Shown here: positions 1-64,000 of the stretch, piece after piece
Position numbering within the stretch: the stretch's first letter is position 1
Layout: the number at the start of each line of letters is the position of its first letter
Origin: Halobaculum sp. MBLA0143
Lineage (GTDB): Archaea; Halobacteriota; Halobacteria; Halobacteriales; Haloferacaceae
NCBI RefSeq assembly: GCF_041361465.1
Contig: NZ_JBGKAC010000001.1
Coordinates: 1,116,001-1,180,000, forward strand
Direction of reading: 5' to 3'
Length of the DNA: 64,000 nt
Position numbers and translations under genes: made by a program
The notes under the pieces: generated by a model
Database searches by the model: none
The model's input: only the letters and a program-made list of their open reading frames with translations
What the model was told of the DNA's origin: nothing

Positions 1-335
1 ACCGAGTCGGCCGGTCGGCGACGACAGGCGAAGCGGTCGTGACCGTCGTCGAGGCGGACGAGCGACTCTACGATCGTCTCGGCGATCGGTGGCACGGACG
101 ACGAGGGCCGCGGAGAGACTGTGACGGCCGCCCGCGACGGACTCGGTCACGCGTTCGCCGCCGCCGCCGCCCACCTGGCCGGCGACCGCGAACTAGAGCC
201 TGTGGCGCCGGTGGGCGACGCCACCGACGGCTCGCCGGCCGACCCAGACAGTCCAGCGGCGTGGCGAGGCCGTGAGCCGGGCGAGAGGTGGTCGAACCGC
301 ACGTTTATGCAGTTCGGACCGGGACGGGAGTGCGT
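1..335. other. No confident gene; possible end of a frameshifted ORF
   Basis: No intact gene ends here. The forward strand shows two short protein-like stretches in different frames. One, in the third frame up to about position 90, has an acidic pattern that includes VVEADERLYDRLG. The other, in the first frame from about 91, includes GETVTAARDGLGHAF and runs on past the start of the next gene. Together they look like the 3' end of an ORF broken by one indel, but composition bias alone could also give this. The last 35 bases hold the promoter of the kinase gene. Confidence 0.3.
304..309 (+). promoter_or_regulatory. TATA box of the histidine kinase gene
   Basis: The sequence TTTATG lies 27-32 nt upstream of the ATG at 336. 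This is the spacing expected for a leaderless haloarchaeal transcript and it supports the internal ATG over the longer reading frame that begins at 288. Confidence 0.55.
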
Positions 336-1391
336 ATGGCAGAATCCGGGTCCGGCACGGACGAGGGGCGCGTGCCGACCGACAGCCTCGACGACGCCGT
401 CGACCGGGAGTTCTTCCGTTCGCTCGTGGAGAACGGTTCCGACGCCATCGTGACCGTCGACGCGGACAGTCAGATCAGGTACGCCAACGACTCCGTCGAA
501 CGGATCTTCGGCTACGAGCCCGAGGAGCTGATCGGCGAGCCGCTGACGACGATCATGCCCGAGCGGTTCCGCGACAGCCACTTCGCGGCGATGGGGGCGT
601 ACCTCGACACCGGCGACCGGACGATAGACTGGAACGGGATCGAACTCCCGGCACGTCACCGCGACGGCCACGAGGTCCCCCTGTCGATCACGTTCGAGGA
701 ACACACCCACCACGGTGAGCAGTTGTTCTCCGGGATCATGCGGGACGTGTCCGAGCGGGTCGAACGCGAGCGGAAGCTGGAGCGGCAGAACGAGCGGTTA
801 GAACGGTTCGCCGGGATCGTCAGCCACGACCTCCGGAGCCCGCTACAAGAGGCACGGGCCGCCACCGTGATCGCTCGGAACGGCGACGAGTCCGCTCTCG
901 AGGAGTTAGACGACATCTACGACCGGATGGCGGAGCTGATCGACGACGTGTTGACGCTGGCGAAACAGGGCCGGACGGTCGGGGAGACGGAGTCGGTGTC
1001 GCTGTCGACGGTGGCGACGAGCGCCTGGCGGACGGCCGGCACCGAGACGGCGACACTGTCCGTCACGGACACGAGACTGGAGGCCGACCCCGAGCGACTC
1101 CGGACACTGTTGGAGAACCTGTTTCGCAACGCCGTCGAACACGGCGGCGAGACGGTGACGGTGACGGTGGAGCCGACGGCGGAGGGGTTCGCCGTGGCAG
1201 ACGACGGCACGGGCTTCGACGACCCGCCCGACGAGGCGTTGTTCGACTACGGCCACACGGCCTCGGAGGACGGCACTGGGTTCGGGCTCAGCATCGTCCG
1301 GGACGTAGCGGAGGCACACGGCTGGAGCGTTCGGGTGGAGTCGTCGGCAGCCGGCGGCGCGCGGGTCGTGATCGAAACGGAGGACCGATGA
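336..1391 (+). CDS. PAS domain sensor histidine kinase
   Basis: A soluble 351-residue two-component kinase. Residues about 25-140 form a PAS sensor domain. A short coiled linker leads to the HisKA dimerisation domain with the phospho-acceptor His164 in VSHDLRSPLQ. The HATPase_c domain follows, with the N box around Asn265 (LLENLFRNAVEH), the G1 box VADDGTGFDD and the G2 box DGTGFGLSI. No membrane segment or signal peptide is visible, so it should sense a cytoplasmic signal or bind a cofactor in the PAS domain. The ATG at 336 is preferred because of the TATA box at 304. The stop overlaps the next start by ATGA, so the kinase and the HalX regulator are translationally coupled and probably cognate partners. 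Confidence 0.93.
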   Translation: MAESGSGTDEGRVPTDSLDDAVDREFFRSLVENGSDAIVTVDADSQIRYANDSVERIFGYEPEELIGEPLTTIMPERFRDSHFAAMGAYLDTGDRTIDWNGIELPARHRDGHEVPLSITFEEHTHHGEQLFSGIMRDVSERVERERKLERQNERLERFAGIVSHDLRSPLQEARAATVIARNGDESALEELDDIYDRMAELIDDVLTLAKQGRTVGETESVSLSTVATSAWRTAGTETATLSVTDTRLEADPERLRTLLENLFRNAVEHGGETVTVTVEPTAEGFAVADDGTGFDDPPDEALFDYGHTASEDGTGFGLSIVRDVAEAHGWSVRVESSAAGGARVVIETEDR

Positions 1392-2044
1392 CTGACACCG
1401 ACACGGAGACTGACGGACGCACAGGCGACGAGCGACCGAGCGTGCTGGCGGTCGACGACCGAGAGCGGGTGGCCCGGTCGTTCGAGATCTGGCTCGGCGA
1501 CAGCTACGACGTGGCGACCGCGCTGGACGGAGAGACCGCCCTCGAACTGGTCGACGGGACGACGGACGTGGTCCTGTTGGACCGACACATGCCGGGGCTG
1601 TCCGGCGACGAGGTGTTGACCACGATCCGCGAGCGAGGGTTCGGCTGCCGGGTGGCGATGGTCACTGGAGTGAACCCGGACTTCGACATCCTGGAGATGC
1701 CGTTCGACGAGTACCTCCAGAAGCCGTTAGACGAGACGGAGCTCCGCGAGACGGTGGCACGGCTGGTGAGGCTCCGGGCGTTCGACGACGAGGTCGAGGA
1801 ACTGTACGCGCTGAGCCGCAAGCGGGCGACGCTGGAGGCGGCCAAGAGCTCCGCGACGCTCGAGGCCAACCCGGAGTACGTCGCTCTCTGCGAGCGCCAG
1901 ACGGAGTTGGCGGCAGAGTTGGACGACGCCGTGGCGGCCGCGGACACGGAGACGCTCGGGACGCTGCTCCCGGACGGATCGGAGCGTCCCGACGAGCGCC
2001 GAGACGACTCCGGTGGATCGGGCCCAGACGGGCTCTCGGGATAG
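1388..2044 (+). CDS. HalX-type response regulator
   Basis: A 218-residue receiver protein. The N-terminal receiver domain (about residues 17-125) has acidic Asp23/Asp24, phospho-acceptor Asp65 in VVLLDRHMPG and the conserved Lys112 in QKP. The following 60 or so residues form the HalX domain, a helical output module almost confined to haloarchaea whose mode of action is not established. The last 30 residues are a low-complexity acidic and Gly-rich tail. It overlaps the upstream kinase by 4 nt and its TAG overlaps the GTG of the next gene, so all three form one operon. It is a paralogue of the regulator at 34820-35386. Confidence 0.93.
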   Translation: MTDTDTETDGRTGDERPSVLAVDDRERVARSFEIWLGDSYDVATALDGETALELVDGTTDVVLLDRHMPGLSGDEVLTTIRERGFGCRVAMVTGVNPDFDILEMPFDEYLQKPLDETELRETVARLVRLRAFDDEVEELYALSRKRATLEAAKSSATLEANPEYVALCERQTELAAELDDAVAAADTETLGTLLPDGSERPDERRDDSGGSGPDGLSG

Positions 2045-3060
2045 TGTACGTCGGACCTGGGGACTCGGAGTTCACCTTCGAACTCCTGGTCTCGCGGTGG
2101 GCAGAACTCGACTGGCACCCGACGGGTGGCGACCGGCCGGTCCTGGTCGCCCGCCAGCTCGGGACGGACAGCCGACGGTGGGACACGGTCGTCGTGGAGG
2201 TCGATCCGGCGGCGTTCGCCCGCCGCCGACAGTTCGGCGACCGCGGGCTGGACCGGGACCTCCTGCGGGTGGTGGAACACGCGCCGGCAGAGTGGGCCTG
2301 GTACCGCGACGCTCTCCCGGACCCGGGGTTCCCCTGGCGGTACGTCCGAGCGGCGATCCACCGCGCCGCCGACCGCGGGCTCGTCGAGACCCGCGAGGGT
2401 GCCCGCGGTCGGGTGGAGTTCCGCCGCGTCCGGCCGTACCCCGACTGGGTGCGCCGGCTGATCGCAGTCGAGAACAAGCCGGATCTCGACGCTCGCGCCG
2501 CCGACGCCCTGTCGGGACAGCTCGAACACGACGTGTCGGTCGGACTGTTAGACGAGGTGTGGGTGGCGACGGACGACGCCGACGAGCGGGTCCTGTTGGA
2601 GGAGTTCCCCCACGAGGCCGGGGTGTTGTCGTGTGACTTCGGTGCGGGCGTGACCGGCGACGCCGTCTCGGCGGTGTGGCACCCGACGCGACTGGAGCCG
2701 GACGAGACGATCACCTCCGCCGACCGCGAGGAGTCGCCGGAGGCGCACCCCAGCTACCGGCTCGAGCTGGCGGAACGCGCCTACGACGCCGGCGTTCGGT
2801 CGTACGAGGAGACGACGCGTCCGGACTGTCGTGGGTTCGAACTCCGGCGGCACGGCCGCGCGCTCGTCCCGTACTGCACCGCGAAGGGCTGTCACCAGAC
2901 GGCGGCGGAGTGTTCCGGCTCCTGTGAGTCGTTCGCGCCTGAGCCGCCACAGTCACGAACCGGCGGGTGGCCGGTCGACGGCGGCCCGGGGAAGGCCGTC
3001 CGGCGACTGCTGGCGCGTCGCCGGAAGCGCGCCCGCGACCGGGCCGCCGACGGGGAGTGA
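2044..3060 (+). CDS. DUF5787-like protein with PD-(D/E)XK-like and Cys-rich parts
   Basis: A 338-residue haloarchaeal protein that I place tentatively in DUF5787. The N-terminal half contains a helix-turn-helix-like stretch near residues 70-125. At about residues 140-150 the segment IAVENKPDLD matches the E-x-K core of PD-(D/E)XK nucleases, followed by a strand with VWVATDDAD. The C-terminal part has five closely spaced cysteines (YC, KGC, EC, SGSC and one preceding) that could bind zinc or an iron-sulfur cluster, and then a very basic tail, which fits nucleic-acid binding. The GTG start overlaps the TAG of the response regulator. The nuclease reading is inferred from motif pattern only; the true function is unknown. 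Confidence 0.72.
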   Translation: MYVGPGDSEFTFELLVSRWAELDWHPTGGDRPVLVARQLGTDSRRWDTVVVEVDPAAFARRRQFGDRGLDRDLLRVVEHAPAEWAWYRDALPDPGFPWRYVRAAIHRAADRGLVETREGARGRVEFRRVRPYPDWVRRLIAVENKPDLDARAADALSGQLEHDVSVGLLDEVWVATDDADERVLLEEFPHEAGVLSCDFGAGVTGDAVSAVWHPTRLEPDETITSADREESPEAHPSYRLELAERAYDAGVRSYEETTRPDCRGFELRRHGRALVPYCTAKGCHQTAAECSGSCESFAPEPPQSRTGGWPVDGGPGKAVRRLLARRRKRARDRAADGE

Positions 3061-3079
3061 GACGGAACTGACGGGAGGC

Positions 3080-3580
3080 TCAGTCCGTGCTCTCGACTTC
3101 GACGGCGTCGCGTTCCACCGTCCGGCGGAACGTCGGCACGGTGCGGTAGATCACCTCGACGACGTTCTTCCGGCGCAGCGCCTGGAGTGCGCTCCGGACG
3201 TCTTCCGCCTCCGGGTCGACGTCGAACTCTGCGCGCACGTCCTGGAGCGTGGAGACGACGGACTGTGACCGTTCGTCGGGCCCGGCGAGCACGGCGAACA
3301 CCTGCGCCTGTCGCTCCGGCACCCTGATCCGGGTCGGGCCGTCGCCGTCTTCGTCACCCTCGACGCCCGGCTCCGCGCCCGTCAGCTCGGCCGCCTCCGG
3401 CGTCGCCCGGATCAGACTGTCGTCGTCGCGGTAGTAGTAGTCGCCCAGGTGGTCTTCGAGGTAGCTGTGGACCTCGCTGCCGGAGTCGAGCCCCCACTGT
3501 TCTTCTAGCTCGCCGTTTTTCGTCGGCTGGAGCCGGACCACGTCTGCCAGCCGTTCCGTCTCCTCGTCGGTGAGGCTCAC
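3080..3580 (-). CDS. DUF5797 family protein, probable winged-helix regulator
   Basis: A conserved haloarchaeal protein of about 166 residues. The N-terminal third (TDEETERLADVVRLQPTKN and what follows) looks like a helical DNA-binding module, then comes a conserved YYYRDD patch, an acidic linker rich in Asp and Gly, and a second alpha-helical module that resembles a winged helix (near SALQALRRKNVVEVIY). I chose the GTG at 3580 because family resemblance begins at VSLTDEET; the open frame continues upstream to 3835 but those residues are atypical and overlap the divergent ATPase gene. It ends 20 nt from the convergent stop of the preceding gene. The function is not established. Confidence 0.75.
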   Translation of the reverse strand: MSLTDEETERLADVVRLQPTKNGELEEQWGLDSGSEVHSYLEDHLGDYYYRDDDSLIRATPEAAELTGAEPGVEGDEDGDGPTRIRVPERQAQVFAVLAGPDERSQSVVSTLQDVRAEFDVDPEAEDVRSALQALRRKNVVEVIYRTVPTFRRTVERDAVEVESTD

Positions 3581-3703
3581 GAGCGTGGGGTTCGCGGGCC
3601 GGCAGTTGTGTGTTGTGGTCTGTGGTTCGTTGGGTGGGTGTGGGTGCGCGGTGGAGTCACCGAAGAAGTGAAATCCGTGACCGCGCGAGTGTGGGGTAAC
3701 TGA

Positions 3704-4903
3704 ATGACCCGCGTCACCGAACTCTCCGTCCGCGATTTCAAGGCCGTCGACGAGGCCGAAGTTCACCCCGGTGGTGTCAACCTGATCGTCGGACGGAACA
3801 ACGTGGGGAAGACTTCGCTGTTGGAGGCGTTGCACCTGGCGCTGGATCCGAGTTCGATCTCGCGGTTCGACGGGAATTTGGATAAGGTCGTGCGGGAGGG
3901 GGCCGAGGAAGCGACAGTTAATATAGAAGTCGGTGGTGATGTGGAAGTAGCGAATAGACCAGTAACTGTTGAACGCTACGACGAAGACGCGGCCTTTGAC
4001 CTGTTCAGGAGAGATCTTGAGGCAGAAGTTCGCAAGGTTCTAGACGAAATTAGCGATTATACTGCAGAGACTGCATCCATAGACAAACAAGAAGCAATAA
4101 AAAGTGCAAAAAACAGAAAACAATACAAAAGATTAAACAGACTTCTGTCTATCGTAAATGGGGATACATACCATTCCACTGAGTATATCAAGCTTATTAA
4201 AGAAACAGCAGTGAACAGAGACATCTTGGAAAGAACACTAAATAATGAGGAAAGCCTAAGCAACCCTATCGGGGTTAGCGGAGATTATATATACAACCTC
4301 GAAGGTACAAGATTTGAATTTGGCTGGTCAGAATCAGAAGAGTTGATGTCCACTCGTTTTGTGGTAAGCCCGGGAATTACAAACGACACCCCCGATCCGA
4401 ACACAGACGGTGCCGCTATCCGCCGCAGCCGAATCGAGGACTTCCTGATCGACAACGACATCGTCGACGGCTTGGTGGACTTCTCGTTCGGCAGACTCGT
4501 CTTCGAGGAGGGCGACGAGCGCGAGGAGGTCCCCTACGACTTCATGGGCTCGGGATTCAAGACGCTCGTCGGCATTCTCTGGGAACTGTACGACCAGGAC
4601 GCGGACACCGAAGTGATGCTGATCGAGGAGCCGGCGGTCCACATGCACCCCGGCTACGTGAACGAGTTCACACAGCAGTTGCTCCAGGTGGCCCGCCAGG
4701 AGGACGTGCAGTTGTTCCTCACGACCCACCGCGAGGACCTGATCGAGTCGTTCTTCGCCCCGCCGACAGAGCGAGAACACGGCGATTTCCTCCGCGAGGA
4801 GTTCCGGGTAATCCAGATGACGGATCTGCTGGCGAAGGAACTCGACTACGAGCAGGCCGAAGCGGAGTTAGAGGAGCTGAACACGGACTTACGGGGGATC
4901 TGA
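3704..4903 (+). CDS. OLD/PARIS-like AAA ATPase, candidate defence ATPase
   Basis: A 399-residue ABC/SMC-clade ATPase of the AAA_15/AAA_21 type found in OLD, Gabija and PARIS defence proteins. It has Walker A GRNNVGKTS at residues 30-38, an acidic Walker B VMLIEEP near 304-310, and the H-loop FLTTHRED near 338-345. The central part (about residues 65-225) is variable, Lys- and Asn-rich, and encoded by AT-rich DNA, whereas both ends have normal haloarchaeal GC. The gene has no Toprim domain of its own. A Toprim protein begins on the base after its stop codon, as in two-gene systems where an ATPase sensor controls a Toprim nuclease effector. Defence is inferred from this architecture. Confidence 0.85.
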   Translation: MTRVTELSVRDFKAVDEAEVHPGGVNLIVGRNNVGKTSLLEALHLALDPSSISRFDGNLDKVVREGAEEATVNIEVGGDVEVANRPVTVERYDEDAAFDLFRRDLEAEVRKVLDEISDYTAETASIDKQEAIKSAKNRKQYKRLNRLLSIVNGDTYHSTEYIKLIKETAVNRDILERTLNNEESLSNPIGVSGDYIYNLEGTRFEFGWSESEELMSTRFVVSPGITNDTPDPNTDGAAIRRSRIEDFLIDNDIVDGLVDFSFGRLVFEEGDEREEVPYDFMGSGFKTLVGILWELYDQDADTEVMLIEEPAVHMHPGYVNEFTQQLLQVARQEDVQLFLTTHREDLIESFFAPPTEREHGDFLREEFRVIQMTDLLAKELDYEQAEAELEELNTDLRGI

Positions 4904-5479
4904 ATGTCGTCGGTCGTCGTCATGACGGAGGGTCGTCACGACGTGGAGTTCCTGCGGGTGCTCCACCGTCGCGTGACGGACCGACGCGACTACGACACGT
5001 TCCTGGCAGACGAGACGGACGACACCCAGGAGAAGCGCATCCGGCAACACCGCGTCGACGACGCGACCCGGTGGCTGTACAAGGCCGAAGGCGGTCGGTC
5101 GCGGGTGCTGAAGAAGTTCCGCTCGAACGCGCTGCGGCTGGCGGCGGTCGAGCTCGTCCTCCTGGTCGACCTCGACGGCGAGGCGTACGGGACGTTCGAG
5201 GAACAGTTCAACGACACGCTCGACGAGCACTACGACGGCAAACTCCGGGTGACGAGCCGTGGCCGACGCGCGACCGACCACCTCCAAGCCCACGACTGTG
5301 GAGTGATCGTCGGCGGGACCGAGGAGTACCGGTTCGACCTGCTCGCCTTCCACGACGACCTAGAGACCGTCACCGGGGTCGAACGCGGTGAGGATCGGTC
5401 CACGTACCGCGAGAAGCTGGCACAGTACGTCGCCGACAACGAGGTAGTCCGAGAGACAGTCCGCGAGACAGTACTCTGA
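4904..5479 (+). CDS. Toprim-like effector paired with the ATPase
   Basis: A 191-residue protein whose ATG directly follows the TGA of the ATPase gene, so the two are co-translated. The N-terminus VVVMTEGRHDVEF has the Toprim Glu (Glu9) in an EGxxD context, and VELVLLVDLDG supplies the DxD pair (Asp89 and Asp91). These are the metal-binding residues of OLD-type and DUF4435-type Toprim nucleases. A later GGTEEYRFDLLAF segment may complete the fold. It is shorter than PARIS AriB or full OLD C-terminal regions. It could also be a DUF3226/DUF4276-like Toprim protein. Nuclease action, and control by the ATPase, are inferences from the motifs and the pairing. Confidence 0.78.
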   Translation: MSSVVVMTEGRHDVEFLRVLHRRVTDRRDYDTFLADETDDTQEKRIRQHRVDDATRWLYKAEGGRSRVLKKFRSNALRLAAVELVLLVDLDGEAYGTFEEQFNDTLDEHYDGKLRVTSRGRRATDHLQAHDCGVIVGGTEEYRFDLLAFHDDLETVTGVERGEDRSTYREKLAQYVADNEVVRETVRETVL

Positions 5480-5488
5480 TACGTACAG

Positions 5489-5496
5489 CTATATAC
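5489..5496 (+). promoter_or_regulatory. TATA box of the enoyl-CoA hydratase gene
   Basis: CTATATAC lies 24-31 nt before the GTG at 5520, so a leaderless transcript is expected. The gene is therefore transcribed separately from the ATPase-Toprim pair that ends at 5479. Confidence 0.65.
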
Positions 5497-5519
5497 GGCG
5501 CGGGACGGAACCTCCGACC

Positions 5520-6296
5520 GTGCCCGACACAGACACGGTCTCACTCGACACAGAAGACGACGTAGCCACGCTCACCGTCTCGCGGCCTGAACGACTGAAC
5601 GCGCTGAACGTCGAAGTGCTCGAAGGCCTCCAGACGGGAATCGCGGAGGCGGAGGCGGCCGACGCGCGCACAGTCGTTCTGCGCGGTGCCGGCGACGAGG
5701 CGTTCGTCGCCGGGGCGGATATCGGCTACATGCAGGACCTCACCACGCCGGAGGCGCAGGCGTACGCGGAGTTGGGTCACGACGTGGCGCGGTCACTGGA
5801 GACGTTCCCGGCGCCGGTCGTCGCGGCGGTGGACGGCTACGCCTTCGGCGGCGGCTGTGAGCTCGCGTTGGCGTGTGATCTCCGCGTGGCGAGCGAGGAC
5901 GCGGTGCTCGGTCAGACGGAGACGGATCTGGGAATCGTCCCGGGCTGGGGCGGGACACAGCGGCTCCCGCGGCTCGTCGGCGACGAGACGGCCAGACGGA
6001 TGATCTTCCTGGGCGAACGGCTGGACGCCGAGGCGGCCGCCGACGCCGACTTAGTCGGCGAGGTGGTCGCCGCCGAGGCGTTCGACGACCGGATCGACGA
6101 CCTCGCGGGCGAGCTGGCCGCTCGGCCGGGGTTCGCAGTCGCCGCCGCCAAGGAGGCCGTCAACGCCGCCCACGAGGAGCCGCTGACGGCGGGGCTGGCG
6201 ACGGAGCGACGGCTCTGGAGCGGACTGTTCGGGACCCACGACCAGCGCGAGGGGATGGCGGCGTTCCTGGAGAACCGCGAGCCGGAGTTCCAGTGA
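5520..6296 (+). CDS. Enoyl-CoA hydratase/isomerase (crotonase family)
   Basis: A 258-residue crotonase-fold enzyme that most likely hydrates 2-enoyl-CoA to 3-hydroxyacyl-CoA in fatty-acid or amino-acid degradation. The first oxyanion-hole segment is FVAGADIGYM near residues 62-71. The second contains GGGCELALACD. Both catalytic glutamates of true hydratases are present, Glu114 in GGGCEL and Glu134 in GQTETDLG, followed by the typical PGWGGTQRL. Length is normal for the family. The GTG start is supported by the TATA box at 5489. No other beta-oxidation gene lies beside it, so its pathway cannot be fixed from context. Confidence 0.95.
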   Translation: MPDTDTVSLDTEDDVATLTVSRPERLNALNVEVLEGLQTGIAEAEAADARTVVLRGAGDEAFVAGADIGYMQDLTTPEAQAYAELGHDVARSLETFPAPVVAAVDGYAFGGGCELALACDLRVASEDAVLGQTETDLGIVPGWGGTQRLPRLVGDETARRMIFLGERLDAEAAADADLVGEVVAAEAFDDRIDDLAGELAARPGFAVAAAKEAVNAAHEEPLTAGLATERRLWSGLFGTHDQREGMAAFLENREPEFQ

Positions 6297-6333
6297 GGCG
6301 GGCGGTTCGGACGGTCCGAGCGACTGGAGCGAG

Positions 6334-6990
6334 CTACCCCTCGTGTTCGACGGCGCCGAACACGGTCTCCAACCGCGGGCGTTCGTCGGCCGCCAGCGTC
6401 TGCGGGTAGGCGCCGGCCACGAGCACGAAGTCGCCGTCGTGTTTCACCCGGGTGACGTGGATCCGCAACACCACCTCGACCCCCTGGACGGTGGTCGTGC
6501 CGGAGAACACGCCGACGGTGGTCTCTCTCCCGAGGACGGTCGCCGAGCGGTTCTCCACGAACGACACGTCACGAATGCGGTTGCCGTCGATCCGGCCTTG
6601 GACGCGGTTGCGGGCCCGTTGGACGAGCTGTCGGTTGGACTGGTCCGCGATGGGGTTGAACTCCTGGCCGACGAGGGAGATGGACGGCGTCGTGAACACG
6701 GCTGCACCCGCCAGCGTGCGCTGCTGGCCGCCGATCTGGACGCTCCGAGTGTACGCCGTGACGTAGTTGGTCACCGTCACGTCGCGTTGTTGGCCGCCGG
6801 CGTCGACCGTCCGGTTGACCGTCAGCGTCTCCGGTCCGCCCGTGGACTCGTAGCCTGCCTCCGACACTGCGTCGTCCGCCACCGTCGCCGGCGCCGACTC
6901 GAAGCTGAACTCCTCCTGTGTCGCTGCACAGCCGGTCAGTAACAACATCGCCACTACGCCGACTGTCAGCACCGTCCGTCGAGCGAGCAT
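6334..6990 (-). CDS. Haloarchaeal lipoprotein, DUF6517-like
   Basis: A secreted protein of about 218 residues anchored by a lipid. The N-terminus has positive charges, a hydrophobic core and the lipobox LLLTGC, giving a mature protein that starts at the Cys. The mature part is beta-rich with repeated short strands, which suggests an extracellular beta-sandwich; I assign it tentatively to the haloarchaeal family DUF6517. The ATG at 6990 places the signal peptide at the N-terminus; the longer open frame reaching 7263 would put an Arg-rich stretch in front of it and overlap the next gene. No substrate or role is known. Confidence 0.8.
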   Translation of the reverse strand: MLARRTVLTVGVVAMLLLTGCAATQEEFSFESAPATVADDAVSEAGYESTGGPETLTVNRTVDAGGQQRDVTVTNYVTAYTRSVQIGGQQRTLAGAAVFTTPSISLVGQEFNPIADQSNRQLVQRARNRVQGRIDGNRIRDVSFVENRSATVLGRETTVGVFSGTTTVQGVEVVLRIHVTRVKHDGDFVLVAGAYPQTLAADERPRLETVFGAVEHEG

Positions 6991-7045
6991 AGCCACACAG
7001 ACGCGGCGACAGACAATAAGCTGTACCCTCGACCCGGCGCGGGGC

Positions 7046-7699
7046 TCACCCGCGCAGGAGGTGGACGACCTCGTCGGCCACCTCCGACTCGGCGGCGACG
7101 ATGTACCGGCGTCCGGGAGTGAGTGTCGTCTCCGGGCGGGCGATCTGGCCGCCGTCCTCGCCGGAGATGACGAGCGTGCCGGCGGGGAATCGAACGGCAG
7201 ACAGCGTCCGGCCGGCCGCGGGGGCGCCCTCTGCCACCTCGATCTCCATGATGTCGAGTTCACCGGTCACGTCGGCGAGCGTCTCGACGCCGCCCGCCAA
7301 CACCTCGTTCGCGGCCGCGCGGCCGCCGGACAGCTCCGGGAACACGACGGCGTCGACGAACTCCCCGTACCGCTCCTGACTCGGGCTGTCGATGCGTGCG
7401 ACCGTCCGAACCTCCGGGTTCATCTCGCGGGCGATCACGCAGACGGCGAGGTTGACGCCGCTGTCGCCCGTGAGGGCGGCGACGGCGTCGGCGTCGCCGA
7501 CCCCGGCCTGTTCCAACACGTCTGGGTCGCTGGCGTCACCCCGGATCACGGTGGCGACGTACTCGTCGGCGATCGCGTCACAACGGTCGCCGTCCGATTC
7601 GACGACGGTCAGGTCGTGGCCGTAGCCGCGGAGCCGTTGGACGGTCTCGAATCCGACCCGTCCGGCGCCGGCGACGACGACGTTCAGTTTTCCAGTCAT
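7046..7699 (-). CDS. TrkA-type NAD-binding regulator (RCK/KTN plus TrkA-C)
   Basis: A 217-residue cytosolic regulatory protein. The N-terminal Rossmann domain has the nucleotide-binding loop VAGAGRVGFETVQ, an acidic residue at the end of the second strand (VVESD) and the RGDASDPDVLEQAG segment typical of KTN/RCK domains that bind NAD(H) or nucleotides. The C-terminal 75 residues form a TrkA-C domain, a small ligand-binding module. Its ATG overlaps by one base the TGA of the upstream amino-acid permease gene, so it probably gates or senses for that permease. APC permeases with their own TrkA-like regulators are common in haloarchaea. Confidence 0.92.
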   Translation of the reverse strand: MTGKLNVVVAGAGRVGFETVQRLRGYGHDLTVVESDGDRCDAIADEYVATVIRGDASDPDVLEQAGVGDADAVAALTGDSGVNLAVCVIAREMNPEVRTVARIDSPSQERYGEFVDAVVFPELSGGRAAANEVLAGGVETLADVTGELDIMEIEVAEGAPAAGRTLSAVRFPAGTLVISGEDGGQIARPETTLTPGRRYIVAAESEVADEVVHLLRG

Positions 7700-9146
7700 C
7701 AGTCTGGCGTTTCAGACCCCGACGGGTTGACGCTTTCGGGCGTCGTCGGCTCCTGACTGGACCCTTCGGCGCCCGGCGCTTCGACCCCCCCTCCGCGGTT
7801 CCGGAACGCACGGAGCGAGTAGAAGGTGACGATGCCGAGAGCGATCCAGCCGCTGCCCAGCAGCCACGTCTCCAGGTCGATGTAGAGTCCGAGCACGAGG
7901 TTGAGGACGATCCCGGCGACCGGAGCGACCGGGTACAACGGCATCTCGAACGGTCGGTTCAGATTCGGCCGCTGACGTCGCAGCCGAATCACGCTGGCGT
8001 TCACGACGACGAACGACAGCAGGAAGAACAACGACGAGAGGTTGCCCACCTGACGGATCGGCACGAACGCGACGGAGCCGACCATCACGACGGCGCTGGC
8101 GAGGATGGCGACCGCGGGCGTGCCGAACCGGTGGTGAATCTGGCCGAACCGTGGGAGCAGCCGTCCGTCCCGTCCCATCGAGAACGCGACACGGCTGGAC
8201 GCGATCACGACGGCGTTGAGCGCGGTCAGCGTGGAGAACACGGCGCCGAACACGATCAGCGCCTCACCGCCGCCGATCACCGGGAGCGACGGCATGAAGT
8301 TGCCCGCCGCCTCGGCGATGCCGGTCTCGCCGGCTGCGCCCAACTCCTCTGCCCCCAGCGTCCCATCGCCACCCCGACGACGGCGAGGTAGACGATCACG
8401 GTCGCGCCCAGCGACAGGAAGATCGCCCGCGGGATGTTCTCGCGGGGGTTCTCCACCTCCTCCGTGACGGTCGTGATGAGGTCGTACCCCTCGAACGCGA
8501 TGAAGGTGAGCCCCATCGCCGGCAGTATGTCTGTCGGCGTCTTCTCTCCCGGGAACAACGGCTGGAACTCCGCAGTCGAGAACTGGGCCGCCTGGACGCC
8601 GAAGTAGACGAACACGACCAGGATTGCGACCTTCGTGATCGTGAACACGGTCTCGGCGGAGCCGGCGGCGGCCGTCGAGGCCGTGTTCAGCAACACGAGC
8701 AACACGACGGCCCCGAGCGCGAGCCCGGTGATCGTCGTCGCCCCCACCGTCTCCGGCGCCGGCACCGACCCGGAGAGGTAGATGTGGAGCAGCTCCACGA
8801 AGTTGGGCGCGAACCCGAGCGCGTACAGCGCTCCGGCGATCATGTACGCGAACCACAGCATCCACCCCATCAGGAAGGAGACGAGGTCGCCGAACACCTC
8901 GTTGACGAAGGCGTACCCGCCGCCGCTCTTCGGAATGGCGCTCGCGAGCTCTGCGTACGAGAGCCCGGTGAAAGTGGTTACGACACCGTTCAGCAGAAAC
9001 ACCAGGATGGCAGCCGGACCGGCCGTCTTCGCGGCCAGCCCCGTGAGAACGAAGATGCCTGCACCGATCATTGCACCCATCCCGATCATCGTCGCGTCCA
9101 AGAGGCCCAGTTCGGCCTCGGGCGACCGATCACCGCCTGAACTCAT
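7699..9146 (-). pseudogene. APC family amino-acid permease, frameshifted near 8361-8366
   Basis: A 12-segment APC-superfamily amino acid/polyamine permease that is intact in sequence but split between two frames. The N-terminal part (from ATG 9146) has MIGMGAMIGAGIFVLTGL, the classic APC segment 1, and reads to ..VVGVAMG. From there the second frame continues GTLGAEELGAAGE and runs to the normal C-terminus. The join is at ATGGGACGC (complement of 8361-8366): one extra base, or a -1 slip on ATGGG, restores the full protein of about 480 residues. There are no other lesions, so an assembly indel, a very recent mutation or programmed slippage are all possible. The stop overlaps the TrkA-like gene by one base. 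Confidence 0.8.
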
Positions 9147-9234
9147 CGTCTCGGAATCCCCATCTATGCGTTACTGTAACTCCTCGAACTTAGCTCGTTG
9201 GTCCGTTACTACGAGAAATCACTACTCGACTGTC

Positions 9235-9305
9235 GGGCCGTCGACTACTCGCGGGTGATCGGGCTGTTAGCTACTCTCGAGGGGCCGGGCCGTCGACTAC
9301 TCGCG
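9235..9305. repeat. 19-bp direct repeat with 52-bp period
   Basis: GGGCCGTCGACTACTCGCG occurs at 9235-9253 and again at 9287-9305. The second copy contains the TAG stop codon of the MFS gene. The core GTCGAC is palindromic. It lies in the space between two minus-strand genes, downstream of one and upstream of the other, so a role in 3'-end formation is possible. Confidence 0.7.
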
Positions 9306-10544
9306 TGGGGTCGGCTCGCCGCCGGGGCCGGGAGTGTCGTCCGTCTCGGGGTCGTACACCTGTGTGGTGACGAGCAACAACGCGAGCACACCGAGTCCGG
9401 CGACGAACGCGAACGGGGCGACGTAGTCGACCCCTCCCAACACGCCGGAGACGAGCGGGCCGATGGCGGTGCCGAGCCCGAACCCGGTCGTCAGCACCGA
9501 CAGCGTGGAGCCGGACTGCCCCTCGCCCGCGATGTCGCCCGCGAGCGCCAGCGACACCGGGAACACGAGCGCGACCGCCAGTCCCTGGACTGCGCGGGCG
9601 ACGATCATCGTCGCCGACGTGGTCACGAACCCTTGGACGAGCGTGGACGGCACCAGGATCACGAGCCCCGCGAGCAGGAACGGCCGCCGGCCGTAGCGGT
9701 CGGAGGCCTCCCCGATGGGGATCTGGAACACCACGTTCGCCAGGACGGCGACGCCGAACTGGGTGCCGAACAGGAACGCGCCCTGGTCCAGCCGCTCGTT
9801 GATCGGCGCCTCAAGCGTGGCGAACAACGAGATCCCCATCGCCATGACGACCGTGGCGACACCGAGCGTGAACACGGGGTCCAACAGCGTCGACTCCCCG
9901 CGCACGGCCAGCGACACGTCGTCCCCGGCCGCGGCGCCGGTCTCCTCCGGGTCGTCGACGAGCGCCCACACGAGCAGGAAGCCGACGGCGGCGCCCACGA
10001 CGGCGACGGCGAAGGCGGCGTCGAAGCCGTAGAACTGCTGGATCGCGCCGGCCGCCAACGGCCCGAACCCGAAGCCGATCAGCCGGAACGTGTTGTACAC
10101 GCCGAAGTTGCCGCCCCGGGTGTCCGGGTCGCCCAGTTCGTTGACGAGCGCCACCGTCGCGGGGATCGTCAGCGCGGCGCCGACCCCCTGGAGCGCCCGG
10201 AGCGCGACGAGCGCGGGGTAGCTGTCCGTGAAGGGGTAGCCCGCCGACCCGATCCCGAGCAACAGGAGTCCCGAGAGGATGAACCCCGTTCGCGTGCCGA
10301 AGCGGTCGGAGAGCCGCCCGGTGAGCGGCTGGAGGCCGCTGTTGAGGAGGCCGAACACCGACAGCGCGATCCCGACGAGCAACGTCGTCGACAGCGAGAC
10401 GCCGGCGACGGCCGCGCCGGCGTCACCGACGATGCTCCCGACGTACGCCGGCAGCACGACGATGAGGAACGAGTTGCCCAGCGAGTCTGCCATCCGAGCG
10501 AACGCGAGTGCGAACACCCGGCGGTCGGTGTCGAGAACGCCCAT
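9297..10544 (-). CDS. MFS transporter, probable drug/metabolite exporter
   Basis: A 415-residue major facilitator with 12 predicted membrane segments and the family loop 2-3 motif (LTGRLSDRFGTRTGF) around residues 65-80; a second DRYGRR copy lies in the 8-9 loop. The N-terminus DRRVFALAFARMADSLGNSF is typical of haloarchaeal DHA1-type exporters. I chose the ATG at 10544, because the four extra codons upstream would need a TTG start. The last 15 residues are a Pro/Gly-rich acidic tail. The substrate cannot be predicted. It has no co-transcribed regulator in the window. Confidence 0.93.
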   Translation of the reverse strand: MGVLDTDRRVFALAFARMADSLGNSFLIVVLPAYVGSIVGDAGAAVAGVSLSTTLLVGIALSVFGLLNSGLQPLTGRLSDRFGTRTGFILSGLLLLGIGSAGYPFTDSYPALVALRALQGVGAALTIPATVALVNELGDPDTRGGNFGVYNTFRLIGFGFGPLAAGAIQQFYGFDAAFAVAVVGAAVGFLLVWALVDDPEETGAAAGDDVSLAVRGESTLLDPVFTLGVATVVMAMGISLFATLEAPINERLDQGAFLFGTQFGVAVLANVVFQIPIGEASDRYGRRPFLLAGLVILVPSTLVQGFVTTSATMIVARAVQGLAVALVFPVSLALAGDIAGEGQSGSTLSVLTTGFGLGTAIGPLVSGVLGGVDYVAPFAFVAGLGVLALLLVTTQVYDPETDDTPGPGGEPTPRE

Positions 10545-10642
10545 CTGTCCCGACAAGGAGAGCCAGCGGCATACACGTTCGGGAACCGTACGCCGTCGAT
10601 TATCCGTCAGGCCCTTGAGCGTCCGTGTGCTAGCGGGCCGGC

Positions 10643-10966
10643 ATGAAGTTCTGCGACGACTGCGGCTCGATGATGAAGGCGAACGACGATGTCTGGGTGT
10701 GTGGCTCGTGTGGCGCCGAGGAGGAACGCAACGCCGCCGAGGAGACCGGGATGTCGGTCACCGACGGGCAAGACGAGACAGAGGTCGTCGACGTGAGCGA
10801 CGTGGACGACACCCAGGTCGCACCGACGACGGAGGTTCACTGTCCGAAGTGTGGCAACGACCGTGCCAGCTACGAGATGAAGCAGATCCGCGCCGCAGAC
10901 GAGTCCGAGACACGCTTCTTCACCTGTACGGAGTGCGAGCACAAGTGGCGCGAGGACGACCACTGA
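10643..10966 (+). CDS. tfs: Transcription factor S (TFIIS/RPB9-like)
   Basis: A 107-residue archaeal transcript cleavage factor that stimulates RNA hydrolysis by backtracked RNA polymerase. The N-terminal zinc ribbon uses Cys4, Cys7, Cys20 and Cys23. An acidic linker follows. The C-terminal zinc ribbon uses Cys67, Cys70, Cys95 and Cys98. The acidic hairpin that reaches into the polymerase active site is present as Asp86-Glu87 in QIRAADESETRFF, so this is a catalytically active TFS rather than one of the inactive paralogues. Length and domain order are standard. It stands alone, with the MFS gene divergent upstream. Confidence 0.96.
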   Translation: MKFCDDCGSMMKANDDVWVCGSCGAEEERNAAEETGMSVTDGQDETEVVDVSDVDDTQVAPTTEVHCPKCGNDRASYEMKQIRAADESETRFFTCTECEHKWREDDH

Positions 10967-11088
10967 CCCCTGGTCGCCGTCGACACCGACTCGCTCGCAG
11001 ACGTCGCAGAGCACGAGCCAGGGGTTGGCGCGGCGGACGTTCCACGTTGTAGCAAGGCTCTTGCCGCTACCCCGTGTCTCGCCGGACG

Positions 11089-12126
11089 ATGGTTCTGGGT
11101 GGACTCCTCCCGCAGGTTCCCGCGGTGTTCGTCGCCGTCTGTGTCGTCACGACGCTGTCGATCTGGGTCGGGAGCGGACTGTTGGAGCAGGCGGCAGAGG
11201 AGCTGTCGCGCTACTACGGCCTGCCGGACGTGATCCAGGGCTCCGTCGTGGTGGCGGTTGGCTCTAGCTCCCCGGAGCTGGCGAGCGTGGTGTTCGCAGC
11301 CGCCGCCGGCTCCTTCGGGATGGGGGTCGGCGCCGTCGTCGGCTCTGCGGTGTTCAACGTGCTCGTGATCCCCGGGCTGGCCGGGCTCGTGACCGCCGCT
11401 CCGGTGGACGCCGACCGCACGCTCGTCTACAAGGAAGCACAGTTCTACATGCTCGCCGTCTCCGGGCTGATCGTCACGTTCGCGCTCGCGGTGATCTACT
11501 TCCCCGTCGCGGGCGGGCCGTCGCTGACCGGCGAGGTGACTCGTCCGTTGGCAGCCATCCCGTTGCTCCTGTACGGACTGTACGTGTTCATCCAGTGGCA
11601 GGACGTGAACGACCACGAGCCCGACGCGGACGGCGAGCGAGTCCCGGTCGGGCGGGCCTGGGGCCGACTCGCCGCCGGGCTCGCGGTCATCCTGATCGCG
11701 GTCGAACAGCTCGTCGGGGCCGTGGAGGGGCTCGTCGGCGTGTTCGGTATCCCGGAGTTTCTCGCGGGCGTGACGATCCTCGCGGCGGCCACGAGCCTGC
11801 CGGACGCGCTCGTGTCCGTCCGTGCGGCCCGCGACGGCAGGGGGGTGACGAGTCTGGGGAACGTCCTCGGGTCGAACACGTTCGACCTGCTCGTCGCCAT
11901 CCCGCTGGGCGTGTTGATCGTCGGCGACGTCCCCGTCGACTTCGCCGTCGCCGCTCCGATGATGGGTGTGTTGACCGTGGCGACGATCCTCCTGTTCACG
12001 ATGCTGCGGACTGGCCTCTCACTCACGACCGGCGAGTCGTACGCGCTCTTGGGCGCGTACCTCCTGTTCGTCGGCTGGGTGGTCGGCGAGACCGTCGGCG
12101 CGATCGACCTGATCGTCGGAGCCTGA
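11089..12126 (+). CDS. Na+/Ca2+ exchanger family (CaCA) antiporter
   Basis: A membrane antiporter of about 345 residues with 10 predicted segments in two inverted halves. The alpha-1 repeat reads VGSSSPELASVVF...GSAVFN and the alpha-2 repeat reads AAATSLPDALVSV...GNVLGSNTFD, which carry the acidic and Ser/Thr residues that bind Na+ and Ca2+ in this family. In alpha-1 the usual GTSLPE is GSSSPE. A hydrophilic acidic loop (near DVNDHEPDADGER) separates the halves. The ATG at 11089 is preferred; an in-frame GTG at 11074 would add MSRRT. It likely exports Ca2+ in exchange for Na+ or H+, but the cation is not certain. Confidence 0.9.
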   Translation: MVLGGLLPQVPAVFVAVCVVTTLSIWVGSGLLEQAAEELSRYYGLPDVIQGSVVVAVGSSSPELASVVFAAAAGSFGMGVGAVVGSAVFNVLVIPGLAGLVTAAPVDADRTLVYKEAQFYMLAVSGLIVTFALAVIYFPVAGGPSLTGEVTRPLAAIPLLLYGLYVFIQWQDVNDHEPDADGERVPVGRAWGRLAAGLAVILIAVEQLVGAVEGLVGVFGIPEFLAGVTILAAATSLPDALVSVRAARDGRGVTSLGNVLGSNTFDLLVAIPLGVLIVGDVPVDFAVAAPMMGVLTVATILLFTMLRTGLSLTTGESYALLGAYLLFVGWVVGETVGAIDLIVGA

Positions 12127-12203
12127 CGACGAGACTCGGTGACGCCCCCGAACCGGGGGTGAGGAACGGACAGCTTAACCCGTTCCAACGGCTATCGCGA
12201 GCG

Positions 12204-13259
12204 ATGAGTGAACGGACTGCGAGCGAGGACCGTAGTGAGGGTGATCTCCGCAACACCGGACTGTCGCTGAAACACGACCGCGAGTGGGACTACGAGCTCG
12301 AACGGATCGTCGAGGAACTGGAAGAACGCGACGCAGACACCGTCGGACTCCAGTTCCCGGAGGGACTGAAGCGACGCGGCCCGGCCGTCGCCGACGACCT
12401 CCGTCAGCTCACCGACGACGCGACGTTCCTGTTGTCCGGGCAGCCGTGTTACGGCGCGTGTGACTTGGACACCTACCTGATGCGTCGGACGGACCTGTTC
12501 GTCCACTTCGGCCACTCCCCGATGAAGGAGTCCGACAAGATCCTCTACGTCCCGTTGTTCTCCAACGTCGACCCGTTCGGGATCATGGAGGAGTCGCTCG
12601 AGGAGCTGACCGACCCGGACGACGATCCGGACGTGGGGCTCGTCACCACCGCCCAGCACATGAACCTGTTCGACGACATGTTCGACTGGCTGGCCGAGCG
12701 GGGCTACGAGGTCCACACCCGCCGCGGCGACGACCGACTCACCCACGAGGGCCAGGTGCTGGGGTGTAACTACGCCTCCGCCCAGGTGGACGCCGACCAG
12801 ATCCTCTACGTCGGCGGCGGGAAGTTCCACCCCCTCGGCCTGGCGATGGAGCACCCGGACAAGACGGTCGTCATCGCAGACCCCGTCAACAACGTCGTCG
12901 AGGTGGCCGACACGGAGAAGTTCATGAAGCAACGCTACGCCTCCGTCCACAAGGCGATGGACGCCGACAAGTGGGGCGTCATCTTCTGTACCAAGATCGG
13001 GCAGGGCCGCTGGGAGCAGGCCCAGGAGATCGTCGAAGCCAACGACGACGCCTACCTCATCACGATGGACGAGGTGACGCCCGACCGCCTCCGCAACTTC
13101 GACATGGACGCGTTCGTCAACACCGGCTGCCCCCGGATCACCACCGACGACGGCCCGCAGTTCCACAAGCCGATGCTCACGCCCGGCGAGTACGAGATCG
13201 CCGTCGGCAACAAGCCGTTGGACGAGTTGGAGTTCGACACGTTCCACGGGACGTGGTGA
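12204..13259 (+). CDS. dph2: Diphthamide biosynthesis enzyme Dph2
   Basis: A 351-residue archaeal Dph2, the non-canonical radical SAM enzyme that transfers the 3-amino-3-carboxypropyl group of SAM to the target histidine of elongation factor aEF2, the first step of diphthamide synthesis. The three cysteines that hold the [4Fe-4S] cluster are visible, one per domain: Cys82 or Cys86 in GQPCYGACDLD, Cys188 in VLGCNYASA and Cys309 in NTGCPRI. The ATG at 12204 follows a TTAA-type box about 30 nt upstream. The open frame extends much further upstream, through the antiporter gene, but that part is a shadow. Confidence 0.95.
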   Translation: MSERTASEDRSEGDLRNTGLSLKHDREWDYELERIVEELEERDADTVGLQFPEGLKRRGPAVADDLRQLTDDATFLLSGQPCYGACDLDTYLMRRTDLFVHFGHSPMKESDKILYVPLFSNVDPFGIMEESLEELTDPDDDPDVGLVTTAQHMNLFDDMFDWLAERGYEVHTRRGDDRLTHEGQVLGCNYASAQVDADQILYVGGGKFHPLGLAMEHPDKTVVIADPVNNVVEVADTEKFMKQRYASVHKAMDADKWGVIFCTKIGQGRWEQAQEIVEANDDAYLITMDEVTPDRLRNFDMDAFVNTGCPRITTDDGPQFHKPMLTPGEYEIAVGNKPLDELEFDTFHGTW

Positions 13260-13284
13260 TCTTCAGGCTGGCGTAGACCCGAGG

Positions 13285-14895
13285 TCACGGGCGGAACGGT
13301 TCCGTGTCCGTGACGGGTAACACTAAGTTTTCTACTTCCCGTCTCGCGTACAGAATCGCACCGTACCCCGCAGTCGCGGCGACGGACACACCGATCACGG
13401 TGTTGAGGAGGATCGCTCCCGTCGTGTCGACGGAGACGACGGAGAGGACCGGGAGACAGACGAGGAGTTGACAGACGCTGTAGACCACGAGGACGGTCGT
13501 TGCCGGGGCAGTCGGTCCCCCGCCGACGACAGGCCCCTCGCTCTGGTCTCTCGCAACGACACCGAACAGGATCGAGAGGGCGGGAGAGGCGACAGCGTAG
13601 AGACAACCGAGTGCGACGACCGCGACGGTCTCGACGGGCGAGACGCCAACGGCGGCGGCGAGACCACCCGTCGTCACGACGGCCACGGGCACCATCGGAA
13701 GGGCGACCGCGAACAGCTTCGCCCTGACGTACTCTGTGGCCGTCAGAGGTGAGGTGAGGACCCAGGGAAGCGCCACTCCCTCCCTGTCGACGACGTTGAT
13801 GTTTACCGCACTCCCGGCGGCCAGTCCGACGGAGATCGCACCGAGGGCGTGGGCGACCCCGAATCCAGATACTGTCGGGTCGATCAGCAACAACAGTGGT
13901 GTGACCAGCGGTGGAACGGCGTAGACGAGCGTGACTGGACTCCGCGCGGCCGTCCGCCAAGTGCTGCGGAGGAGTGCGCCGACACGACGAGAGAACAGTC
14001 GTTCGAGCGGGACTCTATCGGGGAGTGGCTCCCCGTCGGATTCGTCCGTCTCCTCGGGGTCGTCCTCGGAGGCGACCGTGTCACCGAGCCAGATCCGGTC
14101 GGCCACGCTGGCGGACCCGACGAGACTGACCGCCGTCGCCGTCAGCAACGCAGCCCCACCGAGTAGCGCCTCACCGAGTGGCGCGTCGAACGGTGGCACC
14201 AGAGCTAGCCCTGCGACACCGACGAACCGGACTGGGGTGGCGACCAACCCCTCCACTATGGGATTCCAGCTGATTATAAAGAATCCGAGCAGAGCTACGG
14301 TGACGAACCCGAAGATGGTCTCCTGTTCGGCCTCCAGATCGGCCGCCTGGACCGACGACAACCCTACAAGTCCCAAGGAGTATCCCAGTGCGACGCCCAG
14401 CGGGATCACACAGAGAGAAATCAACAGCAGCGACACCGACGGCAGGAGCGCACGAGAGCCGTAGTAGAACGCACCCGCGCCGGCGACCACCGGAGGCCCG
14501 AACACGAACAGCTTCGAGCTGACGTTTCTGAGTGTGAGCCTAGCGAGATACTCGGAGACAGTGAGGCGAACGATCAGCCCCCTGTCGCCGTTGGACAGTT
14601 CCGCTTCACCCTTCACAGTGTCGAACACGGTCGCAACCACAACGACCAGCAGGCCACCGACCAGTGTCTTGACGACCGCTGTCGCTACCGCCGCGTGGTC
14701 GCCTGCCAGAAACTGTTCACCGAAATAGAGTGCTCCCTGTCCGTTGGGCTGGATGATCCGGAACGCGACGTACCCCCACAGTACGAAGGCGATCGGTACT
14801 GTCAGTAGTTCGAACTCACGGCGGCGACGGCGAGCGTCGAAACGGATCACCGTGAGAACACGCCGGACCGAGTCGCCAGACACTCCCGGTGTCAC
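13285..14895 (-). CDS. ABC-2 type transporter permease
   Basis: A 536-residue polytopic membrane protein with about 12 predicted segments. It begins with a cytosolic helix containing RFDARRRRREFELLTVP, as haloarchaeal exporter permeases often do, and is split by a long acidic cytosolic loop (ASEDDPEETDESDGEPLPD) around residue 285. Its GTG overlaps the TGA of the ATPase gene by four bases (GTGA), so the two make one exporter of the ABC-2 class. Two pseudo-symmetric halves suggest a fused dimer. The substrate is unknown; lipids, peptides or antimicrobials are all possible. Confidence 0.88.
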   Translation of the reverse strand: MTPGVSGDSVRRVLTVIRFDARRRRREFELLTVPIAFVLWGYVAFRIIQPNGQGALYFGEQFLAGDHAAVATAVVKTLVGGLLVVVVATVFDTVKGEAELSNGDRGLIVRLTVSEYLARLTLRNVSSKLFVFGPPVVAGAGAFYYGSRALLPSVSLLLISLCVIPLGVALGYSLGLVGLSSVQAADLEAEQETIFGFVTVALLGFFIISWNPIVEGLVATPVRFVGVAGLALVPPFDAPLGEALLGGAALLTATAVSLVGSASVADRIWLGDTVASEDDPEETDESDGEPLPDRVPLERLFSRRVGALLRSTWRTAARSPVTLVYAVPPLVTPLLLLIDPTVSGFGVAHALGAISVGLAAGSAVNINVVDREGVALPWVLTSPLTATEYVRAKLFAVALPMVPVAVVTTGGLAAAVGVSPVETVAVVALGCLYAVASPALSILFGVVARDQSEGPVVGGGPTAPATTVLVVYSVCQLLVCLPVLSVVSVDTTGAILLNTVIGVSVAATAGYGAILYARREVENLVLPVTDTEPFRP

Positions 14896-15686
14896 TCTGT
14901 GTCACCCCGACGCTCTTGGGTGAGCTTCAGGAAGACCTCGTTCAGACCGCTGTCCTCCGACTCGCCCACGTCGGCCACCAGCTCCTCCGGCGACTCCTGA
15001 GTCAGCAGCTCTCCCTCGTGCAGGAGCCCGACCCTGTCGGCAGCCCGTTCAGCCACCTCTAAGATGTGCGTCGACAGGAAAATCGTGGTCCCTGCTTCGG
15101 ACAGTTCTGAGAGGAGTTCTTCCATCTTGTTCGCGGCCCGTGGGTCGAGTCCACCGGTCGGCTCGTCGAGGAACAAGACTTCGGGAGAGTGAATTACCGC
15201 CTGGATGACGTTGATCTTCTGACGCATTCCCTTCGAGTACCCGGATATTCTGGAATGTGCGTCCTCCAGCATGTCGAAGCGCGCGAGATACTGTTCGGTG
15301 TCCGTCTCGTCGTCGTCGACTCCGTACACGTCCGCTGCGAGCCGAATCTGCTCCCAGCCGGTCAACTGTTCGTACAGCGGCGGCGTATCCGGCGCGTACC
15401 CGATTCTAGGAGCGAGCTCAGACCGATCAGCGACGGAGACACCTGCCACTTCCGCAGATCCGTCGGTCGGTCGTGTGAGTCCTGTCAACATCCGCATCGT
15501 CGTCGTTTTCCCGGCACCATTCGGGCCCAAGAACCCGTACACTTCACCCTTCGGGATACGAATATTGATCCGACCCACGGCTGTCGTGTCGCCGAACCGC
15601 TTGGTGAGTCCGTCAGTCTTCACTGCGTAGTCGCCGCCGACGTCTCTATCCTCGGTTGACCCAGTTCGGCTGATATGTTCTCTCAC
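14892..15686 (-). CDS. ABC transporter ATP-binding protein
   Basis: ATPase subunit of the exporter, about 264 residues from the GTG at 15686. It has Walker A GPNGAGKTTT, a Q-loop replaced by YAPDTPPLYEQLT (as in many ABC-2 ATPases), the signature YSKGMRQK, Walker B VLFLDEPTGGLDP and the H-loop FLSTHI. The GTG at 15686 lies about 28-32 nt downstream of an ATAGTTTT box (15711-15720), which fits a leaderless transcript. Another GTG at 15623 would give the 243-residue protein more usual for the family, so the start is uncertain. It is coupled to the permease by a GTGA overlap. Confidence 0.9.
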   Translation of the reverse strand: MREHISRTGSTEDRDVGGDYAVKTDGLTKRFGDTTAVGRINIRIPKGEVYGFLGPNGAGKTTTMRMLTGLTRPTDGSAEVAGVSVADRSELAPRIGYAPDTPPLYEQLTGWEQIRLAADVYGVDDDETDTEQYLARFDMLEDAHSRISGYSKGMRQKINVIQAVIHSPEVLFLDEPTGGLDPRAANKMEELLSELSEAGTTIFLSTHILEVAERAADRVGLLHEGELLTQESPEELVADVGESEDSGLNEVFLKLTQERRGDTE

Positions 15687-15986
15687 ACACCCGTATGAGG
15701 AACTCGTGAACAAAAACTATTGGAATTATGTAGGTACAGTAGTCTAATTATTAACCATTTCTTTGGTCTACAGTGATAACGGACGGGTGGGAATCCCTGA
15801 CGATGTGTGTAATTTTTGAAGATAAAGATTAGAACTGCTACATGAGATTTATATTATGAGGCTACATGCATTCCAACGAGGTGAGAACATGATCGGACTC
15901 ACCACGATGTGTGCTGGCATCGCCGGCCGGCTCCGAGTGCACCACCACGGCAACGCTTAACACCGCCTCGGGACAGACCTGTTGGC
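15687..15986. other. AT-rich intergenic region with divergent promoters
   Basis: This space between two divergent genes is markedly AT-rich from about 15710 to 15890. It holds the leftward TATA-like box near 15711-15720 and, on the right, CTTAAC near 15956 about 30 nt before the GTG at 15987. A short ATG frame at 15909 leads into the next gene but its first 26 residues are atypical. I see no tRNA or other gene in it. Confidence 0.5.
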
Positions 15987-16328
15987 GTGCTGTCGAGTGA
16001 GACGGTCAAGCTCGGGCTGGGTGGGGTCGGAGCCGTCGCGTTCCTCGCGGGGCTCGCCGTCGACGTGAACGCCGGGGCGCTCGCGGATCCGTTCGTCTGG
16101 CTGGCCGTCTGGGCGCTCCTGATCGGGGTCGGTCTCGGGGGGGACGACCCGCGACGGGACGCGCTGGCGGCCGGCGGGCTCGTGATCGCGGCGGTCGCCT
16201 TCTCCCTCGCCTGGCTGGGCGCCGCCACCTGGCGCACCACGACGTTCCCGACCGCCGGCCTACTGTTCGGTTGTTTCGGTGTCGGGCTCGCGCTCCAACT
16301 CGCGGGCGGCCGACTCTCGTTCGGCTGA
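15987..16328 (+). CDS. Small multi-pass membrane protein
   Basis: A 113-residue hydrophobic protein with four predicted membrane segments (about residues 9-25, 33-50, 60-80 and 88-105) joined by short loops, one of which is DDPRRD. The GTG at 15987 is about 30 nt downstream of a CTTAAC box and removes a 26-residue Pro/Arg-rich extension present if translation began at 15909. I do not recognise a family and no function can be given. Confidence 0.6.
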   Translation: MLSSETVKLGLGGVGAVAFLAGLAVDVNAGALADPFVWLAVWALLIGVGLGGDDPRRDALAAGGLVIAAVAFSLAWLGAATWRTTTFPTAGLLFGCFGVGLALQLAGGRLSFG

Positions 16329-16762
16329 GCCGACGGCCGCCTCGACGGCGCCGACAGCCGCGACGGGGCTCCCGGCGATCACACTCACACGAGTGACTCC
16401 GGGGGGACGGCTCGAGAAGACTCCGACGAGTCCTGGTCGTCGGAGCGTAACGGCACGGGACGCGCCGTCCGGGTCACTCCTCGTCCGGCGACGGCGGTCG
16501 TGGCCGGCCGACTGCCCGCGACATCGTCGCCGCCATCTCGCCGAAGCCGGCCGTCTGTCGTTCTCGTCGCACACCACGACACGACACGGGAGTTCGGTAA
16601 GTGTTTTGCGGCGAATACAGCCGGGGTGTCACCGGAGAGCGTCGCGGAGCTACGCTCCAGCGCGCGACTCTCACTGTCTCGCGTGGCGTGCGTCGCCACG
16701 CGACTCCGTGCCGTGGCTCCGCAATCACAAGAGCCAGGCGGCTCGCGGTCGACCGATCGGTC
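16329..16762. other. Intergenic region with a perfect hairpin
   Basis: No convincing gene lies here; the frames open in this stretch are Arg/Pro-rich shadows. A perfect 9-bp inverted repeat with a 5-nt loop (CGCGTGGCG, loop TGCGT, CGCCACGCG) is at 16680-16702, about 60 nt before the aldo/keto reductase start. A local AT-richer patch near 16600 may contain a promoter. Confidence 0.4.
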
Positions 16763-17623
16763 GTGACAGACACGGACGCAGACGCCGCGGCGGCGGGAAC
16801 GTACGAGTTGGCAGATGGACTGACGGTCAACCGGATGGGCTACGGCGCGATGCGGCTGTGTGCCGAGGGGATCGTCGGCGCGCCGGACGACGAGGACCAC
16901 GCCCGGACGGTCGCGCGGCGGGCGCTGGACCACGGCGTCGACTTCGTCGACACCGCAGACTCCTACGGCCCCGGGGTGTCCGAGCGCCTCCTCCGGGAGG
17001 CGGACGTGCCGGACGACGCCGTCGTCGCCACGAAGGCCGGCCTGCTGCGCAACACGGAGACGGAGTGGCTCGCACACGGCGACCCGGACTACCTGAAGAA
17101 CCAGGCGCTGGTGTCTCGAGACCGGCTGGGCGTCGACAGCATCGACGTGCTCCAGCTCCACCGTCCGGACCCGGACACGCCGTTCGAGGACAGCGTGACC
17201 GCGCTCGCCGAACTCGTCGACGAGGGGGTCGTCGACCACGTCGGGCTGTCGAACGTCACCGTCGAACAGCTCGACCGCGCCCGCGAGGTCGTCGACGTGG
17301 TGTGTGTCCAGAACCGCTACAACGTCGGCTACCGGGACGAACAGCCCGTACTGGACGCCTGTGAGGCCGCCGACGTGGGGTTCCTGCCGTGGTACCCGAT
17401 CGCCGCCGGCGACCTGGACGACGTGGGCGACGACTTGGACGCGGTCGCCGACGCACACGACGCCACCCGCTACCAGATCGCACTGGCGTGGCTGCTGGCT
17501 ACCTCGCCGGTGACGCTGCCGATTCCGGGCACGTCCGACCTGGACCACCTCGCGGACAACGTCGCCGCCGCTGGAATCGAGTTGACCGACGAGGAGGTTC
17601 GGCGGCTGGACGAGGCGGTCTAG
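16763..17623 (+). CDS. Aldo/keto reductase
   Basis: A 286-residue TIM-barrel NAD(P)H-dependent oxidoreductase. The catalytic tetrad is visible: Asp63 and Tyr68 in FVDTADSYGP, Lys91 in ATKAG, and His133 in LQLHRPD. The C-terminal cofactor-binding part has IPGTSDLDHLADN. The family would predict reduction of aldehydes or ketones, but the physiological substrate is unknown. The GTG at 16763 is the most likely start because the 54 residues upstream in frame are Arg-rich and unlike the family. It converges on the AT-rich gene ending at 17642, with only 18 nt between stops. Confidence 0.92.
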   Translation: MTDTDADAAAAGTYELADGLTVNRMGYGAMRLCAEGIVGAPDDEDHARTVARRALDHGVDFVDTADSYGPGVSERLLREADVPDDAVVATKAGLLRNTETEWLAHGDPDYLKNQALVSRDRLGVDSIDVLQLHRPDPDTPFEDSVTALAELVDEGVVDHVGLSNVTVEQLDRAREVVDVVCVQNRYNVGYRDEQPVLDACEAADVGFLPWYPIAAGDLDDVGDDLDAVADAHDATRYQIALAWLLATSPVTLPIPGTSDLDHLADNVAAAGIELTDEEVRRLDEAV

Positions 17624-17641
17624 GTTGAGATAATAAAAGAG

Positions 17642-18598
17642 TTATATTTTCTTGATATTTTCTTCACTGACCTGCCCAGGCAGGACGTTCCATAGAACGC
17701 CTATCTGGTCGTCATATTCTTCACTTATTGAGATGTGGTACAGACCAAGTGTGACGCCTGTTATAAAAGAGTACATTAATGACATCTGTCTGTGAATGTA
17801 AGAAATTATACTATCTATAGGCCTCACAATATCACTGTTACCTACCCCCAGATTAATATTTTCTTCATCGAGTTCGAAGGCGTCTTCAAACACAAGCCTA
17901 TAATCAGCATGAGAGAAACTATTTCGGATGTCAGATGCATTCGGATGCTCGTCAAACTCTCCACTATCTAAGGCTTCGTCAAAGCTCTCACCCAACCCGT
18001 TCCTCTCTGCATAGCTTTGATGCTGGCTTATTATAATCAGTCCTTTCGTCACCAACTCAATTCCTGCGTTCAACTCTCCATTATCTGCCGTATTGTGAGC
18101 TTGTTCTGATATTTGAATACAAGTGTTCAGCATTTCATGAAATCTTCGGATATCCCCATCACTATCGTATAACCTGGAGTGCCAATTCCCCTCTGACCCG
18201 CGATACTCATCAAGCAGATGTATTAGCGTTGCTATATGGTATTTCATCGGACCTTCGAGTTCTTGTGCATATATAGGTGCAAAAATATGGGCTCCTGCCC
18301 TCTTCGTGGCATAAGGCACTTGTCTCCCGTCCAGATTCCAACTCATCCAGTTATTGAATAACGAGTGATAAATTCGTGACCGGTCATAGAACGTTGCAAT
18401 TGATCCAGTTAATTCACGAGACTCAAATAAGTTGTTCGAGTCTTGGTCAAGTTCTCTACTTAGGTACAGCGGTACTAAAGCCGAGTGAACGTGTAGATCT
18501 CTTTCAAAGTCGTCTTTATAGTCGATATTGAATATTGGCTGCAGTGGACCCTTGTCCAGCATCGGTTCAACAAACTCGTAGTCTTCTGGCTCCACCAT
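17642..18598 (-). CDS. Orphan AT-rich gene with HEPN-like Rx4H motif
   Basis: A 318-residue protein, predicted mostly helical, encoded by DNA much richer in A and T than its neighbours and with codon usage to match, which points to recent acquisition. Near residues 224-232 it reads IRNSFSHAD, where Arg225 and His230 make the Rx4-6H motif of HEPN RNases and toxins; the surrounding IRNxxxHA context is common in that superfamily. The preceding helix (VTKGLIIISQHQSY) fits the HEPN fold. It resembles DUF5677-like or abortive-infection HEPN proteins only loosely. The ATG at 18598 has a TATA box 25-31 nt upstream. No antitoxin or partner gene is adjacent. Function is inferred. Confidence 0.75.
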   Translation of the reverse strand: MVEPEDYEFVEPMLDKGPLQPIFNIDYKDDFERDLHVHSALVPLYLSRELDQDSNNLFESRELTGSIATFYDRSRIYHSLFNNWMSWNLDGRQVPYATKRAGAHIFAPIYAQELEGPMKYHIATLIHLLDEYRGSEGNWHSRLYDSDGDIRRFHEMLNTCIQISEQAHNTADNGELNAGIELVTKGLIIISQHQSYAERNGLGESFDEALDSGEFDEHPNASDIRNSFSHADYRLVFEDAFELDEENINLGVGNSDIVRPIDSIISYIHRQMSLMYSFITGVTLGLYHISISEEYDDQIGVLWNVLPGQVSEENIKKI

Positions 18599-18622
18599 AG
18601 TAGACAACACCGGTTTTCTAAA

Positions 18623-18629
18623 TGATAAA
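18623..18629 (-). promoter_or_regulatory. TATA box of the HEPN-like gene
   Basis: Reading the minus strand, TTTATCA lies 25-31 nt before the ATG at 18598, giving a leaderless transcript. It supports the ATG over a GTG four codons further upstream. Confidence 0.6.
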
Positions 18630-18714
18630 GCTATGCATATTCCTCAGACAAAGCTACAAGTTGGTTAACCGCGTCTGTGATATCTGGGCAGGTTGGGTTT
18701 ATCTGACTTTTCGC

Positions 18715-18912
18715 CTATGCCGCGCGGTAGCGCCGGAGGTCGAGCCCGACGACGACTGCGGTCGAGACGACACCGACGGCCCCGGCACCCGCGGCCGTCG
18801 TCGACTCACCCAGCGTCAGCCCGTACAACAACGCGAGGGCGGCCACTGCCCCGATCAGGCCGACGATCAGGTACCGGATCAGCCACTCGTCCATCGTCCG
18901 TGAGTCGCTCAT
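18715..18912 (-). CDS. Small two-segment membrane protein
   Basis: A 65-residue protein with two predicted membrane helices (about residues 10-30 and 37-55) and a basic C-terminus (LRRYRA). The ATG at 18912 gives the N-terminus MSDSRTMDEWL; a T-rich box (TTTTTGA on the minus strand) lies about 27 nt upstream. It follows spoVR on the same strand but the promoter-like box lies in the gap, so it may be transcribed alone. The family is not recognised. Confidence 0.6.
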   Translation of the reverse strand: MSDSRTMDEWLIRYLIVGLIGAVAALALLYGLTLGESTTAAGAGAVGVVSTAVVVGLDLRRYRAA

Positions 18913-18957
18913 GCTACGCCGTAGCCGAGCCATCCCTCAAAAACGAATCGGACCGGA

Positions 18958-20940
18958 TCAGGCGAGCCAGTCGTCCGGCTTCGTGTCGTAGTCCACGTCG
19001 TCGGCCGACAGTCGGTTCGTCAGCTCCGGCGAGAGGTCGTGTTCCTCGAACCCCATCCCGTCGTAACGGATCCTGACTCCCACCTCCTCGCCTTCCGGCT
19101 CTCGGCCGCGACGGCGAGCGACCTCCAGTTCGTGCTCGCCGTACTCCGTCCGGATCGTCGCCAGGTTCACCGGGCGGCCCCACAGCTGGAACGTCCGCTC
19201 CAGCGTCGCGCGCGCCTGGCTCTCGTCCAACGGGACGCCGTTGTACTGGTGGCCCAAGAGGAGCTCCCCACGGTTGTCGAAGTTGCCGTCGTACACCGCC
19301 ACCGTCGGCTTGCCGAAGTTGGTGAACTGGAGCAACAGCTTCCTCTTCACGTCCGCCGCCTCCGTGCTGGCGACCCGGTAGTCGCCCGTCGCCTGGGAGT
19401 ACTCGTAGGTGAAGTAGTTGCCCTCGGCGACGAACTCGTCTGTGAGGAAGGCGTCCAGGAACGTCACGTCGTTGTGGCTCTCGCGAATCTCCCGCATCCG
19501 GTCCCAGCCGGCCGCGTAGTCCACGTCCGAGAGCGCCGCCGCGACGCTCTCGTACCGCTCGTCGTCGAACATGTACCGGGCTGCCTGTTCTAGCTCCGAG
19601 CGACCGACCCGCCGGAGGAACCCCCGGTTCTGGGGCTTCGTCAGCGAGAAGTGCCGCTCACACAGCCCCTCGTACGCCAGGACGTACCACGGGTACTGGT
19701 CGACATCGATCTCACCCTCGCGGGCGGCCGCGAGCCCGTCGGCGTCCACCCGCGGGTCCTCCGGGTCGAGTTCCGACAGGGTCTCCGCTCCGATGTCGGC
19801 GACGATCGGGTCCGGCTCCAACAGCGACTCCACCTCGTCGAAGTCGATCACCTCGTGGAACGTCCGCCAGGTCACCCCCTCGACGCGCAACAGCTTGTCG
19901 ATCACCTCCTTCCGGTTGGCCCGGTTCTCGACGTACTGCCAGATCTCGATGCCGAGCTTGTACGGGTTCAGCCCGGGCGAGCCCAGGACTCGCGCCATGT
20001 GGTCCGCGTACGTCAGGAACTCGTCTGTCCCCGCGAACCCCTCGTCGCTCATCATCAGCGACTCCCAGTAACTTGCCCACCCCTCGTTCATTGTTTTTGT
20101 CATTTTTTGGGGTGCGAAGTAGTACGACTCGCGCCGCAACAGCTCCAACACGTCGTCCTTCCAGTCCGGGCGGTCGACTGCCTTCTCCTCTTCGTCGTCG
20201 TAGTCTTTCCCGTGTTCCAACAGGAATCCGAGCACGTCTGGCCGGGGGTTCGCGAGCCCCTCCTCGCCCTGCGAGTCGAGCCACTCCTGGTCGAACACCT
20301 GGGCACGCACCTCCTCGGAGATGTCCAACCGATCCAGTCGGTCGGTCATGTCCGGCAGTTCTTCCTCGTCGGGGCCGTCCTCGCGGTCGGCCGCCAGCGC
20401 GCGGTGTTGGTCGATGGTGTCTTCCAGCGTCAGGACGGCGTCGACGAACCGCTCGACTTCCTCGCGGTCGATCTCCGGGTCGTCGGCGTACGACTCGATG
20501 GTCTCGGCGTGGCGCTCCAGCATCGCCGCCGCCTCCGGGTTCTCGTCGTCGCCCGCGAACCGCCCGAACCAGTTGTTGTTCCGGAAGAAGTCCGCGTGCG
20601 CCTCGACGTGGGTGATCACCGCCTTCTGGTCGGCCGGGCTGTTGGTCTCCTGGAGGAAGGCGTGACACGGGTTGTCGTTGTTGACGATCTCGAACGCCTT
20701 CCCCATCCCTAGCTGGTCTTGTTTCTGCTGGCGGTCGTACTTCATCCCCCACCGCCAGTGTGGGTACCGGGTCTGGAACCCGTCGTAGGCGATCAGCTCG
20801 TTCATCTCGTCGTAGTCGACGACCCAGTAGTTGACCGGGTACGGCTGCAGCCCCAGTCGACGCGCGAGCTCGCTCGCCAGTTCCACCGGCTCCTCCAACT
20901 GCGCCGCCTCACGGCGGGCGCGGGTGCGTCTGTCGATCAT
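18958..20940 (-). CDS. spoVR: SpoVR family protein
   Basis: A 660-residue SpoVR/YcgB protein. The family was named for Bacillus spore cortex formation but occurs in many non-sporulating bacteria and in haloarchaea; its biochemical role is unresolved. Family features seen are [14 protein letters not shown], the [13 protein letters not shown] segment, HHxxx-type conserved histidine-rich surroundings, and a C-terminal domain after about residue 520 ([18 protein letters not shown]). It is longer than bacterial members because of an acidic insertion near residues 150-250. Its ATG overlaps the TGA of the VWA-domain gene by ATGA. It is the last gene of the prkA-prkA-yhbH-spoVR operon. Confidence 0.95.
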
Positions 20941-22259
20941 GTTCCTTCCTCTTCCGTACTGAGAATCTCGTAAATCGCGTCCGTCACGTCGGCGTTGTCG
21001 CCGACGCGGGCGACGGCCACGTTGCCCGTCTCACCTAGGGCGCGCTCTACCTCCTCTGCGTGTGTCGCGTTGATCGTGTTCCCGCCCGGCTGTGTCTCCA
21101 CGTAGGCGTGGAGGTTGGCGTCGATCTCCTCCATCAACGGGATCACGTTCTCTGTCGTGTCGTTCGAGGAGTTCTCCGAGTCGCCGGCCGCGAACACGTA
21201 CCGGTTCCACTCCGAGAACGGGTACTCCTCTAAGATCTCCGCGGCCGTCTCGTACGCCGAGGAGATCCGGGTGCCGCCTCCGGAGCGAATCCCGAAGAAC
21301 TCCGCGCGTTCCACCTCCCACGCCTCCGCGTCGTGGGCGACGTACCGGAACTCCGCGTTGTCGTACTTCCCCTGCAGGTACCAGTCCAACGGGGTGAACA
21401 CCCGCTCGACCAGCTCTCGCTTTCGCTTCCGCATCGAGCCGGAGACGTCGCGGATGTTGACGACGACGACGTTCTTCTGCTTCTCCTCGACGACCTCCGG
21501 GTGGCGGTAGCGCTCGTCCTCGCGGCGGAACGGCACCTGTTTCAGCCCGTCACGCCGGATCCGCTCGTTGATCGGCGTCCGCTCTACCTCCGCCTCGAAC
21601 GCGGCGAACGACTCGTACTGGTCCTGCTCGGTCTCGGGCACTGCGCCGGCGGCCTCCTGGATCCACGACAGCGACACGAGCACGTCCTCGTCGCGACAGT
21701 GCTCGAACACGTCGCGCGGTCCCGCGCCCGCGACCTTGCACGCCTCCCTGACGTACTCTTCGTCGAAGTCAGTGGCCAGCTTCCGCTCTAACCCCCGCTT
21801 GAACAACTGCTCGAAGTCCAGCGTGGAGTTGGGGCCGGCCCGTGTCAGCTCCGTGTAGTCGCCTTCCGTCTCCTCGACGACGCGTTTGCCCTTCGGCTCC
21901 AGGTCCAGGCCCAACTCCTCGTCTAACTCCTGGGCGAACTCCTCGGGGTCCATCTCGTAGTAGCCGTGGTCCCCTTCGTCCTCGCCGGGGTCGCCCTCCT
22001 CGGCCTCCTCGTCGTCGCCCGGGTCACCCGGCACGTCGACCGGCTGGCCCGGCTGCGGCTGGCCGTCGCCGCCGCGGCCGACACCGCCCTGTTCGCGCTG
22101 GTCGTAGGCGAACTCCGGGAGGTCGACGATCTTCACCGGCACCCGAACGGAGTCCCGGCCGGAGCCGGACAGGTCACCCTCGCGGATGAACTCCGTGAGG
22201 TCCGGCCGCCGCTCGTCGCCGATCTCGCGGAACCGCTCTAGATCGTCTCTCAGGCCCAT
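20937..22259 (-). CDS. YhbH/YeaH family VWA-like protein (DUF444)
   Basis: A 440-residue member of the DUF444 family that accompanies PrkA kinases. The N-terminal part has a segment on basic and acidic residues ([18 protein letters not shown]) followed by a long low-complexity Gly/Asp/Glu linker (about residues 60-110). From about residue 265 there is a von Willebrand A-like domain whose metal-site motif is DVSGSM, and [11 protein letters not shown] supplies the conserved Thr region. It probably acts as an adaptor or target in the PrkA pathway. It lies 193 nt downstream of the second kinase gene and overlaps spoVR by ATGA. Confidence 0.93.
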
Positions 22260-22356
22260 CTGTCGCTCACCTCGTTCCCGCGGTCACCACGCTGCGCGCC
22301 TGGAGCGTCCAGACTGGCGAGTCGTGGCCACTCGCTGGCTGCTCGCGGGTCGCCCC

Positions 22357-22434
22357 GCTCCCCGCTCGCGTACGAGCGGCGCTCCCTTCGGTCGCGCCGA
22401 CTCGCTCCCCGTTCGTGTACAAGCGCTGCTCGCT
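22357..22434. repeat. Imperfect 47-bp tandem repeat inside the prkA operon
   Basis: In the 193-nt gap between the second prkA gene and the VWA gene, GCTCCCCGCTCGCGTACGAG at 22357 is repeated imperfectly as GCTCCCCGTTCGTGTACAAG at 22404, and the similarity continues for most of the 47-bp period. The gap has no convincing gene. It may be a remnant of a mobile repeat or a processing region between the two halves of the operon. Confidence 0.55.
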
Positions 22435-22452
22435 CCGCTCGCAGTGACTCAC

Positions 22453-24786
22453 TCAGTCCCATCGGCCTTTCACCTCTCGCATCACGCGTCGACTGGTCAA
22501 CTCGGCGGACGCCTCGCTGTAGCCGTTCTCGGTCATGTGTCTGATCGTGTCCTCCTTCACCTGTTCCGTCTCCGTGTTCGCGGGCGGATCCTCCCACTGT
22601 GCCGGGTCGAGGTCCTCGAAGATCCGCGCCACGTCGTCCCACGAGTGGGTGTCGAGCACGGCCCGGATCACCGGGATCTCTGTCAGATCCACGTCCGCGA
22701 TCGAGAAGTCGTCGTCCCGGTGTTCCCAGGCGAACCGGTTGAGCGCCGTGATCACCTTCTCCCGGCGGAACGACACGACCGTCGACCCGGGCTCGTTGCC
22801 CCGGTAGTCGTCGTCCTCGAACCGACCGAGGTGTTCCGTCTCGAACACCTTCATCAGCAACGGATCCGGATCCACCGACCCACGCTCCGTCTCCACCTGC
22901 TCGTCCGCCTCCCAGGCGAACACGTGCTCGACGTACTCCGCGACCGTCTCCTCGGCGACGGCCTTGTCCGCCAGCACCGCGTCCAACACGTCCGACTCCT
23001 GCCGCTCGAACACCCAGTCTTTCACGCCCGCGAGCCGGGTCTCGTACTCTGCCGTCTCCGCCCGCGAGAACACCGGCGCGGTCGACAGCCGGTCGGCCAT
23101 CGCGTTCACCACGTCCGACGGCAGCAACACCTCCTCCACCGGGAGCTCCGGGTGCGCCCGGTCCGTCTCCTCGTGGAGCAGGTCCGCAATTATGTCACGC
23201 GTGTACGTCACCGGAATCCCGTGGCTGCCGTCGTCGCCGTCGAACTCGAACGCGTCCGCCTCCGTCCGTTCGTCACCCTCCCGGAGGTACCCCCGGTCGA
23301 ACAACGTCGCCTTCTCCACCAGGTCCAGCTCCGGCGGGAGATCCTCCCCGTCCAACCGGGAGACGACGCCGTACATCGCCGCCGCCTCCAGCGTGTGGGG
23401 CGCCAGCTCCCGCTCGCGGGTCCGACCCCGGTCGTCGCGGACGGTGACGGTCAGCGGCGCCCGAACCCGTTGCTGCACGTGATCGTGGACCAGCTCCGGA
23501 TCGACGGTGACGTCGTCCGTCGCCCGGCTGTTCGGCAGCTCCGGCGTCTCGTCTAACACCGCCGTCTCCCAGACGGGCGTCTCGTCCGTCAGCTCCCGGT
23601 GGATCAGCTCCGTCTCCAACGAGACGCTCGTGAGGTACCGGAACTCGTGGCGGTCCAGCCGGCGCTTGAGCGCCTTCAACGGGTCACGCCCGTTCCGGTC
23701 TGCGTACTGGTCCAGCTCCACGTCCAGGTCCGGGTTCGAGATGACGATCAACTGCGTGTCGATGTCCATCCCGATCCCCTTGTCCAGCTTCACCCGTTCC
23801 TCGTCGGGGACGTTCAACAGCTTCCGCAGCAGGTCCGCGTGCTGACTGGCGTCCTCGACGAGCGTGAGCAGGCCGTTGCCCTGCGACAACACGCCGTCGT
23901 AGCTGAACGCCCGGGGGTCCTTCCGGCCGCGAGCGTCCAGTTCGCGGAGCATTCCCGGCATCCACGACCCGACGAGTCGTTCTTTCGGGCTGCCGTCGTC
24001 TTCCGCGTGGAGAACGCCGATCCCCTGGCCCTCGTCGACGACGTAGTTCTTCACCCGGAGGTGTCGCCGGTCCGTCACCGCCGAGAACAACCCCTCCGTC
24101 CCCTCGCGGCGGTAGCGTTCCTCCAGTTCGTCGTACGCTTCCCGGGAGAACGGGTCTAACTCCGTGTCGACGCGGACCGGCACCGGGTCGTCGTGACGCT
24201 CGTTGAGCTCCGCCAGGATCTCTGCGCGCACGTCCGGCGGGAACACGGACAGAGGATTGGTCTGGACCGGACTCTCGTACCAGTCGTCCTCGTCGTCCGT
24301 GTCGCCGCCGGCGTAGCTCAGCCCCCGGTCGTCGGCCGTCGTCGCGGCGATGTTCCACTCGACGGTGTAGCGTCGACCGGCTGCCGTCTTCGAGTACTCC
24401 CGGAGCCCGTTGACGAGACACCGCTTCAGCTCCGACTTCCCGGTGGCCGTCGGCCCGTCGAACCAGACGATCTTCTCGCCTTTCCCGCGGTCGGCCGCGA
24501 CCGTCCGCAGGTCGTCCACGAAGGCGTTGAGGATCGCCGTGTTGCCGAGCACGGCGTGTTCGCCGTCGTTGTGCGGGTCGTCGAAGAAACGGTACCGCTC
24601 GTGTGTCTCCCCCTCCTCGACGACCGTACGGGTGCCCATCGACTCGATGGCGTCCAAGAGGTACTTCGCGGCGTGGGCCGCCACGGACGGCTTCCGGAGC
24701 GCCCGCTCGACGTACTCCGACAGCGACAACGGGGGTTCGTACGCCCCGGCCAACGCCTCGTCTGCGCGGTCGATGTAGTCGGTCAC
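22453..24786 (-). CDS. Second PrkA-type kinase
   Basis: A 777-residue PrkA-family AAA+ protein, diverged from and longer than the kinase encoded just upstream. It has Walker A GPTATGKSE at residues 111-119 and the AAA module of PrkA with QLIVISNPDLDVELDQYADR as the equivalent of the sensor region, then the C-terminal PrkA domain. The P-loop has Thr-Ala where the first kinase has Val-Gly-Ser. Haloarchaea typically carry two such genes side by side, and this one probably forms a hetero-complex or a parallel kinase with the first. It starts with GTG four bases after the stop of the first kinase gene. Confidence 0.92.
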   Translation of the reverse strand: MTDYIDRADEALAGAYEPPLSLSEYVERALRKPSVAAHAAKYLLDAIESMGTRTVVEEGETHERYRFFDDPHNDGEHAVLGNTAILNAFVDDLRTVAADRGKGEKIVWFDGPTATGKSELKRCLVNGLREYSKTAAGRRYTVEWNIAATTADDRGLSYAGGDTDDEDDWYESPVQTNPLSVFPPDVRAEILAELNERHDDPVPVRVDTELDPFSREAYDELEERYRREGTEGLFSAVTDRRHLRVKNYVVDEGQGIGVLHAEDDGSPKERLVGSWMPGMLRELDARGRKDPRAFSYDGVLSQGNGLLTLVEDASQHADLLRKLLNVPDEERVKLDKGIGMDIDTQLIVISNPDLDVELDQYADRNGRDPLKALKRRLDRHEFRYLTSVSLETELIHRELTDETPVWETAVLDETPELPNSRATDDVTVDPELVHDHVQQRVRAPLTVTVRDDRGRTRERELAPHTLEAAAMYGVVSRLDGEDLPPELDLVEKATLFDRGYLREGDERTEADAFEFDGDDGSHGIPVTYTRDIIADLLHEETDRAHPELPVEEVLLPSDVVNAMADRLSTAPVFSRAETAEYETRLAGVKDWVFERQESDVLDAVLADKAVAEETVAEYVEHVFAWEADEQVETERGSVDPDPLLMKVFETEHLGRFEDDDYRGNEPGSTVVSFRREKVITALNRFAWEHRDDDFSIADVDLTEIPVIRAVLDTHSWDDVARIFEDLDPAQWEDPPANTETEQVKEDTIRHMTENGYSEASAELTSRRVMREVKGRWD

Positions 24787-24790
24787 GGTA

Positions 24791-26863
24791 TCACTCCTCT
24801 AACTCCGACTTCGCCACCTCCGCGCCGGCGAACTCCAACACCTCGCGGGCACCCTCCTTCGAGTACCCCTGCTCGACTAACGCGTCCACCCACGCGGACC
24901 GTTCGTCGTCGTCCAGTTCGTTCGCCGACACCAACGCGGAGAAGTTGATGTTGTGTTTCTTGTCCTCCCACAGCTTGCGCTCCAACGCCCGGCGCAGCCG
25001 GTCGTTGTCCTGCGGATTGAAGCTGGACCCCTCGCGGGCACGCCGGGACACCCAGTTGGCGACCTCCTGACGGAAGTCGTCCTTCCGGTCGCCCGGCACC
25101 TCCAGCTTCTCCTCGACGGACCGCAGGAACGTCTCGTCGGGCTCCTGCTCGCGGCCCGTCAGCTCGTCTTCCACTGTCGTGTCGTCGATGTACGCCATGA
25201 CGTGGTCCATGTACTTCTCGCCCTGGCGCTGGATCTCGTCGATGTCGTACGCTAGCGCGTGGCGCACGTCCTCGATGGCGCGGTCGCGGTACTCGCCACG
25301 CACCTGCTCCAAGTACCGCTGGTAGGTGTCCAGTTTCTCCTCGGCGATGGAGCCGTGGTTCTCCAGGTTCTGCTCGAAGTGGTTGAACACGGACAGCGGG
25401 GAGAGGTACCCACGACCGCGGTGGGTGGCGTCCATGATCGCCTCGGCGATCTCGTCGCCGATGAACCGGGCGGACACCCCCTCCATCCCCTCCGCGATCT
25501 CGGCGAGTTCGTCGCCGTCCTCTCGGAGCTTCATCTCGTCGATCTCGTCGGTCTCGTCGATCTCTCCGTTGTACGCCTTCGCCTTCTGGACGAGCGTCAC
25601 GCTGTCGTCCGACGGCTCCTCCAGCCGGGTGAGCACGCCGAACAGCCCCGCCATCTCCATCGCGTGGGGCTCGACGTGGATGTCCGGCACGTCCGCGTTC
25701 CGCAGCATCTTCCGGTAGATGCGCGACTCGTCTTCGTACTCCAGGACGTACGGGTAGTCGATCCGCTTCGTCCGGTCGTTGAACGCCTCCATCTTCTCGT
25801 CGCCCTTCTTGTCCCGGTACTCCGGCATGTTCGTCCGACCGACGATCACCTGGTCGATGTCGATCCGGGGGTTGCTCTTGGGCTTGATCGTCTGCTCCTG
25901 GGAGGCGTGGAGGAAGTCGTAGAGGAACTCTCGTTGGAGCTTGAGCAGCTCCTCGCCGGAGAACAGCCCACGGTTCGCGTTACAGAACGCGCCGGCGTAG
26001 TCGAACGCCCGGGGGTCGTTCTCCCCGTACACCGCGAGCTTCGAGTAGTTCACGTCGCCCGTCAGCTCCGTCTCGTCCTGGTTCTTCTTGTCCTTCGGCT
26101 CGAACGTCTCGACACACTGGCGCTGGTTCTCGTCGGCGACGAGCCGCACCACCTCGACGTGTTTCTCCAACACCGTGTGGAGGTCGTCGTCGTAGTGTGC
26201 CAACAGCTCGTTCATGTAGAAGCTGGACGCCGGGTCGAGACTCTGCTCGTTGCGGATCGTGTACGGCGCGTCCAGCCGTTCGTTCAGTTCCTGGATCACC
26301 CCGTCGCGTTGCTCCTGTGGGAGCAACACTATCGGGTCCTGGTTCATCGGCGACCGGACCGTGTCGTCTGCGGGGTCCTGGTCCGGGATCACGTCCGTCA
26401 GATTCGTCCACTTGAACGTGTACATCCGACCGTCGTCACGCCGAGTGTAGTCCTCGAAGTACCGCCGGACGAGGTAGTCGAAGTGGGACTTCCCGGAGCC
26501 GACCGGGCCCAAGAGGAGCTTGATCCGTTTCTCCGGGCCGAGTCCGCGGGCGCCGGACTTCACCTTGTTCACGAACTCGTGGATCGACTCGTGAATCTCG
26601 CGCCCGTAGAACACGTTCTCCCCGTCGTGGATCGGGTCCTCGCTCGCCATCTGGTACTCTACGACGCCGGCGTCCTCGTCGTACTCCGTACCGTAGTGGT
26701 CGAACATGTCCGCGACGCGCTGGTGGGCGTTGCGGGCGATCCGCGGGTCCTCCCGGAGCTCCTGGAGGTACCACTCGAACGTCTTCGCGGCCCGGAGGTC
26801 CTCCGGCACCGATTGCTTGTACTGCTCGCTGAGTTCCGCCAGGGTCTGTGTTTCACCGGTCAT
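24791..26863 (-). CDS. prkA: PrkA family serine protein kinase
   Basis: A 690-residue PrkA/YeaG kinase, an AAA+ protein whose C-terminal part resembles the eukaryotic PKA fold. It carries Walker A GPVGSGKSH at residues 119-127, DQVIVGRTNMPEY in the sensor region, and the C-terminal domain beginning near DEIQRQGEKYMDH. In E. coli, YeaG and YeaH act in nitrogen-starvation and stationary-phase responses. This is the first gene of the operon prkA, second prkA, yhbH-type, spoVR. The ATG at 26863 gives MTGETQTLAELS; the frame is open upstream to 26929 but those residues are atypical. Confidence 0.95.
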   Translation of the reverse strand: MTGETQTLAELSEQYKQSVPEDLRAAKTFEWYLQELREDPRIARNAHQRVADMFDHYGTEYDEDAGVVEYQMASEDPIHDGENVFYGREIHESIHEFVNKVKSGARGLGPEKRIKLLLGPVGSGKSHFDYLVRRYFEDYTRRDDGRMYTFKWTNLTDVIPDQDPADDTVRSPMNQDPIVLLPQEQRDGVIQELNERLDAPYTIRNEQSLDPASSFYMNELLAHYDDDLHTVLEKHVEVVRLVADENQRQCVETFEPKDKKNQDETELTGDVNYSKLAVYGENDPRAFDYAGAFCNANRGLFSGEELLKLQREFLYDFLHASQEQTIKPKSNPRIDIDQVIVGRTNMPEYRDKKGDEKMEAFNDRTKRIDYPYVLEYEDESRIYRKMLRNADVPDIHVEPHAMEMAGLFGVLTRLEEPSDDSVTLVQKAKAYNGEIDETDEIDEMKLREDGDELAEIAEGMEGVSARFIGDEIAEAIMDATHRGRGYLSPLSVFNHFEQNLENHGSIAEEKLDTYQRYLEQVRGEYRDRAIEDVRHALAYDIDEIQRQGEKYMDHVMAYIDDTTVEDELTGREQEPDETFLRSVEEKLEVPGDRKDDFRQEVANWVSRRAREGSSFNPQDNDRLRRALERKLWEDKKHNINFSALVSANELDDDERSAWVDALVEQGYSKEGAREVLEFAGAEVAKSELEE

Positions 26864-27393
26864 GGTTGTTGGTCGGTCGCTGTCGACGGGCCGTCCCACA
26901 CGGAGGTGGGGTCTGCTAACGCCTGACACGCCACGCGCACCGACAGCAGCTCTTCGTCTCCGACCAGAACGTCCGACGGCGGGCGGCGAGTGGCGTCACC
27001 CCCGTCCCGCGGCAGGACCGGGGAGTTGATAACAAACAGATGGCCGAGAGTCATAAGGCTTCTCCCGTACCCGCCGCTTTCCCTCGATTTCTGTACGTGT
27101 GTCCAGTCCTTTCTTGCCAGGAGTTCCGAACGCCCGGGCCGTCGCCGGTCGCCACCGAGTGGTCACCGGCTAGGTCCTGAGACACGGTGACACACGTTCG
27201 CCAGCCACCCCACCCCAGGCCTACTACCCCGCTGTGGGTCGTCGCTCCGTCGTCGGTGCTCCCCCGACACCCACACGAGCGCTCCCCCGACACCCACACG
27301 AGTACCCGCCGGCGCCCCGCGCCGGCGTGCGCGAGTCCGTCGTCGCGGTTTCGAAGACAGGTGGTTTACGACCCGACCGCCAACACCCACGGT
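26864..27393. other. Divergent intergenic region upstream of the prkA operon
   Basis: No firm gene lies here. On the minus strand a TTATGA box near 27052-27058 and a TTATCA box near 27028-27034 could drive the prkA operon with a leader of 130-170 nt. The same stretch also encodes a 64-codon frame from the ATG at 27054 whose TGA overlaps the prkA ATG as ATGA, a coupling arrangement that could mean a small leader protein, but its composition is only partly protein-like. On the plus strand TTTACGA near 27365 precedes the next gene. Tandem repeats occur at 27258-27302. Confidence 0.45.
27258..27302. repeat. Two tandem copies of a 22-23 bp unit
   Basis: GCTCCCCCGACACCCACACG followed by AG occurs at 27258-27279 and again at 27281-27302, separated by one C. 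The copies are identical. They lie about 60 nt before the promoter of the DUF5820-like gene. Confidence 0.85.
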
Positions 27394-27783
27394 GTGACAC
27401 TGGAGTCAGACGACCTCCCGACGGGGTGGCGGCTGTGGAACGAGGAGCCCGACGGCCGTGTGATCCTGGCGTACCGGCCGGACGTGTTCGACGCCGACCG
27501 GTTCGATCCGGCGTGTCTGCCGACGATCTACCTCTCGAACGGCGCCCGGCGGCGTCGCCCCAGCGCCGGCGCCGTCGAGACCGACGAGTGGCACGTCACG
27601 CTGTTCCTGGAGCCGGAAGTCGAAGTCGAGAAGACCGTCTACGACGACCGCGAGAGCGGGCTCACGGGCGCGATGGAGGTCGCAGAACGCTTCGCCGCCG
27701 GCGAGGTGGACCACCGCAGTGCCTACCAGGTCCCGCGGGACGCGTACCTCGACGAACTGGACCGACTCGTCGGCGACGGCTGA
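27394..27783 (+). CDS. DUF5820-like haloarchaeal protein
   Basis: A 129-residue conserved haloarchaeal protein, tentatively DUF5820. It has the opening LESDDLPTGWRLWNEEPDG, a beta-rich core that includes VILAYRPDVFD and WHVTLFLEPEVEVE, and a helical C-terminus. The sequence resembles a compact alpha-beta fold without catalytic signature. The GTG at 27394 is 25-31 nt downstream of a TTTACGA box. The frame is open to 27187 but the extra residues are Pro/Arg-rich and come from the tandem-repeat DNA. The stop abuts the stop of the convergent small gene. Confidence 0.75.
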   Translation: MTLESDDLPTGWRLWNEEPDGRVILAYRPDVFDADRFDPACLPTIYLSNGARRRRPSAGAVETDEWHVTLFLEPEVEVEKTVYDDRESGLTGAMEVAERFAAGEVDHRSAYQVPRDAYLDELDRLVGDG

Positions 27784-27975
27784 CTACGGCTCCGGCGGTT
27801 CCTCGCCGGTGATCTCCGCGACCGCCTCGCGGAACCGTTCGAGATTCTCCGCGGAGTCGGGCGCCGTCGCCGCCTTCGTCCCCGGGAGGTTCGTCTCCTT
27901 CGCCAGTTCGATCTTCCCCGACAGGCCGGCGTGTTCCTCCACGAAGCTGTACATCTCCATGAGTTTCTCTCCCAT
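27784..27975 (-). CDS. Small conserved acidic protein
   Basis: A 63-residue protein predicted to be all helical, with MGEKLMEMYSFVEEHAGL at the N-terminus and LERFREAVAEITGEE at the C-terminus. Its ATG is three bases after the TAA of the V4R-domain gene, so the two are co-transcribed and the small protein may be its partner. The amphipathic helices suggest a protein-protein interaction role. I do not recognise a named family. Confidence 0.75.
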   Translation of the reverse strand: MGEKLMEMYSFVEEHAGLSGKIELAKETNLPGTKAATAPDSAENLERFREAVAEITGEEPPEP

Positions 27976-27978
27976 CGT

Positions 27979-28587
27979 TTACACCTCCTCGAAGAAGTCC
28001 TGCAACGCCGCGACGTACGGCTCTGCTCTGTCGTCCCACTCGTCGATCGGCTTGATCACCCAGCGACACACGTCGTCGCCCATCCCGACACACTCCGTCT
28101 CCAGTTCGAGGACGGGCTCGCCCATGAAGCCGGAACACCACGCCGAGCCGTACCCCATCAGGCTCCAACACACCGGCTCGTCCGACACGCCGTTGTGGAT
28201 GACGTGTTGTTGCGCCTCGTAGGAGTTGTGCCACAGCCCTTCGAAGTAGAACTCCCCGGCCTCGCGGTCGTACTCCATCTCCTCGGGCTCGACGGCCACG
28301 ACTCCCTCCTGGGTGTGGAGCGCCGGCCCGACCTCCAACAGGTCGTCCGGCGTCGCCCAGTCGTACCCCGTCTCCATCTGGAGGTAGTCTGCGTAGCCGG
28401 ACTGGAAGCCGAATCGGAGCAGGAGCTCCCGGGCCTGGTCCGTCCCGACGGCGTCGATCAACTGTTGACGCAACAACCCGATGGCGTCCGCGTTGAACGT
28501 CACCATCCGGTTGGCGTGGAACTCGTTGACGCCCGCCTGTGAGCCGTACGTCAGGTCCCCCTCCAAGTCGAAGTCCGATGCTTGCAT
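27979..28587 (-). CDS. V4R-domain protein (XylR N-terminal/V4R type)
   Basis: A 202-residue protein made of the XylR_N-like sensor region followed by a V4R domain, the small-molecule-binding module also found in bacterial aromatic-response regulators and the TRAPP subunit Bet3. The segments VTFNADAIGLLRQQLIDAVG and LLLRFGFQSGYAD are typical of the N-terminal part. Conserved cysteines in VCWSLM, AWCSGF, TECVG and DVCRWV form the V4R metal or ligand site. There is no DNA-binding or kinase domain, so it may act through the co-transcribed 63-residue protein. The TATA box at 28612 places the ATG at 28587. Confidence 0.85.
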   Translation of the reverse strand: MQASDFDLEGDLTYGSQAGVNEFHANRMVTFNADAIGLLRQQLIDAVGTDQARELLLRFGFQSGYADYLQMETGYDWATPDDLLEVGPALHTQEGVVAVEPEEMEYDREAGEFYFEGLWHNSYEAQQHVIHNGVSDEPVCWSLMGYGSAWCSGFMGEPVLELETECVGMGDDVCRWVIKPIDEWDDRAEPYVAALQDFFEEV

Positions 28588-28611
28588 GCCAGTGGTTGAC
28601 GATACCCCACG

Positions 28612-28619
28612 GATTTAAG
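28612..28619 (-). promoter_or_regulatory. TATA box of the V4R gene
   Basis: CTTAAATC on the minus strand, 25-32 nt before the ATG at 28587, consistent with a leaderless transcript for the V4R gene and the small gene after it. Confidence 0.6.
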
Positions 28620-28672
28620 AAAATCGAAACGACGAACTTCGACGGTCGCGTCCGTCGTTCGTCGCGGCGGAC

Positions 28673-28679
28673 ATTTATG
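28673..28679 (+). promoter_or_regulatory. TATA box of the UPF0179 gene
   Basis: ATTTATG lies 23-29 nt before the ATG at 28702. The two promoters at 28612 and 28673 are divergent and about 55 nt apart. Confidence 0.6.
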
Positions 28680-28701
28680 CCAGCCCCCACAACGGTGCCG
28701 C

Positions 28702-29151
28702 ATGCCCACTGTCACGCTCATCGGCACGCGGCTCGCAGAGGAGGGAACGGAGTTCGTCTACCAAGGGGAGTCGGACGCCTGCGAGGGCTGTCCCTACCGG
28801 GGGCAGTGTCTCAATCTCGTCGTCGGTCGGCGCTACCGCGTCGCCGACGTGCGCGAGAACACCCAGACGCTGGAGTGTGCCGTCCACGACGCCGGGGTGC
28901 GGGCCGTCGAGGTGGAGCCCGCCTCCGTCACGGTCAACGTCCCGTCGAAGGCGGCGTACGCCGGCAGCAAGGCGAGCCTCGCCGGGTCGTGCCCGCACGT
29001 CGAGTGCCCGAGCCACCCGTACTGCGAGCCGGACGGCGCCGAGTTCGACCGGGAGTACCGCATCACGGAGGTCCACGGCGACCCCCCACACGACTTCTGT
29101 GCGCTGGACCGCGAACTCACGCAGGTGGAGTTCGAGCCGGACGACGGGTGA
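28702..29151 (+). CDS. UPF0179 family protein
   Basis: A 149-residue member of UPF0179, a family restricted to archaea and of unknown function. Nine cysteines are arranged in clusters (CEGCPYRGQC, LEC, SCPHVECPSHPYC, FC), which could hold one or two iron-sulfur clusters or zinc ions. The rest is predicted to be beta-rich. Its length matches the family. The start is supported by the TATA box at 28673. Confidence 0.92.
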   Translation: MPTVTLIGTRLAEEGTEFVYQGESDACEGCPYRGQCLNLVVGRRYRVADVRENTQTLECAVHDAGVRAVEVEPASVTVNVPSKAAYAGSKASLAGSCPHVECPSHPYCEPDGAEFDREYRITEVHGDPPHDFCALDRELTQVEFEPDDG

Positions 29152-29178
29152 GCGGGGCCGGCCCCGCCCGCCCGTAGT

Positions 29179-30159
29179 CTACATGTAGCCGAGGTCCCGC
29201 AGCCGCTCCATCAGGTCCTCCTTGTCCTGTGCGCGGCCGGCGCGTTCCGTCGTGTTCTCCATGTCTTGGAGCCACGCCGGCTCCTCTGCGGACTTGTCCG
29301 TGGAGATCTCCGAGCCGAGCGACCGGAACCCGGCGAAGTACTTCGGCGACACCGGGATGTCCTCGTGGGTCAGCCCGTTCGGCAGGTCGTCGTAGTCCTG
29401 CGGGACGTAGCCGTCGTCCGGGTAGTTGTCGACCGTCTCCGGCACGACGAAGTACCAGAACGCGTCCCACACGTCCGCCTCCTCGAACTGGAGGATCGGC
29501 TGGACGCGGTCGTGGGGCGGGTAGATGTCCGGGTCGTGACGCGGCGAGAAGAACGTCTCGTCTGCCCGGGCCTCCTGTTCGTCCCACCGGATCCCGGAGA
29601 TGATCCCGTCGATCTCCTCGTCTTCCAGCGCCTGGTTCAGCGCTACCGTCTTCAGGAGGTGGTTACCGACGTACGTGTCCAACAGGAACGGGAACGTCTC
29701 GTCTTCGTACTCCAGGATGTCCCGGATGTGGTGTCGGTTGTGCTCCGACAGGTCCGCGACCGGGATGTCGTCACCCGGGTCCAGCCCGTTCTCGTCGACG
29801 TACTCGCCCACGTCCGTGTTCCGGGCGTACTTCACCTCCAGATCCCACTCGTCTGCCCACCGCTCGACGAACTCCATCAGCTCGTCGAAGTGCTGGAAGT
29901 GGTCGATGAAGACGGTGGTTGGCAGTTCCAAGTCGTCCCGACCCTCGACGATCTCCTTGACGAAGTACAGCGTCAGCGTCGAGTCCTTGCCGCCGGTCCA
30001 CATCACCGCCGGGTTGTCGTACTCCTCCAGGCCGGTCTCGACGACCTCCAACGCCTTCTCGATCTTGTGCTCGATGCTCGGGTACTCGTCCGGTGACTCC
30101 CCCTCGCCGCTCGTGTAGTCGACGTCGAGGTAGTCGGGGAACTCGGTCGTCTGGGACAT
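29179..30159 (-). CDS. PAPS reductase/CysD-like PP-loop ATPase
   Basis: A 326-residue N-type ATP pyrophosphatase of the phosphoadenosine phosphosulfate reductase superfamily. The PP-loop is WTGGKDSTLTLYF near residue 54. GIISGIRWDEQEARADE is the downstream RRDEE-like motif seen in CysD and PAPS reductases, and VQPILQFEEADVWDAF continues the fold. No C-terminal CGLH cysteine of true reductases is seen, so ATP sulfurylase-like or tRNA/cofactor-thiolation-like activity is more likely than sulfite formation. Haloarchaea share this gene widely, but its substrate is not known to me. The ATG at 30159 yields MSQTTEFPDYLD. Confidence 0.85.
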   Translation of the reverse strand: MSQTTEFPDYLDVDYTSGEGESPDEYPSIEHKIEKALEVVETGLEEYDNPAVMWTGGKDSTLTLYFVKEIVEGRDDLELPTTVFIDHFQHFDELMEFVERWADEWDLEVKYARNTDVGEYVDENGLDPGDDIPVADLSEHNRHHIRDILEYEDETFPFLLDTYVGNHLLKTVALNQALEDEEIDGIISGIRWDEQEARADETFFSPRHDPDIYPPHDRVQPILQFEEADVWDAFWYFVVPETVDNYPDDGYVPQDYDDLPNGLTHEDIPVSPKYFAGFRSLGSEISTDKSAEEPAWLQDMENTTERAGRAQDKEDLMERLRDLGYM

Positions 30160-30324
30160 CGTGTAATGAGATATAATTAGGGGGTTGAAGTGTCTTGTGG
30201 ACTCGGATTGAGAGGCGGTGGCGGTAGACACTGTTATCCACCTCTCGCCTGGGCGTGCCCCGGCCGAACCTACCGACTTGGAGCTGTCAGCACAGAAGAA
30301 GTACTGAGAAATTAGAAAATCAAA

Positions 30325-30356
30325 TAGAAATTTCTAAATATCTATAGTAGTACTAC
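30325..30356. promoter_or_regulatory. Two perfect palindromes in an AT-rich promoter
   Basis: TAGAAATTTCTA at 30325-30336 is a perfect 12-nt palindrome and GTAGTACTAC at 30347-30356 is a perfect 10-nt palindrome. A TATA-like CTATAG lies between them (30342-30347). The arrangement, palindromes on both sides of a TATA box and 9-40 nt before a small ORF, looks like repressor operators. The surrounding 30300-30360 is strongly AT-rich compared with the window. Confidence 0.5.
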
Positions 30357-30364
30357 AACAGGCC

Positions 30365-30490
30365 ATGTTCACAGATATGACTTCAGACGCAGTTGAACAG
30401 CAGTTAGCCATCGAAGATCCGCTCGTCGGTGAGATCACAGACAGGGTCTTCAACGCTCGCCAGTCGACCCTGACTGAGTTCGAGGACTGA
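30365..30490 (+). CDS. Small 41-residue acidic protein
   Basis: A 41-codon ORF from ATG 30365 to TGA 30490 with normal haloarchaeal amino-acid use (DAVEQQLAIEDPLVGEI and EFED at the end). It sits 9 nt after a palindrome and about 20 nt after a TATA-like element, and converges with the MATE gene (17 nt between stops). The protein is predicted to be helical and soluble. I know no family. Promoter position and composition support it as a real, regulated small gene, but this is not certain. Confidence 0.5.
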   Translation: MFTDMTSDAVEQQLAIEDPLVGEITDRVFNARQSTLTEFED

Positions 30491-30507
30491 GTCGACTCAG
30501 AGACATC

Positions 30508-31917
30508 TCACCCGGCGTGTTTCTTTACCGCACTCGTGTACATCCCCTGCGACATCTCGTAGAGAATGTAGGTGAGGAACAGGGCTGCGATGGTGACTGA
30601 CGAGCCGACACGGGCCCAGAACACTCCGACTGTCTCGTACGAGAGCATCACGCCCAGTATCACTGCCAACGGAAGGCGTAGTACGAGTTTGTTGGCCATC
30701 CGGAACATCATCGACGTTCGCGTCCGCCGGGCAGCGTTGAACCCCGAAGATACCACTTTGAGCACTCCCGAAGCAGGATACGAGAGCGCAAGTAGTTCCA
30801 CAAACGTCACAGACAGCGCCAACTCACGCTCGCCGATCGTCGGGACGAACAGCTTCGTGACGGTCGAGGCGGCGAGGAACTGGACTCCGCCGAGCAACAG
30901 CATTCCGGCCACACTGATCTTCAATCCGGAGTAGACGGCAGCCTTGGCCCGTGTGGCCTCAGTTGCACCGATGTTCTGCCCCGTCACGGTCGACACTGCC
31001 GACCCGACGGCACCGACGGGGAGCAGTGCGACCGCCGAGACCCGCGTCCCGACGGTGTACGCGGTCAGGCCCGCGGCACCACCGACGGTGAAGACGACGA
31101 AGAACACGGCCATCGAAACCGCGTTCCCGACGGTGCTACTGACGACTTTCGGGGACCCGATGTCGAGGATCTCTCGCAGTTCGTTCCAGCGTGGCTTCGC
31201 CGTTGCGAGCGAGTACACGTCGCCGTCCCGGACTGCGAGCACACCCGCGACGACGAAGCCAGCGAGGTAGCTGGCGACAGTCGCGTAGGCCGCTCCCCGA
31301 ATACCGAGCTGCGGCAGTGGACCGACTCCGAAGATCAGTAACGGATCGACAGTGAGGTTCGCCACCACGACCAGAACGTTGATGACGAGCGTCGCTCGGG
31401 AGTTTCCACGGGCCAGCAGACACCCCTCCGCAACGTCGCCGAGCCCGGCGAGGAAGATCCAGGTTGCGACAATCTGGATGTACGCCGTTGCCATTTCGGC
31501 GACGGCGGTGCCGCCCGACTGTGGCTGTAACTCCGCGAGCAACGGCGCAGCAGCACCTGCGAGGAAGCGGACTGGCTGTCCGAGGAGGAGCCCGAGCGCC
31601 ACTGCGACGAGGAGCCCGTTGAACGCGACTCGCTTCGCACCCATCTCGTCTTCGCTTCCGTACCGCTGGGCGAACAGAATCCGGGTCCCCGCGAACGGGA
31701 CGTCGATACAGATCCCGATCAGCAGCCAGACGAGCGGGCTCGCCAGCCCCACCGCAGCAACTGCGAGCGCGTTGAACTGACCGAGCCAGAACAGGTCGAC
31801 GATCTGGTTCGCCGTCAGGACCAGATTCTGTGCGAACAGCGGTGTTGCGATCAGGAGAATTGCCTTCGGGATCGACCCCTCTGTAATCTCCTCTCTGGAG
31901 ACATCGAAGTAGCTCAT
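30508..31917 (-). CDS. MATE family efflux transporter
   Basis: A 469-residue multidrug and toxic compound extrusion protein with 12 predicted segments in two similar halves. The N-terminus TEGSIPKAILLIATPLFAQN and the QIVDLFWLGQF segment are typical of NorM/DinF-type archaeal MATE proteins; VDPLLIFG and ISxV-like segments occur in the first half and TGQNIGATEATRAK marks the start of the second. It would export cationic compounds in exchange for Na+ or H+. No regulator is adjacent on the same strand; the small palindrome-controlled ORF converges on it. Confidence 0.93.
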   Translation of the reverse strand: MSYFDVSREEITEGSIPKAILLIATPLFAQNLVLTANQIVDLFWLGQFNALAVAAVGLASPLVWLLIGICIDVPFAGTRILFAQRYGSEDEMGAKRVAFNGLLVAVALGLLLGQPVRFLAGAAAPLLAELQPQSGGTAVAEMATAYIQIVATWIFLAGLGDVAEGCLLARGNSRATLVINVLVVVANLTVDPLLIFGVGPLPQLGIRGAAYATVASYLAGFVVAGVLAVRDGDVYSLATAKPRWNELREILDIGSPKVVSSTVGNAVSMAVFFVVFTVGGAAGLTAYTVGTRVSAVALLPVGAVGSAVSTVTGQNIGATEATRAKAAVYSGLKISVAGMLLLGGVQFLAASTVTKLFVPTIGERELALSVTFVELLALSYPASGVLKVVSSGFNAARRTRTSMMFRMANKLVLRLPLAVILGVMLSYETVGVFWARVGSSVTIAALFLTYILYEMSQGMYTSAVKKHAG

Positions 31918-32168
31918 TGTCTCTGTTCGAACCCCCTTTTCCAGAATCTCCCGCTAGTGCGATCCCGTCTAAATTCGATGCTTGGTCGCTTCACATGGCC
32001 AAATTAGAAACTGTAGGAAAAAGTCTACGACTTGTAATTTAGCTCTTTTTGGATCGTTCAGCCAACACAGTCACGCACAGTCGCCACCTGTTGTTCACAG
32101 CCCTGTGTGGACAGCGATGTCCCGTTCGAGCACTGCTACGGACGACTCGACGGGTAGCTCCGACTGCC

Positions 32169-33542
32169 TCACGCCGACGGATCGGCGCCACGTCGGACCG
32201 CCGCCCGGAGTCTGTCGGCGACACGATCCGGCTCGGCGAGACAGACGAGCGTCGTCTCGTGGAACCAGTACGGCGGTGTCGCCGCCGCCTCGTGCCGGGG
32301 GACAGCGACGGCCCCGACGCTCACGCCCGGCGGCCCGACGAGCGGTCCACGCTCGACACGCACCGCCTCTACCGCGGCGAGTGACGCGCGCCACTGTGGC
32401 GCGTCGAGTCGGGTGTCGTAGGCGACCAACGCTCCGTCGTACAGTCGGTACTCCAGTCTGCCGAACGCGAGGTCGAACTGGACGACCCCGACCAGACAGA
32501 GGAGTCCGACCGCGACGACGACCGACACGGTGACGGCGACGACAGCCGTCTCGATCCCGATTGGAGTCGGTCGCGTCGCGGTCACGGCGACGAGCCCCGT
32601 GACGGCGGCGGTACCGACGAGCAGGACACGCGAGAGGAGGCTCCGCCCCCACCGCACCCACCACGGCGCGGTGTACTCGTCGACCGTCTCCGGGCTCCAG
32701 CCGACGTGCCCGAACAGGCCGTCGAGCGCGCCGAGGAGCCACACCGCCCGCCGTCGCGGCCGGAACGTCGCCGTCGGACTCCCCGTTGGCGCAGTCACAC
32801 TCCAAGCGGACCCGTCGACCGCCGGCGTCTCCTCGCCCGACAGCCGCAGCCCGTAGATCACCCGCGCGAGCAACAGCACTGCGGCGATCACCACTCCCAG
32901 CGCCGAGAGTCCGGCGACCGGTACCTCTCCGCTCGTGTACGCGGTGTCCAACAACAGGATCGGGAAGAAGACCACGAGCGGGGCGACCGGCCGGTACGTC
33001 TCTGGCCGCCGCCAGTCCCGCTCGATCAGCGTCGCTGCCGTCGCTCGTGGGTCGGTCGTCGCGGCGGCGATCGTCGGAGCCCGTTTCACCACGGTGGCGA
33101 CGACACCGCCAGCGAGCACGGCAGCCCCGGGCCACTCGGCAACGACTCGCCACCCGCCGTTGGGGAGGATCACGAACGCCGCCGCGACGACCGGGATCCC
33201 AGCCGTGACCACGAGTGCGACACACCCTCGCGCCGCGATCCGGAGGTTGTGGGGCGAGACCGGTGGCAGCCACCTGACGAACCGCACCGTCCCGACCTTC
33301 GGTAGGAGGTGGCGGAACGGCCCCGGACGGCCGGTCGCGCCGAACGCCGGCGGCTCCGTCGGCGCGTGTTCGTGTCGCGGCGCCGCGAGTGCGACCCGAA
33401 CCTGGTGTGCCAGCGTCCCGACGACCGCGTCGACGGCGTACAGGAGCAACACCGTGTACAGCGGCGCCGAGGCGACGACGACCGCGACGGCCGCGGCTGC
33501 CTCGACTGCGAAGTACGCCCAGCGCCGAACGGTGTCGCTCAT
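32169..33542 (-). CDS. Multi-pass membrane protein with C-terminal PH-like domain
   Basis: A 457-residue haloarchaeal membrane protein with about nine predicted segments. The N-terminal half may belong to DUF6498, which has similar helical hairpins. After the last segment, near residue 370, the chain becomes a compact beta-rich domain (FGRLEYRLYDGALVAYDTR, WRASLAAVEAVRVERGPL, YWFHETTLVCLAEPDRVADRL) that resembles a bacterial PH-like (bPH) domain. The ATG at 33542 is preceded by GGAG at a spacing suitable for a Shine-Dalgarno site, unusual here and consistent with translation from a longer transcript. No function known. Confidence 0.78.
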   Translation of the reverse strand: MSDTVRRWAYFAVEAAAAVAVVVASAPLYTVLLLYAVDAVVGTLAHQVRVALAAPRHEHAPTEPPAFGATGRPGPFRHLLPKVGTVRFVRWLPPVSPHNLRIAARGCVALVVTAGIPVVAAAFVILPNGGWRVVAEWPGAAVLAGGVVATVVKRAPTIAAATTDPRATAATLIERDWRRPETYRPVAPLVVFFPILLLDTAYTSGEVPVAGLSALGVVIAAVLLLARVIYGLRLSGEETPAVDGSAWSVTAPTGSPTATFRPRRRAVWLLGALDGLFGHVGWSPETVDEYTAPWWVRWGRSLLSRVLLVGTAAVTGLVAVTATRPTPIGIETAVVAVTVSVVVAVGLLCLVGVVQFDLAFGRLEYRLYDGALVAYDTRLDAPQWRASLAAVEAVRVERGPLVGPPGVSVGAVAVPRHEAAATPPYWFHETTLVCLAEPDRVADRLRAAVRRGADPSA

Positions 33543-33561
33543 CTTCGACTCCGGAGTGCCG

Positions 33562-33615
33562 TCAGCAGTAGTCGATCTCCTGGATCACGTCCCCGTCGCA
33601 CAGTTCGTTCTTCAC
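33562..33615 (-). CDS. Possible 17-residue leader peptide
   Basis: A 17-codon GTG frame encodes VKNELCDGDVIQEIDYC and ends 19 nt before the ATG of the membrane protein gene. A clear TATA box (GATATATC, 33640-33647) lies 25-32 nt upstream of the GTG, so the peptide could be the first thing translated on a leaderless mRNA, with the downstream gene using the GGAG site. The two cysteines are notable. A chance ORF cannot be ruled out. Confidence 0.4.
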   Translation of the reverse strand: MKNELCDGDVIQEIDYC

Positions 33616-33639
33616 ACCTGCAGACGGGACGACTGTAGC

Positions 33640-33647
33640 GATATATC
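33640..33647 (-). promoter_or_regulatory. TATA box upstream of leader ORF and membrane protein gene
   Basis: GATATATC is palindromic and lies 25-32 nt before the GTG at 33615 and about 100 nt before the ATG at 33542. The spacing fits transcription starting at the small ORF rather than at the membrane protein gene. Confidence 0.55.
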
Positions 33648-33717
33648 ACAGAACTACAACGCACGACACGACCCTACGTCCGCAGGGGAACAAACGACCG
33701 ACCGAAACCGCCCGCTC

Positions 33718-34287
33718 TTACCCGCTGATGAAGTCGTTGTCCCGCCAGTCGACACCGCTGCCCTCGCCTTCACCGTTCGCGGGCGACTCGACGACCTCGA
33801 CGTTCGCGGGACGGTTCTCACCTTCGACGATCCGAGTGGCACGGAGCTCCCCGTCGTCCTCGGTGATGGCGGTGAGGGTACCCTTCTCGGACAGGAGCGC
33901 GATGTCCCGTAAGACGAGGAACATCGGATACTGGAGCGCGGTGTTCTGGAGCACGGTCTCGCGGTCGCCCTTGAAGCAGGCGAACTCCACGAGTTCGGAG
34001 GGGATCTCCTCTTCTTCCTCCTGCATCCAGCCGCCGCCGGGCTTGGGCGGCTCCTCCTCGTAGACGCGGGTCTCGCTCACGCTGGCCTTCAACTGGGCGG
34101 TGGGGGTGTACTTGCTGATGTCGTTGTCGTCCTCGGCGACGGCCTGGAGGATCAAGGTGTTGTTGCGGCGTGACACGTCCACGTCCGCGACGCCGGGCGG
34201 CAGCTCCGGGTCGGAGTCGAAGTGATCGTGGACGTCTTCCAAGGGCAGTTCGAGCGTCGAGTGGAGTCGGTATACGCGACCTGACAT
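33718..34287 (-). CDS. Conserved haloarchaeal protein of unknown function
   Basis: A 189-residue soluble acidic protein. It begins MSGRVYRLHSTLELPLED and has VADVDVSRRNNTLILQA, both beta-strand-like, an acidic Pro/Gly linker with a run of Glu (EEEEEIPSELVEF), and then a helical second part that includes ETVLQNTALQYPMFLVLRD, which looks like a small winged-helix-like region. I believe it is conserved across haloarchaea but cannot name the family with confidence. The ATG at 34287 follows the end of the glutaredoxin gene by 91 nt on the same strand, so read-through is possible. Confidence 0.75.
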   Translation of the reverse strand: MSGRVYRLHSTLELPLEDVHDHFDSDPELPPGVADVDVSRRNNTLILQAVAEDDNDISKYTPTAQLKASVSETRVYEEEPPKPGGGWMQEEEEEIPSELVEFACFKGDRETVLQNTALQYPMFLVLRDIALLSEKGTLTAITEDDGELRATRIVEGENRPANVEVVESPANGEGEGSGVDWRDNDFISG

Positions 34288-34378
34288 TTTGTGTTGTGTG
34301 GGTGCCGGGGTCGCCCGGCGTGTCCGCGAGTTCTCGTCTGTCTGTACGTCGGCCAGACGCTTAAGGGGCGCCCCGCCG

Positions 34379-34717
34379 TCACTCCGCCGCGAGCGTCGAC
34401 TCCAGTTCGCCACGTTCGTCCAGTTCGGACAACACGTCGCTGCCGCCGACGAACTCCCCGTCGACGAACGCCTGCGGGATCGTCTCCCAGTCGGAGTGGT
34501 CCGACAGCGCCGCCCGATACTCGTCTAAGGCGGGCAACACGTCGACGGTCTCGAACTCCTCGACGTACTGAGAGATCAGCTGGAGCGCCCGCTTCGAGTA
34601 GCCACACTGGGGCATCAGCCGGTTCCCCTTCATGAACAACACCACGTCGTTGTCCTCGATGACTCGGTCGACGCGTGTGGCCACGTCGTCCGGCTCACCC
34701 TCTGGCTGGAACGTCAT
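34379..34717 (-). CDS. Monothiol glutaredoxin (CGYS type)
   Basis: A 112-residue glutaredoxin of the monothiol Grx4/Grx5 class. The active-site cysteine is Cys38 in MKGNRLMPQCGYS, where the usual CGFS is CGYS. WETIPQAFVDGEFVGGSDVL gives the cis-Pro (TIPQ) and the glutathione-binding GG-x-D. Proteins of this class deliver or store [2Fe-2S] clusters rather than reducing disulfides. Haloarchaea use gamma-glutamylcysteine instead of glutathione, so the bound thiol here is likely different. The ATG at 34717 gives MTFQPEGEP; the open frame upstream is discarded. Confidence 0.93.
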   Translation of the reverse strand: MTFQPEGEPDDVATRVDRVIEDNDVVLFMKGNRLMPQCGYSKRALQLISQYVEEFETVDVLPALDEYRAALSDHSDWETIPQAFVDGEFVGGSDVLSELDERGELESTLAAE

Positions 34718-34819
34718 ACGGGAACGTTGGTTCGGGACGGGTTTGTGTGTTGCGTTGTCCGATACTTCCGCCGGGCACGACACGGCAGGGTGACAGAGAG
34801 AACAGAACGGGGACCGGAC

Positions 34820-35386
34820 TCAGTTCCGGTCGATGGTCATGAACGCCGACTCGACGTCGTCGAAGTCCTGGACGGTCTGGTCGAGTTCCTCGCGGAGTTC
34901 GTCGGCTCTGGCCTTCAGCTCCTGGTACTCCTCGTTGTCTTCGAGTTCGTAAGTCGGCTTCTGTGCCTCTAAGACACCGATCTTCGACACGACGCTGAAG
35001 TAGTCTTGGAGGTCGTCGTCGTACTCCTGTTCGGCCAACTGCTGTTCGATGGCGTCGAACAACGACTCCTTCTCGACGGGCTTACACAGGTAGTCGTCGA
35101 ACGGCATGTCGACGATGTCGAAGTCCGGGTCGACCGCCGTCACCATGATGACGGAACAGTCCAGCCCGCGCTCGCGCATCTTCTCTAAGACTTCGCCGCC
35201 GGAGTAGTCCGGCATCCGGCGATCCAGCAGGACGACGTCGACCGTCTCGTCGACGGCGGACAGGGCCTCCTCCCCGCCGTACGCCTTCCGAACGTCGTCG
35301 TACTCCATCTGGAGGCGGAGGGCGTAGGCGTCGGCGACCTGTTGCTCGTCGTCGACGACCAACACGGTTGGACTGTGGTCGGACAT
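34820..35386 (-). CDS. HalX-type response regulator
   Basis: A 188-residue receiver plus HalX protein. The receiver has Asp12/Asp13, phospho-acceptor Asp55 in VVLLDRRMPD and Lys102 in CKP. The HalX domain covers about residues 120-185, predicted as a helical hairpin. It is clearly homologous to the regulator at 1388-2044 but has no kinase gene beside it, so its partner is encoded elsewhere or is shared. Transcription likely begins at the AT-rich box near 35416-35426. Confidence 0.93.
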   Translation of the reverse strand: MSDHSPTVLVVDDEQQVADAYALRLQMEYDDVRKAYGGEEALSAVDETVDVVLLDRRMPDYSGGEVLEKMRERGLDCSVIMVTAVDPDFDIVDMPFDDYLCKPVEKESLFDAIEQQLAEQEYDDDLQDYFSVVSKIGVLEAQKPTYELEDNEEYQELKARADELREELDQTVQDFDDVESAFMTIDRN

Positions 35387-35415
35387 CCGTTACGTCTACT
35401 GGGGGCCGACGGAGA

Positions 35416-35426
35416 GATATATTTTT
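35416..35426 (-). promoter_or_regulatory. AT-rich promoter box of the orphan HalX gene
   Basis: AAAAATATATC on the minus strand lies 30-40 nt before the ATG at 35386, allowing a leader of about 5-10 nt. Confidence 0.5.
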
Positions 35427-35539
35427 CCCGTGCGGACGGCCCGAGCGACGGCGTCACACACCGTACGACGGGGGGGAGTCGGCTGGTCGCGCGAGCGTCG
35501 GTGAGCGTGCAGCCCGCTCGTTCGAGAGTGGAGATCGGC

Positions 35540-36103
35540 TCAGAGCCGACTCTCCACTGCCCAGTGGCGGAGGTACCCGAACAGGGGGAACAGAGCTTCG
35601 GCGCGGTCGGTCGGGGTGTACTCCACGCGCGGAGTGATCTCGTCGTAGGCGGTGCGGTGCAAGAGTCCGGTACCGGTAAACTCGGACAGGCGGGCAGAGG
35701 GGGTGTCGGGAGCGATCTCCACCCGGTCTTCCAGGTCGGAGAAGCGGAGCGGATCCTCGGAGAAGGCGAACTCGCCGAGGACGGCCATCGCGTGGGCACG
35801 CCCCGAGAGGTCGAGCAGTTCGGCGACGGTCTCCTGGATCCGGGCGCGCTCCTCGGGGTCGAACGACTCCTTCGGCGCGCGAGCCTCCTCGCGGGAGAGT
35901 CCGGCACTCGGGTCCGGTACCTCCGGCGGCTGCGTCGTGCGCGAGGCTCCGCGTCGGAGCCACTTGCCAGTTCGTGTCCGCGCCGCTACGCGCCGCGGAC
36001 CCGGAGCGCCCGCCGTCGGTCGTGTCGGCGACCACCCGTGGCTCCGGCCGTTCGAAGCTACCGTTCCAACACTACAGCGAGCGTAGTTCGGTGTGGAGAT
36101 CAC
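35540..36103 (-). CDS. HxlR/winged-helix-type regulator, start unresolved
   Basis: The C-terminal 110 codons (35540 to about 35872) encode a winged-helix protein like haloarchaeal HxlR-family regulators: AMAVLGEFAFSEDPLRFSDL, then ARLSEFTGTGLLHRTAYDE and VEYTPTDRAEALFPLFGYLR. However, the conserved part has no ATG, GTG or TTG at its beginning. The nearest in-frame start codons are GTG at 36103 and GTG at 36253, and the extra N-terminal residues are Arg/Pro/Thr-rich, unlike a haloarchaeal protein. The coordinates use 36103. Either an unusual start, a lost start codon or a 5' replacement is possible, so the gene may be broken. Confidence 0.5.
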   Translation of the reverse strand: MISTPNYARCSVGTVASNGRSHGWSPTRPTAGAPGPRRVAARTRTGKWLRRGASRTTQPPEVPDPSAGLSREEARAPKESFDPEERARIQETVAELLDLSGRAHAMAVLGEFAFSEDPLRFSDLEDRVEIAPDTPSARLSEFTGTGLLHRTAYDEITPRVEYTPTDRAEALFPLFGYLRHWAVESRL

Positions 36104-36662
36104 AGTGGTCGACGCATCCGGCCGGACCGGGAGACCAGTCGTGACAGTGGTGACTGTGACAGCCGGTCGGCACGGCAGCGACCGGGACAGCCGGTCGCCG
36201 GGTCGTCGCCGGGTCGATCGACTGGTGGCCCGGTGTGGACCGCGAGCCGGCACCCCGACCGGACCGGCAGCACTCGCCGACGACGAACTGACGACGCGGG
36301 CGAGCAGCGTGCGCAGCGAGGTGACTCACACGAGCCGTCGGCCCCGGCGTTCCCGTGGGAGGCTGCGAGCGCCACGAGCTGGGGTTCGCGCCGCTCCAGG
36401 TCGGAGTCTCGTGGCGTGACTGTGACCGGCCGCGCGGGTGTCCGACAGTCTCCCACGGCTGTTGGACCGAACTGCACGCCGTCGACGGCCACCTCGTGGT
36501 ACGCGCCGTTGCCGAGCGGCGAGACGGGAGCCCACCCAGTGGTTCGCTATAGCGAGATGTAATTTACGAGTCGCGTGCGAGACGGAGATCTGACGCCGCG
36601 TGCACGACAGATTCCGCGCCGGAACCGTCAGAGTGAGGCGGGAACCGGGTGAAAGGGGGGTC
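36104..36662. other. Intergenic region upstream of the btpA-family gene
   Basis: No convincing gene is present; open frames on both strands are Arg/Pro-rich. The stretch contains the possible 5' part of the HxlR-like gene on the left and a promoter with a palindrome at 36544-36567 on the right. CACAGTGG/CAGTGGT and CACTACAG-type short repeats near 36080-36160 may be part of an old regulatory region. Confidence 0.35.
36544..36567 (+). promoter_or_regulatory. Palindrome and TATA-like box before the btpA-family gene
   Basis: TCGCTATAGCGA at 36544-36555 is a perfect 12-nt palindrome. It is followed at 36559-36567 by GTAATTTAC, a TATA-like box. Transcription would begin near 36590. A repressor bound to the palindrome would block the promoter. 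Confidence 0.45.
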
Positions 36663-37466
36663 GTGACACTACTGGAGTCTGACCCTGTGATCGGGATGGT
36701 CCACCTGGACGCGTTGCCGGGGGCGCCGAAGTTCGACGGCGACCGCGAGGCGACGTTTCGGGCGGCGCGGCGGGACGCACGGCGGCTCGCAGCCGGCGGC
36801 GTAGACGCGGTGATGGTGGAGAACTTCGGAGACGCGCCCTTCTACCCGGACGACGTACCGAAACACGTGGTCGCGTCGATGACGCGGGCCGCGACGGTCG
36901 TCGCCGACGAGGTGGGCGTGCCGGTCGGGGTGAACGTCCTCCGGAACGACTCGCTGGCGGATCTGGCGGTCGCGCAGGCGGTCGGCGCGGACTTCGTCCG
37001 GGCGAACGTCCACGTCGGCGCCCGCGTGACGGACCAGGGCGTGATCGAGGGGCGTGCCCACGAGGTGATGCGGGAACGCGAGCGACTCGGCGCCGACGTG
37101 TCGGTCCTGGCGGACCACGACGTGAAACACTCCGCGCCGCTCGGGACGGAGTCGTTCGTCGCGGAGTCGATGGCCGACGGGGTCGAACGCGGGCTGGCGG
37201 ACGCGACGGTCGTAACCGGCGTCGGCACCGGCCGCGGGGTGGATCTCTCCGACTTGGAGGCGGTCGTCGCGCGGCGCGACGAGTACGAACTCGACACGCC
37301 GGTTCTCGTCGGCAGCGGCGTGACGAGCGACACGGTCGGCGAGATCTTGGAGACCGCCGACGGCGTCGTCGTCGGCACCGCGCTGAAGGAGGGCGGCGAC
37401 GTGGGGCGTCCGGTGTCGGAAGATCGGGTCGAAGCGCTCGTCGCGGCCGCAGACGAGGTTCGTTGA
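36663..37466 (+). CDS. btpA: BtpA/SgcQ family TIM-barrel protein
   Basis: A 267-residue BtpA/SgcQ family protein with the characteristic GMVHLDALPGAPKFDG start, GVDAVMVENFGDAPFY, and VVTGVGTGRGVDL and VLVGSGVTSDTVGEIL phosphate-binding-type loops of a TIM barrel. BtpA is required for photosystem I accumulation in cyanobacteria; archaeal members have unknown substrates, and the SgcQ relatives suggest sugar-phosphate or nucleoside-derived substrates. The GTG at 36663 gives the usual family length; a GTG at 36600, closer to the promoter, would add 21 atypical residues. The gene converges on a PfkB kinase across the hairpin repeats. Confidence 0.9.
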   Translation: MTLLESDPVIGMVHLDALPGAPKFDGDREATFRAARRDARRLAAGGVDAVMVENFGDAPFYPDDVPKHVVASMTRAATVVADEVGVPVGVNVLRNDSLADLAVAQAVGADFVRANVHVGARVTDQGVIEGRAHEVMRERERLGADVSVLADHDVKHSAPLGTESFVAESMADGVERGLADATVVTGVGTGRGVDLSDLEAVVARRDEYELDTPVLVGSGVTSDTVGEILETADGVVVGTALKEGGDVGRPVSEDRVEALVAAADEVR

Positions 37467-37566
37467 GTCCGCGCCGGCCACTCTTCGCCGGTGCGGTCCG
37501 GTGAGTCCGCGCCGGCCACTCTTCGCCGGCGCGGTCCGGTGAGTCCGCGCCGGCCACTCTTCGCCG
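37464..37566. repeat. Tandem 38-bp hairpin repeat, 2.7 copies
   Basis: The 38-bp unit that begins TGAGTCCGCGCCGGCCACTC repeats at 37464, 37502 and 37540, and the third copy is cut off at about 37566. The first three bases of copy one are the TGA stop of the btpA-family gene. Each full unit holds an inverted repeat, CCGCGCCGGC and GCCGGCGCGG around the loop CACTCTTC, perfect in copy two and with one G-T type change in copy one. It lies between convergent genes and may act as a bidirectional terminator or mRNA 3' stabiliser. Confidence 0.9.
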
Positions 37567-37579
37567 ACGGCGTCGGTAG

Positions 37580-38521
37580 CTACCGCTCGGCCAGGAACGA
37601 TTCCACTCGGTCGGCCGTCGGGAGGTCGCCGGAGGCGCCCGCGGCGGTACAGGACAGCGCCGCGGTCGCGGCCGCGAATCGCCCGGCCGCGCGAGCGCTG
37701 CGGTCGCCCAACAGCCAGGCGTGGAGTAGGCCGGCGACGAAGGCGTCGCCGGCACCGGTCTCGTCGACGACAGACACGTCGAACGCCGGGAGCGAGACCG
37801 TGTCGGTCCCGTCTCCGGGGACGAGCGTCGCCCCCTCTGGCCCACTCGTGACGGCCGCGCGGGCGACACCCCGGCCGCGGAGCGTCTCGGCGGCGGCCGC
37901 GCCGGTCGCGTCGAGGTACGACTCGGCGGCGACCCGACCGGTGACGAATAGGTCGGCCGTCTCCACCCAACGGTCGACGGACGCCTCACTAGCGCCCCGG
38001 CCGTCGAGCTCTGCCAAGGGGCCAGAGAGGTCGAACACGACGGGCGGGAACCCGTCGGCCGTGGCCCACTCGGCGAGTGTGCGCTGGACGCAGTCGGGGG
38101 CGTAGGCGGTGACGAACACGGCGTCGGCACCCGCGAGGTACGGGCGGTCCGTCGGGCGCAGCCGCATGTTCCGGACGCTGTCGCCCGCGGTGACGATGCT
38201 CCGGGTGCCGTCGTCGGCCCGCACGACGACACAGTGGGTCGAGGTGTCCGGTCCGCGGCGGACGTGTGTCGTGTCCAACGCCCCCTCCCGGAGCCCGGCG
38301 GCGACCGTGTCGCCGACGGGGTCTTCGCCGAGCCGGGTGACGATCCCGGCCGACTGACCGAGTCGAGCGACACCGCGGGCGACGTTCGCGGCGACGCCGC
38401 CCGGGTGCTCCGTCACCTCGGGGGCGTACGCGCCGCCGTCCGGCGCCGGGAGGTTCGAGACGGCGTAGTGGCGGTCGACGGTCGCGGCGCCGACGGTCAC
38501 GACCTGCGGGGCGTCTGTCAT
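37580..38521 (-). CDS. PfkB family sugar/nucleoside kinase
   Basis: A 313-residue ribokinase-like kinase. The N-terminal region has VGAATVDRHYAV and the GG-containing substrate motif HPGGVAANVARGVARLG; the C-terminal catalytic motif is VDETGAGDAFVAGLL, with the general base Asp in GAGD. Family members phosphorylate ribose, adenosine, fructose phosphates and similar substrates; the sequence does not fix which. Its ATG overlaps by one base (TGATG) the stop of the metallophosphoesterase gene upstream, so the two are co-expressed, and it converges on the btpA-family gene. Confidence 0.92.
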   Translation of the reverse strand: MTDAPQVVTVGAATVDRHYAVSNLPAPDGGAYAPEVTEHPGGVAANVARGVARLGQSAGIVTRLGEDPVGDTVAAGLREGALDTTHVRRGPDTSTHCVVVRADDGTRSIVTAGDSVRNMRLRPTDRPYLAGADAVFVTAYAPDCVQRTLAEWATADGFPPVVFDLSGPLAELDGRGASEASVDRWVETADLFVTGRVAAESYLDATGAAAAETLRGRGVARAAVTSGPEGATLVPGDGTDTVSLPAFDVSVVDETGAGDAFVAGLLHAWLLGDRSARAAGRFAAATAALSCTAAGASGDLPTADRVESFLAER

Positions 38522-39486
38522 CACTCCTCGACGAGCGGGAACTGAGCGAGCCGCGCGGCCGCCATCGACGTGAGGCCGCGAGCGGTGACGGAGTCGCCGG
38601 TACGCTCTCGGTGGCCGACGACCGTCTCCTCGAGGTCCGCACACGGGAGCAGTCTGATCTCCGTCCCCTCCGGCCCCACGTCGACGAGGAGGTACGACTG
38701 CGGGAACGAACAGGTCGTCGGCACCATCACCTCACGGACCCCCTTCGCCGTCGTCGTCGACGGCATGTGGAGGTGGCCCGTCAGCAGGAGCGGGGCGTCG
38801 TTGTCGGCGAGCGCGTCGACGAACGGCTCCGGGTTCCGGAGCTCCGGCGGGACGAACATGTCCGGCTCCGCGAGTTCGCGGTGACGGCGGATCTGCTCGA
38901 ACATCCCCGGGAAGTTGAAGTGAGAAAGGACGACCGGCGCGTCCGTCTCCGGGAGCGTCTCCCGGAGCCAGGCCACGGTGTCCTCGCGGACGAGCCCCTC
39001 GTGGCTGTCCGTCAGGAACGACTCGTCGCCGGCGGAGTTGATCCCGAGGAGGTCGACACCGCCGACCTGGGTGTGGAACGGGAAGCCGTCGCCGGGCGCG
39101 TACCGCTCGGCGAACGCCGACACCGGGAGGTTGTCGTGGTCGTACCCCTGCTTGGGCACGTCGTGGTTGCCGGGGACGGCGTAGAACGGGGCACTGGGGC
39201 CGTGTTCGGCGAGCAGTTCGTCGAACCGGTCGAAGTTCCACCGCTCGCCGTCCTTCGTGATGTCGCCGACACAGACGACGGCGTCCGGGTCGCGCTCGGC
39301 CGCGTCGGCGAGCGCCGTCCGAACGTGGCGTTCCGTGCGCTCGAACAGCTTCGAGGTGCCGGCCTCGCGCGTCGAGAGGTGGGGGTCGGCGATCACGGCG
39401 AGTCTCGTCGGTTCGTCGGCTCGTGGTCGGGCGAGCGACGCCATCGGGGTGCCACTCGAACTGCCGTCTCGGTCGACGGGATGCAT
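38521..39486 (-). CDS. Calcineurin-like metallophosphoesterase
   Basis: A 321-residue phosphoesterase with all five metal-site motifs in order: ADPHLS, VCVGDITKDGE, VPGNHDVPK, LSHFNFPG and LTGHLHMPS. It should bind two metals and hydrolyse phosphomono- or diesters; relatives include 3',5'-cAMP phosphodiesterase CpdA-like enzymes. The ATG at 39486 gives MHPVDRDG; an ATG at 39444 (MASLARPR) is an alternative start closer to the domain. A TTTTTG box lies about 30 nt upstream. It is in an operon with the PfkB kinase, which suggests a nucleotide- or sugar-phosphate salvage role. Confidence 0.92.
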   Translation of the reverse strand: MHPVDRDGSSSGTPMASLARPRADEPTRLAVIADPHLSTREAGTSKLFERTERHVRTALADAAERDPDAVVCVGDITKDGERWNFDRFDELLAEHGPSAPFYAVPGNHDVPKQGYDHDNLPVSAFAERYAPGDGFPFHTQVGGVDLLGINSAGDESFLTDSHEGLVREDTVAWLRETLPETDAPVVLSHFNFPGMFEQIRRHRELAEPDMFVPPELRNPEPFVDALADNDAPLLLTGHLHMPSTTTAKGVREVMVPTTCSFPQSYLLVDVGPEGTEIRLLPCADLEETVVGHRERTGDSVTARGLTSMAAARLAQFPLVEE

Positions 39487-39539
39487 ACCACTACCTTCGC
39501 ACCCACCGACAAAACCCCGCCGAAAACCCCGCCGGTGTC

Positions 39540-39746
39540 TCACTGGCAGTTCCACGAGGGGCCACCGAGCGCTTCGGTCTCGGTGTTCCCCCTTGCCTCG
39601 TCGACCGTGTCGTCCGTGCCGCTCTCCGTCGGGGCTGTCCCCACGCCCTCGGGGCGTGGCCGATGTCCCAGAGTTCGCGTCTCGGACGAGTCGGCAGTGG
39701 CACACCCGCCACAACTGAACCCCCCGAGCAGTCTCCGTCGCGTCAC
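39540..39746 (-). CDS. Possible Tat-signal remnant or small secreted protein
   Basis: A 68-codon GTG frame begins VTRRRLLGGFSCGGCATADS. The TRRRLL part matches a twin-arginine motif, and GGC could be a lipobox, but the hydrophobic core between them is almost absent. The remainder is Thr/Glu-rich and acidic (GTDDTVDEARGNTETEALGG), as in mature haloarchaeal lipoproteins. It looks like a lipoprotein gene whose signal peptide suffered a deletion, though chance is not excluded. It lies between the divergent metallophosphoesterase and dipeptide-transporter genes. Confidence 0.35.
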   Translation of the reverse strand: MTRRRLLGGFSCGGCATADSSETRTLGHRPRPEGVGTAPTESGTDDTVDEARGNTETEALGGPSWNCQ

Positions 39747-39867
39747 CGTCGACTCCCGTGTCGCCCGGGTGACTACAGAGTTACGTCCCTGCGTACGATT
39801 TTCGCGGTGAAATGTCCGTAGATTCAGGCGAATGGAACACCGTAGCGGAAAACCGCAAGACTGAGAG

Positions 39868-39917
39868 CTATATACAGACACGTAGCCGAACGTACGCGCG
39901 TATGACAAACTATTTTA
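39868..39917 (+). promoter_or_regulatory. Two TATA boxes upstream of the binding-protein gene
   Basis: CTATATAC at 39868-39875 and CTATTTTA at 39910-39917 are both good TATA elements. The second is 25-32 nt before the ATG at 39942 and fits a leaderless transcript. The first would start transcription near 39900 and might provide a regulated second transcript. The 42-nt spacing, about four helical turns, would put them on the same face of the DNA. Confidence 0.55.
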
Positions 39918-39941
39918 GTCGCCTCTCCGCCAAGACACACG

Positions 39942-42101
39942 ATGCCCGAGGACAAGACTCGACGCGGTTTCCTTGCGGCGGCCGGAACGGGCGCGGCCGC
40001 GGCACTGGCGGGGTGCAGCGGTGGTAACTCACCCGAATCGACAGCGACCGAAGAGCCAACGGAGGACGGGACGCCGGAGGCGACGGACTCGCCGACGCCG
40101 GAGCCGGAGAAGAGCGAGACCGGCGGCACGCTCCAGTTGGCGTCGCCGGGGCCGGTCCAGACGCTGGACCCGGTGAACGCGAAGGGGTCGGGCGCGGGGT
40201 ACAACCAGTACAACGCGGCGCTCATGAACTTCCCGAACGGGGATCTCCCGCCGGTCGCCGACCTGGCGACGGACTACGAGATCTCCAACGAGGGGAAGAC
40301 GTACACGTTCACGCTCCGAGAGGGCGTGACGTTCCACGACGGGACGGAGCTGACGGCACAGGACTTCGTCTACTCGTGGGAGCGGCTCGCGGGCGCAGAG
40401 GAGACCCGCAACGCGGACGACATCGTGGGCGGCACGATGACGATCCAACACGAGGAGACGGAGGGGATGGACGGCGTCTCCGGGTTCAAGCCAGGCACGC
40501 TGGCTTGTGAGGCAGTCGACGACTACACCTTCGAGTTCACGATGGAGTCGGCGTTCCTCGGCACACTCCAACAGGTCGCCGGGGGCGCGTTCGCCCCGAT
40601 CCCGGAGGGGGCCGTCGCCTACCCGAAGGACTACGAGCAGCACGGCCTGGACGGTCTGCTGTACGAGGGAGAGTACGGCTACAACGAGTTCTTCTCCACG
40701 CAGGGTGACGGGCCGTTCTTCGCGGGCGTCGGTCCGTTCGAGGTGGACTCCTGGAGCAAGGGAGACCAGATCACCCTCTCGGCGTTCGACGACTACTACG
40801 GTGAGGGACCGTTCATCGACGAGATCGTCTACACCGTGATCGGCAACGAGGCGACTCGGTTCAGTCGGTTCAAGAACGGCAACCTCGACGTGCTGGGCGG
40901 CATTCCGACGGCCCAGTTCAACCCGGACCGCCGCAACATCGAGACGGACCGCGGCACCTACCGCGTCGGGACGTACGAACTGGGCAACGGCGACAGCGTC
41001 AACTACGGGGAGGCGCCGGCCCTGGACACGGACTACATCGTGTTCAACTGTGCGCGGACGCCCAAGCCGGTCCGGCAGGCGATCGCGTACCTGATCAACC
41101 CGGTCCGGATCGCCAACCAGGTGTACAAGGGGCTCAACGAGCCGGCGTACCACCTCTCCCCGCCGGCGGCGTTCCCGGCCGCCGAAGGCGAGAACCCGGT
41201 CGACAACTACGACGCCCACTACCAGGAGGGTGAGGGCAGTCAGCTCGATGTCGCCAGTGACGGCTACATGTACGGCGTCGACTCGACGGAGTTCGAGAAG
41301 GCACAGCAGGTGATGGAGGAGGCCGGCTACGGCCCGGACAACCGCGCGGAAGTGGAGTACACGGTGTTCTCCGGCGACAGCGGCTGGGACTCCATCTCGA
41401 AGACGCTGCGCGACAAGGCCCAGAACGCCTACATCGACATCAACATCGTGAAGGCGGACTTCGGGACGATCATCGGCCAGGCGCTCAACGGCTCGATGGA
41501 CATGTTCTCGCTGGGTGACGGGATGGAGTACGCGGACCCGTCGAACTTCCTGCGGTTCATCCCGCCGTACGACAACCCCAGCGGGATGTTCACGCGGTGG
41601 ACCTACCAGGTCCAGGCGACGGACGTGGCCCTGGGTGGTGACGACCGGTCCACCGTTCGGAGCAACGTCTACGACGCGCTGGACGCGGAGTTCCCGGAGG
41701 ACCACGTCCAGGTTTCGCTCAACGAGGAAAGCGAGAGTCCGCCGCGCGTCGCCGTCGCCATCGACGAGGTGACGCCCGACGAGCTGTCGTCGGCTCTGTC
41801 GTCGGCCGGCTACACGGTCGACGGCGAGGTAGAGTCCACGCAGGCGCCGTACGATCCGTTGATGACCGAGGCAGACCGTGCGTGGGACCGCTACCAGGCG
41901 AACCGTGGCCCCACCGAGGAGGAGGCGGCCACACGCCGCGAGGTGTACCGGTTGGTGGAGGAGATCAACTGGGCCGTCGTCCAGGAACTGCCGCTCGTCC
42001 ACACGGTCACCCAGCGCATCTGGAACGACCGCGTGAACGTTCGGATGTCTGGCACGATGGAAGACCAGACGTTCGACCAGCTCACGCTGGAACAGGAGTA
42101 G
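39942..42101 (+). CDS. Dipeptide/oligopeptide ABC transporter binding lipoprotein
   Basis: A 719-residue SBP_bac_5-type substrate-binding protein. The N-terminus TRRGFLAAAGTGAAAALAGC is a Tat signal with lipobox, followed by a Thr/Pro/Glu-rich linker. The ligand domain contains YTFTLREGVTFHDGTELTA and NPVRIANQVYKG. Near residues 570-635 there is a stretch not typical of the family (VALGGDDRSTVRSNVYDAL through PPRVAVAIDEVTPDELSS), which looks like a small inserted alpha-beta domain; family sequence resumes near EEEAATRREVYRLVEEI. It is the first gene of a five-gene importer and probably binds peptides or related oligomers outside the cell. Confidence 0.92.
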   Translation: MPEDKTRRGFLAAAGTGAAAALAGCSGGNSPESTATEEPTEDGTPEATDSPTPEPEKSETGGTLQLASPGPVQTLDPVNAKGSGAGYNQYNAALMNFPNGDLPPVADLATDYEISNEGKTYTFTLREGVTFHDGTELTAQDFVYSWERLAGAEETRNADDIVGGTMTIQHEETEGMDGVSGFKPGTLACEAVDDYTFEFTMESAFLGTLQQVAGGAFAPIPEGAVAYPKDYEQHGLDGLLYEGEYGYNEFFSTQGDGPFFAGVGPFEVDSWSKGDQITLSAFDDYYGEGPFIDEIVYTVIGNEATRFSRFKNGNLDVLGGIPTAQFNPDRRNIETDRGTYRVGTYELGNGDSVNYGEAPALDTDYIVFNCARTPKPVRQAIAYLINPVRIANQVYKGLNEPAYHLSPPAAFPAAEGENPVDNYDAHYQEGEGSQLDVASDGYMYGVDSTEFEKAQQVMEEAGYGPDNRAEVEYTVFSGDSGWDSISKTLRDKAQNAYIDINIVKADFGTIIGQALNGSMDMFSLGDGMEYADPSNFLRFIPPYDNPSGMFTRWTYQVQATDVALGGDDRSTVRSNVYDALDAEFPEDHVQVSLNEESESPPRVAVAIDEVTPDELSSALSSAGYTVDGEVESTQAPYDPLMTEADRAWDRYQANRGPTEEEAATRREVYRLVEEINWAVVQELPLVHTVTQRIWNDRVNVRMSGTMEDQTFDQLTLEQE

Positions 42102-42202
42102 CTCGCTCGACCGGCGCTCCCCGATCGACCGCAGAGAGAAACGGCGGCTAGAGGCGTTCTCGCCGTCGATTATCTGTGTTCGGGGGCTACCGTTCCGTCA
42201 GG

Positions 42203-42210
42203 ATTTTTAG
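42203..42210 (+). promoter_or_regulatory. Possible internal promoter for the permease genes
   Basis: ATTTTTAG lies 37-44 nt before the ATG at 42247, in the 145-nt gap after the binding-protein gene. It could drive separate transcription of the permease and ATPase genes, so their level could differ from that of the binding protein. Confidence 0.4.
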
Positions 42211-42246
42211 TGTACGAGACGACCACCCGATGAACACGGACGCAAC

Positions 42247-43293
42247 ATGGAACGACTGAAGTACATCACGAAGCGGATTCTCATGGCGTTCCCGGTGTTG
42301 TGGCTCGGTACCACGATGACCTGGTACATCATCTACCAGGGGCCGGTCGACCCGGCAGCCAACCTGTTGTCCGGGAACGAACGCCTGACAAAGGAGAAGT
42401 ACGAGGCGGCGAGACAGTCGCTGGGTCTCGATCAACCGCCGCTGCAACACTACGTCGACTGGTCGACGAGCCTGTACTCGCTGGACCTGGGGACGACCTG
42501 GCTGATCTACCCCGGCTCGGAGGTGGGATCGTTGGTGATCGACTTCCTGCCTCGGACCGTCTGGCTGGGGTTCTGGTCGGTGTTGATCGCCATCTTCATC
42601 GGCATCCCGCTGGGCTTCTACGCCGGCGTCCGGTCGAACACGATCGCCGACTACGTCGCCTCCGTCTCCGGGATCGTCTGGCGAGCGATGCCGAACTTCT
42701 GGCTGGCAGTGATCCTGTTGTCGGTGCTGGTCGGCTCGGAGCCGCTCTTGGGGTTCGACTGGGACACGTTCCTCGTGGATCTCCCGTCGGGAGTGACGGG
42801 CAACCCCGGCCTGAGCTACATGGCCGGTGACCCGCTCGCCCTGTTCACCGAGCCCGGCCAGACGCTGTCGGCGATCAAGAAGATCATGCCGGCGGCGTTG
42901 GTGTTGGGCTCGGCGTCGATGGGCAACGAGATGCGGATCGGTCGGACGGCCGTCTTGGAGACGAAGAACGAGCAGTACGTCGACTTCGCCAGGGCGAAGG
43001 GGGTGTCGAACCGATCGATCGTCTGGAAACACGTCTTCCGCAACGCGTTGATCCCGTTGGTGCCCATCGTGACGACGGAGGCGTTCCTGTTGATCGGTGG
43101 GAGCGTGCTCGTGGAGTCCGTCTTCGGGATCAACGGGATGGGGAAGCTGTTCTTCGACGCGGCGATCCAGGGGGACCTCCCGCTCGTGGGGTCGCTGATG
43201 TTCGTCTTCATCGTTCTCCTGCTCGTCATCAACATCGTTCAGGACGTGTTGTACACGCTGATCGACCCGCGGGTCGGATACGAGGGGAGCTGA
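42247..43293 (+). CDS. Dipeptide-type ABC transporter permease (DppB-like)
   Basis: A 348-residue permease of the BPD_transp_1 family with six predicted segments. The N-terminal segment ILMAFPVLWLGTTMTWYII is typical of DppB/OppB. The long periplasmic-side loop has DQPPLQHYVDW. The EAA cytosolic motif appears as NEQYVDFARAKGVSNRSIVWKHVFRNALIP, where it docks with the ATPases. It contains VESVFGINGMGKLF, conserved in this class. It is one base from the next permease gene and is the second subunit of the importer. Confidence 0.93.
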   Translation: MERLKYITKRILMAFPVLWLGTTMTWYIIYQGPVDPAANLLSGNERLTKEKYEAARQSLGLDQPPLQHYVDWSTSLYSLDLGTTWLIYPGSEVGSLVIDFLPRTVWLGFWSVLIAIFIGIPLGFYAGVRSNTIADYVASVSGIVWRAMPNFWLAVILLSVLVGSEPLLGFDWDTFLVDLPSGVTGNPGLSYMAGDPLALFTEPGQTLSAIKKIMPAALVLGSASMGNEMRIGRTAVLETKNEQYVDFARAKGVSNRSIVWKHVFRNALIPLVPIVTTEAFLLIGGSVLVESVFGINGMGKLFFDAAIQGDLPLVGSLMFVFIVLLLVINIVQDVLYTLIDPRVGYEGS

Positions 43294-43294
43294 G

Positions 43295-44764
43295 ATGGCA
43301 ACACAGACACAGACACAGTCACGGACGCACGCTGACGGAGAGGCAGAACCGTTCTGGGGCCGAGTGAGTCGGAACCCGCGGCCGGCGTTGCTCTGGGCCG
43401 GTGTCGCCGGCTTCCTGTTGCTGTTGGAGCTCGGCGCGGCCGCGGAGTTCCTGCTCACGGTCCTGAGTGACGCGCTGGCGGCGTTGCCGACGATGGGGCG
43501 AGCGCAGTTCCTCGTCGCTGCAGAGGAGGCGGCCGGCCAGGTGCCGACGCTCCTGTCCCGAGAGACGATCCCCAACCGGGGGTACTACACCGGCTCCGGC
43601 TACCAGGGGACGTTCCTGGGGCTGTCGCCGATGTACGCCTGGCTCCTCCGCTTCGTGTTGACGTACGGCTACGCCTTCGTGACGCTGGCGTGGGTGTGGG
43701 TCGGCTACGACTGGTACCGGGAGCACTACCGTGTCGCCGACTGGACGCCGCGTGACGACGTGGTCGACCGGCTGCGCTCGCACCGCTGGGGGCAGTTCGG
43801 CTTCGTCGTCGTGTTCATGTTCTTCGTGCTCGTCGTGTTCGCACCGTCGGTGAGCCCGACGACCGTTGCCGCGAACCTCGCGGACCCGTACGGCCACACG
43901 CTCCAGTACTACACCGGGACCGGCGTCGAGGAGCTGACAGTCGGGCAGGCGAACCTCGGCTCGAAGTCGACCGGCACTCTCCAGAACAACGTCGGGCCGT
44001 GGAGCTACGACGACTACGGCCGGTTCCACCCGTTCGGGACGCTCCCCACGGGTAAGGACCTGTTCACGTTCATCGCGCACGGCTCCCGGATCTCGCTCAT
44101 CATCGGGCTGCTGTCGGTGACGCTGTCGGCCGGGCTCGCGGTGATCCTGGCGCTCGTGACGGCCTACTACAAGGGTGCGATCGACCTGAGCGTCGTCCTG
44201 GTGTCCGACGCCGTGATGGGGATGCCCCAGCTACTCCTGCTCATCATGCTGACGGTGATCCTCTCTGGCACCTGGATCGGACAGATCTACTCCGGCGCGT
44301 TCGTCCTGGCGTTGATCTTCGCCGCGACGGGTTGGCCGGCGATGTGGCGGTCGTTCCGTGGGCCGGCGCTCCAAGTGTCCGAAGAGGAGTGGGTGGACGC
44401 TGCGAAGTCGTTCGGCCAGTCGCCGGGCGCGATCATGCGGAAACACATGCTGCCGTACATCTCCGGGTACATCCTGGTGTACGGCTCGATGACGCTCGGC
44501 GGCGCGATCATCGCCATCGCCGGGCTGTCGTTCCTCGGCCTGGGCGTCAACCCGCCGACCCCGGAGTGGGGACGAGCGGTCAACGCCGGGCAGGACTACG
44601 TCACGACGGCCTCCTGGCACATCTCGCTGATCCCGGGCGTCCTGATCACGTTCGTCGTGACCGGGTTCAACGCCCTCGGTGACGGGATTCGGGACGCCAT
44701 CGACCCCGAGTCGGACAGCTCGACCGGGGAGGGTGACGCCGCCGGCCGTGGGGGTGGTGCCTGA
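43295..44764 (+). CDS. Dipeptide-type ABC transporter permease (DppC-like) with N-terminal extension
   Basis: A 489-residue permease, against about 300 for ordinary DppC. The usual DppC core begins near residue 165 (RWGQFGFVVVFMFF) and includes PFGTLPTGKDLFTFIAHGSR, and the EAA motif EEEWVDAAKSFGQSPGAIMR. The additional N-terminal 160 residues contain two or three further hydrophobic segments (about 30-50 and 115-140) separated by a hydrophilic stretch with RETIPNRGYYTGSGYQG. The end is a Gly/Ser/Asp-rich tail. The GC is normal, so the extension is native. Its role is unknown; extra contacts with the binding protein are possible. Confidence 0.92.
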   Translation: MATQTQTQSRTHADGEAEPFWGRVSRNPRPALLWAGVAGFLLLLELGAAAEFLLTVLSDALAALPTMGRAQFLVAAEEAAGQVPTLLSRETIPNRGYYTGSGYQGTFLGLSPMYAWLLRFVLTYGYAFVTLAWVWVGYDWYREHYRVADWTPRDDVVDRLRSHRWGQFGFVVVFMFFVLVVFAPSVSPTTVAANLADPYGHTLQYYTGTGVEELTVGQANLGSKSTGTLQNNVGPWSYDDYGRFHPFGTLPTGKDLFTFIAHGSRISLIIGLLSVTLSAGLAVILALVTAYYKGAIDLSVVLVSDAVMGMPQLLLLIMLTVILSGTWIGQIYSGAFVLALIFAATGWPAMWRSFRGPALQVSEEEWVDAAKSFGQSPGAIMRKHMLPYISGYILVYGSMTLGGAIIAIAGLSFLGLGVNPPTPEWGRAVNAGQDYVTTASWHISLIPGVLITFVVTGFNALGDGIRDAIDPESDSSTGEGDAAGRGGGA

Positions 44765-45800
44765 TGGCCGACCCGTTGCTCGCGGTCGAGGACCTACACA
44801 CCACCTTCTACACGGACAAGGAGACGATCCGGGCCGTCGACGGGGTGGACTTAGAGATCGAGGCGGGCGAGACGGTCGGGCTCGTCGGCGAGTCCGGCTC
44901 CGGGAAGTCCGTCACGGCACGGTCGATCCTCGGGCTGATCGACGATCCCGGTCGTGTCGAGAGCGGGTCGATCCGGTTCCGGGGCAACGAGCTGACCGAG
45001 GGCGCCTGGGAGCAGTACCGTGGCGACCTCTCCATCGTGTTCCAGGACCCGATCAACTCGATGAACCCGGTGTACACGGTGGGCAACCAGATCCGGGAGG
45101 CGCTCCGGATCCACCAGGGCCTCCGGGGAGAGGAGGCACGTGCGGAGGCGATCGAGCTGTTGGAGGCGGTCGGGATTCCGGACGCGCCGCGGCGGCTCAC
45201 CGAGTACCCCCACCAGTACTCCGGCGGGATGCGCCAGCGAGCGGTGATCGCCATCGCGCTGGCGTGTGACCCGGACCTGTTGGTGTGTGACGAGCCGACG
45301 ACGGCGTTGGACGTGACGATACAGGCGCAGATCCTGGAGCTGTTAGACGACCTGCAGCGCGAGGAGGACCTCGGAATCCTGTTCATCACCCACGACATGG
45401 GCGTGATCGAGGAGATCGCAGACCGGGTGAACGTGATGTACGCCGGCGAGATCGTGGAGACGGCGCCGGTCGACCGGTTGTTCGACGACCCGCAGCACCC
45501 GTACACTCGTGGACTGCTGGCGTCGATCCCCGGCCGGACGGCCGAGGGGGACCGGTTGCCCACTATCGGCGGTGAGGTGCCGACGCCGACGGCGGAGCCG
45601 GAGGAGTGTCGGTTCGCCTCCCGGTGTCCGGCGGCGTTCGACGCCTGCGAGCAGGTCCACCCGCAGCCGGTGTCGGTCGGCGGTGGCACGGCCGAACACA
45701 CGGCGTCGTGTCTGCTCCACGAGTCGGAGTTCGGTCACTCGCCGTCGGAGGCGACGTTCGACACGGACGGCGACGCGGCGGCAGACGGAGGTGAGCAACT

Positions 45801-45804
<4 letters not shown>
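44764..45804 (+). CDS. Dipeptide-type ABC transporter ATPase (DppD-like)
   Basis: A 346-residue ATPase with Walker A GESGSGKSVT near residue 43, Q-loop VFQDPINSMNPVY, signature YSGGMRQRA, Walker B LLVCDEPTTALD and H-loop FITHDMG. The C-terminal oligo_HPY region has ECRFASRCPAAFDACEQVHP, with the Cys positions that hold an iron-sulfur cluster in Dpp ATPases. Its ATG overlaps the previous TGA by one base. It pairs with the second ATPase as a heterodimer. Confidence 0.95.
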
Positions 45805-47126
<1,322 letters not shown>

Positions 47127-47220
47127 GGTGGGGTCGACCAATCCCTCTGGCTCAGTTGTTCTCGGTTTTTGTCTCGACAGTTCGGTCGTTCGGAACAGTT
47201 GGTGTCTTCAGTAGAAAACT

Positions 47221-47228
47221 CTTATAAC
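47221..47228 (+). promoter_or_regulatory. TATA box of the DUF262 gene
   Basis: CTTATAAC is 23-30 nt before the ATG at 47251. It gives the gene its own leaderless transcript, separate from the transporter operon that ends at 47126. Confidence 0.65.
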
Positions 47229-47250
47229 CTAGGGGAGTCTATCGTTCCTT

Positions 47251-49089
47251 ATGGGTTACCAGACCACAACAATAGACAGTATTATAGATGATGTGAATTA
47301 CACTTACCTCGTTCCTGCGATTCAGAGAGAGTTCGTCTGGGATTCAGACCAGATTCTCGACCTATTCGACTCCGTCGTCAGAGGCTATCCAATCGGGTCT
47401 TTTCTCTTCTGGAGGGTCAGCGGTGAGTTCTCGAAGAGCAGAATAAAGTACAAATTTATAAAAAACTATATTGGGGATCCGATTCACCCCGACGAACTGG
47501 ACAACGTTACGTACCACAACAACAGGCATCGGGACAGCCTAGAAGACAATCCAAACAAAATTAATCTGGTCTTAGACGGGCAGCAGCGGCTCACATCATT
47601 CTACATCGGTCTCAAGGGATCGTACACGGAGAAGATACTGAACAAGAGAAGGAGGAAGAAGGACTCCTGGGAGCGAAAGTACCTGTACCTGAATATTGCG
47701 TCCCCGACTGACGAGGAGGTGAGCGGTAGGAAGTTTGACTTCCGATTCAAGAAGCCAGACCCGGATCACGGCTGTGACGAATACTGGTACAGAGTAGGTG
47801 ATATCCTAGATGTTGACGACTTCGCAGAGGAAGCCGACAAAATTATGGAGAACATCGAGTTGATAGACGGAATAAATGCGGAACGTGTCCACAGAAGCAT
47901 CAGTAAAAATATACAGAGGCTCAACCACGCGATCTGCCAGCGTGAGTCGATATCGTACTTTGAGGAGGATGAGGAGAACCAGGAGAAGATTCTCGACATC
48001 TTCATCCGCGCGAACGACGGGGGGACCCAGCTCAGTAAATCGGATATGTTGTTGTCAGTTGCTACTGCCCAGTGGAGCGACCGGGGCGTAGACAACAAAG
48101 TAGTTGCTAGAGAAGAAATAAAGCAGTTTGTCGACAAGCTGAACAGCCACGCGGCGAGAGGGACGGTCGAACTTGACTCTAACTTCGTTCTCCGCGCACT
48201 GTTGACCGCGTCGGATGTTCCTAACCTCTCGTTTACTCTCGCCAACTTCGACGAGGAGACACTAAGGGAAATGAAAGAGACGTGGATGGACGGAGAGTTC
48301 AAGCAGGCGGTGATGAGCACACTGGACCTACTCCAGAGCTACGGGCTCTCGACCACACACATAAGGAGCAAGATGGTCATCCTCCCGATAGTCTACTACT
48401 TCTACCATAATTCAAATCCACACCTCTCGTTCAACGGTAACTCTGGCCGCTCCGAGAGGCAGAAGATCCTCTACTGGATGTGCTCTCTAGTCGCCAACGG
48501 TGACCTGAACACCGGCGGAACGATCCAGACTATTCGCGGTATAAGAAACATCATCAGAGAGTCTGCCGACCGAGAGTTCCCGTTGTCTCGAATAGAGGAG
48601 AAGCTAAACGACTACAACAAGTCGATGGGATTCGACAGAAGTACGCTCGAAAGGTGGTTTAGTGACGGGACTCTGAGCAACAGCTCACAGAGAGTTGTCC
48701 TGTCTCTCGCGTACTTCCCCGATATAGCGAGTGAGAGCTACGAGTACGAACTCGATCACATATTCCCGAAGTCCGAGCTACAACGGGATACGTTGGTGGA
48801 CGAGTACAATATGTCGATTGAGAAGGCTGAGAGGCTGGACGACCTTCGGTCGAGCACGGGGAACTTACAGCTCATTCGTGCCGGTGAGAACCGGTCGAAG
48901 TCGGACAGTCAGCTCACAGAGTGGCTGAGTACACGGCGAGAAGACTACTTGGACCGCCACTACGTTCCGACCGATGAAGATCTCTGGAGAGTAGAGAACG
49001 CTCTGGACTTTATAAACGAGAGAGAAGAGAGGTTGATGCAAGAATTGCTCGATAAATCACCAGACAGAGCCACTAAGCAACCCACCTGA
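47251..49089 (+). CDS. DUF262-DUF1524 protein, GmrSD/SspE-like restriction nuclease
   Basis: A 612-residue two-domain protein. The N-terminal DUF262 domain has AIQREFVWDSDQILDLFDS and the diagnostic NLVLDGQQRLTSFYIG with Asp109, Gln111, Gln112 and Arg113. In GmrSD and SspE this ParB-like fold hydrolyses nucleotides when it meets modified DNA. The C-terminal DUF1524 domain shows the HNH-type ELDHIFPKSEL (Asp502 and His503) and, near residue 537, TGNLQLIRAGENRSKSD, where the Asn completes the motif. The gene is richer in A and T than its neighbours. It has no cognate DNA-modification genes nearby, so it could act against modified phage DNA as a type IV enzyme. Confidence 0.9.
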   Translation: MGYQTTTIDSIIDDVNYTYLVPAIQREFVWDSDQILDLFDSVVRGYPIGSFLFWRVSGEFSKSRIKYKFIKNYIGDPIHPDELDNVTYHNNRHRDSLEDNPNKINLVLDGQQRLTSFYIGLKGSYTEKILNKRRRKKDSWERKYLYLNIASPTDEEVSGRKFDFRFKKPDPDHGCDEYWYRVGDILDVDDFAEEADKIMENIELIDGINAERVHRSISKNIQRLNHAICQRESISYFEEDEENQEKILDIFIRANDGGTQLSKSDMLLSVATAQWSDRGVDNKVVAREEIKQFVDKLNSHAARGTVELDSNFVLRALLTASDVPNLSFTLANFDEETLREMKETWMDGEFKQAVMSTLDLLQSYGLSTTHIRSKMVILPIVYYFYHNSNPHLSFNGNSGRSERQKILYWMCSLVANGDLNTGGTIQTIRGIRNIIRESADREFPLSRIEEKLNDYNKSMGFDRSTLERWFSDGTLSNSSQRVVLSLAYFPDIASESYEYELDHIFPKSELQRDTLVDEYNMSIEKAERLDDLRSSTGNLQLIRAGENRSKSDSQLTEWLSTRREDYLDRHYVPTDEDLWRVENALDFINEREERLMQELLDKSPDRATKQPT

Positions 49090-49132
49090 TCATCCCACCG
49101 AGGCAGAACCAGATTCTCCTCGCGTCCGTGGC

Positions 49133-49706
49133 TTAGTCCGCGTCGGCGTCAATCCCGTCGGTCCCGACGGTGCGTTCCTTGCCCAGCCGGCTCTGGAGCC
49201 TGCCGGCGACGACCGCGAGGACGTAGACGACGACGGCAGTCAACACGAGCAGGTCCGCCTGGTCGCCAGTGCCCGAACGATGAACGCCCGCTGGTGTTGG
49301 CCGCCGGACAGTTGGGTAACCTTCCGGCCCGCGAACGCCTTCACCTCGACAGTCTGAATGGTGTCGTCGAAGATAGTCTCGTCGTCGTCTAGCCGGCCGA
49401 AGCCGAGTGTGAGAACCGCCCCATCCGGATACCTCACGCACCGTGATTGGCATCTCCTTGACGGCGCTGGCGTGTTGGGCGACGTAGCCGGTCCGGTCGC
49501 CACCATCGAACCGGTGAGGCGGCTCGCCGAACGGCCGGACCCCCCGGTCCGGGCGGCACAGCCCCACCGCCAGCTCCATCGGCGCCAACCTTCCGGAGCC
49601 GTTCGGCCCGGCGACGGAGACGAATTCTTCGCCTGGATCGACAGCGTCACGTCCCGAATACCCGCATCGTCGCGTGGCCGAACGTCACGTCAATCAGTTC
49701 GATCAC
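49133..49706 (-). pseudogene. Decayed zinc/manganese-type ABC transporter (ATPase and permease remnants)
   Basis: Several frames on the minus strand together match a ZnuC/MntB-like ATPase. Starting at GTG 49706 they read VIELIDVTFGHATM, then in other frames GIRDVTLSIQ, EEFVSVAGPNGSG (a Walker A whose Lys-Ser is lost), DRTGYVAQHASAVKEMPITVREV, and KVTQLSGGQHQRAFIVRALAT. The ATPase sequence then joins directly to LLVLTAVVVYVLAVVAGRLQ, which is like the C-terminus of an ABC-3 metal permease, ending at the TAG near 49133. Three or more frameshifts and a large deletion have destroyed the operon. Confidence 0.7.
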
Positions 49707-50464
49707 CGTGTCGCCCGCGGTGCCGTCCCGTTCGCGCCGTCTGTGTCACTCTCGCCGCCCGCGCCGGCTGCCAGTGCCACACGACGACCCACCCGCCACG
49801 ACTCGAACGTCTCGGTCGTGCTGACGATCTAACACGCTTGAGGATCGCGCCCCAGCGCGGTCGCCGGCAGGTGCTCTCGTTCGGTGTGTGTCACCGCCGA
49901 CTGGAGAATCCGTATAGTGACATACGGTTTGTGAGTGGCGTGAGCGACGGTGGAATCGAGTCCCCCAGCCACTGGCTGTGAACTGTGGAGTGGCCAGAGA
50001 ACTGTCGAGCGGCCGCGGGACGAACTGCAGCGGCGAGTCAGGAAGAGTCAGTGTCGAGTGTGGGCCGGGGCATTCGAGCGAGGAGCGGTTGTCGCATCGA
50101 CAAGCGCCCGGCGGGACCGTGAAGCGGCGACACGACACCGAGAGAACTGAATCGACCCGACGAACGCTGCTCCAACGACGGAGCGTCAGAGTCTCTCGCT
50201 CGAACCAATGCTCGCACACCGACGGTTACACTCGAATCGACGGCCCGGCCACCCGCGGGGAAGAGAGCAGACCGCCACTGAACGCCGCCAAAGTAGTAAG
50301 ACAGGATCCTGAATACACGAGAGACACCGGAACAACCGCTGGAGACGCCGGAAATCCGTCGACAGGCCGAATCGACGCCCCCAGCACGAATCGAACTCCT
50401 GTCTTAGGGCTTTAGGACAGAGTCCTGCATCAGGTTGAAGTGGGCGGCCACGCACCGTTCTGGC
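49707..50464. other. Gene-poor stretch with hairpin and a tRNA-like 3' sequence
   Basis: No intact gene is visible in about 750 nt; open frames are Arg-rich shadows. A hairpin CCGTAT-AGTGAC-ATACGG sits at 49910-49927. CAGGATCCTG, a perfect palindrome, occurs near 50303-50312. At 50380-50402 the minus strand reads CAGGAGTTCGATTCGTGCTG, which has the GTTCGATTC pattern of a tRNA T-loop, and the adjacent 50396-50424 forms an inverted repeat (ACTCCTGTC with GACAGAGT). The rest of a tRNA is not present. Its position just before a recombinase operon suggests an old attachment site. Confidence 0.4.
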
Positions 50465-50899
50465 GTGACGAGCGAACGACGAGAGCCGGTGACGACGCGG
50501 GTGCCGGCCGCACAGAAGCGGGAGTGGGCGGCCGACGCCGAGGCGTTGGACATGAGCCAGAGCGAGTTCGTCCGGACGATGGTCCAAGCCGGTCGGCGAG
50601 ACCTCGGCCTGGAGACGACGGTGGCGGTCGCCGAAGAGAGCGACGACAGCGAGGTGGAACCCCCCCGAGAGAGTGACCCCGTCGAACCCGCTTCTCCCGG
50701 GTCCGACCCTGGGGGTGACGGGCTGGAAGACCGGGTGCTCGACGTTCTCGCGGCGGAGGGGGTGTGTTCGTGGGACGATCTCTTGGACGCGGTCGTCGGA
50801 GACTTAGAGGCACAGCTCGACGAGACGATGGAGCGACTCCTGGAGGAGGGGACGGTGACGTACTCCGGCCGGGAGGGGGGGTACGTTCGCCGTGAGTAG
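50465..50899 (+). CDS. DUF5805 family DNA-binding protein
   Basis: A 144-residue haloarchaeal protein with two parts. Residues about 8-50 (TTRVPAAQKREWAADAEALD, MSQSEFVRTMVQAG) match a ribbon-helix-helix fold. After an acidic Pro-rich linker, the C-terminal 50 residues (EDRVLDVLAAEGVCSWDDLL onward) form a winged-helix-like domain. It is one of the DUF5805 genes that precede tyrosine recombinase genes in haloarchaea. The GTG at 50465 is chosen; the TTG at 50435 would add ten residues. It overlaps the recombinase start by 8 nt and may bind the recombination site or repress the pair. Confidence 0.82.
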   Translation: MTSERREPVTTRVPAAQKREWAADAEALDMSQSEFVRTMVQAGRRDLGLETTVAVAEESDDSEVEPPRESDPVEPASPGSDPGGDGLEDRVLDVLAAEGVCSWDDLLDAVVGDLEAQLDETMERLLEEGTVTYSGREGGYVRRE

Positions 50900-51923
50900 C
50901 ACACGCGCCGGGGAGGTGGAAGAGCCGGTCGCCTTCTTCCTGCGAGACGTGGAGCTCCACGGCAAGAGCGAGCGCACCCGCGCGGAGTACGAACGAGTGC
51001 TGGGGCGGTACCGGTCGTTCCTGGCCGACCGGAGCGACCGAGCGCCAGGGGAGGCGACCCACCGCGACTGCACGGCGTTCGTCCACGAACTCCGGACGGA
51101 TCCGGAGCTGGCCGACTCCACGGTGGCGACGTACGCGGCGTACCTCCACCGGTTCTACGCCTACATGACCCAGGTGGGGGCGTTCGACGCCAACCCGATG
51201 GCGCTCGTGATGGAGGAGTTGGACGAACGGATCGACACGGACCCTGCGCGACGGGAGCTGACGGTGTCGGAGATGCGGTCGTTCCTGACGGGCGTCACCC
51301 ACCCGTTGGAGCGGGCGCTGATCGTCACGCTGCTGAAGACTGGGGTGCGAGTCGGGGAACTGTGCAACCTCGACCTCAGAGACCTCTCTCTGTCGGGAGT
51401 GTCGGGGTACGACCTGGGTGACCGCCCGGCGTTGGAGGGGCGACGCGACTCGTTGTTCGTCCCCGCGGCGCCGTCCGTCGGCGAGTCGTACAACGGCGCC
51501 GAACGTACCGCCTCGAACAAACGGAAACGCGACACGGTGGTCCCCGTCGACGAGGAGCTCCGGGAGGCGCTCCTGGTGTGGCTGGCGATCCGGCCCGACA
51601 CTCCGTCGCCGGCAGAGCCGTTGTTCGTCGGCACCGCCTCCGGGTGGGGACGGCGACTCACGCCCGAACAGGTCCAACGGGTCGTCAGGCAACACGCCCG
51701 CCGGGTCGGGTGGTACGAGAAGGGCGCCGGCGTCACCGAGAACGTCACGCCCCACTACTTCCGCCACTTCTTCACCACGCACCTCCGCGAGCGCACGGGA
51801 GAACGCGGCGTCGTGAAGTACCTCCGCGGGGACGTGGCCGACGACATCATCGACACCTACACTCACAACTGGGGCGGCCGGGTCCGAGAGACGTACGAGC
51901 GACACGTGTACGAGCTCTCGTGA
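50892..51923 (+). CDS. Tyrosine recombinase (XerC/D-like, phage-type integrase)
   Basis: A 343-residue recombinase. The N-terminal SAM-like domain (about residues 12-95, ERTRAEYERVLGRYRSFLAD) binds the core site. The catalytic domain has the first Arg in LLKTGVRVGELCNLDL, a Lys in SNKRKRDTVVPVD, the HxxR box TPHYFRHFF, an Asn-Trp segment DTYTHNWGG, and the nucleophile Tyr in the last residues (RETYERHVYELS). All catalytic residues are present. The type is common on haloarchaeal chromosomes and integrated elements. It follows DUF5805 by overlap. It could be chromosomal or an integrase whose element has been lost. Confidence 0.92.
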   Translation: MSSTRAGEVEEPVAFFLRDVELHGKSERTRAEYERVLGRYRSFLADRSDRAPGEATHRDCTAFVHELRTDPELADSTVATYAAYLHRFYAYMTQVGAFDANPMALVMEELDERIDTDPARRELTVSEMRSFLTGVTHPLERALIVTLLKTGVRVGELCNLDLRDLSLSGVSGYDLGDRPALEGRRDSLFVPAAPSVGESYNGAERTASNKRKRDTVVPVDEELREALLVWLAIRPDTPSPAEPLFVGTASGWGRRLTPEQVQRVVRQHARRVGWYEKGAGVTENVTPHYFRHFFTTHLRERTGERGVVKYLRGDVADDIIDTYTHNWGGRVRETYERHVYELS

Positions 51924-52075
51924 CCGCGACGCCAGGGCGGGTCGTGTCCCAGTGACGACGCGTAAATCACATTTTGCTATATCGAAACTGTGTGGGCCGT
52001 TGGTCGCGCGGTCGTCGCCCGCACACGAGAGAGTACATCGAAGGGTTAACACGAGTGATAACCCTACGTCTGCGT

Positions 52076-53962
52076 ATGACTGACGACGCCGAAGAGACGG
52101 GGGGCGATCGCCCCGTCGTCTTCGATCTCGCTCCCAGCTGTACGCTGTCGGACGTCTCCGAGGGGGACCGTTACCACGCCACGGTGAACGGTGTGGTCGA
52201 CTACGGTGTGTTCGTCGACGTGTCCGACGCCGTCTCTGGGCTGATCCACGAGTCGAGTCTCGACACCGACTACGCCGTCGGCGACCGTCTGATCGTCGAG
52301 TTGGACGAGATCCGAGACAACGGGGACGTCGCGTTCACGCCGGCGGACCCGGACGACTACCAGACGGCTGCAGTCGAACACGACCCGGAGATCACGCCGC
52401 TCGACTCGCTGACGGTGGGTGACGAGGCGACGGTCGAGGGGGAGATCGTCCAGATCAAACAGACCGGTGGCCCGACCATCGTCCAGGTGGGCGACGAGAC
52501 CGGTATCCGTGCGTGTGCGGCGTTCGCCGGCGCGGGCGTCCGTGCGTACCCGGAGTTGTCCGTCGGCGACGCCGTCCGGATCCGCGGCGAGGCGGAGTCA
52601 CACGACGGCACGCTCCAGCTAGAGATCGGCGACGTGACGATCCTAGACGGCGAGACCGCGACGGACGTCCACGAACGGGTCGCCGAGGGGCGCCGCGAGC
52701 GGGCGACGCCGGCCGACGTCGACCCGCTCGTAGAGTGGGAGGCGTTCGAGGAGATCCGCTCGGAGCTCGTCGAGGTGGCACGGCTCCTCCGAGAGACCGT
52801 CTTGGAGGGTCGTCCGATCCGGATCCGTCACCACGCGGACGGCGACGGCATGTGTGCGGCGATCCCGGTCCAACAGGCGCTGGAGGCGTTCATCGACGAA
52901 GTCCACGGTACGCCAGACGCCGCCCGCCACCGCCTCAAGCGGCTGCCCAGCAAGGCCCCCTTCTACGAGATGGAGGACGTGACCCGCGACCTCAACTTCG
53001 CGTTGGAGGGTCAGGCCCGACACGGCCAGAAGCTGCCGTTCCTGCTGATGTTGGACAACGGGTCGACGGAGGAGGACGTGCCCGCCTACCGGAAGCTGGC
53101 CCACTACGACGTCCCGATCGCGGTCGTCGACCACCACCACCCGGACCCGGAGGCCGTGGAGCCGTTGCTGGACGCCCACGTCAACCCCTACCGTCACGGG
53201 CTGGACTACCGCGTCACCACCGGGATGATGTGCGTCGAGCTCGCTCGACTGATCCACCCCGAGATCACCGACGACCTCCGGCACGTCCCGGCGGTCGCCG
53301 GGCTGTCCGACCGCTCGTCTGCGACCGCGATGGACGACTACGTCGCGCTCGCCGACGAGGAGGGGTACGACCGTGCAGACCTGGAGAACGTCAGCGAGGC
53401 GTTGGACTACGCCGCCCACTGGCTCCGTTACAAGGACGGGGGCCAGGTCGTCTCGGACGTGTTGAACGTCGGCTGTGACGACGAGGCCCGCCACGAGGAG
53501 CTCGTCGAGTTCCTCTCGACCCGGGCCGAGCGCGACGTGGAACGACAGCTGTCCGTCGTCGAGCCACACGTCGAGTCCGAGCGGCTGGACTCCGGCGTCC
53601 GGTTCCACCGGGTGGATCTCGAGAACTTCGCCCACCGGTTCACTTACCCCGCGCCGGGGAAGACGACGGGCGAACTCCACGACGAACTCGTCCGCGAGCA
53701 CCGCGAGCCGGTGATCACCGTCGGCTACGGTCCGGACTTCGCCGTGCTCCGGTCGGACGGCGTCCGGCTCGACATCCCGGAGATGGTGACGGAGCTCAAC
53801 GAAGAACTGCCGGGCGCGGGCGTCTCCGGCGGCGGCCACCTCGTCGTCGGCTCGATCAAGTTCGTCGAGGGGCGCCGCGAGGACGTGATCGACGCCTTGG
53901 TGGAGAAGATGGGCGACGCGGACCTAGACGAGGAGCTGTCGGCGGCGGCCGTCGACGACTGA
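52076..53962 (+). CDS. RecJ-like DHH phosphoesterase with S1 and OB domains
   Basis: A 628-residue archaeal protein. Residues about 20-95 form an S1 domain (GDRYHATVNGVVDYGVFVDV), followed by an OB-fold (about 115-195, VGDEATVEGEIVQIKQTGGP). The DHH core starts near 245, with IRHHADGDGMCAA, LPFLLMLDNGS and VVDHHHPDPEA as metal-binding motifs, and the C-terminal DHHA1 domain has GVSGGGHLVVGSIKFVEG. Members of this group are single-strand exonucleases or RNA phosphodiesterases in archaeal RecJ/GAN complexes. The ATG at 52076 follows a GTTAAC box about 30 nt upstream. It probably acts in DNA repair or replication with an OB/S1 nucleic acid grip. Confidence 0.92.
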   Translation: MTDDAEETGGDRPVVFDLAPSCTLSDVSEGDRYHATVNGVVDYGVFVDVSDAVSGLIHESSLDTDYAVGDRLIVELDEIRDNGDVAFTPADPDDYQTAAVEHDPEITPLDSLTVGDEATVEGEIVQIKQTGGPTIVQVGDETGIRACAAFAGAGVRAYPELSVGDAVRIRGEAESHDGTLQLEIGDVTILDGETATDVHERVAEGRRERATPADVDPLVEWEAFEEIRSELVEVARLLRETVLEGRPIRIRHHADGDGMCAAIPVQQALEAFIDEVHGTPDAARHRLKRLPSKAPFYEMEDVTRDLNFALEGQARHGQKLPFLLMLDNGSTEEDVPAYRKLAHYDVPIAVVDHHHPDPEAVEPLLDAHVNPYRHGLDYRVTTGMMCVELARLIHPEITDDLRHVPAVAGLSDRSSATAMDDYVALADEEGYDRADLENVSEALDYAAHWLRYKDGGQVVSDVLNVGCDDEARHEELVEFLSTRAERDVERQLSVVEPHVESERLDSGVRFHRVDLENFAHRFTYPAPGKTTGELHDELVREHREPVITVGYGPDFAVLRSDGVRLDIPEMVTELNEELPGAGVSGGGHLVVGSIKFVEGRREDVIDALVEKMGDADLDEELSAAAVDD

Positions 53963-54015
53963 TCGGCCATCGCAGCCGACCGAGGCTCGGCAGAGACCCG
54001 CAGATTGCCTCTCAC

Positions 54016-54059
54016 CGAGGCGTAAACGCCTCGCCCCTCACCGAGGCGTAAACGCCTCG
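54016..54059. terminator. Two tandem palindromes between convergent genes
   Basis: CGAGGCGTAAACGCCTCG is a perfect inverted repeat with loop TAAA and occurs at 54016-54033 and 54042-54059, period 26. CCTCAC precedes each copy. The second copy ends four bases from the stop codon of the PLD gene. This looks like a tandem bidirectional terminator. Confidence 0.65.
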
Positions 54060-54063
54060 CTTC

Positions 54064-55665
54064 TCACGGTTCGTCGGCGAATCGGAGCCGGCGGCGGGCC
54101 AGCAGCGCCACCCCGGCGACGGCACCGACGGCTGCGACCACCAACAACGGTGGCACGCTGCCGCCGACGAACGCGGTCCCGGCCCCGGGGCCGTTCCAGT
54201 CGGCGTCGAAGACGCGTCGGTAGTAGTCGGCGACCGCCGGGTCGCGGACGGCGACGGCCACCTCGCGGTTCTCGCGCACGCTCGTCGGGTTCCAGTTGAG
54301 CGACCCCACGACCGCCGTGTCGTCGGCGACGACGCCTTTCGCGTGTATCTTCCCGAAGGCACCGCCGGGGTCTGCGAGCCGGACGGAGAGCGTCGCGTTC
54401 TCGCGGTCGGCCCACCCGGACAGCCGGTTGGCCAGCCCCCGGTTGGCCTCCTCGGCGTACCAGGCACTGGACAACAGGAGCCGCACCCGGACGCCGCGGG
54501 CGGCCGCCTGGCGCAGCGCCGTCAGCAGGCGGCCGCGCTCCACGGTCGGCTGGATCACCGCGACCCGGCGGTCGGCCGCGGCAACGACTGCGGCGACGGC
54601 GCCGCCGGCGTTGCCCGGGGCCGTCAACAGGAACGTCGCGTTCGCCTCGAACGAGGTCGGCTCGAACCGCGTCGGGAACTCACCGGTCGCCGGGCCGTCG
54701 CCGACGCCTCCGCTCCCGCCCGCCTCGGCGACGGCCGACCACGGCCTGGCGCCTCGGCCGCGCCAGTCGTGTCGGAAGACGGCCGCGAGCTCGCGGGCCG
54801 CGACCGGGCTGTCGATCCGGACGCCCCAGCCGCGGTTGCCGGCGCCGCCGGTGCCCGACGGCTTCCAGTTCTCCGTGGCGACGATCACCTCGTCGTCCGC
54901 GACGGCGTACTTCGGGTGGTGGAACCGGAAGCGTGCGCCGTCCCCGCCGACGAGCCGAACCGGGACGCCCGCGTCGGTCAGCGTCGTCGTCAGGCGGGCC
55001 TGTCGCCGACCGATTCCGCCGACCGGGTCGGCGTCCAACAACACTCTGACCCTGACGCCGCGGTCGGCGGCCGCTCGGAGGGCGGCGACGACCCGCTCGG
55101 AGCCGAGCGTGTAGCCCGCCAACAACAGTCGGTCGTCGGCCGCACGCAGTGTCGCCACTGGGGGGGTGGGGGCGTCCGGGAGGACGAACGCCGTGAGGTT
55201 CGTGGGGCCGAGCGCGACGGCCGCCCGCTCGTGGAGTCCGACGGGCTGCCAGCGCTCGGCGGCGACGTGGTACCGACTCCCCGACTCTGCGGCGGGGTAC
55301 GCGACGCGGTGGACCCGACTCCCGTTCCGGAACAGCGTGAGCCGTTCGCCCGCGTTCGACAGCGCCAGGTCCGCGTGGACGACGCGGCCACGAGCGTCGA
55401 CGCGGTCGGGCTCGGGGGTCACGACGACCCGGCCGGGGCCGTCGAGGTCGACCATCGTCTCGCCGTCGGTGAGACGGTGCGGACCGGGCGCGAGCGCGAC
55501 GGTCACGCGCTCGCCGGCGTCGTCGTCGGCGACGGGGTCCGGCAGGACGGAGACGACGCGGCTCTCGCCGGCGTCCGCGCCGGCGATCGCCGGCACGAGC
55601 CACGGCGACGAACAGAGACACAGACACAGCAACACGCGGACGGCTGTGCGGGAGCGAGCGGACAC
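54064..55665 (-). CDS. Secreted phospholipase D-like protein with C-terminal anchor
   Basis: A 533-residue exported PLD-superfamily protein with a hydrophobic Leu/Cys signal segment at residues about 8-30 and a C-terminal membrane anchor followed by an Arg-rich tail. The two catalytic HKD motifs are FHHPKYAVADD (with ENW downstream) and KIHAKGVVADDTAVVGSLNW. Between them lie PLD repeats such as VVAALRAAADRGVRVRVLL. The family includes phospholipases, nucleases (Nuc-like) and cardiolipin synthases; here the signal and the anchor imply an extracellular or surface enzyme. The GTG at 55665 has a TTTCTTGA box about 28 nt upstream; the TTG nine codons further upstream is less likely. Confidence 0.88.
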   Translation of the reverse strand: MSARSRTAVRVLLCLCLCSSPWLVPAIAGADAGESRVVSVLPDPVADDDAGERVTVALAPGPHRLTDGETMVDLDGPGRVVVTPEPDRVDARGRVVHADLALSNAGERLTLFRNGSRVHRVAYPAAESGSRYHVAAERWQPVGLHERAAVALGPTNLTAFVLPDAPTPPVATLRAADDRLLLAGYTLGSERVVAALRAAADRGVRVRVLLDADPVGGIGRRQARLTTTLTDAGVPVRLVGGDGARFRFHHPKYAVADDEVIVATENWKPSGTGGAGNRGWGVRIDSPVAARELAAVFRHDWRGRGARPWSAVAEAGGSGGVGDGPATGEFPTRFEPTSFEANATFLLTAPGNAGGAVAAVVAAADRRVAVIQPTVERGRLLTALRQAAARGVRVRLLLSSAWYAEEANRGLANRLSGWADRENATLSVRLADPGGAFGKIHAKGVVADDTAVVGSLNWNPTSVRENREVAVAVRDPAVADYYRRVFDADWNGPGAGTAFVGGSVPPLLVVAAVGAVAGVALLARRRLRFADEP

Positions 55666-55735
55666 GGGGGCGTTGGTCCCGGCACCACTCAAGAAAGTTC
55701 GGTGGGCTTTTTCCCCGTCTCGGCGACGGCCGGGT

Positions 55736-55975
55736 ATGGTCGAACTCGCAGAGACTGTCAGGCTGGCCGGCGCGGCGCTCGGCGCGATTGGCGGAGCGCT
55801 CGTCGCCTTGGAGTTCTTCCAGCAGCCCTCCTACGTCCGGTACGACGCGGAGTTCGACAGCTACGACATCGACATCGCGCCCGCGGAGCTGACGGAACAC
55901 ACCTGGCTGGGGCGGGCGGGTGGACTGCTGATGGCGGCCGGCTTCGCGTTGTTGTTCGTCGGGGAACTGCTCTGA
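55736..55975 (+). CDS. Small two-segment membrane protein
   Basis: A 79-residue protein with two hydrophobic helices (AAALGAIGGALVALEFF and GGLLMAAGFALLFVGELL-like segments) and an acidic middle loop (VRYDAEFDSYDIDI). A GGGCTTTTTCC stretch about 30 nt before the ATG at 55736 serves as its likely promoter. The longer frame to 55166 is a shadow of the PLD gene. It ends directly against the HEAT-repeat gene stop. The family is not recognised. Confidence 0.65.
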   Translation: MVELAETVRLAGAALGAIGGALVALEFFQQPSYVRYDAEFDSYDIDIAPAELTEHTWLGRAGGLLMAAGFALLFVGELL

Positions 55976-57256
55976 TCAGGCCGGAACGGCGTCCTCGTCG
56001 GAGTCCAGTGCGTCCGCGGCCCGTTCCGCCTCCGACTCAACGATGTAGGCGTCGTCGTCGGTCGCCTCGCTCGCGGCCTCCAGCGCCGCTCGGGTGCCAA
56101 TCTGCCGGAGCGCCCACGCCGCAGCCGCCCGAACGGTGTCGACTTCGTCCGTCCGGAGCGTCTCCTGCAACGGTGCCACGGCGCGTGTGTCGCCGATCAT
56201 TCCCAGCGCACGGGCGGCGAACGGCCGCACCTCCTCGTTGTCGGCGACCAACTGGTCGGCCAACGGCCGGACGGCGTCCGTGTGGCCGATCTCGCCGAGC
56301 GCCTTGAACGTCACCTTCTGGAGCTGCGGGTTGGAGTCCTCGTCGACGTAGTCCACGAGCGTCTCGACGGCGTCGTCCGCGGCCATCTTCCCCAACGCCT
56401 CGATGGCCGGCTCGCCGCGCCGCTGGGCCCGCGAGTGCATCTCCTCGAAGGCGCCCTGGTCGTTCATCCGGGTGATCGCCTCCAGACAGTGCCGCTCCAT
56501 GAACTCCGAACCCAGGCTGTCCAGGGCGAGCAATACCATCTCCACGTTGCCGCGCTGCTCCCACTCCTTGAGCGCCGCCCACTCCGGCGGGAAGTCCTTG
56601 TAGTGGCCGAGCACGTCGTAGTACCCCTGGGCCGCCAACTGCTCGCGGACCTCCAGGTCGTCCCACTCCTCGGCGGCGTCGACGCCGTCCGCGAGCGTCT
56701 CCGTCGCCGACAGCAGGGTCTGGACCGTCTCGGCGTCGTCGTCCGGGTCCAACTCGGCGTCGAGGACGGCCGCGGCGACCGTCTCCAACCCGTCGGCCAG
56801 CGTCTCCGCGTCTCCGCTCGTCGCGGCGTCGACGGACGTACCCAGCGCGTCGCCGACCGTCTCGACGAACGTCGTCTGCGCGTCCGCCAGTTCGGCCTCC
56901 CCGTCGTCCGTCCACCGGGTGTCGCGCAGCGTGCCGGCGATGTCGTCGATCTCGTCGGTCGCGTCTTCGGCGTACGGCCCGCGTGCGGCCGTCAGGTCCT
57001 CTCGGACGGTCACCAACTGGTCGTCCAACGACTCGTCGTCGTCGTCCGGCTCCGGGAGGTCCGCGGCCGACAGCCGGTCGGCCACGTCGTCTAACTCGGC
57101 TTCGGCGTCGTCCAACGCCGCCTCCGTCTCCGCGTCGGCGACGGCGTCGGCGACGGTCCCGAGTCGGTCTTCGAACTCCTCGCGGGAGAGTTCGACCGCG
57201 TCCTCGCCGCCCTCGCCTCCGGCGTCCGACGCGGACGTGTCGTCGTCTTCGCTCAT
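55976..57256 (-). CDS. HEAT-repeat protein
   Basis: A 426-residue acidic soluble protein. The first half is helical and coiled-coil-like, very rich in Asp and Glu (for example ALDDAEAELDDVADRL). The second half from about residue 270 contains four to five HEAT/PBS lyase repeats, recognisable as AIEALGKMAADDAVETL and ALGEIGHTDAVRPLADQL, then ALGMIGDTRAVAPL. Such repeats form a curved solenoid for protein binding. The partner is unknown. The ATG at 57256 is divergent from the RNB nuclease gene (107 nt apart). Confidence 0.85.
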   Translation of the reverse strand: MSEDDDTSASDAGGEGGEDAVELSREEFEDRLGTVADAVADAETEAALDDAEAELDDVADRLSAADLPEPDDDDESLDDQLVTVREDLTAARGPYAEDATDEIDDIAGTLRDTRWTDDGEAELADAQTTFVETVGDALGTSVDAATSGDAETLADGLETVAAAVLDAELDPDDDAETVQTLLSATETLADGVDAAEEWDDLEVREQLAAQGYYDVLGHYKDFPPEWAALKEWEQRGNVEMVLLALDSLGSEFMERHCLEAITRMNDQGAFEEMHSRAQRRGEPAIEALGKMAADDAVETLVDYVDEDSNPQLQKVTFKALGEIGHTDAVRPLADQLVADNEEVRPFAARALGMIGDTRAVAPLQETLRTDEVDTVRAAAAWALRQIGTRAALEAASEATDDDAYIVESEAERAADALDSDEDAVPA

Positions 57257-57362
57257 ACGGGTGGGTCGTCCCCTGGCCTTCAAGGGCGTTTCCATTCCCG
57301 GCCCGTCTCGCCGGGCGACGGCGCCCGAAACGCCTACCAGTGGTTCCGTCGTACCTGGGCAC

Positions 57363-58694
57363 ATGACCGACACAGCGGCGGACGGCGAAACCGCCGACGA
57401 CGGCACGGCAGAGTCACAGGGGCCGGTGAAGATCACGGAGCGGTTGGACGAAGCCCTCGCCGACCGACGCGAGGAGCTGTTCGAGGAGTTCGGCATCGCG
57501 GACGGCTTCCCGCCGGAGGTGTTGGCCGAAGCGGAGGCGCGCACGGAGGAGGTCGACGAGGAGATCGAGGCGGAGCTAGACGAACGGCAGGATCTCCGTG
57601 ACCTGACGACCTGGACGACCGACCCGATCGACGCGCAGGACTTCGACGACGCCATCTCCGTCCGCGACGAGGGCGACGAGTACCACCTCTGGGTCCACAT
57701 CGCGGACGTGAGCCACTACGTCCACCCGGAGTCGGAGATGTGGAGCGAGGCCGTCCAACGCGGGAACACGGTGTACCTCCCCGGCTACACGATCCACATG
57801 CTGCCGCCGGTGCTGGCCGAGACCGTCTGTTCGCTCGTCCCGCAGGAGGACCGCCTCGCTCACACCGTCGAGATGCGACTGGACAAAGAGACCCTCTCGT
57901 TCGAGGAGTTGGACATCTACAAGTCGGTGGTCCGGTCGGACGAACGACTCACCTACACGCAGTGTGAGAACCGCCTGGAGGACCCGGAGGCGCCGCTCCA
58001 CGAGGAGAACGCCCTCGCGTACGAAATCGCAGAACAGCTCCACGAACAACGGAAGGAGGACGGCAGCCTCGTGCTCAACCCCTCGCGGGACCGCGCCCAC
58101 ACCATCATCGAGGAGTGCATGCTGAAGGCAAACAAGGCCGTCACACACGAGCTGATGTGGGAGCGCGGGGTGGAGGCGATGTACCGCGTCCACCCACAGC
58201 CGACGCCGGAGCAGTGGGACGACGCGCTCCGAGAGATCCAAGAGCTCAACGGCGTGTCGATCCCCGGCGGTTCCTGGAACGACCCCCGGAAGGCGGTCAA
58301 CGCGGCGATGGAGGAGGCCCCCGGCCGCGCACTCGACAAGATCCAACGCGCCGTCCTGAAGGTGATGCCGCGCGCGAAGTACATGAACGACCCGTTCGGC
58401 GGCCACCACGCGCTCAACTTCGACATCTACGGCCACTTCACCTCCCCCATCCGGCGGCTGTCGGACCTCATCAACCACTGGATCGTCCACACGAACGACG
58501 TGCCCGAGGACCTGATCGCGCTGTGTGACCGGGCGTCCGACCGGCAGAAGGACGCCGAGACGGCAGAGCGGCTGTACAAGGAGCACATGGAGGAACTCGG
58601 ACTGGACCCGTACGCCGTCAACAACCGTGGCGTCGAAGTGGTGGACGACCCCGCGGAGGCGACCCACGAAGCGCCGGAGACGCTGCCGGACTAA
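57363..58694 (+). CDS. RNB domain exoribonuclease (RNase R/II-like)
   Basis: A 443-residue protein consisting mainly of the RNB catalytic domain, without the cold-shock and S1 domains of bacterial RNase R. The active-site loop is visible as DPIDAQDFDDAISV, with the aspartates that bind Mg2+, and the conserved GHFTSPIRRLSDLINHW is close to the C-terminus. The haloarchaeal RNase R homologue is essential in Haloferax and degrades RNA 3' to 5'. The N-terminal 60 residues are acidic. The ATG at 57363 is chosen; the open frame before it overlaps the HEAT-repeat gene. Confidence 0.93.
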   Translation: MTDTAADGETADDGTAESQGPVKITERLDEALADRREELFEEFGIADGFPPEVLAEAEARTEEVDEEIEAELDERQDLRDLTTWTTDPIDAQDFDDAISVRDEGDEYHLWVHIADVSHYVHPESEMWSEAVQRGNTVYLPGYTIHMLPPVLAETVCSLVPQEDRLAHTVEMRLDKETLSFEELDIYKSVVRSDERLTYTQCENRLEDPEAPLHEENALAYEIAEQLHEQRKEDGSLVLNPSRDRAHTIIEECMLKANKAVTHELMWERGVEAMYRVHPQPTPEQWDDALREIQELNGVSIPGGSWNDPRKAVNAAMEEAPGRALDKIQRAVLKVMPRAKYMNDPFGGHHALNFDIYGHFTSPIRRLSDLINHWIVHTNDVPEDLIALCDRASDRQKDAETAERLYKEHMEELGLDPYAVNNRGVEVVDDPAEATHEAPETLPD

Positions 58695-59914
58695 CGCTCT
58701 CTGTCGACGACGGCGACGAGCGCGTGCGGCTCGTCGGCGACCGTCACCGGCTCGACGCGCACGTCCGCGACCGTCTCCGCGCTCGGGAAGCCGACGGCCT
58801 CCACCACGCGGGTCGTCTCGCCGACACTCTCGGAGACGGCCCCGGAGCCGTCGGCCGTCGTCACTCCGCCGTCGCGACGGGCGCGTCCCAACACCGTCTG
58901 GACGGCGGAGTCGACCCGGCCGGTGTCCGGCTCCGCGACCAGCGTCGCCACCGCCGGCCCGTCGCCCGCCCTGGGGCGCGGGGAGACGCCGAGTCGCCGC
59001 CGTGCGGGGTCGTTGGCGAACAGGACCGTCGACGTCTCGTCGACGACGAGCGCGGGCGTGCCGACGCCGTCGGCGACGGCCGCCTGACAGTCGTGACGAA
59101 CTGCCGTCCGCTCCCGCGTCGTCACGTCGTCCGCGTAGACGATTGCACCGCCGTCGTCGTCGGGGAACACGCGAACGGACAACACTCGATCGTCCGTCTC
59201 TACCTCGACCGTCTCCGGCTCGCGGCTGTCGACGACACGCCGGGTGGCCGACTCCACGGCCGTCCCGGCGAACGCAGGGACCGCCTGCCACAACGACGCG
59301 CCGGCGACCTCGTCGCCGTCCACGTCGAACTCCGACAGGAACGTCTCGTTGCCGAACAACACCGTCGAGTCGTCGTCGACGGCGACGACCGACTCCCCGG
59401 TGCGGTGGTACGCGCGCCGGAGCTCCGCGGCCGTCGCCTCCGCGCGTCGCTTCGCGCGGTAGCCCTGTGTCACCGTCCAGATACGCTGGGCCAACAGCTC
59501 GAAGTTGTTCTCACCCGCCCGAACCGGGACGTACGCGCTCACGCCCGCCGCGATGGCGTCGGAGGCGACGCTCTCCGAGCCGGCACCGGTGAACAACACG
59601 AACGGGAGATCCGGGTACGACCGCCGGAACGACTCCAGAAACGAGACGGCGTCCGTCTCCCGGAGCGTGTAGGCGCTGACGACACAGTCGACGGTCGGCT
59701 CCGGCGTCGTCGGGTGGGCCCCGTCCAGTGTCGTCGCGCTCGGGTCTTCGCCCGCGATGGCGGCGAACGCCGCCGCCGCCGAGTCGACGTGTGTGACCGA
59801 GACCGTCGGATCCAGTCGCGTGAGCGACCGTTCGACCAACTGCGCGAAGTCCTCGTCGCTGTCGACGTACAGCACCTCCGTCGGAGCGACGGGTGACTCC
59901 GCACGGTCACGCAT
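58691..59914 (-). CDS. Pseudo-receiver and PAS protein
   Basis: A 407-residue haloarchaeal protein with a receiver-like domain (about residues 12-130) followed by two PAS-like domains (near 165-270 and 285-395) and no kinase or other output domain. In the receiver the expected phospho-acceptor is Ala81: VVSAYTL stands where the family has VVSDYxMP, while the acidic residues at 18 and 20 remain. The conserved Lys also appears altered (YVPVRAG). It may work as a phosphorylation-independent scaffold. The ATG at 59914 follows an ATAAAG box at about 27 nt. It overlaps the RNB stop by 4 nt (convergent). Confidence 0.85.
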   Translation of the reverse strand: MRDRAESPVAPTEVLYVDSDEDFAQLVERSLTRLDPTVSVTHVDSAAAAFAAIAGEDPSATTLDGAHPTTPEPTVDCVVSAYTLRETDAVSFLESFRRSYPDLPFVLFTGAGSESVASDAIAAGVSAYVPVRAGENNFELLAQRIWTVTQGYRAKRRAEATAAELRRAYHRTGESVVAVDDDSTVLFGNETFLSEFDVDGDEVAGASLWQAVPAFAGTAVESATRRVVDSREPETVEVETDDRVLSVRVFPDDDGGAIVYADDVTTRERTAVRHDCQAAVADGVGTPALVVDETSTVLFANDPARRRLGVSPRPRAGDGPAVATLVAEPDTGRVDSAVQTVLGRARRDGGVTTADGSGAVSESVGETTRVVEAVGFPSAETVADVRVEPVTVADEPHALVAVVDRER

Positions 59915-60099
59915 GTCCGACTCTCTCGGTGTCACGCTTTATCGTTGTGTCGGTCGGGACAGTGTTCTCGAACATTAATTCAATTTTTCTGTACAGAGTC
60001 TAACTCCCGGGCCCTCGTTCTGCACTCGTTCTCTATTCGAAGTCATAGGTTTTTCGATAGAGTGTCGAAATCAGGCACGAGAGACCGTTTTCCCCGGAT

Positions 60100-61287
60100 T
60101 CACCAGGCGTCGTCGAGGACTCGGCGTGCGGCAGTCTCGTCGAGGTCGTACGCCGGCGGTGCGTTGGCGACGAGCGAGTCGGCGGCAGTCGCGCGAGCGG
60201 CGGCCGCGAGCGTCTCTCCCGGTTCCCCGTCGCGGTCCGCCGCGGCCCGCAGTGTCGCTGGCAGCCCCAGTGCGTCTCGAATCGCCGCCAGTCGGTCGGC
60301 GACCGCCTCACCGTCCGACACCCCCAGCGCCTCCGCCGACGGTGTCGGCGAGACGCCGGCCGCGAACAACCGCCGCAGGGCGTGGGGGGCGACTACCGCG
60401 TGTGCCACTCCTTGTTGGAGGTCGAACACGTCCCGGAGCGCGTGGCCGAACGCGTGGAGCACGTTCAGCGTGGTCGTCTCCGGTCGGGCGACGCCGTACT
60501 GCGCGAGCACGAGGCCGGCGACGACTCGGTCTACCGCGGCGGCGTCGTACCCGTCGTCCCCGTCGAACAACGCCGGCAGCCCGGTGTCGAAGTACGCCAG
60601 CGCCCGCCGGGCAGTCGCGTCGGTCACGGGCGTCCGGTCGGCGGCGTACGTCGATTCGACGGCCTTGTTCAGGCCGTTGAACGCCGACCCCGCGAGCACG
60701 GACTGTGGTGTGGTCTCGAACAACGCCGGGTCGAAGACGGCCGCCTCCGGCATCAGTCCAGGGTCGCCGACGCCGGTGGCGACGACCTGGTCGTCCAACT
60801 GCACCGTGATCCCGGCGACGCCCGACAACGACGCCCCGGCGAGCGTCGTCGGCACGGGGACCAACGCCGGTCTGTCGCCCGACGGCGGGGTCACCCCCCC
60901 GGTCTCGGCGACCGTCTCTCGGACGGCCGCGAGGTCCCGGTCGTCCGCCCGGAGCGTCGCCGCGACGGTCGCCACGTCGAGACTCGACCCGCCACCGACC
61001 GGGACGAGCGCGTCGGCGTCCGTCTCCGCCGCTCGGTCGGCGACGGCCGCGGCGGTCGCCGCCCGCTTGTCCGGAGTCGTCCCGACGAACGTGTCGACGC
61101 GAGCGTCGCCCAGCCCCGCCTCGACGGGATCCATCAGCGCCCGGTTGCGCCCGGTGTTGTCGCCACAGACGACGAGCGCGCGCGAGCAGTCCAGCGCGGC
61201 GAGCAGGTCCGCCAGCCCGTCGGCGGCGCCGCGGCCGTACTCGATTCGCGCGGGTCGGTAGTCGAACGCGAACGGCTCGGTGTGCAC
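60100..61287 (-). CDS. Iron-containing alcohol dehydrogenase family protein
   Basis: A 395-residue group III (Fe-ADH) dehydrogenase fold. The nucleotide-binding motif is VPVGGGSSLDVATVAAT, the metal-binding region includes AGSAFNGLNKAVE and LNVLHAFGHALRD with conserved His residues, and VPTTLAGASLSGVAGIT is typical. The members reduce aldehydes or ketones with NAD(P)H; related dehydroquinate and glycerol dehydrogenases belong to the same fold. The start is the GTG at 61287. The C-terminal 40 residues are Ala-rich. Its substrate cannot be told from context. Confidence 0.92.
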   Translation of the reverse strand: MHTEPFAFDYRPARIEYGRGAADGLADLLAALDCSRALVVCGDNTGRNRALMDPVEAGLGDARVDTFVGTTPDKRAATAAAVADRAAETDADALVPVGGGSSLDVATVAATLRADDRDLAAVRETVAETGGVTPPSGDRPALVPVPTTLAGASLSGVAGITVQLDDQVVATGVGDPGLMPEAAVFDPALFETTPQSVLAGSAFNGLNKAVESTYAADRTPVTDATARRALAYFDTGLPALFDGDDGYDAAAVDRVVAGLVLAQYGVARPETTTLNVLHAFGHALRDVFDLQQGVAHAVVAPHALRRLFAAGVSPTPSAEALGVSDGEAVADRLAAIRDALGLPATLRAAADRDGEPGETLAAAARATAADSLVANAPPAYDLDETAARRVLDDAW

Positions 61288-61377
61288 GCCGAGTGGTTGG
61301 GTGCCGCCGGCTTAGACCCCTCGGGTCGTCGCTCGACTCCCCACGCCTCTTTTGCCGTGGCGCGTGTTCCGTGGGGT

Positions 61378-62772
61378 ATGGACGAAATCGCCGCAGAGTT
61401 CGGGCGGGCGTGGGTGGCGGATCGCCCACGGACGTTCCTCTCGGAGCTGACCGGGATCGACAGTCGGATGGCCGGGTCGCCGGGCGAGACGCGCGCGGCG
61501 GCGCTCGTCGTCGACGCGCTCCAGTCGGCCGGCGTCGAGGATGTGACCCAGGAGTCGTTCGAACTGTCGGCCTGGAGCCGAGGCGACGCGACGCTGACGA
61601 CGACCGAGCCGACGGAACGCCAGTTCGAGGCGGTGGCGTTGCCGTACTGTCCATCCGCGTCCGTCTCCGGCCCGGTGGTGGACGTTGGCCACGGCAGCCC
61701 CGAGGAGATCGAGGCCGCGGACCTGTCCGGCCGGGTGGCGTTGGCGAGCACGGACACTCCCGCCGGCGGGCGGTTCCTCCACCGGATGGAGAAGTTCGGC
61801 GCGGCCGCCGACGCCGGGGCCGTCGGCTTCCTGTTCGTCAACCACGTCCCCGGCCAACTCCCCCCGACCGGCTCGCTGACGTTCGGTCGGGAGGCGGAGA
61901 TCCCCGCGGTCGGCGTGAGCCACGAGACCGGCGAACGACTCCGGGAGCACGCCCTCTCGTCGGCCGCCTCACACGAGGACAGCGAGCCGACAGGCCCGGT
62001 CACCCGGGTGGAACTGGACGTGGACGCGGAGACGCGCCCGGGAGAGAGCCAGAACGTCGTCGGTCACCTCGGCCCGGAGACGGACGACCGGCTCCTGCTC
62101 CTCGCCCACTACGACGCCCACGACATCGCGGAGGGGGCACTTGACAACGGCTGTGGCGTGGCGACGCTGCTCGTCGCCGCGGGGCTCCTGGCCGACGCGG
62201 AACTGGACCGTGGAGTGACCGTCGCGGCCGTCGGCGCCGAGGAGGTCGGACTCCTGGGGTCGGAACACCTCGCGCAGACGCTGGACCTGGAGACGGTCGC
62301 GGGCGTCTGCAACGTTGACGGCGCCGGTCGGTTCCGCGATCTGGTGGCGATGGCTCACAGTTCGACGGCGACCGCGAGCGTCGCGCGCCGCGTCGCCGAG
62401 CGGACCGGCCACCCGGTCGCCGTCCAGACGGATCCACACCCGTTCTCCGACCAGTGGCCGTTCGTCCGCCGGGGCGTGCCGGCGCTCCAGCTCCACTCCC
62501 GGGCCGCGACGCCGCCGGCCGCCACCGGCGACTCCCCCTCGGGTGGCGTCGGCGCCGGCCGAGGCTGGGGACACACCCACGCCGACACGCTCGACAAGGT
62601 CGACGTCCGGAACGTCCGGGAACACGGGATGTTGACCGCGTTGCTCGTGCGGGAACTGGCGGCCGCGGAGCTGCCGCGGTTGGAGACGGCGACGCTGGAG
62701 AAGGCGTTCGAACGGAACGACTTCGAGCCCGGAATGCGGGCGGCCGGACTGTGGCCCGACGAGTGGGCGTAG
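61378..62772 (+). CDS. M28 family metallopeptidase
   Basis: A 464-residue M28 zinc aminopeptidase. Metal ligands are recognisable as LLLAHYDAHD, ALDNGCGVAT, VGAEEVGLLG, VCNVDGAG and GHTHADTLDK. A PA-like insertion (VALASTDTPAGGRFLHRM) precedes the catalytic domain. No signal peptide is seen, so it is cytosolic, unlike many bacterial M28 enzymes, and probably trims peptides produced by the proteasome. The ATG at 61378 opens MDEIAAEFGRAW. It is divergent from the Fe-ADH gene. Confidence 0.93.
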   Translation: MDEIAAEFGRAWVADRPRTFLSELTGIDSRMAGSPGETRAAALVVDALQSAGVEDVTQESFELSAWSRGDATLTTTEPTERQFEAVALPYCPSASVSGPVVDVGHGSPEEIEAADLSGRVALASTDTPAGGRFLHRMEKFGAAADAGAVGFLFVNHVPGQLPPTGSLTFGREAEIPAVGVSHETGERLREHALSSAASHEDSEPTGPVTRVELDVDAETRPGESQNVVGHLGPETDDRLLLLAHYDAHDIAEGALDNGCGVATLLVAAGLLADAELDRGVTVAAVGAEEVGLLGSEHLAQTLDLETVAGVCNVDGAGRFRDLVAMAHSSTATASVARRVAERTGHPVAVQTDPHPFSDQWPFVRRGVPALQLHSRAATPPAATGDSPSGGVGAGRGWGHTHADTLDKVDVRNVREHGMLTALLVRELAAAELPRLETATLEKAFERNDFEPGMRAAGLWPDEWA

Positions 62773-62894
62773 TGTGAACTACCTCGGGGTCGAGTGGTTC
62801 GAGATGCCGAGGGCGTCTCGTCGTCCCGGCTTCGGTCTCCGGAGACCCCGAGGCACCCGCCTCGTCTACCTGTAGAGAACTGTGAGGTGTCGGC

Positions 62895-63043
62895 GTCGGT
62901 CGCGGTCGGCGTCTTCGTCCGCGACCCGTGTCGGTGTGACGCTCCGTCGGCGCACTATCGTCGGTCGCGGTCGGCGTCTTCGTCCGCGACCCGTGTCGGT
63001 GTGACGCTCCGTCGGCGCACTATCGTCGGTCGCGGTCGGCGTC
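62895..63043. repeat. 65-bp tandem repeat spanning the 3' end of the zinc-ribbon gene
   Basis: A 65-bp unit starting GTCGGTCGCGGTCGGCGTC is found at 62895, 62960 and, in part, 63025; the third copy diverges after about 19 bases, inside the coding sequence. Copies one and two are identical. On the minus strand each unit contains the codons for the last residues of the zinc-ribbon protein (GDADRDRR) and a TAG, so the unit duplicated the gene's end into the downstream DNA. Confidence 0.9.
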
Positions 63044-63334
63044 GCCTTCGGTCGCGCGGGCGACGACCTCCCGTTGGAAGACGGCCGCGAACTCCTCGCT
63101 CGTCGGGTGGTCGACCTCGCGTTCCACGTCGGCCAGGAGCGACTCCAGGCCGTCGCGGGGCTGGTGACACAGGTCGCCGTGACAGTCTCCGCAGAGGTAC
63201 TCGAACTCCTTGTCGTGACGGTCCCACCGATCTCCCTCCTTGTCGTACTCGCGGGCGTCACCCCGGGGGAGCTGGTCGCCACAGGCGATGCAGACGACCT
63301 CTTCGCCACCCCGATCCCGCCGGGAACCGAACAT
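63020..63334 (-). CDS. Zinc-ribbon protein, HNH-like cysteine pattern
   Basis: A 104-residue protein with two cysteine pairs, VCIACGDQL near residue 16 and LCGDCHGDLCHQ near residue 46, typical of treble-clef or zinc-ribbon proteins; the spacing and the LPRGDAREYDKEGDRWDRH between them suggest a haloarchaeal single-zinc-ribbon family. The remaining 50 residues are helical. The C-terminal AEGDADRDRR-type tail is encoded by the tandem repeat. The ATG at 63334 gives MFGSRRDRGG. It may bind nucleic acid, but the function is not established. Confidence 0.75.
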   Translation of the reverse strand: MFGSRRDRGGEEVVCIACGDQLPRGDAREYDKEGDRWDRHDKEFEYLCGDCHGDLCHQPRDGLESLLADVEREVDHPTSEEFAAVFQREVVARATEGDADRDRR

Positions 63335-63445
63335 GAGCGTACGTGAGACGCCCGGGGACTTAGGCGTTGTCGGCTCGTCGCCGACCGTGTCGTCGGTCGA
63401 CTCGGTCGGGACGGTCGGTCCGCTCGTCACCGAATCGAACGGGCG

Positions 63446-63452
63446 ATTTATG
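63446..63452 (+). promoter_or_regulatory. TATA box of the PUA protein gene
   Basis: ATTTATG lies 26-32 nt before the ATG at 63478, the same box and spacing seen before the UPF0179 gene. Confidence 0.6.
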
Positions 63453-63477
63453 CTCCCGACGCCGCCCAGACACACAC

Positions 63478-63957
63478 ATGGACGTGAAGTCGCGTCACCA
63501 CCTCCGGTCGGACGAGATCGACGAGATCCGGACGGCGTTGTCCGACCGGCTGGGCGTGTCGTTGGACGGAGAGGCGTTCGAACTGGTCGAGTTGACTGAC
63601 TCCCCGTTCGATCTCGTGTTGGTCGACGGTGACCCGGACGTGTTGTACGTGGACGGCGATCCGTTCCTCACCGTGCGTGGGGCCAACGAGCACCCCCCGG
63701 AGACGGGTGTGGTGACGGTCGACCCCGGGGCGGTGTCGTTCGTCTCCGACGGCGCAGACGTGATGCGCCCGGGGATCACCGAGGCGGACGACGGGATCTC
63801 GACGGACGACCTCGTCGCTATCGCCGAAGAGAGCCACGGGAAGGTGCTCGCGGTCGGGCGCGCGCTCGTCGACGGCAGCGAGATGGCCGGCAACGAGGGG
63901 AAGGTGGTGGAGTCGGTTCACCACGTCGGCGACGATCTGTACGAGTTCGCGGTGTAG
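63478..63957 (+). CDS. PUA-domain RNA-binding protein (MCT1-like)
   Basis: A 159-residue archaeal protein with an N-terminal DUF1947-like domain and a C-terminal PUA domain. The PUA part begins near residue 77 (VVTVDPGAVSFVSDGADVMRPGIT) and contains DLVAIAEESHGKVLAVGRA, typical of archaeal members related to MCT1 and eIF2D. In eukaryotes these act on 40S recycling and non-canonical initiation, so a ribosome role is expected. The ATG at 63478 is placed by the TATA box. The remaining bases to 64000 after the TAG show no gene. Confidence 0.9.
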   Translation: MDVKSRHHLRSDEIDEIRTALSDRLGVSLDGEAFELVELTDSPFDLVLVDGDPDVLYVDGDPFLTVRGANEHPPETGVVTVDPGAVSFVSDGADVMRPGITEADDGISTDDLVAIAEESHGKVLAVGRALVDGSEMAGNEGKVVESVHHVGDDLYEFAV

Positions 63958-64000
63958 TCGAGCGCTGCGTTCTTGCGCTCGGATCGAGACAGCTTCGACC

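Follow-up and report, generated by a model that had tools for sequence, protein, structure and literature searches.

A solitary, recently acquired HEPN-like gene in a haloarchaeal chromosome and its probable tie to BREX-related (BR/Hma) defence loci

The stretch of DNA analysed here (the window, 64,000 nucleotides) belongs to a haloarchaeal chromosome and covers positions 1116001-1180000 of contig C1 of Halobaculum sp. MBLA0143. Positions 17642-18598 on the minus strand hold an intact open reading frame for a HEPN-like protein of 318 amino acids (P0001), which begins with ATG, ends with TAA and contains no frameshift or internal stop. A full-length homologue, 45% identical, is encoded in Halorientalis litorea, and the start codon of the window gene matches the first residue of this homologue in the alignment. 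The first-pass annotation had described the gene as compositionally foreign, solitary and equipped with its own promoter; the foreign composition and the solitary position held, and a putative promoter was seen. Its GC content is 0.424 versus 0.665 across the window. It is flanked on one side by an aldo/keto reductase gene on the plus strand, ending at 17623. On the other side, a small conserved gene and, beyond it, SpoVR, DUF444 and PrkA genes lie on the minus strand. A TATA-like TTTATC, read by eye at 18624-18629 (minus strand), stands 26-31 bases upstream of the ATG as the putative TATA box of a leaderless haloarchaeal transcript.

The gene fills an AT-rich single-gene islet, with approximate limits at 17624 and 18716, that reaches from the aldo/keto reductase gene to the small gene and was delimited by comparison with another genome of the same genus (G001). 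In that genome both flanking genes are present 149 bp apart and the HEPN-like gene is absent, and the window genome therefore carries an insertion of approximately 1.1 kb with one gene in it. The gene was likewise missing from every other genome among the 170 of the family. We concluded that it is a recent acquisition, gained alone as an AT-rich islet. A search for repeats at the insertion ends gave short matches of chance size only, and no tRNA gene that might mark an insertion site lies within the window. The islet contains no second gene, including any MNT nucleotidyltransferase antitoxin gene beside the HEPN-like gene.

Searches of roughly 680 archaeal genomes and of plasmid, phage, and viral collections returned a single homologue, located on the Halorientalis litorea plasmid NZ_CP095484.1 and 44-45% identical to the window protein over 98% of its length. 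Weak matches of the protein and of a two-row profile in approximately 35 further haloarchaeal genomes were rejected on inspection; a run of them over residues 39-167 represented a histidine kinase family, and those near the motif described below were unrelated proteins. Nothing was found when genome and viral contigs were scanned for sequence patterns. The window protein had no match in Pfam or NCBIfam even at E = 10, and searches of PHROGs and of PDB sequences yielded nothing useful. The family is very rare, unnamed, HEPN-like and outside the profile libraries searched; it is new within a known kind, the HEPN effectors of defence loci.

The basis for calling the protein HEPN-like had been the string IRNSFSHAD, with Arg225 and His230, which is present as described. 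HEPN active sites are expected to show a conserved Rx4-6H, usually with a polar residue after the arginine, and R225-N-x3-H230 has this form in both homologues. The motif, RNSFSHA in the window protein (codons 225-231; 17906-17926, minus strand) and RNAIAHA in the Halorientalis protein, has R225, N226, H230, and A231 invariant, and Arg225 and His230, whose loss among homologues had been named as grounds for refutation, are thus both kept, with Asn226, in the only homologue. An Rx4H by itself proves nothing, because 52% of shuffled copies of the protein contain one (89% for Rx4-6H). The more specific RNxxxH appeared in 4.5% of shuffles of the single protein and was conserved in both homologues in only 0.4% of column shuffles, in a comparison of one pair of sequences; unlike the bare Rx4H, the conserved RNxxxH is informative as a candidate active site. 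Another Rx4H, RSRIYH (codons 73-78; 18365-18382, minus strand), is also invariant in the alignment and belongs to the N-terminal half. Tandem HEPN domains, which this second motif suggested, were rejected since internal similarity was absent. The longest invariant block, FAPIYAQELEGP (codons 106-117; 18248-18283, minus strand), also belongs to the N-terminal half, where it falls within the 20-residue stretch of highest conservation (75%), and it is possibly part of a sensor or partner-binding region.

Against PADLOC, the window protein matched Cas13c weakly in its C-terminal part (E 0.010 and 0.017), and the Halorientalis homologue matched Cas13a (E 0.0065) and Csx1/Csm6 (E 0.007), also weakly; these were the only matches of the two proteins, and all are to HEPN RNases and fall around the RNxxxH motif. 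AlphaFold models built without an alignment were all-helical and poor, with a pLDDT of 35 for the full protein and 54.5 when only the C-terminal part was modelled. Compared with solved structures in VIA-align, the C-terminal model had HEPN/HepT toxins as its best natural matches, at Z 8.0-8.8 and within the helical-bundle background (7ae8, Z 8.8; 6m6u, Z 8.6; 7ae6, Z 8.4). Because Z values of 8-9 are often reached by chance among helical bundles, we regard these toxin structures as support for a HEPN fold and not as proof of it; Foldseek alone gave nothing better than E 0.14. The HEPN_Swt1 profile (PF18731) matched neither the window protein nor its homologue, nor anything else in the window organism's own genome, and comparing profiles with candidate Swt1-type HEPN proteins of two haloarchaea found nothing. 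Two other haloarchaeal proteins with RNQLFH and RNRLFH motifs (L119 and L120) had sub-threshold matches to HEPN_Swt1 (E 8e-5 and 3e-4) and, as judged by eye, possibly combine a CBS domain with a HEPN domain.

The first-pass assignment to HEPN is probably right on account of the retained motif, the HEPN-only PADLOC matches and the toxin structures, but the Rx4H on which it had leaned was uninformative. Together, the conserved RNxxxH, the weak profile matches and the low-confidence model make it likely, but do not prove, that the window protein is a HEPN protein. It resembles the HepT of HEPN/MNT (HepT/MntA) systems in its predicted helical bundle, its Rx4H, and the best natural structural matches of its low-confidence model, but its gene has no adjacent MNT antitoxin gene, it is twice the length, and its sequence is not detectably related. 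Similarly, the weak profile matches around RNxxxH recall Csx1/Csm6 and Cas13, but these reach E values of only 0.0065-0.017, no CARF domain was found in the window protein, and the gene has no CRISPR-linked neighbour in the window. That a HEPN protein without an antitoxin is unusual, as had been proposed, was not borne out, given that HEPN proteins encoded on their own occur commonly in defence (PMC3710099, PMC12839542).

The genomic setting of the Halorientalis homologue was more telling. Its start codon overlaps the stop codon of a gene for a DUF1156 methyltransferase (TAATG), and next come the genes for a DUF499 ATPase and a second DUF1156 protein, also a methyltransferase. Farther along, the plasmid carries a third DUF1156 gene, McrBC-like genes, the gene of an SNF2 helicase, and additional defence genes. 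The core proteins of the locus match HmaB and HmaC of PADLOC, and the locus is BREX-related (BR/Hma). Loci centred on DUF499 are known as BREX-related (BR) systems, earlier called Hma, whose proposed suicide effectors are HEPN domains, in many cases as part of the DUF499 protein itself (PMC3710099, PMC12839542). The likeness to them lies in the encoding of the Halorientalis homologue together with a DUF1156 N6-methyltransferase and a DUF499 ATPase. Known HEPN domains of BR/Hma systems are mostly of the Swt1/Abi2 type and fused to the N-terminus of DUF499, whereas the window and Halorientalis proteins are separate, 314-318 amino acids long, possess an N-terminal half of their own and have no HEPN_Swt1 match, and the window copy is solitary.

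Comparison with a near-identical locus in another genome (G047) revealed a cassette exchange. The two loci are 92.7% identical on the left (4.6 kb) and 95.7% identical on the right (11.6 kb), but the middle segment, which in Halorientalis contains a TBP gene, the first DUF1156 gene (DUF1156a) and the HEPN gene, is replaced in G047 by a segment with a DUF1156a that is approximately 70% similar and no HEPN gene. Since this segment is swapped while its surroundings are nearly identical, the HEPN gene must have been gained or lost along with the methyltransferase gene. Both have a GC content of 0.46 in Halorientalis, compared to 0.61 for DUF499. In the BR loci of other genomes no distant HEPN relative was found in the slot between DUF1156a and DUF499, which was empty in four of them (G024, G428, G128, and G356), held two antisense open reading frames in another (G177 C2, at approximately 13008-14280 of locus L112), or held unrelated open reading frames. 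The link of the HEPN gene with the operon consequently comes from one locus, because the other operons of the clade are without HEPN and the slot holds various unrelated genes. BR loci thus have in this slot a site whose cargo varies.

The window gene does not share a locus with a DUF499 ATPase, a DUF1156 methyltransferase, and an SNF2 helicase as its Halorientalis homologue does. A matching BR/Hma locus without a HEPN gene is nevertheless present on the organism's own second replicon, C2 (a contig of 589 kb). Its DUF1156 methyltransferases are 65%, 66%, and 52% identical to the Halorientalis proteins (65% for DUF1156a and 52% for DUF1156b), its DUF499 59%, its SNF2 helicase 63%, and its McrB/McrC-like pair 59% and 40%. 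The C2 slot between DUF1156a and DUF499 is occupied by an unrelated 219-aa open reading frame and holds no degraded HEPN gene. Among 392 genomes of the order, 11 have a DUF499 at least 59% identical, the two HEPN carriers included; leaving out the cis case of Halorientalis reduces this to one genome, for which the chance is about 10/391, in a comparison chosen afterwards, and the co-occurrence of DUF499 and HEPN in the window organism's own genome is suggestive only. The BR/Hma-like locus (C2 374001-394000) has three DUF1156 methyltransferases and embedded McrBC-like genes, with a gene for an Mrr-type nuclease nearby, and a second, distant pair of DUF499 and DUF1156 genes lies at C2 536001-556000, approximately 30% identical to the first.

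Taken together, these data suggest that the window gene probably encodes an abortive-infection HEPN RNase of the BR/Hma type, which the window organism acquired solo. The protein would be all-helical and in two parts, an N-terminal half (about residues 1-145) that probably serves in sensing or docking and a C-terminal half (about residues 146-300) that would form the HEPN domain and, as a dimer, cut RNA by means of Arg225 and His230. It would be the kind of abortive-infection effector that is attached to restriction-modification loci of the BR (Hma) type. Where the genes are arranged as in Halorientalis, the protein would be translated together with the DUF1156 N6-methyltransferase, beside the DUF499 ATPase. 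It would stay silent until the restriction complex detects a virus or fails to stop it, after which the cutting of RNA would shut the cell down. The solo copy may act alone, relying on its N-terminal half, or it may act with the C2 locus in trans.

The protein could instead be a free-standing HEPN abortive-infection protein that detects a viral product with its N-terminal half and cleaves RNA with its HEPN domain; the Halorientalis copy would then merely have landed in the cargo site of a BR locus. We give this reading a serious, if somewhat less than even, chance. The solitary position of the window gene, the variability of the DUF1156a-DUF499 site, including the 219-aa frame on C2, and the good conservation of the N-terminal half around FAPIYAQELEGP agree with it, but the overlap of stop and start with the methyltransferase gene and the joint replacement of methyltransferase and HEPN point to functional coupling. 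In another reading, the solo chromosomal gene serves the BR/Hma locus of the second replicon as its effector, acting in trans. The C2 locus has DUF1156a, DUF499, DUF1156b, the McrB/McrC-like pair, and SNF2 and has no HEPN gene, and the distribution of DUF499 places both HEPN carriers among the 11 genomes, but this is a post hoc comparison resting on a single genome, the nine other carriers of the clade have no HEPN gene, and we consider the reading possible but unlikely. A further version, a split system in which the C2 locus has the chromosomal HEPN RNase as its abortive-infection arm and restrains it in trans, leaving the host dependent on the replicon, seems distinctly doubtful.

Two further explanations dispense with an active HEPN effector. 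The protein might be some other all-helical protein in which RNxxxH is coincidental, as the missing Pfam and NCBIfam matches and the low confidence of the models would allow; the second invariant Rx4H (R73-H78) indicates that the conservation of such a motif can have other causes. We judge this rather unlikely, however, as a conserved RNxxxH is rare by chance, the weak profile matches are all to HEPN proteins, the best natural structure matches are HEPN toxins, and the homologue sits in a defence operon. Finally, the gene might be the decaying, non-functional remnant of a transferred defence operon, and its isolation from the operon and narrow distribution are what such a remnant would show. 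The full-length reading frame without frameshift or stop and the conservation of the candidate active-site residues speak against decay, and make this explanation highly improbable.

If functional, a split arrangement of this kind would be new. The same protein occurs once within the operon and once solo in a cell with the operon elsewhere, a situation that offers a natural test of the coupling between HEPN proteins and BREX-related systems. Should the solo copy be tolerated only in the presence of the replicon, control of an abortive-infection RNase in trans would be shown, together with a route by which defence replicons could persist.

Other candidate defence genes were seen in the window. 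An AT-rich islet at 47251-49089 (plus strand) carries the gene for a 612-aa GmrSD-type type IV restriction enzyme (GmrSD_N + GmrSD_C), which is absent in G001 and has a 64% identical copy in a second genome of the genus (G003). A lower-GC stretch contains at 3704-5479 (plus strand) the gene of an OLD/AbiEii-like AAA ATPase (AAA_15/AAA_21), with a 191-aa partner gene on its 3' side, and the two possibly form a further defence pair.
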